This document shows, in pieces, positions 1-64,000 of a stretch of 64,000 nucleotides of DNA. The notes under the pieces are model-generated. The model did no database searches. It worked only from the letters and a program-made list of their open reading frames with translations, and had not been told where the DNA came from. Source of the DNA: Methanoculleus taiwanensis (GTDB lineage Archaea > Halobacteriota > Methanomicrobia > Methanomicrobiales > Methanoculleaceae); contig NZ_LHQS01000002.1 of the NCBI RefSeq assembly GCF_004102725.1, positions 363,984 to 427,983 of the forward strand. Direction: 5' to 3'. Position 1 is the stretch's first letter. Each line of letters opens with the position of its first letter. Both the position numbers and the translations under genes were made by a program.

Positions 1-970
1 CCACCTCATCGAGGTCTTGCGGCAGTGGTGCTGCAGTATCGCTCTTTCGCGCGAGGCGTCGACGGATCTCCCGCACTGCCCGGGTGCCCCGCCCGTTGCC
101 TGCGAGGAACTGGCCGATTCCGAAGACGGCGAGGATGAAGATCGGCACCTCGTAGAGGAGGAAGAAGATGATGTAGAAGAACGGCGGCCCGCCGAGGCGC
201 TCCTGCTGGTGCATTGCCGTCCAGTGCTCGATGGCTTTTAGCCACCCGTCCGCGAGCACCTCGGGGTGAGCGCCGAACGAGGAGTAGAAGGCTGCCATGA
301 TCCCGACTGTAACCAGGGCTCCGAAGAGGAGATCGGTCTTCCACCGCTTCGGCAGTTCGAGGCGCCGGGTGCTGATCAGGTAGATGAGGTAGGATCCGAA
401 GATCGCAAGCACGATCGGCATATTCTCCTTGCTCGACATCCCGAAGCCGACTGCGGCGCCCGCGATGAGAGCGTACTTCGTCTCCCGCCTCTCGAAGTAG
501 TAGAGGAGTGAGACGAGGAGAACCAGTGTAAAGAAGATGATGAAGATGTCGTTTCGAAGAAACCGCGAGAAGTAGACCATCCCCGGAGAGACGGCGATGA
601 AGAGCGCTGCTATGAGCGTCTGCCTCTTATCGAGGTACCCGAGTCTGTAGATCGGGTAGAGGAGCGGGATCAGCGCGAGTCCGAGGAGTGCCGGGACGAC
701 CCTCCCCACGAGATCGGAGTCTCCGAAGACTGAGAACATCCCTGCCGTGACGTAGTAGAGCAGCGGCCCGTGGTACATGGGATCGTACGTATAGATCCCT
801 TCGGTCAGCAGGCGATACGAAAACCATGCGTGAATAGCTTCGTCGTGATGAAAGAGTTTTAAGTCCAGCTGATAGAACCGCAGCCCCAGGGCTACCAGAA
901 AAATCAGGAAAAAAAGTCTCTCGTAGGAGAGCTGTTCACGGATCCTGTCGTAGAATCCAGCGGCCGTCAC
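1..970 (-). CDS. Agl23-like membrane glycosyltransferase (PMT/GT39-like), 3' end cut by the window
   Basis: I read this from the reverse complement, starting at a GTG at 970-968 that follows a GAGGTGA ribosome-binding site overlapping the rpsJ stop. The reading frame is open to the window edge, about 323 codons. The N-terminus has one hydrophobic helix, then an LFHHDEAIHAWF motif and PMYHGPLLYY, then alternating hydrophobic segments and FSRFLRNDIF. This pattern matches the archaeal flippase-activity-associated Agl23 family, which resembles the protein O-mannosyltransferase/GT-C enzymes that use dolichyl-phosphate sugars. The acidic HHDEA pair is the expected catalytic loop after the first helix. 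It follows rpsJ and tuf on the same strand, which probably reflects position only. The family call is fairly certain; the sugar donor and acceptor are unknown. Confidence 0.8.
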   Translation of the reverse strand, partial: MTAAGFYDRIREQLSYERLFFLIFLVALGLRFYQLDLKLFHHDEAIHAWFSYRLLTEGIYTYDPMYHGPLLYYVTAGMFSVFGDSDLVGRVVPALLGLALIPLLYPIYRLGYLDKRQTLIAALFIAVSPGMVYFSRFLRNDIFIIFFTLVLLVSLLYYFERRETKYALIAGAAVGFGMSSKENMPIVLAIFGSYLIYLISTRRLELPKRWKTDLLFGALVTVGIMAAFYSSFGAHPEVLADGWLKAIEHWTAMHQQERLGGPPFFYIIFFLLYEVPIFILAVFGIGQFLAGNGRGTRAVREIRRRLARKSDTAAPLPQDLDEV

Positions 971-982
971 GCCGCTCTCACC

Positions 983-1291
983 TCAGCTTTCCAGAACGAT
1001 CTCAATGCCGATGTCCTTCGGTACCTGAATGCGCATCAGCTGCCGGAGGGCTCGTTCATCTGCATCGATATCGATGAGTCTCTTGTGTACGCGCATCTGC
1101 CAGCGATCCCAGGTGGCGGTTCCTTCGCCGTCGGGGCTCTTGCGGATGGGTACAACCAGTCGCTTCGTTGGGAGCGGTATGGGACCTGCCAGATTGACGC
1201 CTGTGCGTTCTGCAATCTCTTTGATCCGATTGCATACCATCTCAATCTTCTCAAAGTCCGTTCCGGAAAGACGTATTCTGGCTTTTTGCAT
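983..1291 (-). CDS. rpsJ: 30S ribosomal protein S10 (uS10)
   Basis: This is a 102-residue archaeal S10, starting [15 protein letters not shown] and ending GIEIVLES. It is a small-subunit head protein. The family core [19 protein letters not shown] and [16 protein letters not shown] is intact. I chose the ATG at 1291 rather than the in-frame TTG at 1303, because a GGTGG ribosome-binding site sits just upstream of 1291 and the length then equals that of other archaeal S10 proteins. It lies 30 bases downstream of tuf, the usual archaeal pairing, so it is very likely cotranscribed with it. Confidence 0.97.
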
Positions 1292-1321
1292 GATGTCCAC
1301 CAAAAATATTGGGAGATTAAG

Positions 1322-2599
1322 TTATCTCATCTGCTTGGGGGTGATATCCATGCACATGCCGGCAGCGATCGTGGAGCCCATATCACGGACTGCAAAGCGT
1401 CCGAGCTGGGGGATCTCCTTGACCTTCTCGATGACCATGGGCCGGGTGGGCTTGATCTTGACGATTGCGGCATCGCCTGTCTTGAGGAATGTGGGGTTCT
1501 CTTCTTTGACCTGACCGGTGCGGGGGTCGAGCTTCTTGACGAGCTCGACGAAGGTGCAGGCAATCTGCGAGGTGTGGCAGTGGAAGACCGGGGTGTAACC
1601 GACGGTCAGTGCGCTCGGGTGGTGGAGCACCACAATCTGTGCGGTGAACTCGTCTGCCACGGTCGGGGGCGCGTCGGCGGGACCGCAGACGTCGCCACGG
1701 CGGATGTCGCCCTTGCCGATACCACGGACGTTGAAACCGACGTTGTCGCCGGGGAGTGCCTCTGCCTGCTCTTCGTGGTGCATCTCGATGGTCTTGACCT
1801 CACCCTCCTTGTTGGCGGGCATGAAGTTGACCTTCATTCCTTTCTTCATGATTCCGGTCTCGATACGGCCGACGGGCACGGTTCCGATACCGGAGATGGA
1901 GTAGACGTCCTGGATGGGGAGACGGAAGGGAAGGTTCGTGGGCTTCTCGGGCTCCGTGAGCAGGTTGAGTGCGTCAAGAACCGTGGGGCCGGTGTACCAG
2001 GGGGTGTTCTCGCTCTTCTTGGAGATGTTGTCGCCCTGGAAAGAGCTCATCGGGATGAAGGGGACGGTTGCCGGGTTGTATCCGACCATCTTGATGAGCT
2101 GCGAGAGCTGCTCCTTGACTTCGTTGTAGCGCTTCTGGTCGTACTTGGCGGCGTCCATCTTGTTGATGCCGATGATCAGCTGGGTGATGCCGAGCGTACG
2201 TGCAAGGAAGACGTGCTCCTTGGTCTGCTCCATCACGCCGTCGGGTGCGGCGACAACGAGCAGTGCGGCGTCTGCCTGGGATGCACCGGTGATCATGTTC
2301 TTGACGAAGTCGCGGTGTCCGGGGCAGTCTACAATGGTGAAGTAGAACTTGTCGGTGTCGAACCTCTTGTGGGCGATGTCGATGGTGATACCACGCTCAC
2401 GCTCTTCCTTGAGGTTGTCCATAACCCACGCGAATTCAAAAGAGCCCTTACCTTTGGATTCAGCCTCTTTCCTGTAGTTCTCGATGATATGGGGCGGTAC
2501 CGCTCCCGTCTCGAACAGCAGCCGACCCACAGTCGTCGACTTGCCATGGTCAATGTGGCCAATAACTGCTAAGTTAATGTGCGGCTTCTCAGTTGCCAT
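1322..2599 (-). CDS. tuf: Translation elongation factor EF-1 alpha (EF-Tu homologue)
   Basis: This 425-residue GTPase delivers aminoacyl-tRNA to the ribosome. The G1 P-loop GHIDHGKST is at about residues 14-22, the G3 motif DCPGH at about 91-95 and the G4 motif NKMD at about 146-149. Domains 2 and 3 follow and end with an archaeal-type tail. Length and motifs fit archaeal EF-1A exactly. It is the first gene of the tuf-rpsJ unit, preceded by a GGAGG ribosome-binding site and a TATA box about 80 bases upstream. A 495-codon open frame lies antisense to it and is only a shadow of its strong codon bias. Confidence 0.98.
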
Positions 2600-2676
2600 A
2601 ATTTATCCTCCACTCAAGATAGGTCTGTCAGCTCGAACAGCCTGCTTAATCGAGTATCTTATACGTAGGATGTTCT

Positions 2677-2687
2677 GGATATAAAGC
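2677..2687 (-). promoter_or_regulatory. TATA-box promoter of tuf-rpsJ
   Basis: On the minus strand the sequence reads CTTTATATCC, a close match to the archaeal TATA box, about 80 bases before the tuf ATG. A transcript starting about 25 bases downstream would have a leader of roughly 55 nt containing the GGAGG site. A weaker TATA-like run lies nearer, at about 2655-2666. This is assigned by sequence only. Confidence 0.5.
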
Positions 2688-2758
2688 GTTTCTATGGATC
2701 TGTTGAAGGTGCAATCTGGAAAAACCCGGGATAATCGACAGAATCTTATTCTCTGGAA

Positions 2759-3079
2759 ATGTACGTTCTTCGTACCATGAAGACTCTTGACTTTCACCGG
2801 GATGAGAAAGGGAGTCGCACTACCGTCATGTGCGCAGACGGTGAGGTGTCGGTCTACTCCCACTGCGGTTACTGCCGCCACTGCAAAGGTGTGCGGGTGG
2901 GTGGCCGGACGGTTCCGATGCCGCAGCAGCAGGCCGTGGGCGGTGTTCGGCAGGGGATGAGCCCTGATGAGAACCTCCTGAATGCAGCGGTCATGTTCAA
3001 CACCATTGTCCGGGACGGATCGGCGATCGAGTGCGGCGACGATGAGAACACGGGGTTCACGTCGCTGTACCGCTACTGA
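2759..3079 (+). CDS. Small Cys-rich conserved-looking protein, function unknown
   Basis: The frame encodes 106 residues, or 100 if the second ATG at 2777 is used (MKTLDFHRDEKGS). It contains CGYCRHC, a Cys-x2-Cys-x2-Cys cluster, with one Cys about 15 residues before it, which suggests a metal site. No signal peptide or membrane segment is visible. Codon use matches the neighbours. A longer frame on the opposite strand (2603-3244) has no recognisable content. Its 3' end overlaps the convergent sulfite-reductase-like gene by 23 bases. I do not recognise a family. The start is uncertain; an AT-rich run about 30 bases before 2777 would fit a leaderless message from the second ATG. Confidence 0.6.
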   Translation: MYVLRTMKTLDFHRDEKGSRTTVMCADGEVSVYSHCGYCRHCKGVRVGGRTVPMPQQQAVGGVRQGMSPDENLLNAAVMFNTIVRDGSAIECGDDENTGFTSLYRY

Positions 3080-3929
3080 ACTCTTTTCGAATCTCTTCCC
3101 TGAACGTATCGAATCCGATCTCGTCGAGTTGATCGCCGAGCAGCCGGTTGCTCCACGCGGTGCGGTACACCCAGTAGATGATCCGATCGACGACGTCGAT
3201 GACCTGCTCTTCGGTTTCGACCTCGACAAGCTCCCGACCCACATGCGGGTCTGCCCCGCGCCGCCCGCCTACGGTGATCTGGTAGTGGGCAAACTCCGAC
3301 TTTAAGAGGTCGTACGGGCATGAATGGATGCAGATGCCGCACTGGACGCATTTTTGCTCGTCGAGAACGGAGATGCCGTTCTTGAGGGCGATAGCGCACT
3401 CCCGGCAGTACTCCACGCACGTTCCGCACCCCGTACAGAGCCCGGGCGTTCGAAGTGGCCTGATTCTTCCGATTATTCCGATCTCGTTTAAGAGCGGGCT
3501 GTTGCACATGTAAGTGCATCCGGAGACGGATATTCTGATCTTGGTCGGCACCCGTTTGCCGAAGACCCGCTCGTCGATCTTCTTGGCAAGATTGATCGTC
3601 TCGATATTGGCGTATTTGCACCGTTCCGTCCCGGGACAGGCCATGATATTGACGACCTCGTCGCGTTCGGCACCGATGGGTGTCCCGTTCTCTTTGAGCG
3701 CGATAGCGGCGTCCTCCAGCCGGTCCGGATCGAGGTGAGGGATCTCGACCGTCTGGCGCATCGTGAGGTGAACCGTGCCGTCGGCGAACTCCTCGGCGAT
3801 GCGGGATATGCCCCGGAGCTGTTCCGCCGAGAGGACGCCGGCAGGTATGCGAAGCCGGATGGTGGCGAAATCTGCGTTTCGCTCGGTGATGACCCCTCCC
3901 TTGGCATGGAGGCCAAACTCGTGCATCAT
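3057..3929 (-). CDS. Small siroheme sulfite/nitrite reductase-like protein with two 4Fe-4S clusters
   Basis: Counting from MMHEFG, the protein has about 290 residues. The N-terminal half is a ferredoxin-like half-domain. The coupled siroheme/4Fe-4S ligands follow, with Cys-x5-Cys at about 98 and 104 and Cys-x3-Cys at about 138 and 142. Next comes a 2[4Fe-4S] ferredoxin insert with CTGCGTCVEYC and CVQCGICIHSCP. This order matches the short dissimilatory-sulfite-reductase-like proteins common in methanogens. Their substrate is not settled; sulfite reduction is one proposal. I rejected the upstream start at 4001, which only adds a non-conserved tail running into cobS. It lies 37 bases downstream of cobS on the same strand, so it may be cotranscribed with cobalamin genes. 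Confidence 0.85.
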   Translation of the reverse strand: MMHEFGLHAKGGVITERNADFATIRLRIPAGVLSAEQLRGISRIAEEFADGTVHLTMRQTVEIPHLDPDRLEDAAIALKENGTPIGAERDEVVNIMACPGTERCKYANIETINLAKKIDERVFGKRVPTKIRISVSGCTYMCNSPLLNEIGIIGRIRPLRTPGLCTGCGTCVEYCRECAIALKNGISVLDEQKCVQCGICIHSCPYDLLKSEFAHYQITVGGRRGADPHVGRELVEVETEEQVIDVVDRIIYWVYRTAWSNRLLGDQLDEIGFDTFREEIRKEFSSGTAT

Positions 3930-3966
3930 GGTACCAGTATTCTGATACCCGGATAGAAAAAGATGC

Positions 3967-4683
3967 TTACAGGAGTGCCAGCACCAGGATGACTGCGGCA
4001 CGAGTGATCTCGTGAGCGGCCCCGACGACGTCGCCGTTCACCCCGCCGAAGATGTTTTGGGAGAGGGCGAGCATTCCCACGACCACCGCCCCGGTGACTG
4101 CGACCGCCATGCCCGGAACAGCCGGGGGAACGGGGAGCAGCAGCAGCGGAAGGGCGAGCGCCGCCGCGTAGATGAGGAACGACGGCCTCGCGAATCCGTG
4201 GAGGTAACTGTGGATCCCCTCGCGGAAGGGCCTGCCGAGCACCGTCAGCCATGCCATTGCAAGTTTTGCAGAGACTTCCGCGATCAGGATGGTCGCCCAG
4301 ACCGGCGCTGCCGTCTGCAGGCCGGCGAATGCGACGAGCGTGACCACGAGTCCGGCTGCTACAGCTCCGGCTCCCGTATTCCGGTCGGTCATAGCCAAAA
4401 TCCTCTTCTCCCGGTTCCCGTGAGCCATCAGGCCGTCGCCGAAGTCGAGCAGGCCGTCAAAGTGGTTTGCTCCCGAGAGGATCAGGACGGCGGCGAGTCC
4501 GACCGCCGCTGCCAGAACCGGGGATTCTATCCCGAAGGCGAGCAGGGCGGCTATACCGCCGATGATGTATCCTGCGATCGGATAGAGGTACGACCGGCGG
4601 GCGAACGCTTCGAAGTCGGCGGCACGCCCGAGCGGGAGCGTCGTGCAGAACTGCAGGAGGGCGCGGATCGATCTCACATGCAT
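3967..4683 (-). CDS. cobS: Adenosylcobinamide-GDP ribazoletransferase (cobalamin synthase)
   Basis: This 238-residue polytopic membrane protein joins AdoCbi-GDP to alpha-ribazole or alpha-ribazole phosphate, the last assembly step of cobalamin. The N-terminus MHVRSIRALLQFCTTLPLG and the motif GANHFDGLLDFGDGLMAHG with its acidic metal-binding residues are typical of CobS. At least six hydrophobic segments follow. Its start overlaps the 3' end of cobZ by 10 bases, so the two are translationally coupled. It supports the corrinoid needed for methyl transfer in methanogenesis. Confidence 0.95.
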   Translation of the reverse strand: MHVRSIRALLQFCTTLPLGRAADFEAFARRSYLYPIAGYIIGGIAALLAFGIESPVLAAAVGLAAVLILSGANHFDGLLDFGDGLMAHGNREKRILAMTDRNTGAGAVAAGLVVTLVAFAGLQTAAPVWATILIAEVSAKLAMAWLTVLGRPFREGIHSYLHGFARPSFLIYAAALALPLLLLPVPPAVPGMAVAVTGAVVVGMLALSQNIFGGVNGDVVGAAHEITRAAVILVLALL

Positions 4684-5108
4684 TCACTGTAGAGGCGCGA
4701 GGTGCACCCGGCGATGAGTCCGGCGACGGCATCGTCGAGGAAGGGGCCGAGCGTCGCCAGGATACCGGGTTTTTTCTGGTCGTAGCGGGTGAACTCGAAC
4801 CGTGCGTACGTCCCGCCGATCACCTCGGCGATCGCCATCCCGATGATCTCGTCCGAGAGCAGAAAGACCGGGTCGTCGGCGATCTCGGAGTTCTGCCGTT
4901 TCCAGTAGAGTTCATCCTCAAGCAGGATAGCGCCGAGAAGCAGCGAGGAGACGTTCGGATCTTCAAGCGCTTTTCCGATCTTCTCGTGCAGCCGGACGGC
5001 GGCCGCTTCGGCGTCGAGGCCGTGCGGTACGTAGAGTTCCATCGCGGAGGCGACGATAACGCTGCGTTCGATGCCCTTTTCCTGCAGTCTCTGCTCGATA
5101 TCGAACAT
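4674..5108 (-). CDS. cobZ: Alpha-ribazole phosphatase, CobZ type (PgpA-like family)
   Basis: The protein has about 144 residues from MFDIEQRLQEKG. It belongs to the PgpA-like fold that in archaea acts as CobZ and removes the phosphate of alpha-ribazole phosphate or adenosylcobalamin phosphate. The motif DEIIGMAIAEVIGG and the C-terminal PGILATLGPFLDDAVAG are typical. The frame is open up to an ATG at 5219, but those 37 extra residues look non-conserved and would put the start 14 bases from cobT, leaving no room for divergent promoters. I therefore prefer 5108. It sits between cobS (same strand, overlapping) and cobT (divergent), which supports the assignment. Confidence 0.85.
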   Translation of the reverse strand: MFDIEQRLQEKGIERSVIVASAMELYVPHGLDAEAAAVRLHEKIGKALEDPNVSSLLLGAILLEDELYWKRQNSEIADDPVFLLSDEIIGMAIAEVIGGTYARFEFTRYDQKKPGILATLGPFLDDAVAGLIAGCTSRLYSECM

Positions 5109-5233
5109 ATAGACCAGTATTGACGAGCAGGCTATTTGCTCGTTTGCATTCGGCAGTGCAGCCTCTTCCGGAGCGGCGCCCCAGGAATGGCAACCCTCAT
5201 CTGTCGCGAGCAGGTACATTGTTACTGATATTC

Positions 5234-6244
5234 ATGCCGTTCCTCTCGGAGTCCCCTGACATTACTGCAGAAAACCCGCTGATGGCGCTCGTTCTCGGCA
5301 ATACGATGCTCTCCACGGTTCCCGGAATTTCGGGTGCCGGCCAGACCCCTGAAAAGACTCTGCTGACGCCGAATCTCGATTCGGAGCTGGTGATGACGGG
5401 CTCGATCGCCAGTATGTCCTTCAAGCCGAACACGCCCACGGGCTGCCCGACGCCGGCCTCCATCACCCGTTCCATGATGCAGCTGACGGGCCTTCTCCCG
5501 CTCTTCATCAATGCAGGGCTCCGGCATCAGCCCGGCGTGCCCTGCCTCGATATGTACGGAAGCCCTGGTGGCGATCCCCGGTTCGGGGATGCGGTTCCTG
5601 ACGCGTGTGGGCTCTTCCGGCGGGGTGAGATGGCCGGGAGGTTCCTCTCGCGCTGCAGCGACCTTCTGGTGCTCGGGGAGTGTGTTCCAGGGGGCACCAC
5701 GACCGCTCTCTGCGTCCTCAAAGCGCTCGGGTACGACGCCCGGGTCAGCAGCAGTTACGTGGAGAATCCGGTGACGCTCAAAGATGAGGTCTGCCGCGAG
5801 GTGCTCGGCCGGGTCAGGAATGCCGGGACGAGCGACCCGCTCGAGATACTCAGGCTTGCGGGCGATCCTATGATGCCGGTCGCGGCCGGGATCGCGAGCA
5901 CGTACAGCGGCCGTCTCCTCCTTGCGGGAGGGACGCAGATGCTCGCCGTCGCCGCCGTCCTCAAAGCGCTCGGGAGGAATCCTCCGCCTCTGGCGACGAC
6001 CGTCTACGTCAGGGACGACTCGTCGGCAAGTTTCCCGCGCACCGTCGAGGAGGTCGGCGCCGTTGCCTACTACGTCGATCCGAACTTCGCTAACCTCGGG
6101 CACGTCGGGCTTGCCCGTTACTGCATTGGTGAGGTCAAGGAGGGGATGGGTGCCGGAGGCGCGATGGTGCTCGCCTCCCTGATGGGATTTGCTCCTGAAG
6201 AGATCTCGAAGGCGATCTTCGATTTCGTGCGGGAATACAGCTGA
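5234..6244 (+). CDS. cobT: Nicotinate-nucleotide--dimethylbenzimidazole phosphoribosyltransferase-type protein, archaeal CobT
   Basis: The protein has 336 residues from MPFLSESPDITAENPLMAL. It activates the lower-ligand base of the corrinoid with nicotinate mononucleotide to form alpha-ribotide. The archaeal signature VPGISGAGQTPEKTLLTPN lies near the N-terminus. Glycine-rich loops such as VPGGTTTALC and LLAGGTQMLAVAAVL follow. The ATG at 5234 fits the family start; the upstream frame from 5120 is only the read-through of the divergent promoter region. It pairs with cobZ-cobS on the other strand. The base attached in this organism cannot be told from the sequence. Confidence 0.92.
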   Translation: MPFLSESPDITAENPLMALVLGNTMLSTVPGISGAGQTPEKTLLTPNLDSELVMTGSIASMSFKPNTPTGCPTPASITRSMMQLTGLLPLFINAGLRHQPGVPCLDMYGSPGGDPRFGDAVPDACGLFRRGEMAGRFLSRCSDLLVLGECVPGGTTTALCVLKALGYDARVSSSYVENPVTLKDEVCREVLGRVRNAGTSDPLEILRLAGDPMMPVAAGIASTYSGRLLLAGGTQMLAVAAVLKALGRNPPPLATTVYVRDDSSASFPRTVEEVGAVAYYVDPNFANLGHVGLARYCIGEVKEGMGAGGAMVLASLMGFAPEEISKAIFDFVREYS

Positions 6245-6286
6245 CAAAGGACTATGTATCCAAAACTCGTAATACTGTGATCAACA

Positions 6287-6841
6287 ATGCTTCCCATCTA
6301 TGTGGTCAATAACTACGGGCAGTTCAATCATCTGATCCTTCGCTCGCTCCGCGATATGGATATTGAGGCCACGATGATCTCCAACGAAACGCCGGCCTTT
6401 GAAGTGGCGGAAGGCTGCAGGGGCATCATCCTCGGCGGCGGCCCCACCCTTGCACGTGCCGGTATCGCGGCCGAGTACCTCAAGCTCGGCCTTCCGGTTC
6501 TCGGGATCTGTCTCGGGCTGCATGTAATGGCTACGTCCCGGGGCGGGACGGTGACGAAAGGGATGAGCGGCGGATACGGGGCGGTGGACGTCGATATTAT
6601 CGAGAAGAACGATCTCCTCGACGGCTACCCTGGCCGCATCCGTGTCTGGGCATCGCACGCCGACGAGGTCTCCGCCATGCCGGAAGGCTTTACGCTCCTC
6701 GCCCGGTCCGATATCTGCGGCGTCGAGGCGATGGCCGATATCGATAACCATCTCTACGGACTCCAGTGGCATCCTGAAGTGAGCCATACCGAGAACGGTC
6801 GGCTCGTCTTCGAGAACTTCGACAGGATATGCCGGGAGTAG
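6287..6841 (+). CDS. guaAA: GMP synthase glutamine amidotransferase subunit
   Basis: This 184-residue class I glutamine amidotransferase supplies ammonia to the separate archaeal GMP synthase ATP-pyrophosphatase subunit, which converts XMP to GMP. The nucleophile is Cys75 in GICLGLH and the His-Glu pair is in WHPEVSHTENG at about 162 and 164. Length and motifs match archaeal GuaAA, which is a stand-alone subunit. The partner GuaAB is not in the window. The 3' end overlaps the YkgJ gene by 13 bases. Confidence 0.95.
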   Translation: MLPIYVVNNYGQFNHLILRSLRDMDIEATMISNETPAFEVAEGCRGIILGGGPTLARAGIAAEYLKLGLPVLGICLGLHVMATSRGGTVTKGMSGGYGAVDVDIIEKNDLLDGYPGRIRVWASHADEVSAMPEGFTLLARSDICGVEAMADIDNHLYGLQWHPEVSHTENGRLVFENFDRICRE

Positions 6842-7371
6842 GGGAGCTTGCCGAAACCCTCGGGGGTATCGGCTTTGCCTGCATCGGCTGCAGCGAGTGC
6901 TGCCGTGCAGTGAGCGAAGACTCGAACCTCGTCGCCGTCAGCCCGCGGGAGGTCAGGACGATCATGGCGGCAACCGGCATGACCTTCGATGAGATCGCAG
7001 AGCCCTATCCGGAATTCATCGAGGATCCCGATGGAAAATGCTATACTTTTGCCTGGTGTATCAGGCGGAGGGGCGACGCCTGTATCTTCCTTGCAGGCGG
7101 GCGGTGCACGATCTACTCGTATCGCCCCTGGATCTGCCGGACCTACCCGTTCATGCTCGACGACGAGGATCTTCTGGTCTCTCCGTGCCCCGGTCTCGGG
7201 GCGCCTCTGTCCGGTAGAGATGCGGAGGAGATGGCATCGGTGCTGCTTGAGCGGCGGAGCGCCGAGAGGCTCGAAGAGGGGCATATACGAGAACACTATG
7301 CGGATGCGACGCTGCCGCGCGGGAAGAGGGTCGTCATAGATAGTGAGGGAATAAAGGTGCTTGATGTCTGA
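6829..7371 (+). CDS. YkgJ-family cysteine cluster protein
   Basis: This 180-residue protein carries CIGCSECC (Cys18, 21, 24, 25) followed by GGRCTIYSYRPWICRTYPF, the two halves of the YkgJ zinc/iron-chelating motif. Family members bind a metal or Fe-S cluster, and their biochemical role is mostly unknown. It overlaps guaAA upstream and the TraB-family gene downstream, so the three are probably cotranscribed. The family assignment is firm and the function is open. Confidence 0.9.
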   Translation: MPGVGELAETLGGIGFACIGCSECCRAVSEDSNLVAVSPREVRTIMAATGMTFDEIAEPYPEFIEDPDGKCYTFAWCIRRRGDACIFLAGGRCTIYSYRPWICRTYPFMLDDEDLLVSPCPGLGAPLSGRDAEEMASVLLERRSAERLEEGHIREHYADATLPRGKRVVIDSEGIKVLDV

Positions 7372-8560
7372 GATCAGGATAGTCGGAACTGCACACGTCT
7401 CGGCGAAGAGCGTGCAGGAGGTCAGGGATGCGATCGAAGAGTTCGAGCCCGATATTGTGGGGGTGGAGCTCGACCCCGGACGGTACGCCGCCCTGAAAGA
7501 GGATGCTCCGGAGCCCTCGATCTCCGATATCCTGAAAGGCGGGAACTTCGCCCGGGTGCTCGTCCAGTGGCTGCTCGCCTATATTCAGCAGCGGATCGGT
7601 GCCGATACGGGGATCCGGCCGGGTGCCGAGATGCTCGCCGCTATCGAGGAGGCTGAGGCGCACCAGAAACACGTGGCGCTCATCGACCGCGACATCCGGA
7701 TCACTCTGATGCGGTTCTGGGGCAAAATGACCCTGTGGGAGAAGATCAAGATGTTCTTCGTCCTCATCGCCTCGGTCATCGGCATCGGCGGCAAGGAGAT
7801 CGACGTCGACGAACTGACGAAACAGGATGTGGTGAGTGCAGCGCTCGAGGAGTTCCGTGAGTTCTCTCCGAACGGGGCTGCGGCGCTGATCGATGAGCGC
7901 GATGCTTACCTCGCACACCAGCTCATCTCGCTCGGGAGCCGGTACGAGCGCGTCCTTGCGGTCGTCGGTGCCGGCCACGTACACGGTGTCGAGCGGTACC
8001 TGAGGGAGCCCGGAACGCTCCCGCCGATGAGCGGTCTGACCGCCGAGGTCAGATCGGTTCCCTTCGCAAAGATCTTCGGCATCTTCGTCACGGTGCTCTT
8101 TCTTGCCCTGCTCGCGGCCATCGCCTTCTCGGGAGTCGGGCTCGACGTGCTGCTGACCGCGCTCCTCTACTGGGTCTTGATAAACGGGGTGCTCGCTGCC
8201 GGGTTCACGCTGGTCGCGGGAGGTCATCCTCTCTCGGCACTGACGGCGTTTGGCGTCTCCTGGATCACCTCCCTAAATCCGCTCCTCGCCGCGGGCTGGT
8301 TTGCGGCCCTCGTGGAGGCGAAGATCAGAAAGCCGACCGCAGGCGAACTGCGGAGGATCATCGAGGCCGAGAGCCTCTCGGAGATGCGCAAAATTCCGCT
8401 CTTCCGGGTGGTGCTCGTTGCAGCACTCGCCAATCTCGGCAGCACCCTCGGAACCTTCGCCTACTTCATCTTCATCTTCCCCTTCCTCGGGATCGATCCG
8501 AAGGTCGTTATCCTTCAGGGCTTCAATAATATCGTGCAGCTGATCGGTGGGCTCTTCTGA
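7364..8560 (+). CDS. TraB/PrgY-family membrane protein
   Basis: The protein has 398 residues. The N-terminal TraB domain begins EIRIVGTAHVSAKSVQEV and includes VGVELDPGRYAAL and the GAGHVHGV segment, the conserved Glu and His motifs of the Tiki/TraB fold. From about residue 230 there are four to five hydrophobic segments. Some members inhibit pheromone signalling in bacteria or are metalloproteases (Tiki). The archaeal role is unknown. I chose the second of two adjacent ATGs; the first is at 7361 and overlaps the YkgJ stop region. Confidence 0.88.
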   Translation: MSEIRIVGTAHVSAKSVQEVRDAIEEFEPDIVGVELDPGRYAALKEDAPEPSISDILKGGNFARVLVQWLLAYIQQRIGADTGIRPGAEMLAAIEEAEAHQKHVALIDRDIRITLMRFWGKMTLWEKIKMFFVLIASVIGIGGKEIDVDELTKQDVVSAALEEFREFSPNGAAALIDERDAYLAHQLISLGSRYERVLAVVGAGHVHGVERYLREPGTLPPMSGLTAEVRSVPFAKIFGIFVTVLFLALLAAIAFSGVGLDVLLTALLYWVLINGVLAAGFTLVAGGHPLSALTAFGVSWITSLNPLLAAGWFAALVEAKIRKPTAGELRRIIEAESLSEMRKIPLFRVVLVAALANLGSTLGTFAYFIFIFPFLGIDPKVVILQGFNNIVQLIGGLF

Positions 8561-8654
8561 CGCCCTCTCTTCTTCCGGGGATTCAAGGCTTATTTTCCAA
8601 GGTTTTTTACCTGATGAATGCCCATCTCCAACCATGAGTCCGATAGGTGGAACC

Positions 8655-9164
8655 ATGAATCTTGGCATTACTGTGATCCGGAGCCGGCACAGCGTCAGGA
8701 AGTACAAAAGCGACCCGGTTGAGGAGAAGATCATCAAAGACGCTCTCGACTGTGCGCGCCTTGCGCCGACTGCCCGGAACGAGCAGCCCTGGCTCTTCGG
8801 GACGGTGAAGGATCCGGAGATGCTCAAAAAGATCGCAGATCTTGCTGATCACGGGCGGTTCATCGCGGGCGCCCAGGTCTGCTTTGCCGTATTCGGGAAG
8901 AGAGACGCGACCTACTACCTCGAAGACTGCTGTGCGGCGACGACGCAGCTCATGCTCGGACTTCAGGCGTGGGGTGTCGGGTCCTGCTGGGTGGCGGGCG
9001 AGAAGAAGGCGTATGCCGAGGATATCCGGAAACTGCTGAATGTTCCCGATGCGTATACGCTCGTCTCGCTCGTGCCTGCCGGATACCCTGAAGAGATCAC
9101 GATTGCGAAGAAGGAGCTCCTCGAGGATATCACCTTCGAGGGGCGCTATCAACTCGGTGAGTAG
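8655..9164 (+). CDS. Nitroreductase-family FMN oxidoreductase
   Basis: This 169-residue protein starts MNLGITVIRSRHSVRKY. The SRHSVRKY segment and ARLAPTARNEQPW form the FMN-binding part of the nitroreductase fold, and GVGSCWVAG lies in the second half. Substrate cannot be predicted. I chose the ATG at 8655 because a GGTGG ribosome-binding site lies 5-9 bases upstream. The longer frame from 8547 overlaps the TraB gene and adds a non-conserved tail. A T-rich run at about 8590-8611 may be the promoter. Confidence 0.9.
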   Translation: MNLGITVIRSRHSVRKYKSDPVEEKIIKDALDCARLAPTARNEQPWLFGTVKDPEMLKKIADLADHGRFIAGAQVCFAVFGKRDATYYLEDCCAATTQLMLGLQAWGVGSCWVAGEKKAYAEDIRKLLNVPDAYTLVSLVPAGYPEEITIAKKELLEDITFEGRYQLGE

Positions 9165-9402
9165 CCGCCCGGTTTCTCCTCACCCGCTATTTTTTAAATC
9201 TCTCGGCACGGTATGCATGCCGCGTTCTCTCACTCGTCCCGCCGGGAGCGCTCGCCGGGCAGGTGGGGTTCGGTAAAGGCCGGATCTCCTGTTGCTCCAC
9301 GAGGCTTGCTTTTTGTGCCGGGTGAGTCAAAGCCCCTCTCGATTCTCCGATGGTGTTTTGCCCCTGCGAGATCGTCCCCGTCGGGGTCTGCTGATAGTTA
9401 AA
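9165..9402. other. Gene-free stretch upstream of the first amt promoter
   Basis: I see no gene here. An AT-rich run at about 9186-9196 resembles a TATA box but no coding frame follows it within 200 bases. A short CCCCG/CGGGG hairpin lies just before the amt promoter at about 9376-9387. Confidence 0.4.
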
Positions 9403-9428
9403 TTTATATCTGTAGGAAGTACACTTCT
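9403..9428 (+). promoter_or_regulatory. amt1 promoter with NrpR-like operator
   Basis: TTTATATC at 9403-9410 is a TATA box. Four bases later comes GGAA-GTACAC-TTCT (9415-9428), one base away from the GGAA-N6-TTCC operator known for the nitrogen repressor NrpR in methanogens. Its position between TATA box and expected transcript start is right for repression. The same arrangement recurs before amt2, with a perfect match. Assignment to NrpR is by analogy. Confidence 0.6.
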
Positions 9429-9470
9429 TTCCAGCGATCTGTGATCCATGATCTGTGGAGGTCTCTAACA

Positions 9471-10667
9471 ATGGCTATTGATACGGGTGATACTGCATTT
9501 ATCCTGATCTGTACGGCGCTCGTCATGCTGATGACTCCGGGTGTAGGCTTGTTCTACGGAGGCCTTGTACGGCGGAAGAACTTCATCTCGATGATTGCTC
9601 TCGCGTTCATCGCCTTCTCGGTGGTCACGATCCAGTGGGTTCTCTTCGGGTACAGCCTGGCCTTCGGCTCCGACATCGGCGGGCTTATCGGAAACCTCGA
9701 GTTCTTCGCCCTGCGGGGCGTCGGCATGGGTGGCGAAGGCATTCCCGATCTGCTCTTCATGGTCTTCCAGCTCGTCTTTGCGGGTCTGACGCTTGCCATC
9801 GTGACATCCGGCGTTGCGGAGCGGGTGAAGGTCGGTTCGTTCATCGTCTTCGGGCTCCTCTGGACGACGCTCGTCTACGATCCGCTTGCGCACTGGGCAT
9901 GGGGTGGCGGCTGGGCGGCACAGCTCGGTGCGCTTGATTTCGCCGGCGGAACGGTCGTTCATATCAGCTCCGGGTTTGCGGCCCTTGCTCTTGCGCTTGT
10001 CATCGGCAAGCGTGTCGGGTTCGGCGCCTACGGTATGGAGCCGCACAACATCCCGATGACGCTCCTTGGGGGGGCGCTCCTCTGGTTCGGCTGGTTCGGG
10101 TTCAACGCGGGAAGCGCCCTCGCGGCGAACGGTCTTGCCGCGAACGCGTTCGTGGTGACGAACGTATCGGCTGCTGCGGGGGCTCTTGCCTGGCTCTTCG
10201 CCGCCTGGATCCGCGGAAAGCCGAGTTCGGTCGGGATGATCAGCGGTGCCATTGCAGGGCTTGTGGCAATCACTCCTGCAGCGGGGTTCGTTGACGCGAT
10301 GAGCGCTATCGCCATCGGGGCGGTTGCCGGTATCATCTGTTACGCCGCCCTGCTCTTCCGGGTTGGCCGGGGTCTCGACGAGAGTCTCGATGCCTGGGCG
10401 GTGCACGGCGTCGGTGGCGTCTGGGGTGCGCTTGCAACCGGTATCTTCGCGGTTGCCGCAGTCGGCGGTGTCGACGGACTGATCTACGGTAACGTCAGTC
10501 AGTTCTTCATCCAGATGATCGATGTGGCCGTGGTGGTCGTCTACGCGTTCGTCGTCACCTTCGTCCTCGCCAAGATCGTCGATATGACGCTGGGTCTTCG
10601 CGTCTCGGAGGAGGAGGAGTATGTGGGCCTCGACATCTCCCAGCACGGGGAGTCGACGCAGGTGTGA
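9471..10667 (+). CDS. amt: Ammonium transporter Amt, first copy
   Basis: This 398-residue protein has about 11 membrane segments. It conducts ammonium or ammonia across the cell membrane. Family landmarks are [17 protein letters not shown], the pore segment [12 protein letters not shown] and the C-terminal [17 protein letters not shown]. It starts at MAIDTGD, the ATG preceded by GGAGG at 9456-9460. The glnK gene follows 10 bases downstream, the usual amt-glnK pair in which the PII protein gates the channel. It is a close paralogue of the gene at 11345, and parts are nearly identical in DNA. Confidence 0.97.
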
Positions 10668-10677
10668 GGTGGTATCA

Positions 10678-11016
10678 ATGAGAATGGTTGTTGCAATCAT
10701 CCGGCCGGAGAAGTTTGACGACATCAAGGCCGGGCTCGAAGCAAAGGGTATCGTCGGGATGACGGTGACCGAGGTCCGCGGGCGTGGGGCGCAGAAGGGT
10801 ATCTCCCTGCAGTTCCGCGGCAAGAGCATGCCGGTCGATCTCATTCCGAAGCTGAAACTCGAGATGGTCGTAAAGGCTGCTGATGTCGATGCGGTCATTC
10901 AGGCCATTCGTGATGCGGGGAGGACTGGAAAATACGGCGACGGTAAGATCATCGTCATGCCGGTCGAGGCGATTTACAAGGTCAGGACGGACGAATCCGA
11001 GTCTTCCGGGGGGTAG
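10678..11016 (+). CDS. glnK: PII nitrogen regulator GlnK, first copy
   Basis: This 112-residue PII protein starts [17 protein letters not shown], right after GAGGTGG. PII trimers bind ATP, ADP and 2-oxoglutarate and block the Amt pore with their T-loop. The T-loop core QKG and RG is present, and the B-loop reads TGKYGDGKI. Numbered as in E. coli GlnB, Tyr51 (the uridylylated residue) is Met and Tyr46 is Phe, so control by tyrosine uridylylation is not possible. Control must come from ligand binding and transcription. Confidence 0.96.
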   Translation: MRMVVAIIRPEKFDDIKAGLEAKGIVGMTVTEVRGRGAQKGISLQFRGKSMPVDLIPKLKLEMVVKAADVDAVIQAIRDAGRTGKYGDGKIIVMPVEAIYKVRTDESESSGG

Positions 11017-11134
11017 GTTCGCCCTTTCCTCTCCCCTCCTTCTCTGGTGCCCTCCTCTTTGCGCTCTCCGGGCACGAAGATCTCGTCTCCCTGTGCGGCT
11101 CGGGTTGAGGGTGCTCCTCTCGGTTTAAAATGGG
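11017..11134. other. Spacer between the two amt-glnK units
   Basis: Nothing recognisable is coded here. With the promoter and a leader of about 180 nt (11165-11344) the gene-free stretch is 328 bases long. The leader before amt2 is much longer than that of amt1 (about 40 nt) and could hold extra regulation, but I see no known element in it. Confidence 0.4.
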
Positions 11135-11164
11135 TATATTTAAATTTGGGGGAAAACCACTTCC
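11135..11164 (+). promoter_or_regulatory. amt2 promoter with perfect NrpR-like operator
   Basis: TATATTTAAATTT at 11135-11147 is a strong TATA box. GGAAAACCACTTCC at 11151-11164 is an exact GGAA-N6-TTCC palindrome, the known NrpR operator form. It shares CACTTC and a following TTC with the amt1 box, at the same distance from the TATA box. This suggests both units are repressed when fixed nitrogen is plentiful. Confidence 0.7.
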
Positions 11165-11344
11165 TTCTAACAGATGGCATACCTCTCTCTCCTGCTCTTC
11201 GTAAATACTCTCCCCGTCCTGTCGAAAAGGGGCGTTTCGGAGAATAGTACTCTCATCCTCTCCGGCAGATCTTGCCCGGAGCTGGAATAGAGACCGGATG
11301 CGGGAGAGCCCGGCTATGCCTGCTGCTTCAGGAATGGTTGTACT

Positions 11345-12890
<1,546 letters not shown>

Positions 12891-12916
12891 GCCCCATCCC
12901 CCTTACCCTCCCGCAT

Positions 12917-13876
12917 TCAGATGAACTGCGGCAGGATCTCTTTTTTGGCAAACTCGAGGAACTCCCGCTGCTGCTCTCCTATCTGGTGGATGCAGATATT
13001 CTCAAAACCCTTCCGGATGCCCTCTTCAACCTTCTTGATCATCGGTTCGGGATCGGGGCCGCACGGGACGTGCGCTGCCACGTCCTCCTCGGTCGCCATC
13101 TTTGCAATCTGCTCGTAGTGAGCGGGTGTCGGCAGAATACGGTTCATCTCACCGGTATTGGCAGAGATAGGCCACTCTTCGTATGCCGTCCGCCGGGCGG
13201 TCTCCTCGGTCTCCCCCCAGCAGACCGAGATCTCGAGGTATGCCGGTTTTCCTTCGCCTCCCGTATCTCTGAAGGCAAGAAGGCTCTTTTCGGCTTCGTG
13301 TCCCGCATTGATGAACCCGTCACCGATTCTGCCCGCCATCGACGCGCTTATCGGCCCCTCGGCGGCGATCATGATCGGTGGGAGCATCTCCGGGAGGGTG
13401 AAGACCTGTGCATTCTCGACGGTAAAGAAATAGCCGTAGTAGCGCTTCATGCCGCCCTGCCAGAGCGCCCTGATGATCTCCACCGCTTCCTCGAGCATCT
13501 CGGTTCGCACGGGCGCAGGAGGCCACCGGTCCCCGAGAATATGCTCGTTTAAGTTATCACCGGTGCCGAGCCCCAGGATGAACCTGCCCGGCAGCATGGC
13601 CGCTGCGGTCGCTGCCGCCTAGGCGATGATGGCAGGATGGATACGGAAAGTGGGGCAGGTGACGCCGGTCGCCAGCCGAGGACCGGTTGTCACCTGCGAT
13701 ATCCCGCCGATGGTTGCCCATACGAAGGGGCTCTGCCCCTCCCTGCTGGTCCAGGGATGGTAATGATCCGATATCATCGCGAAGGGAAACCCCGCATCCT
13801 CGGCCTGCCGTGCACAGCAGACGAGATCCAGCGGGCCGTGCTCTTCACTTGCAAGTTTGTATCCGATTTCAGCCAT
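12917..13876 (-). pseudogene. LLM-class F420-dependent oxidoreductase interrupted by one in-frame TAG
   Basis: One frame runs from MAEIGYKLASEEHGP at 13876 to KKEILPQFI at 12917, about 318 residues, and is broken only by TAG at 13621-13619. Before the stop it reads FRIHPAIIA and after it AAATAAAMLPGRFILGLG, exactly what F420-dependent glucose-6-phosphate-dehydrogenase-like enzymes have on either side of a Gln at this point. A single CAG-to-TAG change explains it. Both halves are otherwise intact. It may be a fresh pseudogene, a sequencing error or a read-through site. The family binds F420 in a TIM barrel; the substrate is unknown. Confidence 0.85.
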
Positions 13877-14383
13877 GCCGATTCACCTCTCCTGAATGTG
13901 TGAGATCCGCTCTTCTGTCGGAGCGTCAGTCCGGATTCGGGCATCTCCGGCACGCTGATGCTTAATAGTTTCCCTCGCCCCGGAGATGGCAGGTGCAGTT
14001 CTGCACGCTCACGTCCCTGCGTTCGGAGATTCGAGCGAACGCGGATACAGGTGACGGCCACGAAATGGCTGTATACAGCTCTCTGGGGGACTCCGTCCCT
14101 CTCCCTCTCCGGAAAACGCTCAAATTGACGTTTATTTCCCATTCTGCTGGGTGTTCTGGAGCTGGGTTCCGTGCCTTGTCAGAATGCTCGAAATCTCCGT
14201 TCGATCCCTGAAAACCAGGCGGATCGCCGGCCTATAATGGCCGTCTGCGGGGCAGTACTTTTTGGAGGATGGATACCCTTACCGGCAGGGAGATCGGCCG
14301 TCTGCGGGCTTCTATGTGGGTCGCAATTCCGGCAGATTACCGCTGGATTCCGTATATGTAAGGATTGCTGAAGCCGCGGAGTT
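13877..14383. other. Gene-free stretch of about 500 bases
   Basis: Small open frames occur on both strands, but none has a ribosome-binding site or recognisable content. A short phrase, GGCCGTCTGCGGG, occurs twice (about 14240 and 14298). I see no tRNA or other RNA gene. Confidence 0.4.
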
Positions 14384-15577
14384 CTATGCCTTGAACTTCC
14401 AGTCAACCCGTTTCGGCATGACGATCTCTTCGAACCGGCGTTCGAAGTACCGGTCCGTCATGCCGGCGATGAAATCCCTGACCATCTCGGCGTCACCGGT
14501 GCTCCTCCGGTACTCGGGGCTGATCCACGCCATGTCGAGAAAACCGGTGTAGATCGGCGACTCTCTTCGCTCCCGTTCGAGATCTTCGAGGTATACGGCG
14601 AAGATCGTATCGTACATCCGCTTAATCTTCGGTAGTTCCGCCGTCACCTGCGGATGGTGATAGATTCTGCTATAGTTGAAGCGTTTCAGATCGCCGAGCG
14701 CCTCCGCAACATCCGGACTGTACCTGATGAGCGGTTCCGTCTCGCCGTTGCTATGCTCGATCAGGTCTTTTATCAGCGTGTCGATGATGGACGGATTGCT
14801 CTCCCCGAGAACGTCCCGGACTCGGGCAGGCATCTCCCCGGCACCCTCGATCAGGCCGACCTCCTGTGCATCCTGAATGTCGCGGCCGATATAGGCTATT
14901 GTATCAGCGAAGCGGACGACGCACCCCTCGAGGGTCATCGGCGCTCGCCCCTCTCCGCCCTCTGAGAGGCCCCGGATCTCTTCATCAAAGGTGTCCCAGG
15001 TCTTTCCCGGCAGGGGCGCCATCCTGCTGTCGTATGCCTCTCCGTCGTGGCAGAGAATTCCGTCCAGCACCTGGAGCGTCAGATCGCAGTCTTCGATCGC
15101 AGTGAGGAACCGGACACTCTGAAGATTATGCCGAAACACTCCGATACCTTCTTTCCTGCAGATCTCCGAGAGGCATGCCTCTCCGGCATGGCCGTATGGG
15201 ATATGGCCGATATCGTGGCCGAGGGCGATCGCCTCGATGAGGTCCTCGTTTAAGCGCAAGGATCTGCCGATAGTTCGCCCGATCTTCGAAACCAGCTGGA
15301 CGTGGAGGACGCGGTGGGTGATATGATCGTTTCTGACCAGGTAGAAGACCTGCGTCTTGTCGATGTAGCGGGCGTAGGCCTTGGTGTGCATGATCCGATC
15401 GGCATCACGCGAATATCGGGCACGGATATCCTCCCGTTTACCTCCCCGTCTCCGAATGCCGTCCCCGCTTCTCGCGGCGAACCGGGCTAACAGCCCTTCC
15501 TTTGCCGTTATGTAGGCTGCGATACGCCCCTCGACCTCTGTCGGGAGGCTTCGCCGGTACTCCGTATCCTGCTCCAT
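14384..15577 (-). CDS. HD-domain dNTP triphosphohydrolase (dGTPase-like)
   Basis: The protein has 397 residues from MEQDTEYRRSLPTEV. The motif ARYSRDADRIMHTKAYARY near residue 54 and the HD signature (His88, then GHDIGHIPYGHAGE with His121-Asp122 and His130) are those of the Dgt/SAMHD1-like enzymes that split dNTPs to nucleoside and triphosphate. The second metal Asp is probably in VVRFADTIAYIGRD. The ATG at 15577 follows GGTGAG; the open frame to 15709 overlaps the upstream sensor gene and is not conserved. It lies 20 bases downstream of that gene. Nucleotide specificity is not predictable. Confidence 0.88.
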   Translation of the reverse strand: MEQDTEYRRSLPTEVEGRIAAYITAKEGLLARFAARSGDGIRRRGGKREDIRARYSRDADRIMHTKAYARYIDKTQVFYLVRNDHITHRVLHVQLVSKIGRTIGRSLRLNEDLIEAIALGHDIGHIPYGHAGEACLSEICRKEGIGVFRHNLQSVRFLTAIEDCDLTLQVLDGILCHDGEAYDSRMAPLPGKTWDTFDEEIRGLSEGGEGRAPMTLEGCVVRFADTIAYIGRDIQDAQEVGLIEGAGEMPARVRDVLGESNPSIIDTLIKDLIEHSNGETEPLIRYSPDVAEALGDLKRFNYSRIYHHPQVTAELPKIKRMYDTIFAVYLEDLERERRESPIYTGFLDMAWISPEYRRSTGDAEMVRDFIAGMTDRYFERRFEEIVMPKRVDWKFKA

Positions 15578-15597
15578 GCTCTCACCAGCACTCCCGG

Positions 15598-17436
15598 CTA
15601 CGCGTCCTGTTCTCCGGTCTCCTGGTCGTCCGGCGGCAGGGGCAGATCTCCTCCTTCGAGGCCGTAGTTGCGGCGAAGGAACTGCCGGACATTCTCGGAC
15701 TCGATCCATCCACTGTCGAGCTCGGTAACGATGGCATCGATCTGCCTGACCTGTTCGATGATCCGCTCCGAACTCTCCGATTCGTCGAAACCGGCGAGAG
15801 CGAGGATCACCTGGAGCGGGTTCCTGATGTGGTCGCCGAGGATGGCAAACTGCTCGATATTGGTCTCTATCCGGGCATAGGCCTCACGCTGGCGCAGCTG
15901 CATCAGTCTCCGCTCGGTGACGTCGTGGGCGACCCCCTGGACGCCTACGATGACGCCGCTCTTCACGATGGGAGAGGCGTCTATCTCCAGGTACCCGACC
16001 GTCCCGTCGCTTCTCCGCATCTCCGTATGCAGGCCTTCCAGACTCTCCCCTGCAAGAACGCGGGTGAAGATATCCCTGACCTTCGATCTGCACGGGTCTG
16101 TGGTAAATGCGAGACAACTTTTCCCCATGACGTACTCAGGCCGGTAGCCGGCAATCTTCTCGACGGCGGGGGAGACGTAGGTGAAGTTCTGCCCGGTATC
16201 GAGCGTGAAGATCATATCAAAACTCCTCTGGGCGAGTCCGCGGAACTTCTCTTCACTCTCCCGGAGCCGCTCTTCGATCCTCTTCCTTTTCTTAATATCG
16301 CTCTTCAGTACCAGGATGATCGCGAGGAGGCCGATAACCCCGCTGATCCCGACCGCAGCTATATCAACGGGAATCTCGACGGTCGATACCGGTCGGTTGA
16401 TGACGGTGCTTCCTGCGGGCAGATCCGTCCCGGCAATACCGAATCGGTCGAGCTCGATCTGATCGAAGGCAGGCCGCTGCTCGACGGTGCGCACGACCGG
16501 TATTGCGGATACGTCTTCGCCCTCAAGTATCTGGAGTGCCATGCCACCCGCAACCCGCCCTTGCTCTCTGCTGCTGACGATCATGCCGCCGATGATCCCC
16601 CGGCCGAGGTATGTTTCAAAGACACCGTACACCGGAACCGATGATGCCGGGGCGATCTCATCGACTGCATCCTCATATGCGTAGTAGACGCCATTCGGAT
16701 CCTGATTATACGATAGCAGGAGGACGATACTCGTCTTCGGGAGGTGTGCTACCTGCTCCCGTATCTCCGGGATCGTCATGTTATCGAGGAAGACGAACTC
16801 GAACCTGCCGCGAAACCCTTCTGTATCTTCGAGGAGGCGTTTTCTGTTTGCAACCCCGGTCATCGTTCCGTCGTTGACGACGACGACCTGTGAGACGGAG
16901 GGGTGGAGATGCTCGGCAAGCGCGAGGGTTCCTGCGATATCGAGCGTCTCGACCACCCCGGTTACAAGAGAGTCGTTATGCATGCAGTCTGTGCTGAAGT
17001 AATTGACGCCGCAGAAGACTATCGGGATATCGGGGAAGATATCATCGTGATGAACGAGAGCAAACTTGAAAGCCGGATCGTCGCAGGTGATGATCACGTC
17101 GGGCGGCGTGCTTGCGTACTTATACCGGTATAGATCTGCAAGGTGGTCGAAATACGCCTCGTTCTCAATCCGCTTGGCATCCATATGCTCGATCCGGAGC
17201 TCCACCGCAATGGGTGCACCTTCTCTGAGGACACTCTCGATGCCGTCCTGTTCAAGCTGCACCATATCCATATTGGGGTGGTACGAGTGCAGGATGAGGA
17301 CATCCGCCTTCTCGGCGGTGACCGTCTGGCAGCACGACAGCGCCGCCGCAAGAATCAGTACCAGAAGAAGGCGGCATCTGCACTCAGAAAGCGATCTGGC
17401 TTTTCTATAGCTCTTCTGCGCCGTATCGTCGTGCAT
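15598..17436 (-). CDS. Membrane sensor: ABC-type substrate-binding domain, PAS domain, H-box, no ATPase domain
   Basis: This 612-residue protein has a signal or anchor helix at about 20-42. An extracytoplasmic domain at about 45-340 resembles ABC substrate-binding proteins (DVLILHSYHPNMDM near its start, then VVVVNDGTMTG). A membrane helix lies at about 355-377, then a short coiled coil and a PAS domain at about 398-510. A helix follows with DHIRNPLQVI, which looks like the histidine-kinase H-box with His536. The protein ends about 75 residues later with no HATPase_c motifs. It is therefore either a non-kinase receptor or it is phosphorylated by another kinase. No response regulator is next to it. 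Confidence 0.85.
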   Translation of the reverse strand: MHDDTAQKSYRKARSLSECRCRLLLVLILAAALSCCQTVTAEKADVLILHSYHPNMDMVQLEQDGIESVLREGAPIAVELRIEHMDAKRIENEAYFDHLADLYRYKYASTPPDVIITCDDPAFKFALVHHDDIFPDIPIVFCGVNYFSTDCMHNDSLVTGVVETLDIAGTLALAEHLHPSVSQVVVVNDGTMTGVANRKRLLEDTEGFRGRFEFVFLDNMTIPEIREQVAHLPKTSIVLLLSYNQDPNGVYYAYEDAVDEIAPASSVPVYGVFETYLGRGIIGGMIVSSREQGRVAGGMALQILEGEDVSAIPVVRTVEQRPAFDQIELDRFGIAGTDLPAGSTVINRPVSTVEIPVDIAAVGISGVIGLLAIILVLKSDIKKRKRIEERLRESEEKFRGLAQRSFDMIFTLDTGQNFTYVSPAVEKIAGYRPEYVMGKSCLAFTTDPCRSKVRDIFTRVLAGESLEGLHTEMRRSDGTVGYLEIDASPIVKSGVIVGVQGVAHDVTERRLMQLRQREAYARIETNIEQFAILGDHIRNPLQVILALAGFDESESSERIIEQVRQIDAIVTELDSGWIESENVRQFLRRNYGLEGGDLPLPPDDQETGEQDA

Positions 17437-17621
17437 GTTTATGCCCGGAGGAAGCGGGGAGGCACTTCTCTAACCTAATTCTGCTCCTTTGTGCATAAAG
17501 GGTTTGCATTTATCTCTCCTCCCGGTGCGCCGCTCTCCGAAAAAGGCCGATGCTACTTGCCGACTACCCTGCGGAAACGTTCCGGCAGGAAGTGGTGCCG
17601 TTCTCCGCCTGACCGAGCATC

Positions 17622-17630
17622 AGATATATC
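17622..17630 (+). promoter_or_regulatory. TATA box for a leaderless Hps-RraA transcript
   Basis: AGATATATC lies about 26 bases before the ATG at 17652, the spacing at which transcription would begin at or next to the start codon. No ribosome-binding site is visible, which agrees with a leaderless message. Confidence 0.55.
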
Positions 17631-17651
17631 TGCCGGTCGAATCTATCCGGT

Positions 17652-18938
17652 ATGGAAATGCCGGTTCTCCAGGTTGCTCTCGATCTGCTCGATCTCTCAC
17701 GCGCCGTAGCCATCGCCGAGGAATCGGTTCTGGGTGGAGCGGACTGGATCGAGGTCGGAACGCCCCTGATCAAGAGCGAGGGCATGGCCGCCGTCAGGGT
17801 GATGCGGGAGCATTTTCCTGAGCGGGTGATCGTCGCCGATATGAAGGTCGCCGACACCGGTGCGCTCGAGGTGGAGATGGCGGCGAAGTCCGGTGCAGGG
17901 GTTGTCTGCATCCTCGCCGATGCCGATGATTCGGTTGTCGGCGAGGCGGTTCGCGCTGCGCGGAAGTACGGTGTCCGCCTGATGGCCGACCTCATCAACG
18001 TCGCCGACCCGGTGACGCGTGCCCGCGAGCTCGAAGCGATGGGTGTCGACTACATCAACGCCCACGTCGGCATCGACCAGCAGATGCTCGGCAGAAGTTC
18101 GCTCGACCTCCTCTCCCGCCTCAGCGGTGAGGTCGGTATTCCGATCGCGGTCGCCGGAGGGCTCGATGCGGTAACCGCCGCCGAAGCGGTCACAGCCGGT
18201 GCCGGGATTGTCATCGTCGGCGGCAGCATCATCCGGTCGGCGGACGTCACCGCTTCCGCACGCGCCGTCCGGGCTTCCATCGACCGCCCGGAGGTCTGCC
18301 CCCGGTCGGCCGAGAGTCCCGATGCCGCCATCCGCCGCCTCCTCGCCGACGTCTCGGCGCCGAACGTCTCGGATGCGATGCATCGGAAAGGGGCGATGAC
18401 GGGTCTTCTCCCGCTCTCGGGCGCTGCCAGGATGGTGGGGCGGGCCGTGACCGTCCGGACGGTCGCCGGCGACTGGGCGAAACCCGTCGAGGCGATCGAC
18501 GTCGCAGGAGAAGGCGACGTCCTCGTCATCAGCAACGACGGGGGAACCCATGTCGCCCCGTGGGGCGAGCTCGCCACCCTCTCCTGCAGAAACCGCGGTA
18601 TCGCCGGGGTGGTGATCGACGGCGCCGTCCGGGATATCGACGATATCAGGAGGATGGCGTTTCCGCTCTTTGCGAGAGCTGCCGTACCGAACGCAGGCGA
18701 ACCGAAGGGTCTTGGAGAGATCAATACCGAGATCGTCTGCTGCGGCCAGGAAGTCCGGCCAGGCGACTGGATAATCGGCGACGAGAGCGGTGTCGTCGTC
18801 GTCCCGAAGGATCGGGCATACGAGATAGCGCGGCGGGCAACGGAGGTCAGGAAGACCGAAGAGCGGATCCGCGAGGAGATCCGTCGTGGCCGGACGCTCT
18901 CCGAAGTGATGGAACTCTTAAAATGGGAGAAACGGTGA
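17652..18938 (+). CDS. Fusion of 3-hexulose-6-phosphate synthase-like domain and RraA-like domain
   Basis: This 428-residue protein has two parts. Residues 1 to about 205 form an OMP-decarboxylase/HUMPS barrel with ADMKVADTG, the Asp-x-Lys-x-x-Asp active-site motif. From about 220 to the end is an RraA-like domain, with [29 protein letters not shown] and [14 protein letters not shown]. In methanogens such fusions are linked to pentose supply or formaldehyde handling through the ribulose monophosphate route. RraA-like domains can also be aldolases, so the second activity is open. It is transcribed alone and converges on the ACT gene with 8 bases between stops. Confidence 0.9.
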
Positions 18939-18946
18939 GTCTGTTT

Positions 18947-19378
18947 TCACCGGCACTGCGAGGCTTTCAGGAGATCGCTCCCGCGCTCGAGGAGTCTCCG
19001 GACAGCGTCCTCGGCCTGGTCGACCCGCAGGATAAGCACCGCGGCGTCTTTGCCGCTGTAGGCGTAGGCGTACTCGATGTTGATCGCAGCATCCCCGAGA
19101 ACGCCTGCTATCTCCGATAGTCCGCCCGGTTCGTCCCGCATCTTCACGCCGATCACTTCGGTGAACGAGACCCGAAATCCGAGATCGGTCAGTTTTTTGT
19201 GTGCATCGTCCGGGCGGTCGACGAGCGCCCGCACGACTCCGAATCCGTCCGCTTCCGCGATGCTGAATGCAAAGATATTGATCCCGGCTTCTTTGAGTGC
19301 ATCGGCGATGGCGGCAAGCCTCCCCGGCCGATTCTCGGAAAAGACCGAGATCTGCTTGATAATATACGACTTCTCCAT
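18947..19378 (-). CDS. Tandem ACT-domain protein
   Basis: This 143-residue protein consists of two ACT domains, the first with SVFSENRPGRLAAIADAL and the second with VIGVKMRDEPGGLSEIAG. ACT domains bind amino acids and similar small ligands. It begins two bases after the stop of paaK, so it belongs to that operon, an arrangement common for aryl-acetate CoA ligases in archaea. I infer a role in sensing an aromatic amino acid or its acid. No DNA-binding domain is present. Confidence 0.9.
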   Translation of the reverse strand: MEKSYIIKQISVFSENRPGRLAAIADALKEAGINIFAFSIAEADGFGVVRALVDRPDDAHKKLTDLGFRVSFTEVIGVKMRDEPGGLSEIAGVLGDAAINIEYAYAYSGKDAAVLILRVDQAEDAVRRLLERGSDLLKASQCR

Positions 19379-19380
19379 GC

Positions 19381-20682
19381 TTACATCGACCTCCTGTCGA
19401 TCACTCGCTTCGCTTTCCCCTCAAACCTCGGGAGGGTCCCCGGCTCCACCAGCTCGACGCCGACCGCCACGTTGAGCGAGGAACGGAGCCGGTTCTCGAC
19501 TGTCTTCTTCAGGACCATCAGATCCGTGATCTTGTCGGAGAACGCTCCTTCACCGAGTTCCACCCGTACGAGCAGCGTGTCGAGCGCTCCTTTCTTGTCG
19601 ACAACGATCTGGAAATGCCGCCCGATGTTCGGGATCTCCATGAGGGCGTGCTCGATCTGCGAGGGGAAGACGTTGATTCCCCTGATGATCAGCATGTCGT
19701 CCACCCTGCCGGAGATCCGCCGGATCCGCGGGTGGGTGCGGCCGCATGCACACGTCTCGTCGTCCAGCACCGTAATATCTCCGATCCGGTAGCGAACCAT
19801 CGGGAGCGCCTCCTTCTGGAGGATGGTGATGACGAGTTCTCCCGCATTGCCGGGTTCGAGCGTCTCACCCGTCTCAGGGTCGATGATCTCGACGAGCGCG
19901 AGATCGCCCCAGACATGGATGCCCTGCTGCTCAGTACACTCCGTAAACATCGGTCCTGAGAGCTCGCTCGTCCCGTAGATGTCGTAGGCCTTTATCCCGA
20001 GCCACTCCTCGATCTTCGTGCGCATCTGCTCCGACCAGGGTTCGGCACCGAGCACGCCGACTTTCAGATCGGTGTCGTTCCTGATGGAGATGCCCATCTT
20101 CTCGGCCACTTCCCCCATGTGGAGGAGGTACGAGGGTGTACAGGCGATCGCCGTGACGTGGAGATCCTGCATCAGCTCGATCTGCCGTTCGGTGTTCCCA
20201 ACGCTCGTCGGAAGAACGGTCGCGCCGATCCTCTCTGCGCCGTAGTGCGCCCCGAGTCCGCCGGTGAAGAGCCCGTAGCCGTAGCTGATCTGGATGACAT
20301 CACCCCGGCCGAGGCCGCAGGAGGTGAATCCCCGGGCGAGCGACTCCGTCCAGTTCTCGATGTCGTGTTGGGTGTACCCGACGACGGTCGGCTTTCCGGT
20401 CGTTCCCGACGAGACGTGGTAGCGGACGAGTTCGTCCCGGGAGGCCGAGAAGATCCGGTCAGGGTAGTTGTCGCGAAGGTCGCGCTTGTACATGAAGGGG
20501 AGCTTTCGGACATCCTCAAGCGACCTGATGTCGTCGGGGTGGACGCCCGCCTCCTTCATCCTTGTCCGGTAGAACTCACTGAAACTGTAGAGGCGGTAGA
20601 TCTGCGTCTTGAGCAGTCTGAACTGCAGCCGCTGGAGTTCATCCCGGGGTATCTCCTCCATCCGCGGGTTCCAGGTCACCAT
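19381..20682 (-). CDS. paaK: Phenylacetate--CoA ligase family protein, downstream copy
   Basis: This 433-residue acyl-adenylate-forming enzyme has the AMP-binding loop VSSGTTGKPTVVGY at about 94-107 and YGTSELSGPM in the core. The C-terminal domain has the RIRRISGRVDDMLIIRG hinge and a Lys-rich end (FEGKAKRVIDRR). It would make the CoA thioester of phenylacetate or indoleacetate, in methanogens probably feeding reverse indolepyruvate-oxidoreductase reactions for aromatic amino acids. Its ATG shares one base with the stop of the upstream paralogue. No ior genes are in the window. Confidence 0.92.
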   Translation of the reverse strand: MVTWNPRMEEIPRDELQRLQFRLLKTQIYRLYSFSEFYRTRMKEAGVHPDDIRSLEDVRKLPFMYKRDLRDNYPDRIFSASRDELVRYHVSSGTTGKPTVVGYTQHDIENWTESLARGFTSCGLGRGDVIQISYGYGLFTGGLGAHYGAERIGATVLPTSVGNTERQIELMQDLHVTAIACTPSYLLHMGEVAEKMGISIRNDTDLKVGVLGAEPWSEQMRTKIEEWLGIKAYDIYGTSELSGPMFTECTEQQGIHVWGDLALVEIIDPETGETLEPGNAGELVITILQKEALPMVRYRIGDITVLDDETCACGRTHPRIRRISGRVDDMLIIRGINVFPSQIEHALMEIPNIGRHFQIVVDKKGALDTLLVRVELGEGAFSDKITDLMVLKKTVENRLRSSLNVAVGVELVEPGTLPRFEGKAKRVIDRRSM

Positions 20683-21971
20683 CAGATAGCCCCCCGCCGA
20701 TCGACGACACGCCGTGCCTTCCCCTCGAACCGCGGCAGCGCTCCCGGCTCCACCAGCTTCACGGTGGTGCGGAGACCCAGAGTGCTGTGCAGCGCTCCCG
20801 CGACGTGCCGCTGCACCCGTGCAAGATCCTGCAGTTCGCCGGAGAAACTTGCTTTGCTCATCTCCACTTCGATCGTCATCTCATCTAGATGTTTGACGCG
20901 GTCGATATATACCATAAACTGTTCTCCGACCTCCGGGAGAGAGAGCAGCACATGCTCTATCTGTGAGGGGAAGACGTTGATGCCCCGGATGACGAGCATG
21001 TCATCGCTGCGGCCGGTGATCCGGGCAATCTTCTGTCCCCGCCCGCAGGGGCATTCATCCTCCATCAGCATGGTGACGTCGCCCGTCCGGTACCGGAGGA
21101 GCGGCATCGCCTCTTTCACGAGCGGAGTGATGACGAGTTCTCCCCGCTCGCCCGGACCGAGTGCCTCGCCGGTCACCGGATCGATGATCTCGACGAGGTA
21201 ACTGTCGTGCCAGATATGAAGCCCGTCCCGCTCCCGGCATTCGAAGGCCACGCCTGGTCCATACATCTCGGAGAGGCCGTAGGAATCGTATGCTGTGAGG
21301 CCGAGCCTCTTTTCGAGTTCGGCACGCATGCTCTCCGACCAGGGCTCGGCACCAAAGATGCCGGTCTTCAGGGTGGCAAGCTCTGCCCCCATCGATTCCG
21401 CAACCTCGGCGAGGTGCATGGCGTAGCTCGGTGTGCAGTGGATGGCGGTGACCCCGAAGTCCTCGATCATCTCGATCTGCCGTTTCGTATTCCCGGTAGC
21501 GCTCGGGACGACGGTCATTCCGACCCTCTCGGCACCGTAGTGGAACCCGAGTCCGCCGGTGAAGAGCCCGTAATTAACGGCGTTCTGGAAGGTATCCTCA
21601 TCCGTCAGGCCGACCATCACCATATTCCGTGCAATGAGTTCCGACCAGTTTCCGAGATCCGCCCGGGTGTACCCGACGACGGTTGGTTTCCCGGTCGTGC
21701 CGGAGGTCGTGTGGATACGCACGATCTCCCTCTTCGGCACCGCAAGAAGACCGAACGGGTAGCCTGCCTGCAGATCCTTCTTCGTGGTGAAGGGGATCTT
21801 CTGCAGATCATCGAGCGATCTGATATCGTCCGGGGTGATCCCGGCTTCCTTCATCTTCTTTTGGTACAGTGAAACCTGTTGTGTCTGACGGAGCGTCCAC
21901 TTCAGCCGTTTCAGCTGGAGCGCCTCGAGATCTCCGGCGCTGATCGTCTCCATCGCTTTATTCCAGAACAT
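20682..21971 (-). CDS. paaK: Phenylacetate--CoA ligase family protein, upstream copy
   Basis: This 429-residue paralogue of the next gene keeps TTSGTTGKPTVVGYTRADL, the YGLSEMYGPG core motif and the ARITGRSDDMLVIRG hinge. It is the first gene of the paaK-paaK-ACT operon. A TATA-like AGTATATCC on the minus strand at about 22020-22028 lies about 50 bases upstream. Two copies suggest two aryl or acyl substrates, or a heteromer; the sequence does not decide which. Confidence 0.92.
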   Translation of the reverse strand: MFWNKAMETISAGDLEALQLKRLKWTLRQTQQVSLYQKKMKEAGITPDDIRSLDDLQKIPFTTKKDLQAGYPFGLLAVPKREIVRIHTTSGTTGKPTVVGYTRADLGNWSELIARNMVMVGLTDEDTFQNAVNYGLFTGGLGFHYGAERVGMTVVPSATGNTKRQIEMIEDFGVTAIHCTPSYAMHLAEVAESMGAELATLKTGIFGAEPWSESMRAELEKRLGLTAYDSYGLSEMYGPGVAFECRERDGLHIWHDSYLVEIIDPVTGEALGPGERGELVITPLVKEAMPLLRYRTGDVTMLMEDECPCGRGQKIARITGRSDDMLVIRGINVFPSQIEHVLLSLPEVGEQFMVYIDRVKHLDEMTIEVEMSKASFSGELQDLARVQRHVAGALHSTLGLRTTVKLVEPGALPRFEGKARRVVDRRGAI

Positions 21972-22061
21972 AATCGGATCGTGCCCCTGAGCGTGTGGGC
22001 GTCCGTGACGGGCCGCCCGGATATACTATCGGCATGGGTCTCTTTCTGTGCGGTCGGTACA

Positions 22062-22097
22062 CCGGCTCCATGGTCGCGGCAGGCGGCATGGAGCCGG
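22062..22097. repeat. Inverted repeat in the paaK/cas1 divergent region
   Basis: CCGGCTCCATG (22062-22072) is followed after 14 bases by its exact reverse complement (22087-22097). A perfect 10 bp palindrome, CACTATAGTG, lies at 22113-22122. Both are in the 306-base region between the divergent paaK operon and cas1, so they could be an operator or a hairpin. Nothing else is coded here. A TTAAG run at about 22258 could serve cas1. Confidence 0.5.
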
Positions 22098-22277
22098 ATA
22101 ACCGGTATGTATCACTATAGTGCCTTCCAGAGACACAAAAGGTTTGTCATACGCTAACACAGAGCAGGGTGGAGGCATCCGTCCCGCGAAGCATGCTCCC
22201 CCTCAAAATGCCCTCCGATCGATGCATTCATCAATGAAAAACGCCTTACCATCTCCCTTAAGTACGAGTTAACCGTT

Positions 22278-23210
22278 ATGCAGACTCCGGCGATCCCCTG
22301 GCTTCCGGTAATCGGCTATGGCAGCCACATCAAGGCAACCGCACGCGAGCTGATCGTTGCGCAGGGCAGCACCACCCGCCGCTATCCGCTGGGGGGCGTG
22401 GAGCACCTGCTCATCGTGGGCGGGCACACCCTCCACACGTCTGCAGTGGTCAACCTCCTCAAAATAGGCTCTGCGATCACCTTCTTCGACATCGACGGAA
22501 CCCCGACCGGGTATCTCCGGCCGCCCGGGTATACGCTCGACGAGGAGACCCGCGCCGCCCAGAGCCGTGCCACCCCGCACCGGTACGCCCAGGCCATTGC
22601 AACGGCTGCGGTTCGGTCCCGGCTTCTCTTCGTGGAGCAGTTCTGCGAGACGGCCGGTGCGGCTCTTCTCTACGAAGGTGAACTCTTCCTGCTCCACCAG
22701 GCTCGTGACGAGCTTGCGCACCTCATCACCATGGACGAGCTCCGGCGCCTTCACCGGCTTACTACCGACATGTACTACGAGATACTGTCGAGGATGGTTC
22801 CGGCAGAGCTCGGCTACCGAAGGCGGAGATCCCGGCCGAACCGCGACCCGGTCAATGCCATGCTCTCGCTCGGCTATGCGATGCTCTTCGGCAACGCCTG
22901 CGTCTCCGTCACCGGGGCTCATTTAAACCCCGACGAGGGCCTGCTCCACGAAGGTGCCGGGAGCCTTGTCTACGACCTTATCGAGCCGCAGAAAGTGGCG
23001 ATGGTAGACCGGGTCGTCCTTGCGCACGCGGCAGCCCTGACCCCGGAGGATTACGAATGCGGGGCGGCGCGGTGCTACCTCTCGGACGACTGTGCCGGCC
23101 GCCTCGTCGAAGCGCTCCACGCCTCCATCGATCAGAACCGCATCGATTCCCAGGTGAAACTGCTCAGGGACGCTTTCCTGCAGAATGGAGAGTATCAGGT
23201 AGTATACTGA
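22278..23210 (+). CDS. cas1: Solo Cas1-like integrase/endonuclease
   Basis: This 310-residue protein has the Cas1 layout: a beta-rich N-terminal domain ending in AITFFDIDGTPTGYL, then the helical domain with NRDPVNAMLSLGYAML and the catalytic segment LLHEGAGSLVYDLIEPQKV, which contains His224, Asp233 and Glu236. The usual glutamate of the IEG-type motif, seven residues before the Tyr-aromatic pair, appears to be His159 (LHRLTTDMYYEIL). There is no cas2, no other cas gene and no CRISPR array in the 64 kb. It therefore belongs with stand-alone Cas1 proteins known in some methanogens, whose role is unclear. The 3' end overlaps the convergent acylphosphatase by 16 bases. Confidence 0.88.
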   Translation: MQTPAIPWLPVIGYGSHIKATARELIVAQGSTTRRYPLGGVEHLLIVGGHTLHTSAVVNLLKIGSAITFFDIDGTPTGYLRPPGYTLDEETRAAQSRATPHRYAQAIATAAVRSRLLFVEQFCETAGAALLYEGELFLLHQARDELAHLITMDELRRLHRLTTDMYYEILSRMVPAELGYRRRRSRPNRDPVNAMLSLGYAMLFGNACVSVTGAHLNPDEGLLHEGAGSLVYDLIEPQKVAMVDRVVLAHAAALTPEDYECGAARCYLSDDCAGRLVEALHASIDQNRIDSQVKLLRDAFLQNGEYQVVY

Positions 23211-23482
23211 TAGGACGGCCGGACTATCGAGAACTCCTGAAAAGAAGTGAACGGTATCTCTCCCTGGCTGATCTCCCTGATAACGACGCGGGGACAGCCG
23301 TAGAGCATGGATATGAATTTGTCGAGCAGGACGGCTTCACCGGTAGCGACGATCCTGACCCGTCCGTCCGGTGTGTTCATCGCCTCGCCGCATACGCCGA
23401 GGTTCGTCGCGATCTTCTTGATGCAGGCTCGAAACCCCACGCCCTGCACCCGGCCGGAGATGAAAAGTTCGAGTGTCTTCAC
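23195..23482 (-). CDS. acyP: Acylphosphatase
   Basis: This 95-residue protein matches acylphosphatase, which hydrolyses carboxyl-phosphate bonds such as acetyl phosphate. The phosphate-binding loop GRVQGVGFRACIKK contains the catalytic Arg18, and the catalytic Asn is Asn36 in MNTPDGRV. Its start overlaps the stop of the large upstream gene by four bases (ATGA), so the two are cotranscribed and coupled. Confidence 0.92.
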   Translation of the reverse strand: MKTLELFISGRVQGVGFRACIKKIATNLGVCGEAMNTPDGRVRIVATGEAVLLDKFISMLYGCPRVVIREISQGEIPFTSFQEFSIVRPSYQYTT

Positions 23483-26400
23483 AACCAGTGCTCCTGGATG
23501 AGCCTCATGGACATATCGAGTTCGTCATAGACTTCATCGCGGATCGCGGAGTCGCGGATATTCAGCGCCTCGGCAACGGCCATATCGACGATCTCCCGGC
23601 ACCGGTCCTCGTATCGCTCGGCGCAGATCCTGCATGCCATATCCCCGAGGACGTATGCACGCCGTGAGAGCGGCCGTATGATCCGCGCTTCTTCGAGGGC
23701 GCAGAGCAGCATCCTCTCCGCGAGTTCCTCCTGTCCGGCGTTCTTCGAGAAGAGGAAGAGCTCCGTATAGTAGGTCGCCCGCCTCGCCCGGTCGGGAGCC
23801 GACCGGATAGCGCGATCCAGCGAAACCATATCCTTCGTCGTATACTCTCCGGTTCTGATCTTGTTGCGCGACTCGAGGATCTTCCCATAGACGGTGTTCT
23901 TCCACGACGGGGGCATGGCCTGCTCGAGCTGAACCATGAGGTTGTAGCGGATCCGGTCGTCCGGGATCGTCGATATCAGATCGACGGCACGCTGCTGAAT
24001 GACGGGTTTCCCGCTCTTTCGGTAGAGCGAAAAGAGCATCTGCGCCATTCGCTGCTGTGCCATCGCGGATATGAAGGGGATCTGGATATGTCCTGCGGTC
24101 TCGTCGATACCGTTTAAGAGGTCGGTGATATCCTCTTCATCGCCGTACGTCTCGGCAAACCGGGTGATATCAAAGAGCATCGAGAGGCGGATGTGCGGCA
24201 TCGGAATACTGACCACCGTATGGCACATCGCCGAGAGGATCTCCTTTCGCTGTGCCGGTTCGGTGACCATCTCGAAGACGGCGGCAAGGGCGTCGACGTA
24301 CTCGACGGGATCTTCGATCTGACCGACCTGCTCGACCGCCCGATCGACGTCACCCTCCTGCCGGTTGACACCGTGGATGTTCTTTAGCGCGTAGATCAGG
24401 TTCTTCCGAACGAATGCTTCGCGCTCAGGCTCGACACGGTCGAGGTTCTCCTGCGCCTCGTCGAGGTATGTCCGTGCCCTGGCCTCGTTCGTGCCCGCCA
24501 TCAGACCGGCGAGGTCGGCGAGCATGACCGCACGGATAGCGGCCTCCGGGATTGTCTCGATGGCGCCGTGGAGTTTCTCGATGATCTCCTCGCTTCTCAC
24601 CTGGTTGCCGAGTGTTGTGTAGGCACTGACGATCCGGTACATCCCGGAGTACTGAGCATAGACGTTCCCGGTCTGGTCGAAGAGGCGATACATCAGTTCC
24701 AAGACCGGAGGCGACGAGATCGCCCCGTCGATACTCTCAAGCAGGTACGCCATGACCTCGTAGGGATCGGCAGAGTCAAAGTCCCGGGTAAAAGTGCCGA
24801 AGTACGTCAGAATCCGCTGGAGCATCGCGTTACGCTCATACTCCCCTTCGATCTCGAGGGAGAAGTACGACATCGGGATGGCAAACATCGGATCTTCGTA
24901 GACTTGCGTGTACTCGAGCATGATATCGACGTAGCTTGCAATCTTGATGGAGATCTCTTCGCGAGGCGTATTGGTCTTCAGCAGATGAAGAGCAAGATCG
25001 AAGGGCTCCATCATATGCTCGAAGACCCGCGCCTTCCCCTGCCCGATCTCTTCTGCCATCCGGAGGCTGCCGACCCGGACGTATCCCTTGATGAGCGGGT
25101 CGATAAGTTGCCGCTGCAGGGACGGGTCTGTGATCTGGCCGAGGATCTGGGTTGCTTCGTCCAGCGCCTGGAGCGAGAGCTGCTCGATGCCGTACATGAT
25201 GAGGCCGTGGATGACCTTGCCCATCGCGAAGAGGCAGTAGTCCTTCTCGAGCAGCGAGCTTGAGAGCACCCGCATCCCGTGCAGCAGATCGAGGTCGCCG
25301 TCCTCTACCGCGAGTACCGCTGCATGGTCGACGATGCCTCCCATCGCCTCCGCCCGTGCCTGCTGATCCTGGATCTCGCAGGTGAGGCCGGTTGCACGGC
25401 GGAGCAGATCGCGGTTCTTCTGGGTTACGCCGATCCGTGCCATCTCGATGACGATCGTTGAGATCGCCTGTTCCCGCAGGTTCTGCTGGTTGATCTGTGC
25501 GGCGAGGTTGACGAGCGACGACGGGTCCATCTGGCGGATGAAACCCCGTTCGATCAGGATCTTATTGCTCTCCATGAGGAGGTGATCCTGCGCATGGTGC
25601 GACCGGACGAGCTCCTTGATCGAGGGGATATGCCTGATGATCTCCTCGAACGGATACTCCTTGCAGAAGTCCGTGACCGCCTGATGGATCAGCGAGTCGG
25701 CGATATCGATATCGAGCGCGGCGAGGATATTCTCTTTGACGAGGTCGATCTCGTCGCGGTTGATCCCCTCCTTGATCAGGCGGACGCCGGTGTCGTAGAA
25801 CTGGGCGTTGATCCTCTGGACACGGCTGCTCGCCTTCTTCATCACCTCGATGGCATGGTAGAAGTCGCCCATGCGGGAGAGCGCATCGGTGATCTGCCGG
25901 TAGAGCTGGGTCGCTTTCGGGGCGTCGCAGGACGACTCGATCAGCGGTGTGATATCGAGCAGTATTGTCGGGTTGCCGCTCTTCTCCACGACCGCTATCC
26001 CCGAGAGGACGATCTCTTCGATAGGAAGCTGGCCTGCTGCGCCGGCTCTCGAGTTGAACTCAAAAGCACGCTCAAGGTACCAGCGCTCTCCACTCCGCTC
26101 CGCCTTCTTTAAGAGCTCGAGCACGATCGTCTGGCCGGCATAGGGCTTTTCGGAGTCGATCTTCAGGAGTTTTGCGTAGACCTGCTTTTTGTCGCGCTGC
26201 CGGTCGAGGAGCTGCTCGGTCAGGATGGCGAGCACCTCAACAAGCCTCTCTTCGGGAATATCCGAGACCGCGTCGAGTATATGTTCGATATCGGCGATCT
26301 CCTTCTTTAAGGAGGATCTCCACGCGACATCCACGATATCTGCAATACAGTGTGTGCGGCGGATCTTCTGGTTGATCTCGGTGGCGCTTCGAAGGCCGAG

Positions 26401-27084
26401 GATAACGGTATCGAGGTCTCCCTGCTCGATCCCGATTGCGGCGGTTGCCCGTGCCACGTCGGCGTGGAGGCGTGACTGTTTCGAGATATCTCCTATCTCC
26501 GAGAGCATGGATAGAGCGCTGTTCATGATGGGAATGCTCTGGGAACGGACCGCAAACTCGATGAGGAGCGGGATGATATCGATCAGAATGGCGGATCGGT
26601 ATTTGCGGATGCTGATCTGGTTGAAGACCTCGCCGCCCTTCTCTATATAGTGAAAGTCGCGGGAGTCGACGCCTGCCTGGATCATATCCCGTGCCGTTTC
26701 GGCAAGGATCTCGGACTGGTGGCTCTTGCGATCGAGTTTATCGGCGAGAGTAAAGATCGCGGAGAACCATTCGGCATCCCTGGTTTCGATGTAGATGCCG
26801 GCAACCCGGCGGATAAGACCATACACCTCTTCCTTATCGGGCTCTATCAGCTGACCCAGAAGACCCGGGAGGTTCTTATCGAATGCCGTCTCTACGAGCG
26901 TGGCATTCATCTCTTCGTAGAGTGTTCTCTTCTCTTTGCGCGTCTGCGTATCAGAGATGTCTCTGACGATCTGCTCAATCTCACGCACATCCCCTTTCGA
27001 GATTGCGGAGCTTATCTTCTGTTTCATCTGCGGTTTTCCGTTCATTCTGATCAGCGCTCTCCCGCCAGGTTCTGTATCATGCAT
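23479..27084 (-). CDS. Very large all-helical repeat-like protein, function unknown
   Basis: The frame encodes 1,201 residues. It is almost all predicted amphipathic helices, with many Ala/Leu/Ile-rich pairs such as RAVMLADLAGLMAGTNEARA and ADVARATAAIGIEQGDLDTV. These look like TPR- or HEAT-type solenoid repeats of about 35-40 residues, but I could not define a strict repeat. There is no signal peptide, membrane helix or catalytic motif. The start is uncertain: ATGs at 27084, 27045 and 27027 (MKQKISSAIS) are all possible, and GGCGGGAG before 27045 is the best ribosome-binding site. It is coupled to acylphosphatase. A scaffold or interaction role is only a guess. Confidence 0.85.
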   Translation of the reverse strand: MHDTEPGGRALIRMNGKPQMKQKISSAISKGDVREIEQIVRDISDTQTRKEKRTLYEEMNATLVETAFDKNLPGLLGQLIEPDKEEVYGLIRRVAGIYIETRDAEWFSAIFTLADKLDRKSHQSEILAETARDMIQAGVDSRDFHYIEKGGEVFNQISIRKYRSAILIDIIPLLIEFAVRSQSIPIMNSALSMLSEIGDISKQSRLHADVARATAAIGIEQGDLDTVILGLRSATEINQKIRRTHCIADIVDVAWRSSLKKEIADIEHILDAVSDIPEERLVEVLAILTEQLLDRQRDKKQVYAKLLKIDSEKPYAGQTIVLELLKKAERSGERWYLERAFEFNSRAGAAGQLPIEEIVLSGIAVVEKSGNPTILLDITPLIESSCDAPKATQLYRQITDALSRMGDFYHAIEVMKKASSRVQRINAQFYDTGVRLIKEGINRDEIDLVKENILAALDIDIADSLIHQAVTDFCKEYPFEEIIRHIPSIKELVRSHHAQDHLLMESNKILIERGFIRQMDPSSLVNLAAQINQQNLREQAISTIVIEMARIGVTQKNRDLLRRATGLTCEIQDQQARAEAMGGIVDHAAVLAVEDGDLDLLHGMRVLSSSLLEKDYCLFAMGKVIHGLIMYGIEQLSLQALDEATQILGQITDPSLQRQLIDPLIKGYVRVGSLRMAEEIGQGKARVFEHMMEPFDLALHLLKTNTPREEISIKIASYVDIMLEYTQVYEDPMFAIPMSYFSLEIEGEYERNAMLQRILTYFGTFTRDFDSADPYEVMAYLLESIDGAISSPPVLELMYRLFDQTGNVYAQYSGMYRIVSAYTTLGNQVRSEEIIEKLHGAIETIPEAAIRAVMLADLAGLMAGTNEARARTYLDEAQENLDRVEPEREAFVRKNLIYALKNIHGVNRQEGDVDRAVEQVGQIEDPVEYVDALAAVFEMVTEPAQRKEILSAMCHTVVSIPMPHIRLSMLFDITRFAETYGDEEDITDLLNGIDETAGHIQIPFISAMAQQRMAQMLFSLYRKSGKPVIQQRAVDLISTIPDDRIRYNLMVQLEQAMPPSWKNTVYGKILESRNKIRTGEYTTKDMVSLDRAIRSAPDRARRATYYTELFLFSKNAGQEELAERMLLCALEEARIIRPLSRRAYVLGDMACRICAERYEDRCREIVDMAVAEALNIRDSAIRDEVYDELDMSMRLIQEHWL

Positions 27085-27248
27085 GTCCGCTATCTGATAA
27101 AAATGTTACCCTCATACCACAATAATGTTCTCCGATTGAAAACGAACAAATGCCGTTGAATCGCTCTCATTACAGGTTTCGATGCCCGGGGGGACACTCC
27201 CCGCGATCCAAGGGTTAAAGAAGGGGTGGACTCCCGGGCCGGGGGACA

Positions 27249-28601
27249 TTACCCGGTGCCGATGACCTGTCTGATAGAGCGATATAAGGTTTCGGCGACT
27301 GTTTTGTCCCGCGACTCGACCATGATCCTGACCATCGGTTCGGTGCCCGATGCCCGCACGAGTGCCCAGGCATCGTCCCTGACGATCTTGATGCCGTCGG
27401 TACGGTCCTTCCGGTCGTCGGGGAATGCCGCATCGACCGCCCGGACGATCGCCGCAGGCTCCGGGGTCATCTGCTTCTCCTTGATGAAGTGGTATGCCGG
27501 AAGCCCGCCGAGCACCGTAGAGAGCTTCTCGCCCTGGCGGGAGGCCAGAACCGCCACCATCGTGGCGGCGGTCATCCCGCCGTCACGGCAGAACTGGTGG
27601 TCTGGATAGATCAGTCCTCCGTTCCCCTCGCCCCCGAAGGCGACGCTCACGCCGTCCTCGATCAGGCCGAGCATCCGCCTGGCGACGTAGATACTTCCGA
27701 CGGGCGTATATTCTGTGCTGCATCCGTTCGCTCCGGCCACGTCCTCGATGATCCGGGAGGTGCTGACCGGGGTGACCACGATACCCTTCCTCTGTTTACA
27801 GACGTAGTCGGTGATCAGGGCAAACTCGTGGTTTTCCTCCACATACTGCCCCTTATCGTCGACGAAGACCGCCCGGTCGGCATCGCCGTCGTGCGCCACC
27901 CCATAGTCCGCACCGAGGCTTTTAACCATCTCCGAAAGACCCGCGAGCCCTTCGGGGGTCGGTTCCGGCAGTCTTCCGGGGAAGGTGCCGTCCATCTGTG
28001 CATTAATAGTATGCACCCTGCAGCCCATCCGCGAGAGGATGAGCGGGGTGGTCAGTGCGGCAGGGCCCGACCCCGGGTCGACGACCACCGTCATCCCGGT
28101 GCCTATGCCGGGCGGGAACAGGTCGACGATACCCTGAATGTACTCCTCGACCATGTGGTGCGCCACGACCTCGCTCCCTACCCCGTCCCACGACGATCCC
28201 GCGAAGGTGCCCGAGAAGTACAGGTTCTCGACCGCGATGGTATCCTCATCGCTCATCTCGGTGCCGTCGGCATCGATGATCTTCACCCCGTTGTACTCGG
28301 GCGGGTTGTGCGAGGCCGTGATCACGGCGCCGCCGTCGAAGTGCCGCCTGACGATGTACTGGAGTGCCGGGGTCGGGAGCACCCCGAGGTCCACCACGTC
28401 GCACCCGACCATCAGGAGCCCCGCCTTCACGGCGTGGACGAGCGCTTCGCCGGACGTTCTCGTGTCTCTCCCGACGGCGATCCGTCCCTTCCGCAGTGTT
28501 CCGAGCGCCGCACCGATCTTGAGGACGAGCTCCGGGGTCATTGTCTCCCCGATTACGCCCCGCACGCCGTTCGTTCCGAATAATTGTTTCTGGTTGCTCA
28601 T
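27249..28601 (-). CDS. glmM: Phosphoglucosamine mutase / phosphomannomutase family protein
   Basis: This 450-residue alpha-D-phosphohexomutase starts MSNQKQLFGTNGVRG. The phosphoserine loop TASHNPPEYNG, the metal-binding DGDADR and the sugar-binding GGEGNGG loops are all intact. It interconverts hexose 6- and 1-phosphates. It could make glucosamine-1-P for UDP-GlcNAc or mannose-1-P for the ManC enzymes in this window. Its start overlaps the stop of the MobB-MoaE gene by four bases. Confidence 0.92.
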   Translation of the reverse strand: MSNQKQLFGTNGVRGVIGETMTPELVLKIGAALGTLRKGRIAVGRDTRTSGEALVHAVKAGLLMVGCDVVDLGVLPTPALQYIVRRHFDGGAVITASHNPPEYNGVKIIDADGTEMSDEDTIAVENLYFSGTFAGSSWDGVGSEVVAHHMVEEYIQGIVDLFPPGIGTGMTVVVDPGSGPAALTTPLILSRMGCRVHTINAQMDGTFPGRLPEPTPEGLAGLSEMVKSLGADYGVAHDGDADRAVFVDDKGQYVEENHEFALITDYVCKQRKGIVVTPVSTSRIIEDVAGANGCSTEYTPVGSIYVARRMLGLIEDGVSVAFGGEGNGGLIYPDHQFCRDGGMTAATMVAVLASRQGEKLSTVLGGLPAYHFIKEKQMTPEPAAIVRAVDAAFPDDRKDRTDGIKIVRDDAWALVRASGTEPMVRIMVESRDKTVAETLYRSIRQVIGTG

Positions 28602-29365
28602 GCCGTATCCGTCTCCTCGGGATTGTGAACCTCGCGCTTCAGCCGGTCTATCGCCGCGATCACGGCGGCGAAGGCCTCATGCCGGCGCTCTGCCAGTATA
28701 GCAAGATACGTTATATCTTCTCCGGCATACAGTCTCCCCTTCCGGTGGTGAAACCGAACGCCGATGATACCGTCGATCGCTTCCATCTCCGCTCTGATAC
28801 TTTTGAGTTTTTCGTCGACGCTATCATCGAAGTCCATGTACTCGGTCCGCTCGCCGTCCGTCCATTCCCGGACGAGGCCGTTGAAAGTGAGGATGGCACC
28901 GGCACGGGTGGTGTCGCACTCCCGTCGGAGTTCCCGGACGAGCCCCTCGATCGTGAAGTAATCCTCGAACCGGTCGAGGGACGAGACGACCTCGTCGACG
29001 GTCGGGTTTCGCAGGATGACGTTCTCAGCCGCAAGGTCGCCCATGACGATCTTCGGGAACTGCCGTGACTTGAACCCCTCGACAATGGCGTACTCGACTC
29101 CGGCGTCGCAGAGCGTCTTCAAGACCTGCTCGAGATCCGCCTCGCGGGTTACCATGACCGCCTTCTCTTCATCGACACCGCAAGATATAGCAGCCCCTGA
29201 TTCATAGTATTCCGTCGTGTCTTTTCCTTCCTCGAGGGCAAAGGGGTGGTGGCCGAGGTGTTTGACCGCACCGACGCTGCCCTGGTCCTTTAGCCTGCCG
29301 ATGAGTTCGCGGGCAAAGTATGTCTTGCCGGTATTCGACAGGCCGACAATGTGGATGATCTTCAT
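28598..29365 (-). CDS. MobB-MoaE fusion, molybdopterin cofactor biosynthesis
   Basis: This 255-residue protein joins two cofactor enzymes. Residues 1 to about 140 are MobB, a GTP-binding protein with P-loop GLSNTGKT at 8-15 and VEYAIVEGFKSRQFPKI. Residues 145 to about 240 match MoaE, the large subunit of molybdopterin synthase (GAILTFNGLVREW, HHRKGRLYAGEDITYLAILAE). The tail LKREVHNPEETD keeps one Lys, but the usual second Lys motif (APxWKxE) is missing. It supports the molybdenum/tungsten pterin of formylmethanofuran dehydrogenase. It overlaps its neighbours on both sides by four bases. Confidence 0.88.
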   Translation of the reverse strand: MKIIHIVGLSNTGKTYFARELIGRLKDQGSVGAVKHLGHHPFALEEGKDTTEYYESGAAISCGVDEEKAVMVTREADLEQVLKTLCDAGVEYAIVEGFKSRQFPKIVMGDLAAENVILRNPTVDEVVSSLDRFEDYFTIEGLVRELRRECDTTRAGAILTFNGLVREWTDGERTEYMDFDDSVDEKLKSIRAEMEAIDGIIGVRFHHRKGRLYAGEDITYLAILAERRHEAFAAVIAAIDRLKREVHNPEETDTA

Positions 29366-29925
29366 ACAGTATCCTCTTCGTCACTTTCGGAGATGGTGTT
29401 CTCTTCGTCTGAATCCCCGGGCTGTGTCCGGGTCTTTAAGATGACCGATGCGGCCTCGGCCACGCCTCGCATCACGTCGGTGATCCGATCCTCGACATCG
29501 ATCTCGTCGTCGATATCAAGCGACGTCCCTTCGACCTCGAGGAGGAACCGTGCGACCTCGCTTGCCTCGAAGAGGATCTCGTCGAGCTCGTCGGCGGTGA
29601 AGAATCCGCACATCGCTCCGTAGAAGAATGTTGCGCCGGCCTTCTTAACCTTCTTTTTAAAAGCGCTCCTGGCCTGGTTCACCGCCTGTGGCGAGTAGGT
29701 CTCGACCATGAACGGGCAGAGCTCGGGGAGGTGTTCGCCGATGAAGGTCATCTCTGATCCGCTCGTCGATTTGAAATCCGCACAGAGTCGGGCGATCGCC
29801 CATTCCCGGGCAGTGATGTAGGTATGTTTTCGCAGGAACTGGTTTACCCGCTGGTAGGTGGCGCCGTCGACCTTCTTGAACTTCTGATACTTCTTCGGGT
29901 CTTTCTGGTCTACAGGTTCTTCCAT
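29362..29925 (-). CDS. DUF5806-like archaeal protein, function unknown
   Basis: This 187-residue soluble protein has strongly conserved-looking helices: DGATYQRVNQFLRKHTYITA, REWAIARLCADFKS and PQAVNQARSAFKKKVKKAGA. It ends in an acidic tail rich in Asp and Glu. I believe it matches the DUF5806 family seen in haloarchaea and methanogens; this is from memory and should be checked. It is the first gene of the DUF5806-mobB/moaE-glmM operon. No catalytic motif is obvious. Confidence 0.7.
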   Translation of the reverse strand: MEEPVDQKDPKKYQKFKKVDGATYQRVNQFLRKHTYITAREWAIARLCADFKSTSGSEMTFIGEHLPELCPFMVETYSPQAVNQARSAFKKKVKKAGATFFYGAMCGFFTADELDEILFEASEVARFLLEVEGTSLDIDDEIDVEDRITDVMRGVAEAASVILKTRTQPGDSDEENTISESDEEDTV

Positions 29926-31934
29926 TTTGCTTACCCTCTTGGCACGTTCTGATATTCAATCCTGCTGGTTTTTCGCCCCGTATCAGCGCCTCGCTCTCCC
30001 GATAGAGCGCTCTACGGTGTATCCGGATCTGCGAGGCCGGTCATATGCCCATGCCCCGCGGTTGCCGCCGGGTTCCCGGCAGGAAGTGGTCGCTTCTTCC
30101 TTGCAGGCTCCGGACGAACCGCGGCCCTCGCTGCCCCTGTATAACATATAGCGTCATGTGGTTTATCTGTTCTGATTTCAGGCTCCGTCTCCCCTCTCCG
30201 ATCCGCCGTTTTGACGTTTTTGGGGGCTCATCTGACTCTCAGGTCCTCCGCACGGCCTGTTTCCCTGCCCAGGGTGCCGGTGCAGACTCCTGTGGCGCTA
30301 TTCGGGGGGTGAGGTCTGCGCCCTCCGGGTTTTCTGCTCTCTCCGGTGGGTGAAGTTGTATGCTGCAGTCCGGCTGGAAACGATGTGGTGGTCGGTTTCT
30401 GCCGGATCGCAGCATTCGCGCCTTGCTGGCGGTGGTAATGCGGATCGCCGGACTCCGGATGTCGTCAGCGAATGGGTCGGCCTCGCCCGCAGGCACGGTA
30501 ACGGGGCGGTGTGCGGAGCGTCTCGGCTGGCGCCATGCCTTTTTCCGGCATTGTTTGCATTCGTCTCGATAGTTCCTGGGGCTCGCTCCCTGTGTGATGG
30601 CATGGGGCAGAGGTTGCTTGGCCGTCCGCTTTCTCGTCCCGGAACTGATCCCATCTTCTCTGTGGGCGGGTGGCTTCTTTCTTCAGTCTGCGGGTTCTTT
30701 TTGGGCGTCTTCTTTGGTATGCCGACACTCATGTCGGGCTGGGCCGGCGCTCCGGGTACGCAGGATACGCTTCGTCCTCGTTTTGGGGATTACGCGCAAA
30801 ACGGTGGGCGTGGGGCTCTGTTGAATCCCCTCTGGGTGATATCTGCCTCTGGTCTTTCGGCGATATCTTCGGTCGTCCTTTCCTCTGTGGCGATCGGTCG
30901 CTCCTGTCCTCCGGGTGCTTGCTCGTGGGGGGTGTGGGATGATCCCTGGTGCTGTTTTTCTGGAATGCATTGGGAAGGGCTGGATTCGGGGCAGTATCTG
31001 AAAGGGGCGAAAATGTCGCCTTTCCTCTGTGAGAATTTTGACTGAGTTTCCCCCGAATACCTCCTGCTGGGGGACGGCCTGGCAGAAGGTGCATGTCACT
31101 CTTGGATGTCCTGCTGGGGGTCAGCTCCCCCGGGTATGCAGCGCAGATGGGTTTACCATCACCTCGTCGGGGTGTTCCTCTTCGGTGCCGTTATTCTTGA
31201 GTGAATGGGTAGGGCTCCGGAACAGTATTCGGGGTGCGTGAGCTGCCTTTCCTCGGGGGGACTTCGTTTGCGGCTCTCGCAATGCCTCTACCGGGAAGGG
31301 GGCTCCCGTAAAAACCACACGTCGTCACTGGACCTCTCGCATGGATCGGTTTCCCCGATGTGCGGTGCGGATGGGTTCGTCGTCATCTCGCGGTCATCGC
31401 TCCGGATGTACTGGGGGTGACGTGTCTGCTCGCACGTGGTGCTCCTCCCTCCCGGGGGGGGCGTCCGCGTATTGCACTTCTGACGGGAGATCTCCTCCTT
31501 TCAGGTATTGTTGTGTGGGTGTGTGCCCGTTCCTTCCTCAAAACGCGTCTGTGAAGGTCATTTATATGTGGGCGATCGGGGGGTCCTGCATCGGGTGGTG
31601 TGGTCGTTCCCCGGCAGTTTCAGTTTCGCCCTGCACGGCGGGGGATTTTAATATGGGGCGCCCTTCTTCTATTCGGGGTCCATCCCCGGGATCCCGTGGG
31701 GCAAACAGTCCCCGTTACCTCCTAAACAATGAACGGAACCACGATCAACTCCGTTACGGCCATCCCATACTTTTTCTGGTGCGATATCTCGTCGGTGCAG
31801 CGCTCAAATCCTGGAATGTCTCTCCCTTTCGTGCCTCCCGCTCGTGGCCTCCCGGGTTGGTGGGACGTTCGGTGCGGCATGGCGGATGCCCCTCTCGCTG
31901 CCCGTAACGATCGGTGTTTCGGACGTATCAATAA
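29926..31934. other. 2 kb gene desert, plus strand T-rich and A-poor
   Basis: No frame here has a ribosome-binding site, a family match or host-like codon use. The plus strand is strikingly poor in A: 30661-30720 has about 2 A and 27 T. The bias runs from about 30150 to 31720. It holds G-runs, C-runs and imperfect repeats; for example, a stretch at 31142-31170 resembles 31362-31390. I searched by eye for SRP RNA and RNase P RNA core motifs and found none. The region ends at the dif-like site and xerA. Confidence 0.6.
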
Positions 31935-31962
31935 GTGTCGCAGAACAGATATTCTGCGACAA
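31935..31962. repeat. dif-like 28 bp palindrome upstream of the Xer recombinase gene
   Basis: GTGTCGCAGAA (31935-31945) and TTCTGCGACAA (31952-31962) are inverted copies, 10 of 11 bases paired, separated by the six bases CAGATA. This 11-6-11 form is the layout of dif sites recognised by Xer recombinases in bacteria and archaea. It lies 33 bases before the start codon of the only Xer-type gene in the window. It could instead be an operator for that gene. Confidence 0.6.
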
Positions 31963-31995
31963 GTTTATCTGCGTCGAGATTAGACTAAATAGTCG

Positions 31996-32916
31996 ATGGA
32001 AAACGGCTTTTTCTCCGACTGGCTCAATCGCTTCGCGCATTACCTCCGGATGCGGAATTACTCCTCAAAAACGGTCGCTAGCTACGACCAGACGGTCCGG
32101 CAGTTCGGCCGGTACGTCTGGCTCCGGCGGTCCGCCGCCGGGGATGCCGGGTCGTTTGACGAGAGGGATTTCGGGCACGCCCGGCTCGATGCGGGTGTCG
32201 AGGTCTCGGCGGCACTGGTCACGGACTTCCTCTCCTACCTCGTCGAGCGGCAGGAGTATCAGCCCCGGACGCTCCACCGGGTGATCTCGACGCTTTCGTC
32301 GTTTTACTCCTATCTCTACGCGCAGGGCGCCGTGACGACGAACCCGATGCTCGGGATCGACCGCCCCCGCATCAAGAATCAGGAGCTCAAGTACCTCAAG
32401 CACAGCCAGGTGCTCCGCCTCATCCGGACGATCGAGGATGACGAGGATCGGCTCATCGTGCGGCTCATCTACGCGACGGGCGTTCGTGTCTCGGAGCTCT
32501 GCACGATCAACGTCGAGGATATCGACTTCGAGGAGCACACTATCCGGGTCACGGGGAAAGGGGATAAGATCCGGATTGTCTTCATCGACGAAGAGACGCT
32601 CGCCGAGGTCGAGCGGTATATCGGGAACCGGATCGTCGGCCCGCTCTTTATCGGCCAGCAGGGAAATCACCTCTCGCCCCGCACCGTGCAGCGGATCTTC
32701 AAGAAGTACGCTCCCGACGGGATCACGCCGCATAAACTCCGCCACTCCTACGCAAGCGAACTCTACCGCCGCTCGAAGAACCTCCGGGTCGTGCAGGAGA
32801 ACCTCGGGCACACCTCGATCAAAACGACCGAGATCTACCTCCATACGGATATCGACGAGCGTAGAAGGGTTTACCGGGAGTTCTTCCCGCTCTCGGATGG
32901 CAAGCGCGACGAGTGA
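31996..32916 (+). CDS. xerA: Xer-type tyrosine recombinase
   Basis: This 306-residue tyrosine recombinase has an N-terminal SAM-like core-binding domain (about 8-110) and a C-terminal catalytic domain. The catalytic residues are Arg164 in ATGVRVSELCTI, Lys188 in TGKGDK, His246 and Arg249 in HKLRHSYASE, His272 in NLGHTS and Tyr281 in EIYLHTD. All are present, so it should be active. XerA proteins in archaea resolve chromosome dimers at dif. The adjacent dif-like site and the gene desert point to that role, although an integrase of a lost element cannot be excluded. Confidence 0.93.
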   Translation: MENGFFSDWLNRFAHYLRMRNYSSKTVASYDQTVRQFGRYVWLRRSAAGDAGSFDERDFGHARLDAGVEVSAALVTDFLSYLVERQEYQPRTLHRVISTLSSFYSYLYAQGAVTTNPMLGIDRPRIKNQELKYLKHSQVLRLIRTIEDDEDRLIVRLIYATGVRVSELCTINVEDIDFEEHTIRVTGKGDKIRIVFIDEETLAEVERYIGNRIVGPLFIGQQGNHLSPRTVQRIFKKYAPDGITPHKLRHSYASELYRRSKNLRVVQENLGHTSIKTTEIYLHTDIDERRRVYREFFPLSDGKRDE

Positions 32917-32924
32917 TCGATCGT

Positions 32925-33058
32925 GATGGATAAACCGGATACTGCTATATTGACGGGGGTTGGCGGGCGGATCCCTCGCCGGCGCCCATGCGATCCCGGG
33001 CGAACCTGCCGATCGTGCCGGTGCACGATCCCATAGTGCAGTATCCGGTTTATCGCCC
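32925..33058. repeat. Long imperfect inverted repeat with nested hairpin between xerA and an epimerase gene
   Basis: GATAAACCGGATACTGC at 32929-32945 is matched by its exact reverse complement at 33038-33054, and similarity continues outward (ATGG) and inward (CTAT) with small offsets. Inside lies GATCGTGC-CGGT-GCACGATC at 33011-33030, a tight hairpin. The whole unit is about 130 bases and gene-free. It could be a MITE-like element, a structured RNA or a strong terminator for xerA. Confidence 0.6.
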
Positions 33059-33106
33059 ATCTCCGGGGAGTAAGAATGAAATGGAAGAACGACCATCCTG
33101 TGTGAT

Positions 33107-34033
33107 ATGCGATACATCGTTACGGGCGGCTCAGGGTTTATCGGGTCGAACCTTGCAGACGCACTTGCGGAGAAGCACGACGTCGTCATCATCGACAATA
33201 TATCCACCGGCAGACGTGAGAACGCCGAGCACTTCGCCGGCAACGAGCGGGTGACCTTCGTCGAGGGGAGCATCACCGATCTCACCCTCCTGATGGATCT
33301 CTTCCCGGGCGCCGACGGGATCTTTCACCAGGCGGCGATCCCCTCGGTCCCGCGGTCGGTGAACGACCCTATCACCTCGAACGAGGCGAACGTGACCGGC
33401 ACCTTGAATGTCCTCGTCGCGGCGAAGGACTGCGGCGTCCGCAAAGTCGTCGCCGCATCGTCGTCGTCGGTCTACGGCGATACCCCCGTCCTCCCGAAGC
33501 ACGAGGGCATGCCTCCAAACCCCCTCTCGCCCTACGCGGTCTCAAAGCTCACGGACGAGTACTACGGCAAGGTCTTCTCGGAGCTCTACGGGCTTCAGAC
33601 CGCCTTTCTGCGCTACTTCAACGTCTTCGGCCCACGGCAGGACCCCGGCTCGGAGTATGCCGCCGTCATTCCGAAGTTCATCACGCGGCTGCAGCGGGGC
33701 GAGGCGCCGACGATCTACGGCGACGGGGAGCAGACCCGCGATTTCACGTTCGTTAAGGACGTCGTACAGGCGAACATCAAAGCGATGGAGAGCGATGCAG
33801 AGGGCGTCTTCAACATCGCCTGCGGCAGACGGATCAGCTTAAACGAGCTTGCCGCTATCCTGATGGATATCATCGGCGTCCGGGTAACGCCGGTCTACGA
33901 ACCGCCGCGGGCGGGCGATATCAAGGACTCGCTCGCCGATATCTCGCGTGCCCGCGAAGCGTTCGGCTACGACCCGCAGTATACGGTCGAAGAAGGGCTT
34001 GCCGAGACGGCGGCCTGGTTCAAGGCAGATTGA
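33107..34033 (+). CDS. NAD-dependent nucleotide-sugar epimerase (GalE/WbpP-like SDR)
   Basis: This 308-residue extended SDR enzyme has the GGSGFIGSNL dinucleotide loop, ASSSSVYGD and the YAVSK catalytic pair. Later segments are FNVFGPRQDPGSEYAAV and the C-terminal DISRAREAFGY. These resemble UDP-GlcNAc or UDP-Glc 4-epimerases of the WbpP type. The serine-rich start of the active-site motif and the FGPRQDP loop favour N-acetylated sugars, but this is not decisive. It opens the nucleotide-sugar region. Confidence 0.9.
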   Translation: MRYIVTGGSGFIGSNLADALAEKHDVVIIDNISTGRRENAEHFAGNERVTFVEGSITDLTLLMDLFPGADGIFHQAAIPSVPRSVNDPITSNEANVTGTLNVLVAAKDCGVRKVVAASSSSVYGDTPVLPKHEGMPPNPLSPYAVSKLTDEYYGKVFSELYGLQTAFLRYFNVFGPRQDPGSEYAAVIPKFITRLQRGEAPTIYGDGEQTRDFTFVKDVVQANIKAMESDAEGVFNIACGRRISLNELAAILMDIIGVRVTPVYEPPRAGDIKDSLADISRAREAFGYDPQYTVEEGLAETAAWFKAD

Positions 34034-34077
34034 ACGGTTGGCAGGGCGGCCACCCTCTTTTTTACGTGCCGGGCGGA

Positions 34078-35310
34078 TTAGAGATCCTTCGTGCACCGGG
34101 CACCCATTGTCCCGCTCCGGTTCCGTGACAGCAGCCGTCGCACCGTATACCGGAGGCCGCGGAGGCTGCCGTTCATCGTGCCGAGGATCGGGAGCGGGTC
34201 GTCGAACGAGAGGATGTCGTCGTACGCACATGGGTATCGGATAAACTCTCGCACCACCGCCGCCTTGCTCCGTGCGGTCTTCAGCGAGGAGGCGAGCCAC
34301 ATCAGATCGCCGGTGACCAGCCACCGGCACCTGACGCCTGCCGGGTAGGTGGTCCTCACGGGCACGTCGCCGTCGACGATCATCCGGTGGAGGTAGTAGG
34401 GAAAATCGACCCTGGCGGCGACCGGCAGTGCGAGCGAACCCCAGAATCGCCCGTTCACCTCGATGAGTTTCGGTATGCCGTCGCGGGCGTCCACCTTGAA
34501 CTCCACCATGGCCACCCCGTGCCACCGGAGGTGTTTCATCAGCCTGAGGGCGGGCTCGGCGAGCCGCTCGTCGTAGATGCTCTCCCGCATCGTGCTGACG
34601 CCGCCGGTTATCGGGTACTCCCGGAGCCGTTTGTGCATGAAGAGCGCCCGCGGCTCGCCGTGGTGGAGGAGCATCTCGACGCCGTAGGCCTCGCCGGGAA
34701 TATACTCCTGTATCAGGGGCATCTTTCCGCTCTTCTCAAGGATCTTCGACGATATTTCGGCAAGGCCGCCCGGATCCCGCACATAGTTCTCGGCCTGCAC
34801 CTTGAGGGTGAAGGGTCTGCCGCCGTTCCACATCGTCTTTGAGCGCGACTTCACGACGACGGGGTACTCGATCTCCTCTGCGACGGCCTCGAGTTCATCC
34901 ATGCTCTCGACAAAGTAGGTCTTCGGAATGGGAACGCCCGCTTCTATCGCGTGCCGGAACGTCTTCGCCTTATCCTGGGTCAGCAGCATCCGGTCGTAGT
35001 CCGGGAACGGCACCCGGGTGTACTGTTCGAGCCTCTTTTTGTAGTACGAGATGGGGAGCGTGGTTATCTCCCGTGTCGCGTAGAGGACGTCGTACTCCTC
35101 CCGGGCAAGGAAGTCTTCCAGCCAGTCGATGTAGGCGTGGCAATCCTCCTGCGGGTCAGGGTGAACGACGCTCTTTGTCACGTACTTCGAGAGCGATGCG
35201 GCGGAGAGGCGGTAGTGCTCTCCTGCGTGAACCTCGACGCCACTCCTCCCGAGCGACCGTACGACGGCCAGACTTGCCCGCTCCCCTCCGTCTGTGACAA
35301 ACACCTTCAT
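34078..35310 (-). CDS. ATP-grasp domain protein (carboxylate-amine ligase-like)
   Basis: The protein has 410 residues from MKVFVTDGGERASLAVV. It has the pre-ATP-grasp Rossmann-like domain and an ATP-grasp core with YPVVVKSRSK, LIQEYIPGEAYGVEML and KLIEVNGRFWGS, the last carrying the metal-binding Glu-x-Asn. Such enzymes join a carboxylate to an amine or other nucleophile using ATP. The product is unknown. Its ATG overlaps the stop of the PHP gene by four bases (ATGA), so the two form a coupled pair; an upstream start at 35391 lies inside that gene and is rejected. Confidence 0.9.
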   Translation of the reverse strand: MKVFVTDGGERASLAVVRSLGRSGVEVHAGEHYRLSAASLSKYVTKSVVHPDPQEDCHAYIDWLEDFLAREEYDVLYATREITTLPISYYKKRLEQYTRVPFPDYDRMLLTQDKAKTFRHAIEAGVPIPKTYFVESMDELEAVAEEIEYPVVVKSRSKTMWNGGRPFTLKVQAENYVRDPGGLAEISSKILEKSGKMPLIQEYIPGEAYGVEMLLHHGEPRALFMHKRLREYPITGGVSTMRESIYDERLAEPALRLMKHLRWHGVAMVEFKVDARDGIPKLIEVNGRFWGSLALPVAARVDFPYYLHRMIVDGDVPVRTTYPAGVRCRWLVTGDLMWLASSLKTARSKAAVVREFIRYPCAYDDILSFDDPLPILGTMNGSLRGLRYTVRRLLSRNRSGTMGARCTKDL

Positions 35311-35957
35311 ACGTTCACCAGTTGCTTTATTCTGGCCATGCAGCGGCTCATGCCGTGGGAGAGATAGTACTGCCGGGGAATGCCGATGCACCTCCTTCGG
35401 GCAGAGAGCAGCGCTCTGCGGACGTCTTCCGGGTCGCTGCCGTCAGCGTCGATCCGCGTCACCACCCTGCCGATCTCAAAGCATGCATGGGCATCGCTGC
35501 CGGTTACCGGCTGCTTCCCTGCGGCGGCACAGAGTGCTTCCGCTCTGCTGTTTCCTTCCATCCGCGACCGCCCATTTATCACTTCGATGAGGTCAACATC
35601 AGGCACGAGCGCTGCGGGGTCGCCGCGTCTCCGGTAGGGGTGGGGAAGGAGGACGATGCCGTCCTGAGCCCGGATCGCCCGGACGGTTTCGTCAAATGAC
35701 CGCGGTGCAATCTCCTCCGCGAGGAACAGCCCGATGATATCGCCGCGATCGGTCAATATTTCCATCCCCGGAATGACGGTGATACCGTATCGCCGTGCCT
35801 CTTTCTTCAGATCAGAGCGTGCATATGCTGCCATTGTATTATGGTCGGTGATCGAGACGACCTCGATCCCTCGCTTGCGTGCTGTTTTCAATATTCTCTG
35901 AAGACTTGCAAAAGAGTCGTAGGAGTACTTTGAGTGAATGTGCAAGTCAAGATCCAC
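35307..35957 (-). CDS. PHP-domain metal-dependent phosphoesterase
   Basis: The protein has 216 residues, starting with GTG (read MDLDLHIHSKYSYDS) behind a GAGGAG site. The PHP metal ligands are in DLHIHSKYS, SITDHNTM, GMEI, LLPHPYRR and GSDAHACFEIG. The family hydrolyses phosphodiesters or phosphomonoesters. A TATA-like AATATAAAGG lies on the minus strand at about 35991-36000. It is coupled with the ATP-grasp gene; the shared pathway is unknown. Confidence 0.9.
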   Translation of the reverse strand: MDLDLHIHSKYSYDSFASLQRILKTARKRGIEVVSITDHNTMAAYARSDLKKEARRYGITVIPGMEILTDRGDIIGLFLAEEIAPRSFDETVRAIRAQDGIVLLPHPYRRRGDPAALVPDVDLIEVINGRSRMEGNSRAEALCAAAGKQPVTGSDAHACFEIGRVVTRIDADGSDPEDVRRALLSARRRCIGIPRQYYLSHGMSRCMARIKQLVNV

Positions 35958-36000
35958 AGGGCCGCTCCTCGCCGTCAGGATTGTCCGGCACCTTTATATT

Positions 36001-36476
36001 ACTTTCCCTGATTTTTTAGTATTCCCTGAGTCCGGAAGCCTGCAGGGTAGGCGGGGATCCCGGTTTTGCACGAATTTCGGATGAATCGGTGTTGGGGTAT
36101 TCGGGGCATCCTGGTGGCTCCATAGGGGGGTTCCGGCACCTCTGCATGTTGAAGGCAGTATCCCTCCTTTTAATGAGGCTTATTTCGTGTTTCCGGTTGT
36201 TATGTTCTCTTCACGCCGGTATTGTGAGTGCCATGCCCCTCGATCTGATGCATTCTGGCCGGGGAGATCGCCATCGTGGAGGCGAAGGGTAGCGCCGCCC
36301 GACCTCCCGGAGTGCACTGGTTGGGATGCTGCCGTCCGGTCAGACGGCGACCACGAGGTGTGGATCCGGATCTCCCCATTTCCGTTCCGAAACGGCCAAT
36401 CAGAACAATTATTTTATGCTATGCAGATCTCATCTGACACAACCGGAGCTCGATCGATAAACCGGGGGGAATCTGT
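36001..36476. other. Gene-free divergent region of about 500 bases
   Basis: This lies between the PHP gene and the Gfo/Idh gene. I see no gene. An AT-rich run at about 36406-36417 could be the promoter of the following operon. A GATAAACCGG decamer at about 36455 is the same as one in the inverted repeat at 32929, possibly by chance. Confidence 0.4.
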
Positions 36477-37382
36477 TTGGATGTAGGTGTTATTGGTGTC
36501 GGTGTCATGGGGAGAAACCATGTCCGCATCTATTCCGAGTTAAAACGCGTCGATTCACTGTATGTGTACGATCTCAACCGGGAGGCGGCAGAAGGCCTTG
36601 CACGGAAGCACGGTGCCGAGGTCTCTTCGAGCCTCGCCGAGATGCTCGGGAGTGTGGAGGCGGTGAGTGTCTGTGTCCCGACGGCCTACCACCACGCTAT
36701 CGCAGAGCAGGTGATGGAGCAGGGTGTCTCGCTGCTGATAGAAAAGCCGATCTGCTCGACGGCGGCGCAGAGCCGGGAACTCCTCGCGAAGATCCCGGAC
36801 GATCTGACGGTCGGGGTCGGGCACATCGAGCGGTTCAACCCGATCGTCGAGGAGATCCGCAAGATCATGGACACGCCCCTCTACGTCGAGTTCAAGCGGC
36901 ACAACCCGGCCTCAGGCCGGATCACGGACGCCTCGGTCGTCGAGGATCTGATGATCCACGACATCGACATCATGCGCAACGTCCTCTTCGATGGCGAGTA
37001 TACTCTCACCACCGGCGGCACCGCGGACGTCTGCAGCGCCCTCTTCACCTTCGGGAAGACGCCGGTCTACCTCTCGGCGAGCCGAAAATCCTCAAAGAAG
37101 ATCCGGTCGGTCTACATCGAGCAGGAGGATATGACGATCGAGGGCGATTTCATGACCCAGGAGGTCTACGTCTACCGGAAGCCCGAACGCTACTCCTCCG
37201 AGAACGAGCGCTACGTCCAGGAAAATATCATCGAGAAGGTGCTCGTCAACAAGGTCGAACCGCTGAAGGTCGAGCTTGCGACCTTCCTCGACTGCGCACG
37301 GCAGAACAAACCCTTCCCGATCACCCCCGATCAGGCGGCGGCGAACCTTGCGATCTGCGAGGAGATCGCCCGGGCATCGTGA
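36477..37382 (+). CDS. Gfo/Idh/MocA-family dehydrogenase, possibly UDP-GlcNAc 3-dehydrogenase
   Basis: The 301-residue frame starts with TTG (MDVGVIGVGVMGRNHVRIY) about seven bases after a GGGGGGA site; no ATG fits the family start. The Rossmann GVGVMGRNH loop, the LIEKPICST motif with catalytic Lys and the VEDLMIHDIDIM segment with its His are intact. In methanogens a homologue of this type oxidises the 3-OH of UDP-GlcNAc for N-glycan sugars. The following UDP-ManNAc genes fit that setting, but the substrate is inferred. Confidence 0.9.
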   Translation: MDVGVIGVGVMGRNHVRIYSELKRVDSLYVYDLNREAAEGLARKHGAEVSSSLAEMLGSVEAVSVCVPTAYHHAIAEQVMEQGVSLLIEKPICSTAAQSRELLAKIPDDLTVGVGHIERFNPIVEEIRKIMDTPLYVEFKRHNPASGRITDASVVEDLMIHDIDIMRNVLFDGEYTLTTGGTADVCSALFTFGKTPVYLSASRKSSKKIRSVYIEQEDMTIEGDFMTQEVYVYRKPERYSSENERYVQENIIEKVLVNKVEPLKVELATFLDCARQNKPFPITPDQAAANLAICEEIARAS

Positions 37383-37394
37383 GCAGGTACCACC

Positions 37395-38828
37395 ATGACA
37401 TCTCCGTTACAATCACGCATCGACGCACGAGGCCCGATCCGCCGGGTCGGCGTCATCGGCATGGGCTACGTCGGGATCCCGGCGGCCGTCCTCTTCGCCG
37501 ACGTCTCGTCTATCGAGCAGGTCTACGGCTTCCAGCGAAACTCTCCCTCCTCCGGCTACAAGATCGATATGCTCAACCGGGGCGAGCTCCCCCTGAAGGG
37601 CGAGGAGCCGGGGCTCGAAGACCTCATCAAAAAGACGGTGGACGCGGGCACGTTCCGGTGCACTGCGGATTTCTCGCTGGTAGCCGAGTGCGACGCCGTC
37701 ACCCTCGCGATCCAGACGCCGTTTGCGAACCCGAAAGATCTGATCCCCGACTTCACTCCGCTCGTCGAAGGCCTCCGCCAGACCGGCCGCTACCTGACGC
37801 CGGGCACGCTCGTCGTCCTCGAGTCGACGATCACCCCCGGCACCACGACCGGCATGGCGAAGGAGATCCTCGAAGCGGAGTCCGGGCTCGCCGCCGGCAT
37901 CGACTTCGCCCTCGCCCACGCCCCCGAGCGGGTGATGGTCGGCCGGCTGCTTCGGAATATCCGGGAGCACGACCGGATCGTCGGCGGGATCGATCCGGTC
38001 TCGACCGAGCGGGCGATCGAGCTCTACCGGCCGGTGCTGACGCTTGGCAAAATCATCCCGATGACCGCCACCGCCGCCGAGGTGACCAAGACCGCCGAGA
38101 ACGCCTTCCGCGACCTCCAGATCGCCGCCGCGAACCAGCTGGCGCTGCACTGCGAGGCGATGGGCGTCAACGTCTACGACGTCCGCGCCGGCGTCGACTC
38201 CCTGAAGGGCGAGGGGATCACCCGGGCGATTCTCTGGCCGGGCGCCGGGGTCGGCGGGCACTGCCTGACGAAGGATACCTGGCACCTCGAACGCGGGGCG
38301 CAGATGCTCGGCGGCGACCTCGACTACCCCCACGGACAGGAGTCGATCTTCGGTGTCGCCCGCTCGATCAACGACTTCATGCCCCGGCACATGGCGACCC
38401 TGACCCGCCAGGGGCTCGAGCGGGTGGATAAGCCCCTCGCCGGTGCGAAAGTTGCCCTCCTCGGCTGGGCGTTCATCAAAAACTCTGGCGATGCCCGGAA
38501 CACCCCCGCCGAACCTTTCTACGATCTCGTGACCGAGGCCGGGGCGACGGTCACCGTCCACGATCCGTTCGTCGAAGACGACGTCGGCGTCCCGATTGAG
38601 ACCGATCTGAACGCGGTACTCGCCGGCGCCGATGCGATCGCGATCTTCGCCGGCCACGATCTCTACGGCAGGCTTGACCCGGCCCGCGTGAAGCACCTGA
38701 CCGGGCAGGAGCACCCGGTGCTTGTCGACGGCAGGAACGTCGCCGATCCCGACGCCTTCATCGGCGCAGGCTTCGTCTACAAGGGGATCGGCCGGGGCGA
38801 CAAGAACAATCATCCGGTGAAGGGATGA
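37395..38828 (+). CDS. wecC: UDP-N-acetyl-D-mannosamine dehydrogenase-type enzyme
   Basis: This 477-residue nucleotide-sugar dehydrogenase oxidises the C6 hydroxyl to a carboxylate in two NAD-dependent steps. Domains are an N-terminal Rossmann fold (GVIGMGYVGIPAAVLF), a central domain with the nucleophile Cys in GVGGHCLTKDTW, and a C-terminal UDP-binding domain (LLGWAFIKNSGDARNTP). It starts 12 bases after the Gfo/Idh gene and overlaps wecB by four bases. With WecB it would make UDP-ManNAcA. Confidence 0.93.
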   Translation: MTSPLQSRIDARGPIRRVGVIGMGYVGIPAAVLFADVSSIEQVYGFQRNSPSSGYKIDMLNRGELPLKGEEPGLEDLIKKTVDAGTFRCTADFSLVAECDAVTLAIQTPFANPKDLIPDFTPLVEGLRQTGRYLTPGTLVVLESTITPGTTTGMAKEILEAESGLAAGIDFALAHAPERVMVGRLLRNIREHDRIVGGIDPVSTERAIELYRPVLTLGKIIPMTATAAEVTKTAENAFRDLQIAAANQLALHCEAMGVNVYDVRAGVDSLKGEGITRAILWPGAGVGGHCLTKDTWHLERGAQMLGGDLDYPHGQESIFGVARSINDFMPRHMATLTRQGLERVDKPLAGAKVALLGWAFIKNSGDARNTPAEPFYDLVTEAGATVTVHDPFVEDDVGVPIETDLNAVLAGADAIAIFAGHDLYGRLDPARVKHLTGQEHPVLVDGRNVADPDAFIGAGFVYKGIGRGDKNNHPVKG

Positions 38829-39889
38829 AGATCGTCTCGGTCGTCGGCGCCCGCCCGCAGTTCGTCAAGTGCGCCCCGGTCTCGCGGGAGCTCCGGTGCC
38901 GCCACGAGGAGGTGCTCGTTCACACCGGGCAGCACTACGACCACGGGATGTCGGCGGTCTTCTTTGACGAGCTCGCCATCCCGAAGCCGGACTACAACCT
39001 CGCCATCGGCTCCGCCTCGCAGGGGCGCCAGACCGGGGCGATGCTCGCCGCGATCGAGGACATCCTTATCAACGAGGAGCCGGATCTGGTGCTCGTCTAC
39101 GGCGATACCAACTCGACCCTCGCCGGGTCGCTCGCCGCCGCGAAGCTCCATATCCCGGTCGCCCACGTCGAAGCGGGCCTCCGGAGCTTCGACCGCAGCA
39201 TGCCCGAGGAGGTGAACCGGGTGGTGAGCGACCACGTCGCGGATCTCCTCTTCTGCCCGACCGAGACGGCGGTGAAAAACCTCACAGCTGAGGGCGTGAC
39301 CGGGGGCGTCCACCTCGTCGGGGACGTGATGCTGGACGCGCTCCTCTTCAACCGGACGATCGCGGAAGAGCGGTCGCGGATTCTTACAACACTTGACCTC
39401 GCTGAGGGGGAGTACCTCGTCGCGACGGTGCACCGGCAGAGCAACACCGACGATCCACGGGCACTCGGTAGCATCGTCGACGCCTTCATCGCCCTCGACG
39501 AGCCGCTCGTCCTCCCGCTGCACCCCCGGACGGCAAAGTACCTCCGGGAGTACAACCTCTACGACCGGCTCGCCGCCGCCCCGCACGTCCGGCTCGTCGA
39601 ACCGCTCGGCTACCTCGATATGCTCCGGCTGCTCGCCGGCGCCCGGCTCGTCCTCACCGATTCGGGTGGCGTCCAGAAGGAGGCCTACCTGCTCGAGGTG
39701 CCCTGCGTCACCCTCCGTGAGAATACTGAGTGGGTGGAGACGGTCGAGGATGGCTGGAACGTCCTCGTCGGCACCGATACGGCGGCGATCACCGACGCAG
39801 TCCGCGATTTCGCCCCGTCCGGGAAGCAACGGGCGGTCTTCGGAGACGGGGACGCGAGCCGGAAGATCGCCGGGATCCTTCGCAGGTGA
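38825..39889 (+). CDS. wecB: UDP-N-acetylglucosamine 2-epimerase, non-hydrolysing
   Basis: This 354-residue GT-B-fold enzyme interconverts UDP-GlcNAc and UDP-ManNAc. Motifs are VVGARPQFVKCAPV at the start, HTGQHYDHGMS, HVEAGLRSFDRSMPEE and DSGGVQKEAYLLEVP. It follows wecC by an ATGA overlap, giving the operon Gfo/Idh-wecC-wecB for UDP-ManNAcA and related acidic sugars of surface glycans. Confidence 0.95.
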   Translation: MKIVSVVGARPQFVKCAPVSRELRCRHEEVLVHTGQHYDHGMSAVFFDELAIPKPDYNLAIGSASQGRQTGAMLAAIEDILINEEPDLVLVYGDTNSTLAGSLAAAKLHIPVAHVEAGLRSFDRSMPEEVNRVVSDHVADLLFCPTETAVKNLTAEGVTGGVHLVGDVMLDALLFNRTIAEERSRILTTLDLAEGEYLVATVHRQSNTDDPRALGSIVDAFIALDEPLVLPLHPRTAKYLREYNLYDRLAAAPHVRLVEPLGYLDMLRLLAGARLVLTDSGGVQKEAYLLEVPCVTLRENTEWVETVEDGWNVLVGTDTAAITDAVRDFAPSGKQRAVFGDGDASRKIAGILRR

Positions 39890-40384
39890 CCTCCTGAAGA
39901 GTCCGAGCACCTCTTCGGCAGCCCTTCCTTTCGCCGCCACCGGGGGGAGCATCTGCGCTCTTTCGTCTCTTTCCGGTGACGGCGCCCGCAAGGAGTGCCG
40001 CACCCCGGGCGGGGCCGGTCGTGTTCCGGAATACTGCTCTTAAGTCTCTCTTTTCAGCAAAATCTGTCTTATGGGGCTTTTTCTGCGCCGCCGCCGGAGT
40101 TCTCGCGTATGTCTCTTACAAATGGTGATCGGGTGGCTGCTTCCAGGGGTATTAGAACTTTCCAGAGACGTTGGATTTCTCCAGTACCATTGGATCGCTG
40201 GATTTGATATTCGTTATATTTAAATACTATTTCGTGGGGATATGCGGTGCCCCGGATCGTATCTCCGGGTGAAAAGATCCGCCACGCTCGCTCCGATGTC
40301 CCCTCTGTCCTGAGAGCAGCGGAATTTAGTATCGATATATATTTAAGTGTCTTCTCCCGACCTCTTCTCATACGAGGTACGCCC
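39890..40384 (+). promoter_or_regulatory. Gene-free stretch with two TATA boxes before a TPR gene
   Basis: TTATATTTAAATAC at about 40213-40226 is a strong TATA box, but no convincing gene follows within 150 bases. A second, GATATATATTTAAG at about 40333-40346, lies 39 bases before the TPR start codon and probably drives that gene. The first may serve a small RNA or a longer leader. The rest of the stretch shows nothing. Confidence 0.45.
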
Positions 40385-40846
40385 ATGCCCCCCGCTACAG
40401 ACCCGCAGTCCTCCCGGAGAACACCGCGCCGTCCCGCAGAGAGCGATGCCGAGGCTCTCCGCAGGCTGCAGGCCAGGGTCCGGGAGAACCCCCGCGATGC
40501 GGCGGCACTGAACAATCTCGGGTTTCTCCTTGGAAGGCTCGACCGACCTGGCGAAGCAAAAGCATCCTTTGAGCAGGCGCTCGCCGTCGACCCCGGCAAC
40601 GCTGCCGCCTGGAACAACCTCGGCGTCGCCCTTGTCCGGGAGGGGAAGTTCCCCGATGCGGCGGCGGCTTTTGCGAAGGCGACCGATGCCGACCAGGCCG
40701 CTGTCGAGGCCTGGATCAACGCGGGCAAGTGCCTCGGCAAGCTCGGGAACTTCCGCGACGCGGCGAAGGCGTTTGAAAAGGCCGATGCGCTCGATGCGGG
40801 AGCCCGGGCGAGGATGCCGGGCTGGGTCGAGATCCTGCGGGAGTGA
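40385..40846 (+). CDS. TPR-repeat protein
   Basis: The protein has 153 residues from MPPATDPQSS, with the ATG 5-6 bases after GAGGT. A basic, flexible N-terminus of about 25 residues is followed by three TPR units: ALNNLGFLLGRLDRPGEA, AWNNLGVALVREGKFPDA and AWINAGKCLGKLGNFRDA. TPR solenoids mediate protein contacts; the partner is unknown. An in-frame start at 40247 would put the TATA box inside the gene, so it is unlikely. Confidence 0.88.
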   Translation: MPPATDPQSSRRTPRRPAESDAEALRRLQARVRENPRDAAALNNLGFLLGRLDRPGEAKASFEQALAVDPGNAAAWNNLGVALVREGKFPDAAAAFAKATDADQAAVEAWINAGKCLGKLGNFRDAAKAFEKADALDAGARARMPGWVEILRE

Positions 40847-40917
40847 TCCCGGCCTCACATTCGATCCCGTGATATACTCCGGCGTCCCATGCGGTACCAC
40901 AGGCAGGGAGTGTACTC

Positions 40918-42270
40918 ATGAAGACCCTTATTCTCGCAGGGGGCAGCGGCACCCGGCTCTTTCCGCTCAGCCGGGAGCAGTACCCGAAGCAGTTCATCAC
41001 GCTGTTCGATGACGAATCACTCTTTCAGAAGACGGTGAAGCGCTCGCTCCTCTTCTCAACGCCCGGAGAGATCTGCATCGTCACCAACGCCGACCACCGG
41101 TTCCTGATCCGGGATCAGCTCGCCGAGATCGGGTGCGACTGCACCGTCCTCGCCGAGCCTGCGGGGAGGAACACCCTGCCGGCGATCTACTACGGCGCAA
41201 AGACCCTCGCGGATGACGGGGGCTCCGACGTGATGGCCGTCCTCTCCTCCGACCACCTGATCGACGCGGGCACGGCATACGTCGAGGCGTTCCGAAAAGC
41301 CGAGCGTCTCGCCCGCGACCACCTCGTGGTCTTCGGGGTGCGGCCGACCTCCCCGCATACCGGCTACGGCTACATCCGGCCGGGAGCGGTGCTTGACGAG
41401 GGGTATGCCGTCGACGCCTTTGTCGAGAAGCCCGATCTGCCGACCGCGGAGCGGTACTGCGCCGACGGCTACCTCTGGAACTCCGGGCTCTTCTGCTTTG
41501 CAGCCGACCTCTTCCTCGCGGAGTGCGAGCGGCACGCTCCTGCGGTCTGCCGGGCGTTCGAGCGCCCCCTTGAGGAGGCGTATGCGAGCGTGCCGAAGGT
41601 CTCGATCGACTACGGCCTCATGGAGAAGACCGAGAAGGCCGCGGTCGTCCCCTTCGATGCCGCCTGGAGCGATCTCGGGAACTTCGACGCACTCCATGCA
41701 GCTCTTCCGAAGAACGGGGACGGTGATGCCGTTCGGGGCGAGCATATCGGGATCGACTCCGGCGGGAACCTCATCATCGCCGACCGCCTCGTGGCCACGG
41801 TCGGTGTCCGGAACCTCGCCATCGTCGAGACGAAGGACGCGATTCTGGTCGCGTCGCGGAGCGAGGCGCAGCGGGTGGGGGAGGTCGCGAAGGCTCTGAA
41901 GGAGCGGGGCGATGCCCGTGCGGAGTTTCACACAACCGTCCACCGGCCGTGGGGCTCGTACACGACCCTCGAGGACGGCGGCCCGTATAAGATCAAGCGG
42001 GTCACCGTCCCGCCGAAGCGCCGCCTCTCCCTCCAGATGCACCACCACCGCTCCGAGCACTGGGTCGTGGTCACCGGCTGCGCCGAGGTGACGGTCGGGG
42101 AGGAGAGCTACCTCCTCCGGAACGGCGAATCGACCTTCGTCCCCGCAGGGACGGTGCACCGGCTCGCGAACCCTGGGATGCTGCCGCTCGAGCTCATTGA
42201 GGTGCAGATCGGGGAGTACACCGGCGAGGACGATATCGTCCGGTTCGAGGACGACTACCAGCGGACGTGA
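40918..42270 (+). CDS. manC: Mannose-1-phosphate guanylyltransferase / mannose-6-phosphate isomerase, first copy
   Basis: This 450-residue two-domain enzyme has an N-terminal nucleotidyltransferase with the signature LAGGSGTRLFPLSREQYPKQ and FVEKPDLPTAERY. The C-terminal cupin isomerase domain (about 340-450) has LQMHHHRSEHWVVV with its metal-binding His residues and GESTFVPAGTVHRL. It makes GDP-mannose and can interconvert fructose-6-P and mannose-6-P. GGGAG before the ATG is the ribosome-binding site. A close paralogue lies at 47979. Confidence 0.95.
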   Translation: MKTLILAGGSGTRLFPLSREQYPKQFITLFDDESLFQKTVKRSLLFSTPGEICIVTNADHRFLIRDQLAEIGCDCTVLAEPAGRNTLPAIYYGAKTLADDGGSDVMAVLSSDHLIDAGTAYVEAFRKAERLARDHLVVFGVRPTSPHTGYGYIRPGAVLDEGYAVDAFVEKPDLPTAERYCADGYLWNSGLFCFAADLFLAECERHAPAVCRAFERPLEEAYASVPKVSIDYGLMEKTEKAAVVPFDAAWSDLGNFDALHAALPKNGDGDAVRGEHIGIDSGGNLIIADRLVATVGVRNLAIVETKDAILVASRSEAQRVGEVAKALKERGDARAEFHTTVHRPWGSYTTLEDGGPYKIKRVTVPPKRRLSLQMHHHRSEHWVVVTGCAEVTVGEESYLLRNGESTFVPAGTVHRLANPGMLPLELIEVQIGEYTGEDDIVRFEDDYQRT

Positions 42271-42289
42271 GGGTTTCCTGCCTTCCGCC

Positions 42290-42311
42290 GGGAGGGGGGC
42301 AGCCCCCTCCC
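42290..42311. terminator. Strong G/C hairpin between convergent manC and ruvB
   Basis: GGGAGGGGG at 42290-42298 pairs with CCCCCTCCC at 42303-42311 across a four-base loop, starting 20 bases after the manC stop. It may end transcription from both sides. The hairpin and the bases after it resemble a second stretch at 44533-44583. Confidence 0.5.
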
Positions 42312-42394
42312 GATCCCGCCCCCGCGATGCGATAGGGTTGGTCGCGGGCTGGATCTTTTCTTTCCGAACAAGCGTGTATCCGAGTGCCGCACCG

Positions 42395-43387
42395 TCAGGC
42401 GCGGCCAGGCGCCTTGAGGTGTCGCAGTGCGGCCGGCGTCGTCTCCCTGCCCTGCGGCGTCCGTTTGATGAACCCGATCTGGATCAGGTACGGCTCGTAG
42501 ACCTCCTCGACCGTCCGCACCTCCTCGCCGATCGATATCGCGATCGTCTTGACGCCGACCGGCCCGCCGCCGAAGTCGTCGGCGATAACCGAAAGGATCC
42601 GCCGGTCGAGGTCGTCGAGGCCGAGCGCGTCGATCCCGAGCATGGTCAGCGCGGTATCCGCCGTAGGAGCGTCGATGCTCCCGTCGCCCCGGACGAGCGC
42701 GAAGTCCCGCACCCGCCGCAGAAGCCGGTTTGCGATCCGCGGCGTCCCGCGGCTCCGCTGTGCGATCTCGAGCGCTCCTTCCGGCGTGATCGCTGTCTGC
42801 ATGATCCCGGCGCTCCGGAGCACGATCTTGACGAGGTCGGGCACCTCGTAGAGGTTCAAGCGGAAGATGAACCCGAACCGGTCGCGCAAGGGAGAGCCGA
42901 GCAGCCCGACCTTCGTCGTCGCCCCGACGAGGGTGAACTCCTCGAGCGGGAGCTGCACCGCCCGGGCTCCGGGCCCCTCGCCGATCATCACGTCGATGCA
43001 GGAGTCCTCCATCGCCGGGTAGAGGATCTCCTCGACGACCGGGTTTAAGCGGTGGATCTCGTCGATGAAGAGGACGTCGCCCCGGGAGAGCGCCGTCAGC
43101 TGGGCGGCGAGGTCGCCGGGCTTGTCGAGCACCGGCCCCGTGGTGCTCCGGAGGGCGACGCCCATCTCCCGGGCGATGATCTGGGCGAGCGTCGTCTTGC
43201 CGAGCCCCGGCGGCCCGGAGAAGAGGATGTGGTCGAGGGTCTCGCCGCGCCGCTTTGCAGCATCGATCGCGATCGCGAGCGTCTCCTTGATCTGCGCCTG
43301 GCCGACGAACTCGTCGAAGCGGCCCGGCCGGATCGTGGCGTCGTCCTGCTCTTCCGCAAGGACGTTCGGTGAGGGAAGTCTCTGCAT
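42395..43387 (-). CDS. ruvB: Holliday junction branch migration helicase RuvB
   Basis: This 330-residue AAA+ motor has Walker [15 protein letters not shown] at about 57-70, Walker [12 protein letters not shown], and sensor and arginine-finger regions ([28 protein letters not shown]). A winged-helix C-terminus ends [20 protein letters not shown]. It drives branch migration with RuvA. It is the last gene of a ruvC-ruvA-ruvB operon with gaps of two and four bases. RuvB is a bacterial protein; archaea normally use Hel308 or Hjm and Hjc, so this operon was probably acquired from bacteria by an ancestor. Confidence 0.96.
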
Positions 43388-43391
43388 GGTA

Positions 43392-43979
43392 TCAGCGCTC
43401 CCGGAGGCGGGCGAGCGAGGCGCGGATCAGGGTCTGCACGCTCGGGCTATTGAGGGTCGGCAGAACCGCGTCGACCGTCTCCTGCGCCTCCCGCGGCGAG
43501 AACCCGAGCGATATCAGGGCGCTTACCGCATCGTCGGCCTCCGCCGCCCGCCTGCCGCCGGCGGTAGCCTGTGCATGCTTCTTCATCTTCTCCTTGAGCT
43601 CGAGGATCAGGCGCTTCGCGCTCTTCTGCCCGATCCCGGGGATCCGGGTGAGCGCCTTTTCGTCCTCGCCGACGATCGCCATCGCGAACTCCTCGAGGGT
43701 GATCTGGGAGAGGATGCTCATCGCGATCTGGGGGCCGATCCCGGAGACGGCGATCAGGATCCGGAAGAGCTCGAGCTCGCTTGGGTGCAGGAACCCGTAG
43801 AGCTGGATGTCGTCGTCGCGGACGACCATGTGGGTGTGCACCCGGACGCGGCCGTCGGCCTCGCGGAGCGCCTGCACGGTCGGCTGGGTGACGGAGACCC
43901 GGTAGCCGACGCCGCCGATATCGATCACCACCCACTTATCGCCGGTGGATGCGATCTCTCCTGAAAGATGGGCTATCAT
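43392..43979 (-). CDS. ruvA: Holliday junction DNA-binding protein RuvA
   Basis: The protein has 195 residues from [20 protein letters not shown]. Domain I is an OB fold. Domain II has two helix-hairpin-helix motifs ([13 protein letters not shown] and [13 protein letters not shown]). Domain III near the C-terminus contacts RuvB ([16 protein letters not shown]). I took the ATG at 43979, two bases after the ruvC stop; the longer open frame to 44267 lies inside ruvC and is a shadow. Confidence 0.96.
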
Positions 43980-43981
43980 GG

Positions 43982-44452
43982 TTATCGCAGTGTGTGTATG
44001 TGGCAGAGAGCGACGGCGAGGCCGTCGGCGGCGTCGTCGGGCTTCGGGATCTCCGCGAGCCGCAGGAGCCGGCGCATCATCTCCTGCACCTGCTGCTTCT
44101 CGGCACGCCCGGACCCCGTGACCGCCTGCTTGATCTGGTTCGGCGTGTACTCGGCGATCGGGATACTCCGCTGCTCCGCGGCGAGCAGGAGGACGCCCCG
44201 CGCCTCGCTGACGTGCATCGCGGAGGTGACGTTCCGGGTGAAGAAGAGCTGCTCGACGGCGACCCATGCGGGCTCGTACTCGTCGAGGAGTGCCGAGATC
44301 CGGTCGTAGATCTCCCGGAGGCGCTCGCCGGTGCTCCGGCCGCTCTCGGTCTCGATGCAGCCGAACGCGAGCGGCGTCGGGTGGCGGTCGCCTCTGCTGA
44401 TGACACCGTACCCGACCCGTGCGAGCCCCGGATCAATCCCGACCACGATCAT
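43982..44452 (-). CDS. ruvC: Holliday junction resolvase RuvC
   Basis: The protein has 156 residues from MIVVGIDPGLARVGYGV. This RNase H-like nuclease cuts Holliday junctions. The acidic tetrad is visible: Asp in GIDPG, Glu in VAVEQLFF and two Asp residues in KPDDAADGLAVALCH. A GAGGGG run lies upstream of the ATG. It leads the ruvCAB operon, so the complete bacterial resolvasome is present in this archaeon. Confidence 0.96.
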   Translation of the reverse strand: MIVVGIDPGLARVGYGVISRGDRHPTPLAFGCIETESGRSTGERLREIYDRISALLDEYEPAWVAVEQLFFTRNVTSAMHVSEARGVLLLAAEQRSIPIAEYTPNQIKQAVTGSGRAEKQQVQEMMRRLLRLAEIPKPDDAADGLAVALCHIHTLR

Positions 44453-44529
44453 GCTTTCTCTCTGCCCCTCTGTATGATCATTCCGTGCTTCTGGTAGATA
44501 CCTATTGTGCATGCGGCCTGGAGGTGTTC

Positions 44530-44583
44530 TGCGGGGGGCACGCCCTCCCGATGCGATAGCCCGGCGTTGGTCGTACTCGCGGC
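44530..44583. repeat. Sequence related to that at 42294-42350, flanking the ruv operon
   Basis: After GGGGGGCA both stretches continue to CCCTCCCGAT, then GCGATAG, GTTGGTCG and a CG-rich end, with gaps between the blocks. One copy lies just past ruvB and the other just before ruvC. They are in the same orientation, so they form an imperfect direct repeat around the operon. Alignment was by eye. Confidence 0.45.
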
Positions 44584-44602
44584 ATAGGCCGGTCGTCACG
44601 CT

Positions 44603-44953
44603 TCAAGATTTCGTGAGCTGCTGCAGGATCCACGCCTCCATCTCCTGCGCCATCCGGAGTATCACGTCGGGATCCCGCAAGCCCGGGACGTTTTCATCTC
44701 CGCGGTGAGCGGCATCGAACCCGAAGATCCAGTATTCGCCGCTCTCGTCGGGCCTCTGGAACGTCACCCCGCCATGGACCGGCACGGTCCCTGCAAACTT
44801 CTCGGTGTCGACCTCATCGACGAGCGAGAGCGGGACGGCGCAGTACCCGCAGAGATACCCGCGGTCGTTATTTCGGGTGACGATGCAGTTTCCCACTTCA
44901 CGGCAGACCGTGAAGTATGGGCTGGTCTTCATGAGGTTGAATCTCTCCGTCAT
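44603..44953 (-). CDS. Small protein with a VHGGVTF/FGFDAAH motif, function unknown
   Basis: The protein has 116 residues from MTERFNLMKTSPYFTV. It contains GYLCGYCAVP, then VPVHGGVTFQ and FGFDAAHRGDENVPG. I recognise this pattern from a family scattered in phages and prokaryotes with no known function. The His, Asp and His could bind a metal. The ATG at 44953 is nine bases after GGGAG; the open frame to 45079 adds a basic tail with no such site. It lies upstream of ruvC on the same strand with a gap of 150 bases. Confidence 0.7.
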   Translation of the reverse strand: MTERFNLMKTSPYFTVCREVGNCIVTRNNDRGYLCGYCAVPLSLVDEVDTEKFAGTVPVHGGVTFQRPDESGEYWIFGFDAAHRGDENVPGLRDPDVILRMAQEMEAWILQQLTKS

Positions 44954-45255
44954 ACAGCGCATCTCCCTTCCGTAAGCAGGCGGTGCATCAGAAGGGATCT
45001 TTCTCCTGTAGGGAAAAGGAGTTTTGCCATCAGCTGCACCTCTGTTCGGTGGGTTTTCCCTCGCTTCGTCTTCCTTCACCCCAAGGGTGCTCTGGCCGGA
45101 ATGCCCGCAACTCTTTCATCGGCTACAACAGCCCGATAAGGGGGGGGCGCGCTGCCCATGCATCCATTCTCTCTGCCAGGCCTTTTGGCACGGGCGGGGT
45201 CACTCCTCCTCGCACAATAATGATTATATCTATAATGATAATATTAATAATCACT
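44954..45255. other. Gene-free stretch upstream of the ATPase gene
   Basis: It ends in a very AT-rich run at about 45215-45255 that contains several TATA-like hexamers and probably is the promoter of the ATPase gene. A run of eight G lies at about 45139. Nothing else is visible. Confidence 0.4.
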
Positions 45256-46641
45256 GTGATATTTTACGGCAGGGAGCGCGAACTTGAACTCATGGAGCAC
45301 CTCTATGCCAGAGCCCCGTCCTTTCTGGTCGTCACCGGCAGGAGAAGGGTCGGCAAGACCGAGCTCATTCTGGAATTCTGCAGGGGGAAGCGTGCTCTGT
45401 ACTTTTACGTCGATGCAAACAAGAGCATCGAGGATCTGATGGAGGAGTTCGGACGGCTGATGGTCGATATGCTCGATCTTCCCGGTTACATCAGAACCGA
45501 TACGCCGGAGGCGTTCCTGGAGTTTCTCTTCTCGTTCAAAGATCCGCTGATCGTCGTCTTCGACGAGTTCCAGCGCTTTTTAAAGATCCACCCCTCCTTT
45601 ATCTCCCAGATGCAGCGGTTCTGGGATCTGAAGGGGCGGGACTCTCATCTCTTTATTATCGTCTCGGGCTCGTCGGTCGGCATGATCCGGGAGATCTTCC
45701 TCGAAGGAGGCGCTCCCCTCTTCAAGCGGGCCGACAATATCCTGACACTTCGGCCATTCGGCCCTCTTGAGTGCCTGACCATTCTCGGCGACCTCGGTGT
45801 AGAAGACCCGGATGACCGGCTTGATCTCTATCTCCTCTTCGGTGGGACGATCTACTACTACACCTACCTCGAGAAGTACGGGTGTACCGATCTTGCGAGC
45901 GCTCTCGACCGACTTCTTCTCGACGAACTCGCCCCTCTTCGGCGGGAGATGAGCGACGTTGTCGTCGAGGAGTTCGGCCGCGAGCACGCGACCTACTACG
46001 AGATCCTCGCCGCCATCGCCGAGGGAAAGGTGACGCAGAAGGAGATTGCCGACTTCGTCCGCCTCCCCCCTACCTCTCTGCCGCCGTACCTGCGCGACCT
46101 TATCGATCTCCTCGGGATCATCGAGTACCGGACGCCGGTCACGGAGCGGGGGAGGCGATCGAAGATGGGCAGGTATCTCTTTTGCGACAACTTCTTCCGG
46201 TTTTACGCCCGGTATATCTACCGGAACATGAGCCTGTACCAGAGCGGCCGCTTCGATATCATACGAGAGCGGATCTTCCGGGAATGGAGGGGATTTTCGG
46301 GCTGGGCGTTTGAGGAGATGGTGCGCAGCCTCATCGCCCGCGACCTCGCTGACCGGTATGACGAGGTCGGCCCATGGTGGAATCGCCGGGGGGACGAGAT
46401 AGACGTTATCGCCCTTTCGCCCTGCGGGACTCTTGCCGTCGAGATCAAGAATCGGGATCTTTCGCGGTATGAGGCATACAGTATCCTCTCCTCGCTCTCC
46501 GAGAAGATCCCGCTCGTAAAAGGCCTCGTAAGCCCGGTGGCAACCGGCGTTGCCGGCCGCACCGTGGACGAGAAGGAGACACTGCGGGAAGAGGGTTTCT
46601 TCGTCACCGGTCTTGCCGACCTCGGGCTCGGATATGAGTGA
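45256..46641 (+). CDS. Archaeal ATPase with C-terminal DUF234 nuclease-like domain
   Basis: The protein has about 461 residues. The N-terminus reads IFYGRERELELME, then Walker A VVTGRRRVGKTELI, Walker B DPLIVVFDEFQRF and a winged-helix part with VTQKEIADFVRLPPTSLPPY. The C-terminal DUF234 part has GDEIDVIALSPCGTLAVEIK, a PD-(D/E)XK-like Asp and Glu-x-Lys. The family is widespread in archaea and may act in defence or mobile-element biology; the function is unproven. I prefer the GTG at 45256, directly before the family start. ATGs at 45220 and 45235 would add a hydrophobic stretch made by the AT-rich promoter-like DNA. Confidence 0.85.
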   Translation: MIFYGRERELELMEHLYARAPSFLVVTGRRRVGKTELILEFCRGKRALYFYVDANKSIEDLMEEFGRLMVDMLDLPGYIRTDTPEAFLEFLFSFKDPLIVVFDEFQRFLKIHPSFISQMQRFWDLKGRDSHLFIIVSGSSVGMIREIFLEGGAPLFKRADNILTLRPFGPLECLTILGDLGVEDPDDRLDLYLLFGGTIYYYTYLEKYGCTDLASALDRLLLDELAPLRREMSDVVVEEFGREHATYYEILAAIAEGKVTQKEIADFVRLPPTSLPPYLRDLIDLLGIIEYRTPVTERGRRSKMGRYLFCDNFFRFYARYIYRNMSLYQSGRFDIIRERIFREWRGFSGWAFEEMVRSLIARDLADRYDEVGPWWNRRGDEIDVIALSPCGTLAVEIKNRDLSRYEAYSILSSLSEKIPLVKGLVSPVATGVAGRTVDEKETLREEGFFVTGLADLGLGYE

Positions 46642-46788
46642 GCGCCGAACCCTCGACGGAGGAATGGTTCCGGAGGTACCATGCAGCCACGCACGGCGGG
46701 TGGGCATTCTGTCCTTCATCGAGAGGCACCTGACGGATCCGTGCTGCACTGGAGTGACCTGAACCGGGATGCGCCGGAACTGAATCGC

Positions 46789-46798
46789 GTATATTATC
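46789..46798 (+). promoter_or_regulatory. TATA box of pgiA
   Basis: GTATATTATC lies 26-35 bases before the ATG at 46824, so the message would be leaderless or nearly so. No ribosome-binding site is visible, in agreement. Confidence 0.5.
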
Positions 46799-46823
46799 AC
46801 TAACCGTGACAGAATGAAGATCG

Positions 46824-47522
46824 ATGAGCCGTTATTGGCCGGGTATTCTCCCCGACCCTTCCGTCCGAACCCTCGACGACATGCGGTACGTGCTGGCGAG
46901 CCCGGACGCCGCCGGCACCATGCCGCTGTACTTTATGTACCGCGATCTCGCTCTCACCGAGGACGATCGCCAGTGGCTCGCCGAGCAGAACGTCCGGTTC
47001 GACATCACCGTCATTCCCCCGGGAATTGTCGGCGGCGAGTACGTCAAGACCAAGGGGCACTACCACCCCCTCACGCCGGCGGGCATCGGCTACCCCGAGC
47101 TCTACCAGGTGCTGGCCGGCGAGGCACACTACCTCCTCCAGCGAAAAGATCTCCGCGACGTTGTCGTCGTCACGGCAAAGGCGGCCGAGTTCGTTCTCAT
47201 CCCGCCCGGCTACGGGCACGTGACGATCAATCCCGGGGTGGAGGAGCTCGTGATGGCGAACCTGGTCTCGGCCGGGGTTGCGAGCGAGTATGCGTTCTAT
47301 GAGCAGATGCAGGGCGGAGCCTACTACGAGATGGAAGGAGGGGTCTGGGTGCGGAATCCGCGCTATCCGGCGGTCCCTCCGCTGAGGGTGATTGCTGCGG
47401 TGGAGGTGCCGGAGCTTGGTATCAGGCATGGGAGGGGGATCTATGAGATGGTGTCGCAGCGGGAGGATCTGGCGTATCTGAATGCGCCGGAGAAGATTCC
47501 GGATGATTTCTACAAAACGTAG
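46824..47522 (+). CDS. pgiA: Cupin-type glucose-6-phosphate isomerase
   Basis: This 232-residue archaeal phosphoglucose isomerase converts glucose-6-P and fructose-6-P. The cupin metal motif is KTKGHYHPLTPAGIGYPELY, with two His and a Glu, and a further His is in PGYGHVTINPG. The C-terminal extension of about 50 residues is usual in the euryarchaeal form. It supplies fructose-6-P for the ManC isomerase domain and the nucleotide sugars made nearby. Confidence 0.94.
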   Translation: MSRYWPGILPDPSVRTLDDMRYVLASPDAAGTMPLYFMYRDLALTEDDRQWLAEQNVRFDITVIPPGIVGGEYVKTKGHYHPLTPAGIGYPELYQVLAGEAHYLLQRKDLRDVVVVTAKAAEFVLIPPGYGHVTINPGVEELVMANLVSAGVASEYAFYEQMQGGAYYEMEGGVWVRNPRYPAVPPLRVIAAVEVPELGIRHGRGIYEMVSQREDLAYLNAPEKIPDDFYKT

Positions 47523-47978
47523 ATCGATTGGTTCCACCCTTTGTTGCTGAGAGATCTGCGATGTTGAGCGGGCGTTTCTCCTTGCTTTCAGGTGTGGGTG
47601 CCGTCGCCCTGTTCGTTTGGAACCGGTGTACTTATCAGGACATGGAATTTTAAGGCTTGGGATGTGGCTATCCGACCCGGCGTCCGGAATATATTAGCAC
47701 CTCGCCGTGCGCGGTATGGGAGCCTGGAGCAGATGTACCAGTGCATGAAAGTGCATACTTGTCTTTGTATGGCAGCAATTTCCAATTCATCTTCTTTTCT
47801 GGCCTTGATTCAATGCCGATGCCAAACGCGTGCCTGGCACCGTTCAGAAAGCATCTGCAGCCTGCCAATTGGATATAAATGACCGAATATTTCCTGCGCA
47901 CTCTCTTCTCGAAATGATCACCTTCATATTCCGTGCTGGAAAATACTATGAACTGAAATTTCGGAGCGACGAGACCAG
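47523..47978 (+). promoter_or_regulatory. Gene-free stretch with the promoter of the second manC
   Basis: GGATATAAAT at about 47870-47879 is a TATA-like box roughly 100 bases before the ATG. The preceding 350 bases hold no convincing gene and have lower GC than the flanks. Confidence 0.4.
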
Positions 47979-49331
47979 ATGAAGACACTCATCCTCGCGG
48001 GAGGAAGCGGCACCCGGCTCTTCCCGCTCAGCCGCGAACACTACCCGAAGCAGTTCATCAAACTCTTCGATGACGAATCGCTCTTCCAGAAGACGGTGAA
48101 GCGTTCCCTCCTTCTTTCTGCCCCGAAGGATATCTTCATTGTCACCAATAAGGATCACAAGTTTCTGATCCGCGACCAGCTCGCCGAGATCGGGTGCGAC
48201 TGCACCGTCCTCGTCGAGCCGGAGGGAAAGAACACCCTCCCTGCCATCTACTACGGCGTGAAGGCGATTGCGGAGGGCAACGGTTCTTCCCCGGTCGCCG
48301 TCCTCTCATCCGATCACCTGATCGATGCAAACAGCCAGTACACCGAAGCCTTCCGGAAGGCCGAACGCCTCTCCCGGGATCGCCTCGTGGTCTTCGGCGT
48401 GAAACCTACCTGCCCGCACACCGGCTACGGCTACATCAGGCCCGGGCAGGCGCTTGAAGAGGGGTATGCCGTCGATGCCTTCGTTGAGAAGCCCGACCTG
48501 CCGACGGCGGAGCGCTACCTGGCTGAAGGCTACCTCTGGAACTCCGGGATGTTCCTCTTCAACTCCGATCTCTTCCTCGCGGAATGTGCAAGCCTGACTC
48601 CTGACGTTGCCCGGGCATTTGAAAACCCGGTTGTGCAGGCCTTCGAGCAGACGCCGAAGATCTCCATCGACTACGGGATCATGGAGAAAACCCACAAGGC
48701 CGCCGTCGTTCCCTTCGAGGCCGAGTGGGACGATGTGGGGAACTTCGACGCTCTCTATGGCTGCCTCCCGAAGAACGGCAACCGGAATGCCGTTCGGGGT
48801 GAGCACATCGGCATCAACTCCCGTGACAACCTGATCATCAGCGACCGGCTGGTGGCCACGGTCGGGATCGAGAATCTTGCTATCGTGGAGACGAAGGACG
48901 CGATCCTCATCGCCTCACGGGACGAGGCTCAGAGCGTGGGCGAGATTGTGCGGCTACTGCGGGAGAAGGGCGATGCCCGTGCGGCCTTCCACACCGAGGT
49001 GCACCGACCGTGGGGCTCGTACACGACCCTCGAGGATGGCAGCGCCTATAAGATCAAGCGGGTCACCGTCCCGCCGAAGCGCCGCCTCTCCCTGCAGATG
49101 CACCACCACCGCTCCGAGCACTGGGTGGTCGTCACCGGCTGCGCCGAGGTGACGGTTGGTGAACGGACGTTCCTGCTTCGGAATGGCGAGAGCACGTTCG
49201 TCCCTGCCGGGACAATGCATCGGCTGCATAACCCCGGGATGCTGCCGCTCGAGCTGATTGAGGTGCAGATCGGGGAGTACACCGGGGAAGATGACATTGT
49301 GCGGTATGAAGATGATTTTGATCGTATCTAG
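47979..49331 (+). CDS. manC: Mannose-1-phosphate guanylyltransferase / mannose-6-phosphate isomerase, second copy
   Basis: This 450-residue enzyme has the same length as the copy at 40918 and is alike over the whole protein. It keeps LAGGSGTRLFPLSREHYPKQ, FVEKPDLPTAERY and the cupin LQMHHHRSEHWVVV. It provides GDP-mannose directly to the two dehydratases that follow, so this copy is probably dedicated to the polysaccharide locus. The DNA of the cupin part is nearly the same in both copies. Confidence 0.95.
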   Translation: MKTLILAGGSGTRLFPLSREHYPKQFIKLFDDESLFQKTVKRSLLLSAPKDIFIVTNKDHKFLIRDQLAEIGCDCTVLVEPEGKNTLPAIYYGVKAIAEGNGSSPVAVLSSDHLIDANSQYTEAFRKAERLSRDRLVVFGVKPTCPHTGYGYIRPGQALEEGYAVDAFVEKPDLPTAERYLAEGYLWNSGMFLFNSDLFLAECASLTPDVARAFENPVVQAFEQTPKISIDYGIMEKTHKAAVVPFEAEWDDVGNFDALYGCLPKNGNRNAVRGEHIGINSRDNLIISDRLVATVGIENLAIVETKDAILIASRDEAQSVGEIVRLLREKGDARAAFHTEVHRPWGSYTTLEDGSAYKIKRVTVPPKRRLSLQMHHHRSEHWVVVTGCAEVTVGERTFLLRNGESTFVPAGTMHRLHNPGMLPLELIEVQIGEYTGEDDIVRYEDDFDRI

Positions 49332-49352
49332 ATTTGCATGTGGTGATTCGTG

Positions 49353-50378
49353 ATGTCAAAAATTGCACTTATTACAGGTATTACCGGCCAGGATGGATCG
49401 TACTTAGCGGAATGGCTTCTTGAGAATAATTATTCCGTATACGGGCTGGTAAGAAGGCTCAGTACTCCTAACTATAGTCGGATAGAGCATCTGCTCGATA
49501 AAGTCACACTCCTAGAAGGAGACTTAACGGATCAATCCTCACTTGATGCCGCCGTGACGGAGGCCAAGCCGGACGAGGTATACAACCTCGCCGCCCAGTC
49601 ATTTGTCGCCACGTCATGGACTCAGCCCGTGGCGACCGGTGAAGTGACGGGGCTTGGTGCTCTCCGGGTCATGGAGGCTGTCCGGCGGTGCTGCCCGGAT
49701 GCAAAGGTCTACCAGGCATCGAGCAGCGAGATGTTTGGTAAAGTTCTGGAGACGCCGCAGCGCGAAACAACTCCTTTCTACCCCCGGTCTCCCTACGGGT
49801 TTGCCAAGGTCTATGCCTACTGGGCGACGATCAATTACCGGGAGAGCTATGAGATGTTCTGCTGCAACGGCATCCTCTTCAACCACGAGTCGCCCCGCCG
49901 CGGGATCGAGTTCGTGACCCGGAAGATCACCGATGCTGTTGCCCGGATTGCCTGTGGCCTGGATAAGGAGCTGCGGCTCGGGAACCTGGATGCCTACCGT
50001 GACTGGGGATTTGCCGGGGACTACGTCAAAGCGATGTGGCTGATGCTCCAGCAGGAGACGCCGGACGATTACGTCATCGCTACCAATGAAGCACACTCGG
50101 TACGGGAGTTCGTGGATCTCGCATTCTCCGAGGTCGGCCTGAATTACGAAGACTACGTCGTGGTCGACCCGAAATACTTCCGACCGGCTGAAGTGAACTA
50201 CCTCTTAGGCGATGCTACGAAGGCCAAAGAGGCACTGGGCTGGAAGCCGGAGGTATCTTTTGAGAAGCTGGTGAGGATGATGACCCTTGCCGATGTCGAG
50301 AGATATGAGAAGATATACGGGAAGCCCGAAGAATCCGCCAGTATCGTGAATACCGGGCGTTCAGCACAGGAATATTAG
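49353..50378 (+). CDS. gmd: GDP-mannose 4,6-dehydratase, first of two tandem paralogues
   Basis: The protein has 341 residues from [20 protein letters not shown]. It would convert GDP-mannose to GDP-4-keto-6-deoxymannose using tightly bound NADP. The nucleotide loop [21 protein letters not shown] with catalytic Ser and Glu, and YGFAK with Tyr and Lys are intact, and [16 protein letters not shown] is the family hallmark. GGTGA lies six bases before the ATG. The first 200 bases have lower GC than the rest, suggesting a mosaic gene. Confidence 0.93.
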
Positions 50379-50411
50379 ATTCTTTCATTCGTGACGGATC
50401 GGGTGGTATCA

Positions 50412-51386
50412 ATGGGAAGGACTGCACTCATCACAGGGGTAACCGGGCAGGACGGGTTCTATCTTGCAGAGTTACTTCTCGCCAAGGGCTATACGGTTCA
50501 CGGGCTTGTTCGATCCCATGCATCCGGCGTTGCGAGGTTGGGAGAGCTCTCTGAACGGATTTCGCTTCTTGAGGGCGATCTGACTGACCAGGCATCACTC
50601 GATACTGCTGTGAAATCTGTTCAGCCGGATGAGGTGTACAACCTTGCTGCCCAGTCGTTTGTCGCCATGTCATGGACTCAGCCCGTGGCGACCGGCGATA
50701 TCACGGCACTCGGCGCCGTCCGGGTACTGGAGGCTGTCCGGCGATGCTGTCCTGATGCAAAGGTCTTCCAGGCGTCGAGCGCCGAAGTCTTCGGGAACGC
50801 CCCGGAGATGCCCCAGAGTGAGAAGACGCCTTTCTGTCCGCGGAATCCGTATGGAACTGCAAAGGCCTATGCGTACCGGATGACGGTGAACCACCGGGAG
50901 AGTTACGGTATGTTCTGCTGCAACGGCATCCTCTTCAACCACGAGTCGCCGCGGCGCGGGATCGAGTTCGTGACCCGGAAGATCACGAATGGGGCTGCCA
51001 GGATTGCTTGTGGATTGGATAAGGAGCTGCGGCTTGGGAACCTGGATGCCTACCGTGACTGGGGATTTGCGGGCGACTATGTCAAAGCGATGTGGCTGAT
51101 ACTCCAGCAGGAGACGCCTGACGATTACGTCATCGCGACCGGCGAGGCGCACTCCGTGCGGGAGTTCGTGGATCTCGCATTCTCCGAGGCCGGTCTGAAC
51201 TACGAGGACTACGTCGTGGTTGACCCGAAGTTCTTCCGGCCGGCTGAGGTGAATTTCCTGCTCGGGGATGCATCAAAGGCACAGGAGAAACTTGGGTGGA
51301 AGCCGGATTTTACGTTTGCAGATCTTGTACGGATGATGGTGCGGGCAGATCTTGAAAGCGTTCGCAACGGGACTATCGGAGACTAA
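50412..51386 (+). CDS. GDP-mannose 4,6-dehydratase-like, second tandem paralogue
   Basis: The protein has 324 residues from MGRTALITGVTGQDGFYLAE, behind GGTGG. It shares [16 protein letters not shown] and the rest of the C-terminal half with its neighbour, nearly base for base in places, but is more different in the first 60 residues. The active-site motif reads ASSAEVFG and YGTAK, so it should still be catalytic. It may be a second dehydratase or have become the GDP-4-keto-6-deoxymannose reductase; the sequence favours the dehydratase. Confidence 0.88.
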   Translation: MGRTALITGVTGQDGFYLAELLLAKGYTVHGLVRSHASGVARLGELSERISLLEGDLTDQASLDTAVKSVQPDEVYNLAAQSFVAMSWTQPVATGDITALGAVRVLEAVRRCCPDAKVFQASSAEVFGNAPEMPQSEKTPFCPRNPYGTAKAYAYRMTVNHRESYGMFCCNGILFNHESPRRGIEFVTRKITNGAARIACGLDKELRLGNLDAYRDWGFAGDYVKAMWLILQQETPDDYVIATGEAHSVREFVDLAFSEAGLNYEDYVVVDPKFFRPAEVNFLLGDASKAQEKLGWKPDFTFADLVRMMVRADLESVRNGTIGD

Positions 51387-51405
51387 ATTCCTTTGGTGAC
51401 CTGGG

Positions 51406-52722
51406 TTGACTGCGGGAAAGAAATTCGTTAAGAATACCTTTTCATTAGCATCTGCGGAGCTCGTAACAAAATTTTTAGGATTTATTCTTGTCATCTACAT
51501 TGCCCGAGTCCTTGGAGAGGTTGAGTTCGGCAAATACTCGTTCGCTCTGGCGTTTACATTACTGTTCGCATTTTTTTCGGACTTTGGCTTAAGCCAGTTA
51601 ACTATACGTGAGGTCGCAAGCCGGAAAGAAGATGCAGATAAGTATCTTGGGACGGTTTCAGCGATCAAGGTGATTCTTTCGGTTTTGACAATCGCCCTTG
51701 TCGTAGTGGCGATTAATGTTTTGGAGTATCCATACGAGATTGTCATCGCCGTGTATATTGCTGGAGCCTACGCGGTAGTCAACTCTTTTAATCTATTTCT
51801 TTGCTCTTTTTACCGGGCGTTTGAGCAGATGGAATATGAGTTGGTAACCCGGGTTATGGAAAAAATAATCATCTTTTCTTTAGCAATTGTTTTTCTCCTG
51901 CTTGGCTATAGCTTTATTGCTGTTATATCCGCTTTTTTAATAGGTAGTTTAACCCGCCTTGTGGCAAGCTTACTCTTTGTTACTACAAAGTTTATAAGGC
52001 CTAAATTACATTTTGACCGTCTTTTCCTTCGAACACTATGTACCCAAGCGTTACCCTTCGGCTTAACTACTCTTTTTGTTGTGATTTATTTTAAGATCGA
52101 CACGGTTATGCTCTCAATGATGGTTGGAGATTCTGCTGTTGGGCTTTACAATGCATCCTATAATATTATTGAGGGTTTGATCGCACTCGTGGCCGGATCT
52201 TTTGGCGGAGTGATCTTCCCGATGCTGTCAAAAAATTTTACTGCGTCTCCTGAAAGGTTAAGGAAACTCTATCTTCAGTCATTCCAGATCATTCTTATTG
52301 TCGGTATATTGATATTTATTTTTGTTCAACTATTTACCTTTTATATTGTTGAACTATTATATGGATCCGCTTATCAGATAGCAGCCCTTGTTTTACAGAT
52401 CCAGATAATAGCATTTCTGATTGTCTGTGTCAGCACAGTAACGAGCACTCTGCTTAATTCAGCGAGTATGCAACGTATCGTGGCAATAGGGACCGGGTTC
52501 GGTGCTTTGCTAAACGTCTGTTTAAACTATGTTCTTATTCCTCAGTACAGCCTCTTTGGTGCGGCATGGGCAACGGTGCTCACTGAGTTGTTCGGCTTTA
52601 GCGTGTATCTATACTACTCCACACGTCTGTTAAAGATCGATTGGGGAGATTATAAAAGCCATATTTCTATTATGAACGAAAATATTCAGTTAACGAAAGG
52701 TTTGTTCAAACAAGCGAGGTAG
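51406..52722 (+). CDS. Polysaccharide flippase, Wzx/MATE-like
   Basis: This 438-residue membrane protein has about 12-14 hydrophobic helices. It starts at TTG (read MTAGKKFVKNTFSLASAEL) seven bases after GGTGA. The N-terminal pattern FLGFILVIYIARVLGEVEFG, with the RVLG motif, is typical of lipid-linked oligosaccharide flippases. It would move lipid-bound glycan units across the cell membrane. It is the first gene of the low-GC island: its GC and codon use differ sharply from the dehydratase gene 20 bases upstream. Confidence 0.9.
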   Translation: MTAGKKFVKNTFSLASAELVTKFLGFILVIYIARVLGEVEFGKYSFALAFTLLFAFFSDFGLSQLTIREVASRKEDADKYLGTVSAIKVILSVLTIALVVVAINVLEYPYEIVIAVYIAGAYAVVNSFNLFLCSFYRAFEQMEYELVTRVMEKIIIFSLAIVFLLLGYSFIAVISAFLIGSLTRLVASLLFVTTKFIRPKLHFDRLFLRTLCTQALPFGLTTLFVVIYFKIDTVMLSMMVGDSAVGLYNASYNIIEGLIALVAGSFGGVIFPMLSKNFTASPERLRKLYLQSFQIILIVGILIFIFVQLFTFYIVELLYGSAYQIAALVLQIQIIAFLIVCVSTVTSTLLNSASMQRIVAIGTGFGALLNVCLNYVLIPQYSLFGAAWATVLTELFGFSVYLYYSTRLLKIDWGDYKSHISIMNENIQLTKGLFKQAR

Positions 52723-52954
52723 TTACAAATACGGAATTCCGGGTGTATTATGCGAATGCATCCAGTCTCAGTAGTTCGCTAATTTGAGAACCGGCATACT
52801 CTTTGCCGACTCAGGAAACCAACACAAAAGCGAAAGATCTATATGAGTTGCAGGCGCTCCGTCATGGCTTCAACGAAACGGGAGACGACCTAGAAGAAGA
52901 ATAACGACCTCAAACCGAAACCAGCAAAACATCTGAGAATTGCGGAGAGTGAGT

Positions 52955-54166
52955 TTAAATTAAAGATTGTATAATTTTATTTTGTTTTTCAGCAATTTTT
53001 CTCCAATCATAGTTCTCTTCAACCCATTCCCGACCGTGACGGCACAAATTATCAGCTAATTGTCTATCGGACTTTATTAATTCAATATAATCCAGAAATC
53101 CATCAATTTCCGAGATTATTGCAGTTTGATTTTCAATAATCTCAAGGCCTCTCCCTCCTATCTTAGTTGTTATTGTTGGAAGTCCCGCGGCGAGATATTC
53201 GAGCATTTTTAAATTTGTGCCACTTCCAGATTTCATTGGATTTATTGCAATATCAGCAGATTTAAATAATGTGGATATGTCCTCCGTGTATCCCGTGAAC
53301 TGTAAATTATCTTGATTTGTATATAAGTCTCCGATGGATCCACCAACCAGAAATAAGATGTCTTTGTTTTTACAGTTCTTTGCCATCTTGATGATCTCGT
53401 TTACGGCCTGAATGTTAGGCGGATGTTTCGACCCTGTAAATAAAACCACATATTTTCCATGAATGCCTAAAGCTTTTTTATATTTCGTTCTGTCAGAATT
53501 AGACGTTGGGGTGTATGAATCGATATCTACCCCATTGGGTATGATGTGGATCTTAGAATTTGGACATTTTTTGGTCTTTATTAACTTCTCTTTATTTTCA
53601 TATGAGGTGACAAAAACAGCATCTGCGTTCTCAAGTGCATTTTGTTCAATATTTAGCGCGTAGTTTATTAATTTCCTCCCAAAATATGAATCCCAACACA
53701 TGTTCTGGCATAACAGTTCGAACTGAAGGTCATGTTGATCGAGAATTATTGGGGTATGTTCGGGCTTGATTTTAGATACGACATCGAATTGCCATGGCAT
53801 CTCTACTTGAATAACAGAGCAATTTGATAAATGTTCTATAAGTGCTTTCGGTCTGAAATATTCTAATGCCTTGCCCGCAAAGAGATCGGGGATATTTTTT
53901 ACTGCCTTTCGAAGAATCTGATGGTTTATAATCGAGGTGAAATTGATATATCTATATTCGGTGAAATGTCCATTAATTCTTAATTCTGGCTGCTTCTTTA
54001 GTTGCCAAAGTTTTTTTAATTCATGTTGCCTTAATCCCTGGGAAAAAAGAAAAATATTATGTTTTTTTGAAAGTTCTTTGCATAAATTAAACACTCTCAA
54101 TGCCCCTCCGTCATAGGGTGGGTAAATACCATTTGGGGAAATTGTTAGCAAATCCATTTGATTCAC
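52955..54166 (-). CDS. Glycosyltransferase family 4 protein
   Basis: This 403-residue GT-B enzyme has an N-terminal acceptor domain (SPNGIYPPYDGGALRVFNL) and a C-terminal donor domain. The latter contains HIIPNGVDIDSYTP and GSGTNLKMLEYLAAGLPTIT, the Glu-containing sugar-nucleotide site. It uses a nucleotide sugar to extend a glycan; donor and acceptor are unknown. AT-rich DNA matches the island. It stands alone on the minus strand, convergent with the flippase. Confidence 0.88.
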   Translation of the reverse strand: MNQMDLLTISPNGIYPPYDGGALRVFNLCKELSKKHNIFLFSQGLRQHELKKLWQLKKQPELRINGHFTEYRYINFTSIINHQILRKAVKNIPDLFAGKALEYFRPKALIEHLSNCSVIQVEMPWQFDVVSKIKPEHTPIILDQHDLQFELLCQNMCWDSYFGRKLINYALNIEQNALENADAVFVTSYENKEKLIKTKKCPNSKIHIIPNGVDIDSYTPTSNSDRTKYKKALGIHGKYVVLFTGSKHPPNIQAVNEIIKMAKNCKNKDILFLVGGSIGDLYTNQDNLQFTGYTEDISTLFKSADIAINPMKSGSGTNLKMLEYLAAGLPTITTKIGGRGLEIIENQTAIISEIDGFLDYIELIKSDRQLADNLCRHGREWVEENYDWRKIAEKQNKIIQSLI

Positions 54167-54219
54167 AAATAATGATACATGCTATTTTATATCTGTAACT
54201 GTTCTGTTTGCCTGGTGAG

Positions 54220-54420
54220 GTGACAATAAGTGACGTCATTCCAAATATCCATGATGCCTTTTCGGCTACAGGCTCGATCGATGAAAAAGCCTATGATGCC
54301 GTCTCGACAACAGGCTCAACCGATGAAAATACTTTTCTCGCTGTATCTCAAGCCGAGGGTGTGGGTAGGGGGTTGAGAGTATTTTCATGGGTTGCGCCTG
54401 TGGCCGTGCCGGTCACATAG
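54220..54420 (+). CDS. Possible small protein with 14-residue repeats
   Basis: From a GTG at 54220 the frame encodes about 66 residues. It contains DAFSATGSIDEKAY, DAVSTTGSTDENTF and LAVSQAEG, which are repeats of 42 bases starting at 54253, 54295 and 54337. A TATA-like TATTTTATATC lies about 30 bases upstream and GGTGAGG overlaps the start. I do not recognise the family. It may be a gene remnant among the transposase debris. Confidence 0.35.
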   Translation: MTISDVIPNIHDAFSATGSIDEKAYDAVSTTGSTDENTFLAVSQAEGVGRGLRVFSWVAPVAVPVT

Positions 54421-54551
54421 TTGTTTTAGGATCAGATCCTGTGATGAAAACTAACGCATTTTGCCATTGAAGGCCCTACTGTGTCGTGAACACGGATGTG
54501 AAATTGACCTTCGAGGCAGCTCCCTCTGTCCACACCGAAGTGTGATGATGT

Positions 54552-54767
54552 ATGAGAGAAAAAGCCTGTGGGTTAGACCTCCACAAGAAGTTTATCGTCG
54601 CTGCCATCATCGATCAGGGCGGCAACACGGCAGAACAGCGATTCAGCCGTACGCAAGCCGACCTGCTTCTGCTGAAAGATTGGGTTCTCTACCACGGCTG
54701 CGAGGTTGTAGCCTGTGAATCCACCAGCGATTACTGGGTATGGGTCTACGACCTGTTTCTGCGATAG
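54552..54767 (+). pseudogene. IS110-family transposase remnant (N-terminus)
   Basis: The 71 residues read CGLDLHKKFIVAAIIDQGG and VVACESTSDYWVWVYDLFLR, the start of the DEDD-type IS110 transposases, with the first Asp and the Glu present. The frame stops there; a full protein has more than 300 residues, and the following DNA belongs to a different transposase. It is truncated and dead. Confidence 0.8.
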
Positions 54768-54777
54768 CGGGGCGTAT

Positions 54778-55345
54778 CAGGCGATCTTCCTCGACCTCTC
54801 CAGTCGGGATATGAGATCCGGAAAGTCGATCTTGGGCACTGTTCCACCGATACCAAGGATATCCCAGGCAAAAAGGGGGATCGACCGGCTATGATGGTTA
54901 TAAAATGGTGAACGGGAACCAGCTGAGTGCCCTAGTCGATCGGAATGGGCTCTCGCTTGCCTGCACGGTTTCACTCGCCAATGTCAATGATTCCTGGCTC
55001 TATGAACCAACGCTCGAAGCATTAGCGATTCCTGGTGTTCGGGAACGCCCCTCGATCATCTCCGCAGATGCAGCCTACGATTCACGGGAGATCCGCCAAT
55101 ACAACTGGAAGCGAAGAATAAAAAGCAATATCCCGGTCAACCCACGGTCATGGACACACCCGAAGCGAGGAAGGCCATGCTGGTTCGATCCGCAACTCTA
55201 CAAGAAGTGCAGTGTCTTCGAACGGTTCTTCAGCTAGATCGAGACGTTCAAGAAGATTACTCCCCGGTCTGAACGCTATGAGCACTCATTCCTTGGGCTG
55301 ATCCACCTGACATGTGCCATGATGATTTGGAGAATTCTGGGATGA
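54778..55345 (+). pseudogene. IS5-like DDE transposase remnant, frameshifted
   Basis: The reading goes from STDTKDIPGKKG in one frame, through an A/G-run frameshift at about 54871-54879, into GYDGYKMVNGNQLSALVDRN in another. It continues with ANVNDSWLYEPTLEAL and SADAAYDSREIRQYNW (second Asp). It meets TAG at 55235-55237 just after VFERFFS and resumes with IETFKKI. It lacks the N-terminus and abuts the IS110 remnant, so one element probably landed in or recombined with the other. Confidence 0.8.
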
Positions 55346-55436
55346 GCTCCCACACTCCATAAATTCATGGCACGCATTTCCTCTCTCATTTTCACGAGGA
55401 TTCTAAAGATAACCCCCTCACTGTTTTATTCCTGAG

Positions 55437-56028
55437 GTGAAATTATTCCAATAACCGCGATTGATTCCTCGGGCTTCACCAGCTTGTATGCCAGCCAGTA
55501 GTACTCCTGGTGGACAGGAAAGATGCGAAAGGACTTCCTGAAGACTTCGATTGCAGTGGATACACGCAAACAGGTGATCTTGGTTGGGGAAGACCTCATT
55601 GAAAACGGTACATGACATCACCCGTGCGAAAAGACTGCTTAGACAGACCCGAAGAACCAAGGGCCACGTCATGGATAAGGGATATGATTCTGAAGACCTT
55701 CATCGCCAGATTAGAGAAGAGGTTGGTGCTGATTTGGTGATACCGGTCAGAACATGGCAAGAGAAGATCCAGTCTGGAAAGTATTGGCAGGAGATAGTTG
55801 CCGATTTCGGTACGGATCGCTATCGTGAAAGAAACAAAGTCGAAACGGCATTTTCGGTTCTCAAGAGAAGATTTGGAGGGGATCTGAAGGCATGGAAGTA
55901 GCGCTATCAGGTCAAAGAGATCAAGATCAAACTCATTCTCCATAACCACACGAAGGCGATCCAATCAGCCATGTCCGTCCTGATTGTTGAGGGATTCGAC
56001 AGAGCAGGTTATTCACGATTCTCTAATG
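55437..56028 (+). pseudogene. Second DDE transposase remnant, frameshift and stops
   Basis: Fragments in different frames read AIDSSGFTSLYASQ, a TAG, YSWWTGKMRKDFLKTSIAV, then after a frameshift near 55590 HDITRAKRLLRQTRRTKG, DKGYDSEDLHRQIREEVGAD and RNKVETAFSVLKRRFGGD. A further TAG follows and then an HNHTKAIQSAMSV tail. The Asp-Asp-Glu order is that of IS4/IS5-type transposases, but the sequence differs from the preceding remnant. It is inactive. Confidence 0.75.
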
Positions 56029-56251
56029 ACTGGAAATCTATAACTATTCATAAGGTCAACAAAATGGGTAGTAGTGTTTACTCTATATTAAGAGGATAAC
56101 TATTAACCGAAGAGAAGAGGACAGCGTAGAGCCTATATGAACCGTATGACTCTTGTGGTACAGGTTAGTGGATATGCTCTTAAGACTGTGAGTATCGCAT
56201 AATATAAGTACGGATTTAGAAGCCAAGTAACTCAAGAGATCTTTGATCAAA

Positions 56252-58543
56252 ATGAGCCGAAGCCAAACCCTTTTGCAGATGAACAATTGGAATATATTCT
56301 CATTTATAAAGATAGTCATTACCTCCTTATTCGTTTTTTGGTGCATTATTATAATGGATATAATTGGGTACCAGATTCCAGTCATTCGCCAAATAATTGG
56401 TTTTTTTTTAATTACATTCATCCCTGGAATTTTAATACTTAGAATATTGCGTATTCATAATATTAGCACTACAGAAGTGATATTATACGCAACAGGATCA
56501 AGTCTGACGTTATTAATTATATTAGGGCTATTTATAGATCTCTTGTTACCTAATATAGGAATTGCTAAGCCAATTTCGACAATTCCAATAATGGTAACAG
56601 TTAGTATATTAATTGTCACGCTTGCTGTAATTGGATATATACGCGATAAAGACTATTCTGTAGTTTATCCGACAACGGGTACCAATGTTATCAATTCAAA
56701 ACTTTCTGTGCAAACACTGCTTTTTTCTTTACTGCCTATACTTACATTTCTTGGAACATTTTGTGTGAACCACTACAATTCCAACCTAGTTCTACTTACT
56801 ATTATAATCATCATTGCATTGATCGTTTTACTTATTGGATTTAGTAACTTCATCCCACAAGAATTGTATCCTTTAGCCATCTGGACTATAGCAATATCCC
56901 TTATCTGGCATACCACATTAATCACTCAATACCTCAACGTGTGCGACGTCATCGGTGAGTATCTAGTTGCCGAACAAGTGATAGATAGTGGATTCTGGGA
57001 CTGGACAATATTTGGGAACTACAATGCTGTACTAAGTACCGTGTTACTGGTACCCTTGTATAAATGTACGCTTAATTTAGATTTGACAGGAACTTTTAAA
57101 CTAATAGTTCCATTATTATACTCTTTCGTGCCCCTAGCTTCATATGTAACTTTTAAAAACGTATTTAATAATTCAAAAATCGCTTTTCTCTCAACTTTTA
57201 TGATCATTTCAATCTCTCCATTTTTCAGAGAAGTTGCATGGATCACAAAACAGTCGCTTGCTGAAATATTTTTAGTTTTGTTAATCATGGTAATTTTTGC
57301 AAATAATATCAACACAATTCAAAAGCGAGTCTTTTTTATTCTCTTTGCTTTATCACTGATTTTATCGCACTATGGTACATCGTATCTATTTTTTATATCT
57401 CTTCTCTTTGTGTACATATTCATACTAATCTTTGACAAACTTTGTAATTCACGGCGTGCTATGCTTACGGCAGCACAAGATAGAATCAATATTGGGGGTG
57501 TAAAGCGGTTATTTTTAAACCCATATCTACTATGTTTGTACTTGCTAATTTCTGTTGTGTGGTATATCTACATTTCTGGTTCTTCAACATTTGATACAAT
57601 CTGTGGTATGGCATCATTTGCCTTTAACAATCTATCTACAGAAATGTTCGGCTTCGAGACCTCGCGTGGGCTATACCTAGCCACAAAAAGTTTAGGTTCA
57701 CCCTTGCATTCTATATTAAGGATTTTATACGTAATTACCCAACTTTTCATATTTACTGGCATATTATACTTTATAATATATGAGAAAGGTAAAAAAGACA
57801 TAACATTAGTTGCATTTTCAATTAGCTTTGCAATCATACTGATTTTTGGATTAATAAGTCAAAACTTTTCAGCAATGGATCCACGGAGATTATATCATTT
57901 TTGTCTTTATATTTTGGCTCCATTCAGCGTTATAGGAGGTTTAGCCTTGCTGAACTTAATCTCTAATAAAGCTAAATTAAATCCAATAAGTACTGGAGTA
58001 TTTTCTCCGCTCCGTATAATCTACATGTTCTTCATAATTTTCTTTTTATTTAATACAGGCTTTATATATGAAATTGCAAAGGACCACCCTAATTCAATTT
58101 CCTTAAGTCAAAAAACCATACAGGAACATGGGGATGAAGATGATAAAGCCTATTTATATATGTCCCTGATTGAACCACATAATGTCTACAGTGGCTCTTG
58201 GATTACCAACAACATGAAATCCCAAGATGATAAAGTGTATCGAGGAGACTGGGTCGAAGGATACCCCTCCCTTACAGTATATGGAAACCTAAAAGATGAT
58301 GGACTTAGAACACTCTTTAATATGGAGGGTCACAACATCAAACATTTTGATCAATCTACAGTTGAAATCGATCGAGGATATGTTCAAATAACGTATGCTA
58401 ACTTAGTCTGGGGAGTTGGATGGAACTGGGATAACCCCCTCAAGCAAAGAACAACGTTCCGATTTGAGGAAATTAATTTATCGCTTCATAATATGAGCAA
58501 AATATACGATAACGCTGGCAGTGAAATTTTATGGAATCGATGA
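56252..58543 (+). CDS. Large polytopic membrane protein, DUF2206-like
   Basis: The protein has about 763 residues with roughly 14-16 hydrophobic helices in the first 620, then a soluble C-terminal part of about 140. Features are GEYLVAEQVIDSGFWDW, ILSHYGTSYLFF and a charged loop SQNFSAMDPRRLYHF. This layout matches DUF2206, archaeal membrane proteins found near glycan genes and resembling GT-C glycosyltransferases; that link is inferred. A TATA-like run at about 56197-56208 lies upstream. A TTG at 56243 and an ATG at 56279 are other possible starts. DNA is very AT-rich. Confidence 0.75.
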   Translation: MSRSQTLLQMNNWNIFSFIKIVITSLFVFWCIIIMDIIGYQIPVIRQIIGFFLITFIPGILILRILRIHNISTTEVILYATGSSLTLLIILGLFIDLLLPNIGIAKPISTIPIMVTVSILIVTLAVIGYIRDKDYSVVYPTTGTNVINSKLSVQTLLFSLLPILTFLGTFCVNHYNSNLVLLTIIIIIALIVLLIGFSNFIPQELYPLAIWTIAISLIWHTTLITQYLNVCDVIGEYLVAEQVIDSGFWDWTIFGNYNAVLSTVLLVPLYKCTLNLDLTGTFKLIVPLLYSFVPLASYVTFKNVFNNSKIAFLSTFMIISISPFFREVAWITKQSLAEIFLVLLIMVIFANNINTIQKRVFFILFALSLILSHYGTSYLFFISLLFVYIFILIFDKLCNSRRAMLTAAQDRINIGGVKRLFLNPYLLCLYLLISVVWYIYISGSSTFDTICGMASFAFNNLSTEMFGFETSRGLYLATKSLGSPLHSILRILYVITQLFIFTGILYFIIYEKGKKDITLVAFSISFAIILIFGLISQNFSAMDPRRLYHFCLYILAPFSVIGGLALLNLISNKAKLNPISTGVFSPLRIIYMFFIIFFLFNTGFIYEIAKDHPNSISLSQKTIQEHGDEDDKAYLYMSLIEPHNVYSGSWITNNMKSQDDKVYRGDWVEGYPSLTVYGNLKDDGLRTLFNMEGHNIKHFDQSTVEIDRGYVQITYANLVWGVGWNWDNPLKQRTTFRFEEINLSLHNMSKIYDNAGSEILWNR

Positions 58544-58573
58544 AGATTTTGATCAACCCAAGTAACCGTAATT

Positions 58574-59692
58574 TCAAATTAGATCATTATATACCTTGCA
58601 TGTCTCTTTGGCACACCTTTTCCAGCTAAACTCCGCTGCTCTAGCCTGCCCCATTTTACTCAACTGTTTCTTAAGCTCAACGCCAGACAATACGCTATCG
58701 ATTGCTTCTGCTAGCTTCTCATAGTCATGGGGGTTAATCATTATCCCTGCATCTCCTACCACTTCGGGCAGGGATGAAGTATTTGATGTAATTACGGGGC
58801 ACCCACAGGCCATAGCTTCAAGTGGCGGTAGGCCAAATCCTTCATATAGGGAGGGATAGACGAATACATCTGCTGCGTTATATAATGCTGGGAGATCGTT
58901 TTTTGGCACATACCCCGTAAAGCAGACGTCCTTTTCGAGATTGAGATCGGAAACCAACTGGAAAATTGTATTGTATTTCCAACCTTTTCCCCCTGCAATT
59001 ACAAGTTTATGCTTAAGGCCCTCCTTTTTCAGCTGGTAAAATGCTTTTATAACTGTAGACAGGTTTTTCCTTGGCTCAAGGGTACCAACATAGAGTATGA
59101 AGGGATAGTCTAATTTATATCTGTCTCGGAATATCTGGATCGCACTGTGCGGGAGCACCTGGTAGCAGTCATCTGCAGCCAGATGTATGACGGTGATTTT
59201 ATCTTCAGGCACGTGGAAATAGCGAATTAAATCCTGTTTTGTACTGTTGGATATTGATATTACCATATCTGATGAACTAATAGATTTTGAAAATAAGATT
59301 TTATATCGCAATAGGGTTCCTTTTGTAAATGTTTCTGGAAACAGAACTGGAGTAGTATCATATACGGTGATTATTTTTTTGGTGTCTGGAATTTGCGTGA
59401 ATATTGACGCACTTTCTGGACAATGAAGAACATCTAAATCCACTGGTTTCATTCTCAAAGAAAGTTGCATATAAAGATGCCATGGGTAATATGATTTTTT
59501 CATTAGTCCTTCAAATGGGTTTGCAAGGATAATTTCATTGATATTATCAAATTCCTCACTTTTTTTATATCTTATGGTGTTGAAGGCTATATTAGTACTC
59601 ATCTGTGAAAATTCATGCAGTATGTTCTGTACATAATTTCCAATCCCCGTTAGGGGTCTATCTAATCTATCTGCAATGATTCCGACACGCAT
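58574..59692 (-). CDS. Glycosyltransferase family 4 protein
   Basis: This 372-residue GT-B enzyme starts [20 protein letters not shown]. The donor-site motif [19 protein letters not shown] (Glu-x7-Glu) and [18 protein letters not shown] are typical of mannosyltransferase-type members such as WbaZ or MtfB. With GDP-mannose made by the ManC enzymes it could be a mannosyl- or 6-deoxyhexosyltransferase, which is an inference. It lies on the minus strand, 34 bases downstream of another glycosyltransferase. Confidence 0.9.
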
Positions 59693-59726
59693 GATCTCTC
59701 AACTCGCAACACTGCAAGATTTTCGT

Positions 59727-60956
59727 TTATGACACCCGGTTGAATAGAGCTAAGTATTTTTTACAAACTGATTCCCAAGAGAACTCGTTTTGAACAGTGC
59801 TAAGGCCGTTGGTATTGAGGTAACTTGCCAGATCGGGGTTGCTTAATATCTCAACAATTCTTTCTGCTAAATCCTTTGAACTCTTTTCCGGTACTAAAAA
59901 CCCATTATAGCCGTGTGTAATAATATCTGTTATACCTCCAACGTTTGTTCCGATAACTGGAGTGCCACATGCCATTGCTTCGACAAGCACCAAACCCAAT
60001 CCTTCCGTATCGCCATGCCTGTCAACGATTGAAGGTAGAATAAATACATCACTTGCAGTTAAAAAGTTTGGAAATTCTTCATCCGGAATGAAGCCTGGAA
60101 AAATTACTTTTTCCTCAAGATTCAAATCTGCAACCTGTTTTTTCAATCTTTCCTTCTCAGGGCCATCTCCGCCCAATATGAGAATAGTATTTGGATCTGT
60201 TTCAAGGACAAGGGGCAGTGCATCAACTAAGAACTTAAATCCTTTTCTCTCAACCATACGCCCGGTAGAAAAAAGAATAGTTTTGCTTTCCAATCCATAA
60301 CATTGCTTTATAGAGTCAGGATTACATGTTGGATTAAATTTTTGGATATCAACACCATATGGAATGGTTTCAATGTCCATCCGCCTGCTTATGGTTTTTC
60401 CGGCGTTACAAGTTGATTTACTGATTCCAATCACGAGATCTGAATTTCTTATTGCATACCCTATTTGGATTTTACATAGCGATGCAAATGTTTTCTGGTT
60501 ATTTACAAAGGGAAACAGTTCTGCGCCATAAAGGCCAATAACTATCGGGCGTTTATGAATATATTTTGTTAGGGCTGCGATAAATCCCGGCGGGATTGCC
60601 CAATGAGCGAAGATAATGTCTATATCATGCTTACGGCACACTTGAAGCAATTTGTATGTCATTGAGAGTCCAAAGAAGGGAATCTGAATTTTTCCACTAA
60701 TCTTTTTCATTTTCTCAGGAATTCCTGGAAAGTATGCCAGTGTTTGGTAGCTTGGTGGGAACATATACTGAAATCTATGAACATTTACATTGTCGATTTT
60801 TTCTGCATGCTTTAGCCCTTTAGCATGCGGAGCAATAACATGTACTTCAAGCCCTTTGTCAGCTAAATTGTTCGCCAACTGCTCAAGGTAGTTCTTTGCG
60901 GAGTCAACATCTCCTTTCCATCTTAAATAGCCTGTTGATAAAATGCACAGTTTCAT
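59727..60956 (-). CDS. Glycosyltransferase family 4 protein
   Basis: This 409-residue GT-B enzyme starts MKLCILSTGYLRWKGD. It contains IVIGLYGAELFPF, TIPYGVDIQKFNP, FSTGRMVERKGFKFLVDAL and the donor motif DTEGLGLVLVEAMACGTPVI. It belongs with archaeal and bacterial GT4 enzymes of surface glycans. It is followed by a second GT4 gene and preceded by the TIM-barrel-like gene, all on the minus strand, in one likely operon. Confidence 0.9.
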   Translation of the reverse strand: MKLCILSTGYLRWKGDVDSAKNYLEQLANNLADKGLEVHVIAPHAKGLKHAEKIDNVNVHRFQYMFPPSYQTLAYFPGIPEKMKKISGKIQIPFFGLSMTYKLLQVCRKHDIDIIFAHWAIPPGFIAALTKYIHKRPIVIGLYGAELFPFVNNQKTFASLCKIQIGYAIRNSDLVIGISKSTCNAGKTISRRMDIETIPYGVDIQKFNPTCNPDSIKQCYGLESKTILFSTGRMVERKGFKFLVDALPLVLETDPNTILILGGDGPEKERLKKQVADLNLEEKVIFPGFIPDEEFPNFLTASDVFILPSIVDRHGDTEGLGLVLVEAMACGTPVIGTNVGGITDIITHGYNGFLVPEKSSKDLAERIVEILSNPDLASYLNTNGLSTVQNEFSWESVCKKYLALFNRVS

Positions 60957-60985
60957 ATGTAGACCTTTTATTATCGGTAATAAAA

Positions 60986-61858
60986 TTATATGTAGTTGCG
61001 GATAATGTTGTATGTCTCAATTGCATGGTTTTTTGTGGAGAAGCCAACAACAACAGATGTTTTTTTGGGGAGTGAGAAGAGATACTCATATGCTTCCTGT
61101 GGTTTTAAATATCCTGCAGCAAGTGTGCTCATCGAAAGTACGTCAACGTCAAATTCAAGTAAGCACTGTTCACAGGATTCACGTGAGGGGTTCATCTGAA
61201 AACCCGCTTTATTGAACGAAGTCATAATTGTGGGCTTTTCTAACCCCCAATCCTCAAAAGCTTCCACGAGTTTGACAAAATTCATCGTTCCGAATGCAGG
61301 TGTTGTGTTATAGTTGTCTTGAATATAGTCGATGTAGTATTCGAATATATTTTGCGCTTTAAATGCAAGGGCTAAATCTGTAAGAACATTGTGCAGAAAT
61401 ATTGCCTTCACATTAAATCCTTTAAATGGCAATAGTTCAACGTCGATGAGAGTAGAGAGCATGCTGATAAAATCTTTACGGAGAACGTTGATGCCGCCTT
61501 TAAACATAATTTTAAATTTTTCTGAAGTGCTGGCGGGGCTCAGGGTCTCTGTTACCATGCCTGTAATACCCTTTTCGTTTGCCTTCCTAATGTACCCCTG
61601 TGCGTAGGGTATCAATGGATAAAAGTTCATATTCTGGGCTAATCTTGGATTTTGCCCTATAGCGTCCATGATATCCCGGGCTTTTGGATGGGTGGACAGC
61701 ATCATTCCACGACCACCCAAATCGTAAAAGCAATCGATGACATCAATGATTCTGTGAGTCTCACTGAATGTCTGGGTGCGATTTCGAGCTCGATCCTGCG
61801 AGAAATGATCCACCCCGATAAACTGGTTGTGTCCGAGTACTATTGGATCAAGTTTCAT
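60986..61858 (-). CDS. Predicted TIM-barrel-like protein, function unknown
   Basis: This 290-residue protein starts MKLDPIVLGHNQFIGVDHFS. Alternating strands and helices, such as GGRGMMLSTHPKARDIM, KAIFLHNVLTDLALAF and the C-terminal DVDVLSMSTLAAGYLKPQEA and VVVGFSTKNHAIETYNII, suggest a TIM barrel. The last part recalls aldo/keto-reductase ends, but the usual catalytic tetrad is not obvious. Its start overlaps the stop of the Gfo/Idh gene by four bases, so the two act together, probably on a sugar nucleotide. I do not recognise a named family. Confidence 0.75.
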   Translation of the reverse strand: MKLDPIVLGHNQFIGVDHFSQDRARNRTQTFSETHRIIDVIDCFYDLGGRGMMLSTHPKARDIMDAIGQNPRLAQNMNFYPLIPYAQGYIRKANEKGITGMVTETLSPASTSEKFKIMFKGGINVLRKDFISMLSTLIDVELLPFKGFNVKAIFLHNVLTDLALAFKAQNIFEYYIDYIQDNYNTTPAFGTMNFVKLVEAFEDWGLEKPTIMTSFNKAGFQMNPSRESCEQCLLEFDVDVLSMSTLAAGYLKPQEAYEYLFSLPKKTSVVVGFSTKNHAIETYNIIRNYI

Positions 61859-62880
61859 ATCGAATCACCTGGAATAGCACGCCTTTCTTCAGCAGAGCGA
61901 TAAATAGCATCGATGACCCGTTGTACTTTATACCCTTCGAAGATACTGACATCTGTATGTTTGTTATTTCGCACACAGTCGATGATATGCTCGTCTTCTA
62001 AAGTATATTCAGGGCCGCCTAAGTCAAACTCTACGCCGGTATATAGGTCTTGTTTAAACAGCGTCGTCCAACGTGCAGTATCATCGGAATAGTACTTCAC
62101 ATATTCTTCTGTAACTGTGAGCATGCCTTTCTCGCCATGTACCTCGATCTTGATCTCTGGAAGGCGGTAATTTCTCACACTCCATGAGGTATCCAAATAG
62201 CCTTCCAGCCCGTTTTCAAACTGAATGTAGGCATGAACAAAGTCCTCGACATCCTTTGAATAGTAACTCTTTGTGTTGCCTTCAACGGATGTCACATGCC
62301 CGAAATACCAGAGTAAGAGATCCACGAGGTGAGTAGCAAGAGTGTTCAAAACGCCTCCACCACTGGCTTCTTTCTTGTATCGCCACCCTTTTCCTTTCGA
62401 AAATAGTTGTGAAACGTACATTGTAGCGTTGAAATACGTGAGTTCACCTAAAGAACCATTTTCGATTATTTCTTTTGCCTTTCTGAATGTATCGACATAA
62501 CGTTTGGAGTATCCTATCATGTTGATGACTGGTTTTGAGGAGACTGCTTCAATCAGGGGCACGCAGTCTTTTGCTGATATACCCAGGGGTTTTTCAACAA
62601 AAAATGGTGTCCCGGCCTTTATGCAATCCAATCCGATTTTTGTGTGGAAAGATGTTGGTGTAGTGATAAATACGAGGTCTAATTGTTCATTGGTGAGCAT
62701 ATCGGCGTAATCTTTATATGTTTGTATTGCTGGAAATTGTTGGCCGATAAAATTAAGAATAAGATCTTGGGTGTCAGCAACAGCTCGCACTTGCACATTT
62801 TCAAGAGCGTTCAGTAATCCTGCGTGCATGATCCCCATCTTCCCCATGCCGACAATTCCTACATTAATGGTTTTGCTCAT
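61855..62880 (-). CDS. Gfo/Idh/MocA-family oxidoreductase
   Basis: This 341-residue enzyme has the Rossmann loop GIVGMGKMGIMHAG, the FVEKPLGIS motif with catalytic Lys, SGGGVLNTLATHLVDLLLWY with the usual His-x3-Asp, and a C-terminal sheet domain. It would oxidise or reduce a sugar nucleotide with NAD(P). It differs clearly from the homologue at 36477. It is coupled to the TIM-barrel-like gene and follows the glycosyltransferase 2 gene by four bases. Confidence 0.9.
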   Translation of the reverse strand: MSKTINVGIVGMGKMGIMHAGLLNALENVQVRAVADTQDLILNFIGQQFPAIQTYKDYADMLTNEQLDLVFITTPTSFHTKIGLDCIKAGTPFFVEKPLGISAKDCVPLIEAVSSKPVINMIGYSKRYVDTFRKAKEIIENGSLGELTYFNATMYVSQLFSKGKGWRYKKEASGGGVLNTLATHLVDLLLWYFGHVTSVEGNTKSYYSKDVEDFVHAYIQFENGLEGYLDTSWSVRNYRLPEIKIEVHGEKGMLTVTEEYVKYYSDDTARWTTLFKQDLYTGVEFDLGGPEYTLEDEHIIDCVRNNKHTDVSIFEGYKVQRVIDAIYRSAEERRAIPGDSI

Positions 62881-62884
62881 CAGA

Positions 62885-63850
62885 TCACCTGTTATTGTTG
62901 GTGTTAATTGTATTCAATTCGAGTTTTTTCAATCGGTATAGTATCTCATCCTGCACTTTTTTCTGTGTTCTCATAATATCTGCTAAAAGTCCTAGGACGA
63001 TTGTTGTAAATCCGATTATCAGGAGCAGCATTGCAACCATTGCACTACCGTAAAACGCCACGGTATAGGTGGATAGATAGTGCAACAATGGTTTGAGGCC
63101 TACAATAAAACCAGCGACTATCATTACTGATCCGAGGAATAGAAAAGTTCTCAATGGTTGATAGTCCCTATATGATTTTAATATGGTGACTCCTGCTCTT
63201 TTAGCGTAATTAAAAATATTCGAGATCAGCCGTGATGATCCTCCCGTCCTCTTCCGGAACAGAATCGGCACCTCGGTATACACAAGTCCCAGATTCGCCG
63301 CCTGAATCAGCGTCTCCTGCACATACGTATAGTCTGACATCACATTCAGTCGCATCGCTGCATCCCGGGTAAACGCCCGGAAACCCGACTGCCCATCTGA
63401 TACCGGCAGCCCCGAAACGTTCCGGGTGACCCAGGTCGCCATCCGGTTGCCGATCGTCTTCTGGAGGGGCATCTCCTCGATGGTGCCTTTTGTGCGGGAG
63501 CCAAGGACGAAGTCGGCCTTGTTGTCGAGGATGGGCTGGATCAGCTTCGGGATCTCGCCCCCATCATACTGGCCGTCGGCATCGGTGTTGACGATGATGT
63601 CGGCGCCCATGGAGAGGGCGGTTTCAAGGCCCGCACGGAAGCCCGGGGCGAGCCCTTTGTTCTTCTTGAAGCTGATGATCTTATCGGCACCGGCCTTCCG
63701 GGCTTCTTCGACCGTACGGTCGGTTGAACCGTCGTTGATGACGAGGACCTCGACGGTTTCGATGCCCGGGATAGACCGGGGGATCTCCCGGATGACGGAT
63801 GCGATCGTCTCTTCTTCGTTGTAGGACGGGATCATTACGACGAGTTTCAT
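62885..63850 (-). CDS. Glycosyltransferase family 2, dolichyl-phosphate sugar synthase-like
   Basis: This 321-residue protein has a GT-A domain with IPSYNEEETIASVI, LVINDGSTDRTVEEA and the metal-binding NTDADGQYDG. Two membrane helices follow at about 228-248 and 262-290. It resembles polyprenyl-phosphate mannose or glucose synthases. The part coding residues 1 to about 205 (63850-63235) has host-like high GC, while the rest is AT-rich like the island, so the gene appears to be a recombinant. Its ATG overlaps a 40-codon frame upstream. Confidence 0.92.
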   Translation of the reverse strand: MKLVVMIPSYNEEETIASVIREIPRSIPGIETVEVLVINDGSTDRTVEEARKAGADKIISFKKNKGLAPGFRAGLETALSMGADIIVNTDADGQYDGGEIPKLIQPILDNKADFVLGSRTKGTIEEMPLQKTIGNRMATWVTRNVSGLPVSDGQSGFRAFTRDAAMRLNVMSDYTYVQETLIQAANLGLVYTEVPILFRKRTGGSSRLISNIFNYAKRAGVTILKSYRDYQPLRTFLFLGSVMIVAGFIVGLKPLLHYLSTYTVAFYGSAMVAMLLLIIGFTTIVLGLLADIMRTQKKVQDEILYRLKKLELNTINTNNNR

Positions 63851-63969
63851 GGAGTGCCTCTGTTTCGTAAGAACTGCTCGGATAGGTGCAGAAGTTCGTC
63901 CGTTGCGGGTGCATGGCCTTTTCCAGCTGCAAACTCTCTAGAAACCAGGTCAATCTTTGCTGTTAACAT
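63847..63969 (-). CDS. Short 40-codon gene coupled to the glycosyltransferase 2 gene
   Basis: The frame reads MLTAKIDLVSREFAAGKGHA and ends FLRNRGTP; its TGA overlaps the next ATG (ATGA). GAGGAG lies about 10 bases before the ATG, so it is likely translated. No family is recognised and no repeated codons of an attenuator are seen. It could be a small protein or a coupling leader. Confidence 0.5.
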   Translation of the reverse strand: MLTAKIDLVSREFAAGKGHAPATDELLHLSEQFLRNRGTP

Positions 63970-64000
63970 AATCACGGCTCCTCACGTTTGTTAATCACAG

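Follow-up and report, generated by a model that had tools for sequence, protein, structure and literature searches.

Introduction

Archaeal XerA/dif systems are already known. The dif sites of the Thermococcales match the bacterial dif consensus at 14-18 of 28 positions (Cortez et al. 2010, PMC2958812), and linkage of dif to xerA has been reported for the Sulfolobales. In bacteria, the insertion site of the Legionella element LME-1 revealed the dif/XerL system (PMC9765430). Our search of the open-access literature, with most subscription papers outside its scope, found no report of a dif site in the Methanomicrobiales and none of elements that use an archaeal dif.

The locus described here lies in a 64,000-nucleotide stretch of the Methanoculleus taiwanensis genome (hereafter the window), where an earlier note had proposed a candidate archaeal dif site in front of a Xer recombinase gene. 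The proposal is supported by the single-copy status of the site, its conservation across the order and insertions in three relatives. From the sequences compared, we judge that this 28-mer is very probably (roughly nine chances in ten) the dif site of M. taiwanensis, linked to its own recombinase gene, xerA.

Results

The features of the locus are as follows, in window coordinates.

31935..31962, no strand assigned: candidate dif site of 28 bp (two 11-bp arms and a 6-bp spacer), based on sequence, single copy, conservation and covariation
31935..31945, plus strand: left arm GTGTCGCAGAA, putative XerA-binding half-site, read from the sequence; co-varies with the right arm in relatives
31946..31951, plus strand: central spacer CAGATA, putative strand-exchange region; within each of three relatives' insertions, both flanking copies have the same spacer
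31952..31962, plus strand: right arm TTCTGCGACAA, putative XerA-binding half-site, from the sequence; co-varies with the left arm in relatives
31964..31969, plus strand: TTTATC, TATA-like box of xerA, directly 3' of the site, read from the sequence; relatives likewise have an A/T-rich box after the site
31996..32916, plus strand: xerA, tyrosine recombinase of 306 aa, based on its NF040815 score and catalytic residues aligned to 4a8e

Direct reading of the 28-mer, GTGTCGCAGAA-CAGATA-TTCTGCGACAA, gives exactly the layout claimed for it, with 11-base arms that pair at 10 of 11 positions around a six-base spacer. Only the outermost pair is unmatched. The gap from the end of the site to the ATG of xerA at 31996 is 33 bp, again as the earlier note had it. 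The gene at 31996-32916 is a xerA by its sequence: the product scores 299.8 bits against NCBIfam NF040815 (recomb_XerA_Arch, cut-off 220), and its closest solved structure is Pyrococcus abyssi XerA (4a8e, E 8.9e-36). Alignment to 4a8e, with residues counted on the translation of 31996-32916, shows that R164, K188, H246, R249, H272 and Y281 are all kept, so the claim of a recombinase with every catalytic residue (R-K-H-R-H-Y) was borne out. Rfam gave no match near the site. The roughly 2 kb upstream of xerA (window 29960-31934) lacks a convincing gene and likewise gave no hit in Rfam.

A palindrome of this quality is not significant by itself. One was observed, where first-order Markov sequences of 64 kb would give about 0.5, and the case for dif must therefore be comparative. 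It is conservation and single-copy status that make the 28-mer significant. The site shares 16 of 28 positions with E. coli dif, whose sequence was checked against the literature (P 0.002 for random palindromes). A pattern search of the organism's own genome, a 2.75-Mb draft in 12 contigs that is 99.98% complete, found the 28-mer at one place when up to 3 mismatches were allowed, the single copy expected of a dif site. The reversed 28-mer, used as a control, had no match in this genome at up to 3 mismatches.

xerA loci were gathered across the Methanomicrobiales, and 88 distinct loci were compared. A dyad was accepted if at least 7 of 11 arm pairs matched around a 6-bp spacer. In 80 of the 88, such a dyad precedes xerA by exactly 33 bp, while every other offset is represented by at most 5 loci. 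In one genus (g20), the dyads are perfect (11+11) and stand 45-46 bp before the gene. In the nearest relative, Methanoculleus sp. FWC-SCC1 (L004), all 28 site bases are identical, compared to 187 of 339 upstream bases. The consensus over 58 distinct sites is nTTGCGCAGAA-TAGnTA-TTCTGCGCAAA.

The arms change together. Most sites pair CGCAGAA with TTCTGCG, those of g20 pair CGCATAA with TTATGCG, and most Methanoculleus sites pair GCGGGGAA with TTTACCGC. The arm covariation score is 0.160 versus 0.085 +- 0.010 for shuffled sets, a value reached in none of 500 shuffles, and sliding the partner columns by 1-3 positions gives at most 0.092. Perfect 11+11 dyads also stand directly before the best XerA in three genomes of a family of the same phylum outside the order (f31; L301, L311, L312 and L313), which shows that the linkage of site and xerA goes beyond the Methanomicrobiales. 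The palindrome beside xerA is thus kept across the order and in one further family of the phylum, which is the conservation that the earlier note had wanted to see checked. Matches in another family, f21 (TGCGCATAATGCAGACGCTGGGCA), do not have a full dyad and were left out of the count.

The constant spacing to the start codon (33 bp in 80 of 88 loci) and the TATA-like box directly after the site would also fit a site that is an operator and nothing else. XerA, or another dimeric regulator, would bind the palindrome and repress xerA, and the real dif would lie elsewhere. The window's genome, however, contains no second dif-like copy. Furthermore, the full site is found off the promoter in some relatives, which contradicts a role as operator only. 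In one genome (G069, L133), it is 790 bp upstream of xerA, where two genes converge on it with their 3' ends; what is left at the xerA promoter is the right half-site alone. In g10 genomes, the full site is about 0.6-1.3 kb from xerA at a varying distance, and a right half-site is present near xerA wherever this was checked. For the g10 loci L209, L210, L096 and L097, together with L133, the distance is 0.6-1.2 kb, on the upstream side. These detached full sites look like the result of old insertions at dif.

The same arrangement bears on a second role for the site. XerA bound at dif could keep transcription factors off the promoter next to it, and xerA output would be lower while the site is occupied. 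The right arm borders directly on the TATA-like box, the spacing to xerA is conserved, and loci whose full site has moved off still have a right half-site at the promoter. On the other hand, the half-site may persist merely through its overlap with promoter sequence, and part of the right-arm conservation may come from the promoter rather than from recombination. We regard such autoregulation as possible, at somewhat less than even odds. It would add to the dif reading and does not exclude it.

Other dif-like sequences were noted in the course of the searches. An intergenic dif-like site (L164:4948-4975, ATGTCGCAGAA-TAGGTA-TTCTGCGCAAT) is present on a 41.5-kb IMG/VR contig that also has a terminase-like gene, and this record has no PF00589 match. 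The other two of the three IMG/VR site matches (L162 and L163) fall within coding frames and were taken as chance. Chromosomal dif-like copies away from xerA occur 0.5-5 kb from other tyrosine recombinase genes (L198:9189-9216, L204:5666-5693 and L205:10067-10094). Perhaps these belong to elements that resolve their own multimers at a dif-like site. G101 and G073 have a further dif-like site in common, which lies far from xerA and has similar flanks in the two genomes (L207:9795-9822 and L208:9943-9970). Another perfect core, located 25 kb from xerA in G015, was not counted as an att site since its outer arms are poorer and its spacer, CTTTAC, is different.

The strongest evidence for recombination lies in genomes with two copies of the site. 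In three relatives' genomes (G085, G125 and G011), virus-like elements of 8.5-8.8 kb adjoin xerA between two direct dif-like copies. Within each genome, both copies carry an identical spacer; between genomes, the spacers differ. In G085, the element (L195:5533-14026) has direct copies 8,466 bp apart next to xerA, and a close relative, G140 (95% identical on the xerA side), has a single empty site. The three sequences are:

attL of G085: ACTTCGCAGAA-TGTCTA-TTCTGCGCAAT
attR of G085: GTACCTCAGAA-TGTCTA-TTCTGCGCAAA
empty attB of G140: ACTTCGCAGAA-TGTCTA-TTCTGCGCAAA

The outer-arm differences among attL, attR and attB place the crossover inside the 28-mer, which is consistent with strand exchange at the spacer. 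The G125 element (L196:5502-14226) is related to that of G085, with an ATPase 77% identical and the spacer TAGGTA in both copies. The G011 element (G011:C1:588488-597274), from another genus, is a distant relative with an ATPase 56% identical. Its copies are 8,759 bp apart, both with the spacer TGACTA, and its genes run in the opposite orientation relative to xerA. The xerA-adjacent site of a Methanoregulaceae MAG (L027:97-124, TAACCTGAGAA-TAGGTA-TTCTGCGCAAA) resembles an element-type attR, and the contig ends close by.

Indirectly, these three natural insertions show that the homologous site supports site-specific recombination in relatives. No insertion at dif was seen in the window's own genome, and the evidence for recombination comes from relatives whose sites are homologous, not identical. 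Together with the detached full sites, the insertions, with their crossover inside the 28-mer, contradict the idea that the palindrome is only a transcription operator. We consider that idea very unlikely.

A small serine recombinase gene (L195:14313-14915) is found beside dif in G085. It is also present in G140, and relatives of it lie near xerA in several g16 genomes. Its position, about 0.3 kb past the host-side end of the G085 element and likewise near the empty site of G140, could suggest that the site belongs to such a recombinase and that XerA is a mere neighbor. However, 11-bp arms around 6 bp are the layout of a tyrosine recombinase site, the serine recombinase gene occurs in a minority of the loci examined, and the site accompanies xerA across the order as well as in a family outside it. 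This explanation seems to us still more improbable than a pure operator, and we retain the reading of the 28-mer as a probable dif site.

The element ATPase was found in 3 of 231 genomes of the order, each with its insertion at the site linked to xerA. A profile search for PF00589 detected no such integrase inside any of the three elements. For the ATPase, there is a match to a head-and-packaging PHROG (E 1e-10) and a weak one to its best PDB relative, STIV B204 (E 6e-4). On the strength of these two matches, we tentatively read the elements as probably small, tailless-virus-like proviruses. Searches of IMG/VR by ATPase, capsid candidate and attP pattern found no relatives of the elements, and none were found in the phage collection. 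AlphaFold models built from shallow alignments had a pLDDT of 38 for the capsid candidate and 43 for the ATPase, and they were left out of the fold search.

The earlier note had also suggested that the site might mark the replication terminus, and this part of it is unsupported. Among 24 single-contig genomes, the angle between xerA and the orc1 gene with the top score ranges from 42 to 170 degrees. Since the genomes are non-independent and there are several orc1 genes, all that can be read from this spread is a position that varies. GC skew, sampled as 20 x 20-kb in three genomes on raw and third codon positions, was too weak to place the terminus. A second orc1 gene (G000:C2:313761-314813) is located about 80 kb from xerA; in many relatives, though not all, the distance is roughly 25-110 kb.

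Discussion

The literature on XerA/dif suggests how the site would work. Each inverted 11-bp arm would be bound by one XerA monomer, which would cut where arm and 6-bp spacer meet; strands would be swapped with another copy of the site. A chromosome dimer has two dif copies, and exchange between them would yield monomers. In relatives, virus-like elements with a dif-like attP sit at the homologous site; the junctions themselves are observed, and XerA would be the catalyst. Site and gene form a linked xerA-dif module, in which XerA bound at dif might, more speculatively, dampen its own promoter.

The insertions point to an archaeal version of the bacterial IMEX strategy. All three insertions at dif lie between hybrid att sites, as those of IMEX do. 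We think it likely that small tailless-virus-like elements of 8.5-8.8 kb, with an ATPase weakly related to STIV B204 and without a tyrosine integrase, insert into methanogen chromosomes at dif via the host XerA. They would do so in at least two genera, and the spacers of element and host agree within a genome and differ from one genome to the next. Virus-like elements using an archaeal dif appear to be unreported so far, and these IMEX-like elements, rather than dif itself, are the newer part of this work.

For the Methanomicrobiales, the analysis supplies a precise, conserved dif sequence beside its recombinase. Archaeal chromosome dimer resolution works without any known homologue of FtsK, and xerA-dif is a compact natural module with which to test this process in archaea. 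That mobile elements already exploit dif also means that natural attP/attB pairs are on offer for methanogen genetics.

The locus has counterparts in both domains. As in the Thermococcales (PMC2958812), there is one XerA and a single-copy, intergenic, 28-bp site with an 11-6-11 dyad, and the resemblance to bacterial sites is of the same order, 16 of 28 against E. coli dif here and 14-18 of 28 against the bacterial consensus there. In contrast, Thermococcales dif is away from xerA, in the termination region, whereas the window site is 33 bp from the gene. In this respect, it is closer to the dif predicted for the Sulfolobales, which is also near xerA; that group belongs to a different phylum, and the portion of the source available to us (PMC2958812) reports no natural insertions there. 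Among bacteria, XerS/difSL of streptococci and lactococci is likewise a single recombinase and an immediately adjacent site in one module (PMC5357621), but difSL is 31 bp long with an 11-bp center and asymmetric arms, while the window site has 28 bp, a 6-bp center and near-symmetric arms. With Legionella dif/XerL and LME-1, our locus shares a single-recombinase dif revealed by the insertion site of an element, near-perfect arms and one junction that is a modified site (PMC9765430). The Legionella site, in contrast, is bacterial and near the terminus, and XerL activity has been shown there by experiment. Finally, the elements resemble bacterial IMEX of the CTX type, in which an imperfect dif mimic allows insertion at the host dif via host Xer. 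They differ from these in being archaeal and in having an ATPase whose best PDB relative is STIV B204.
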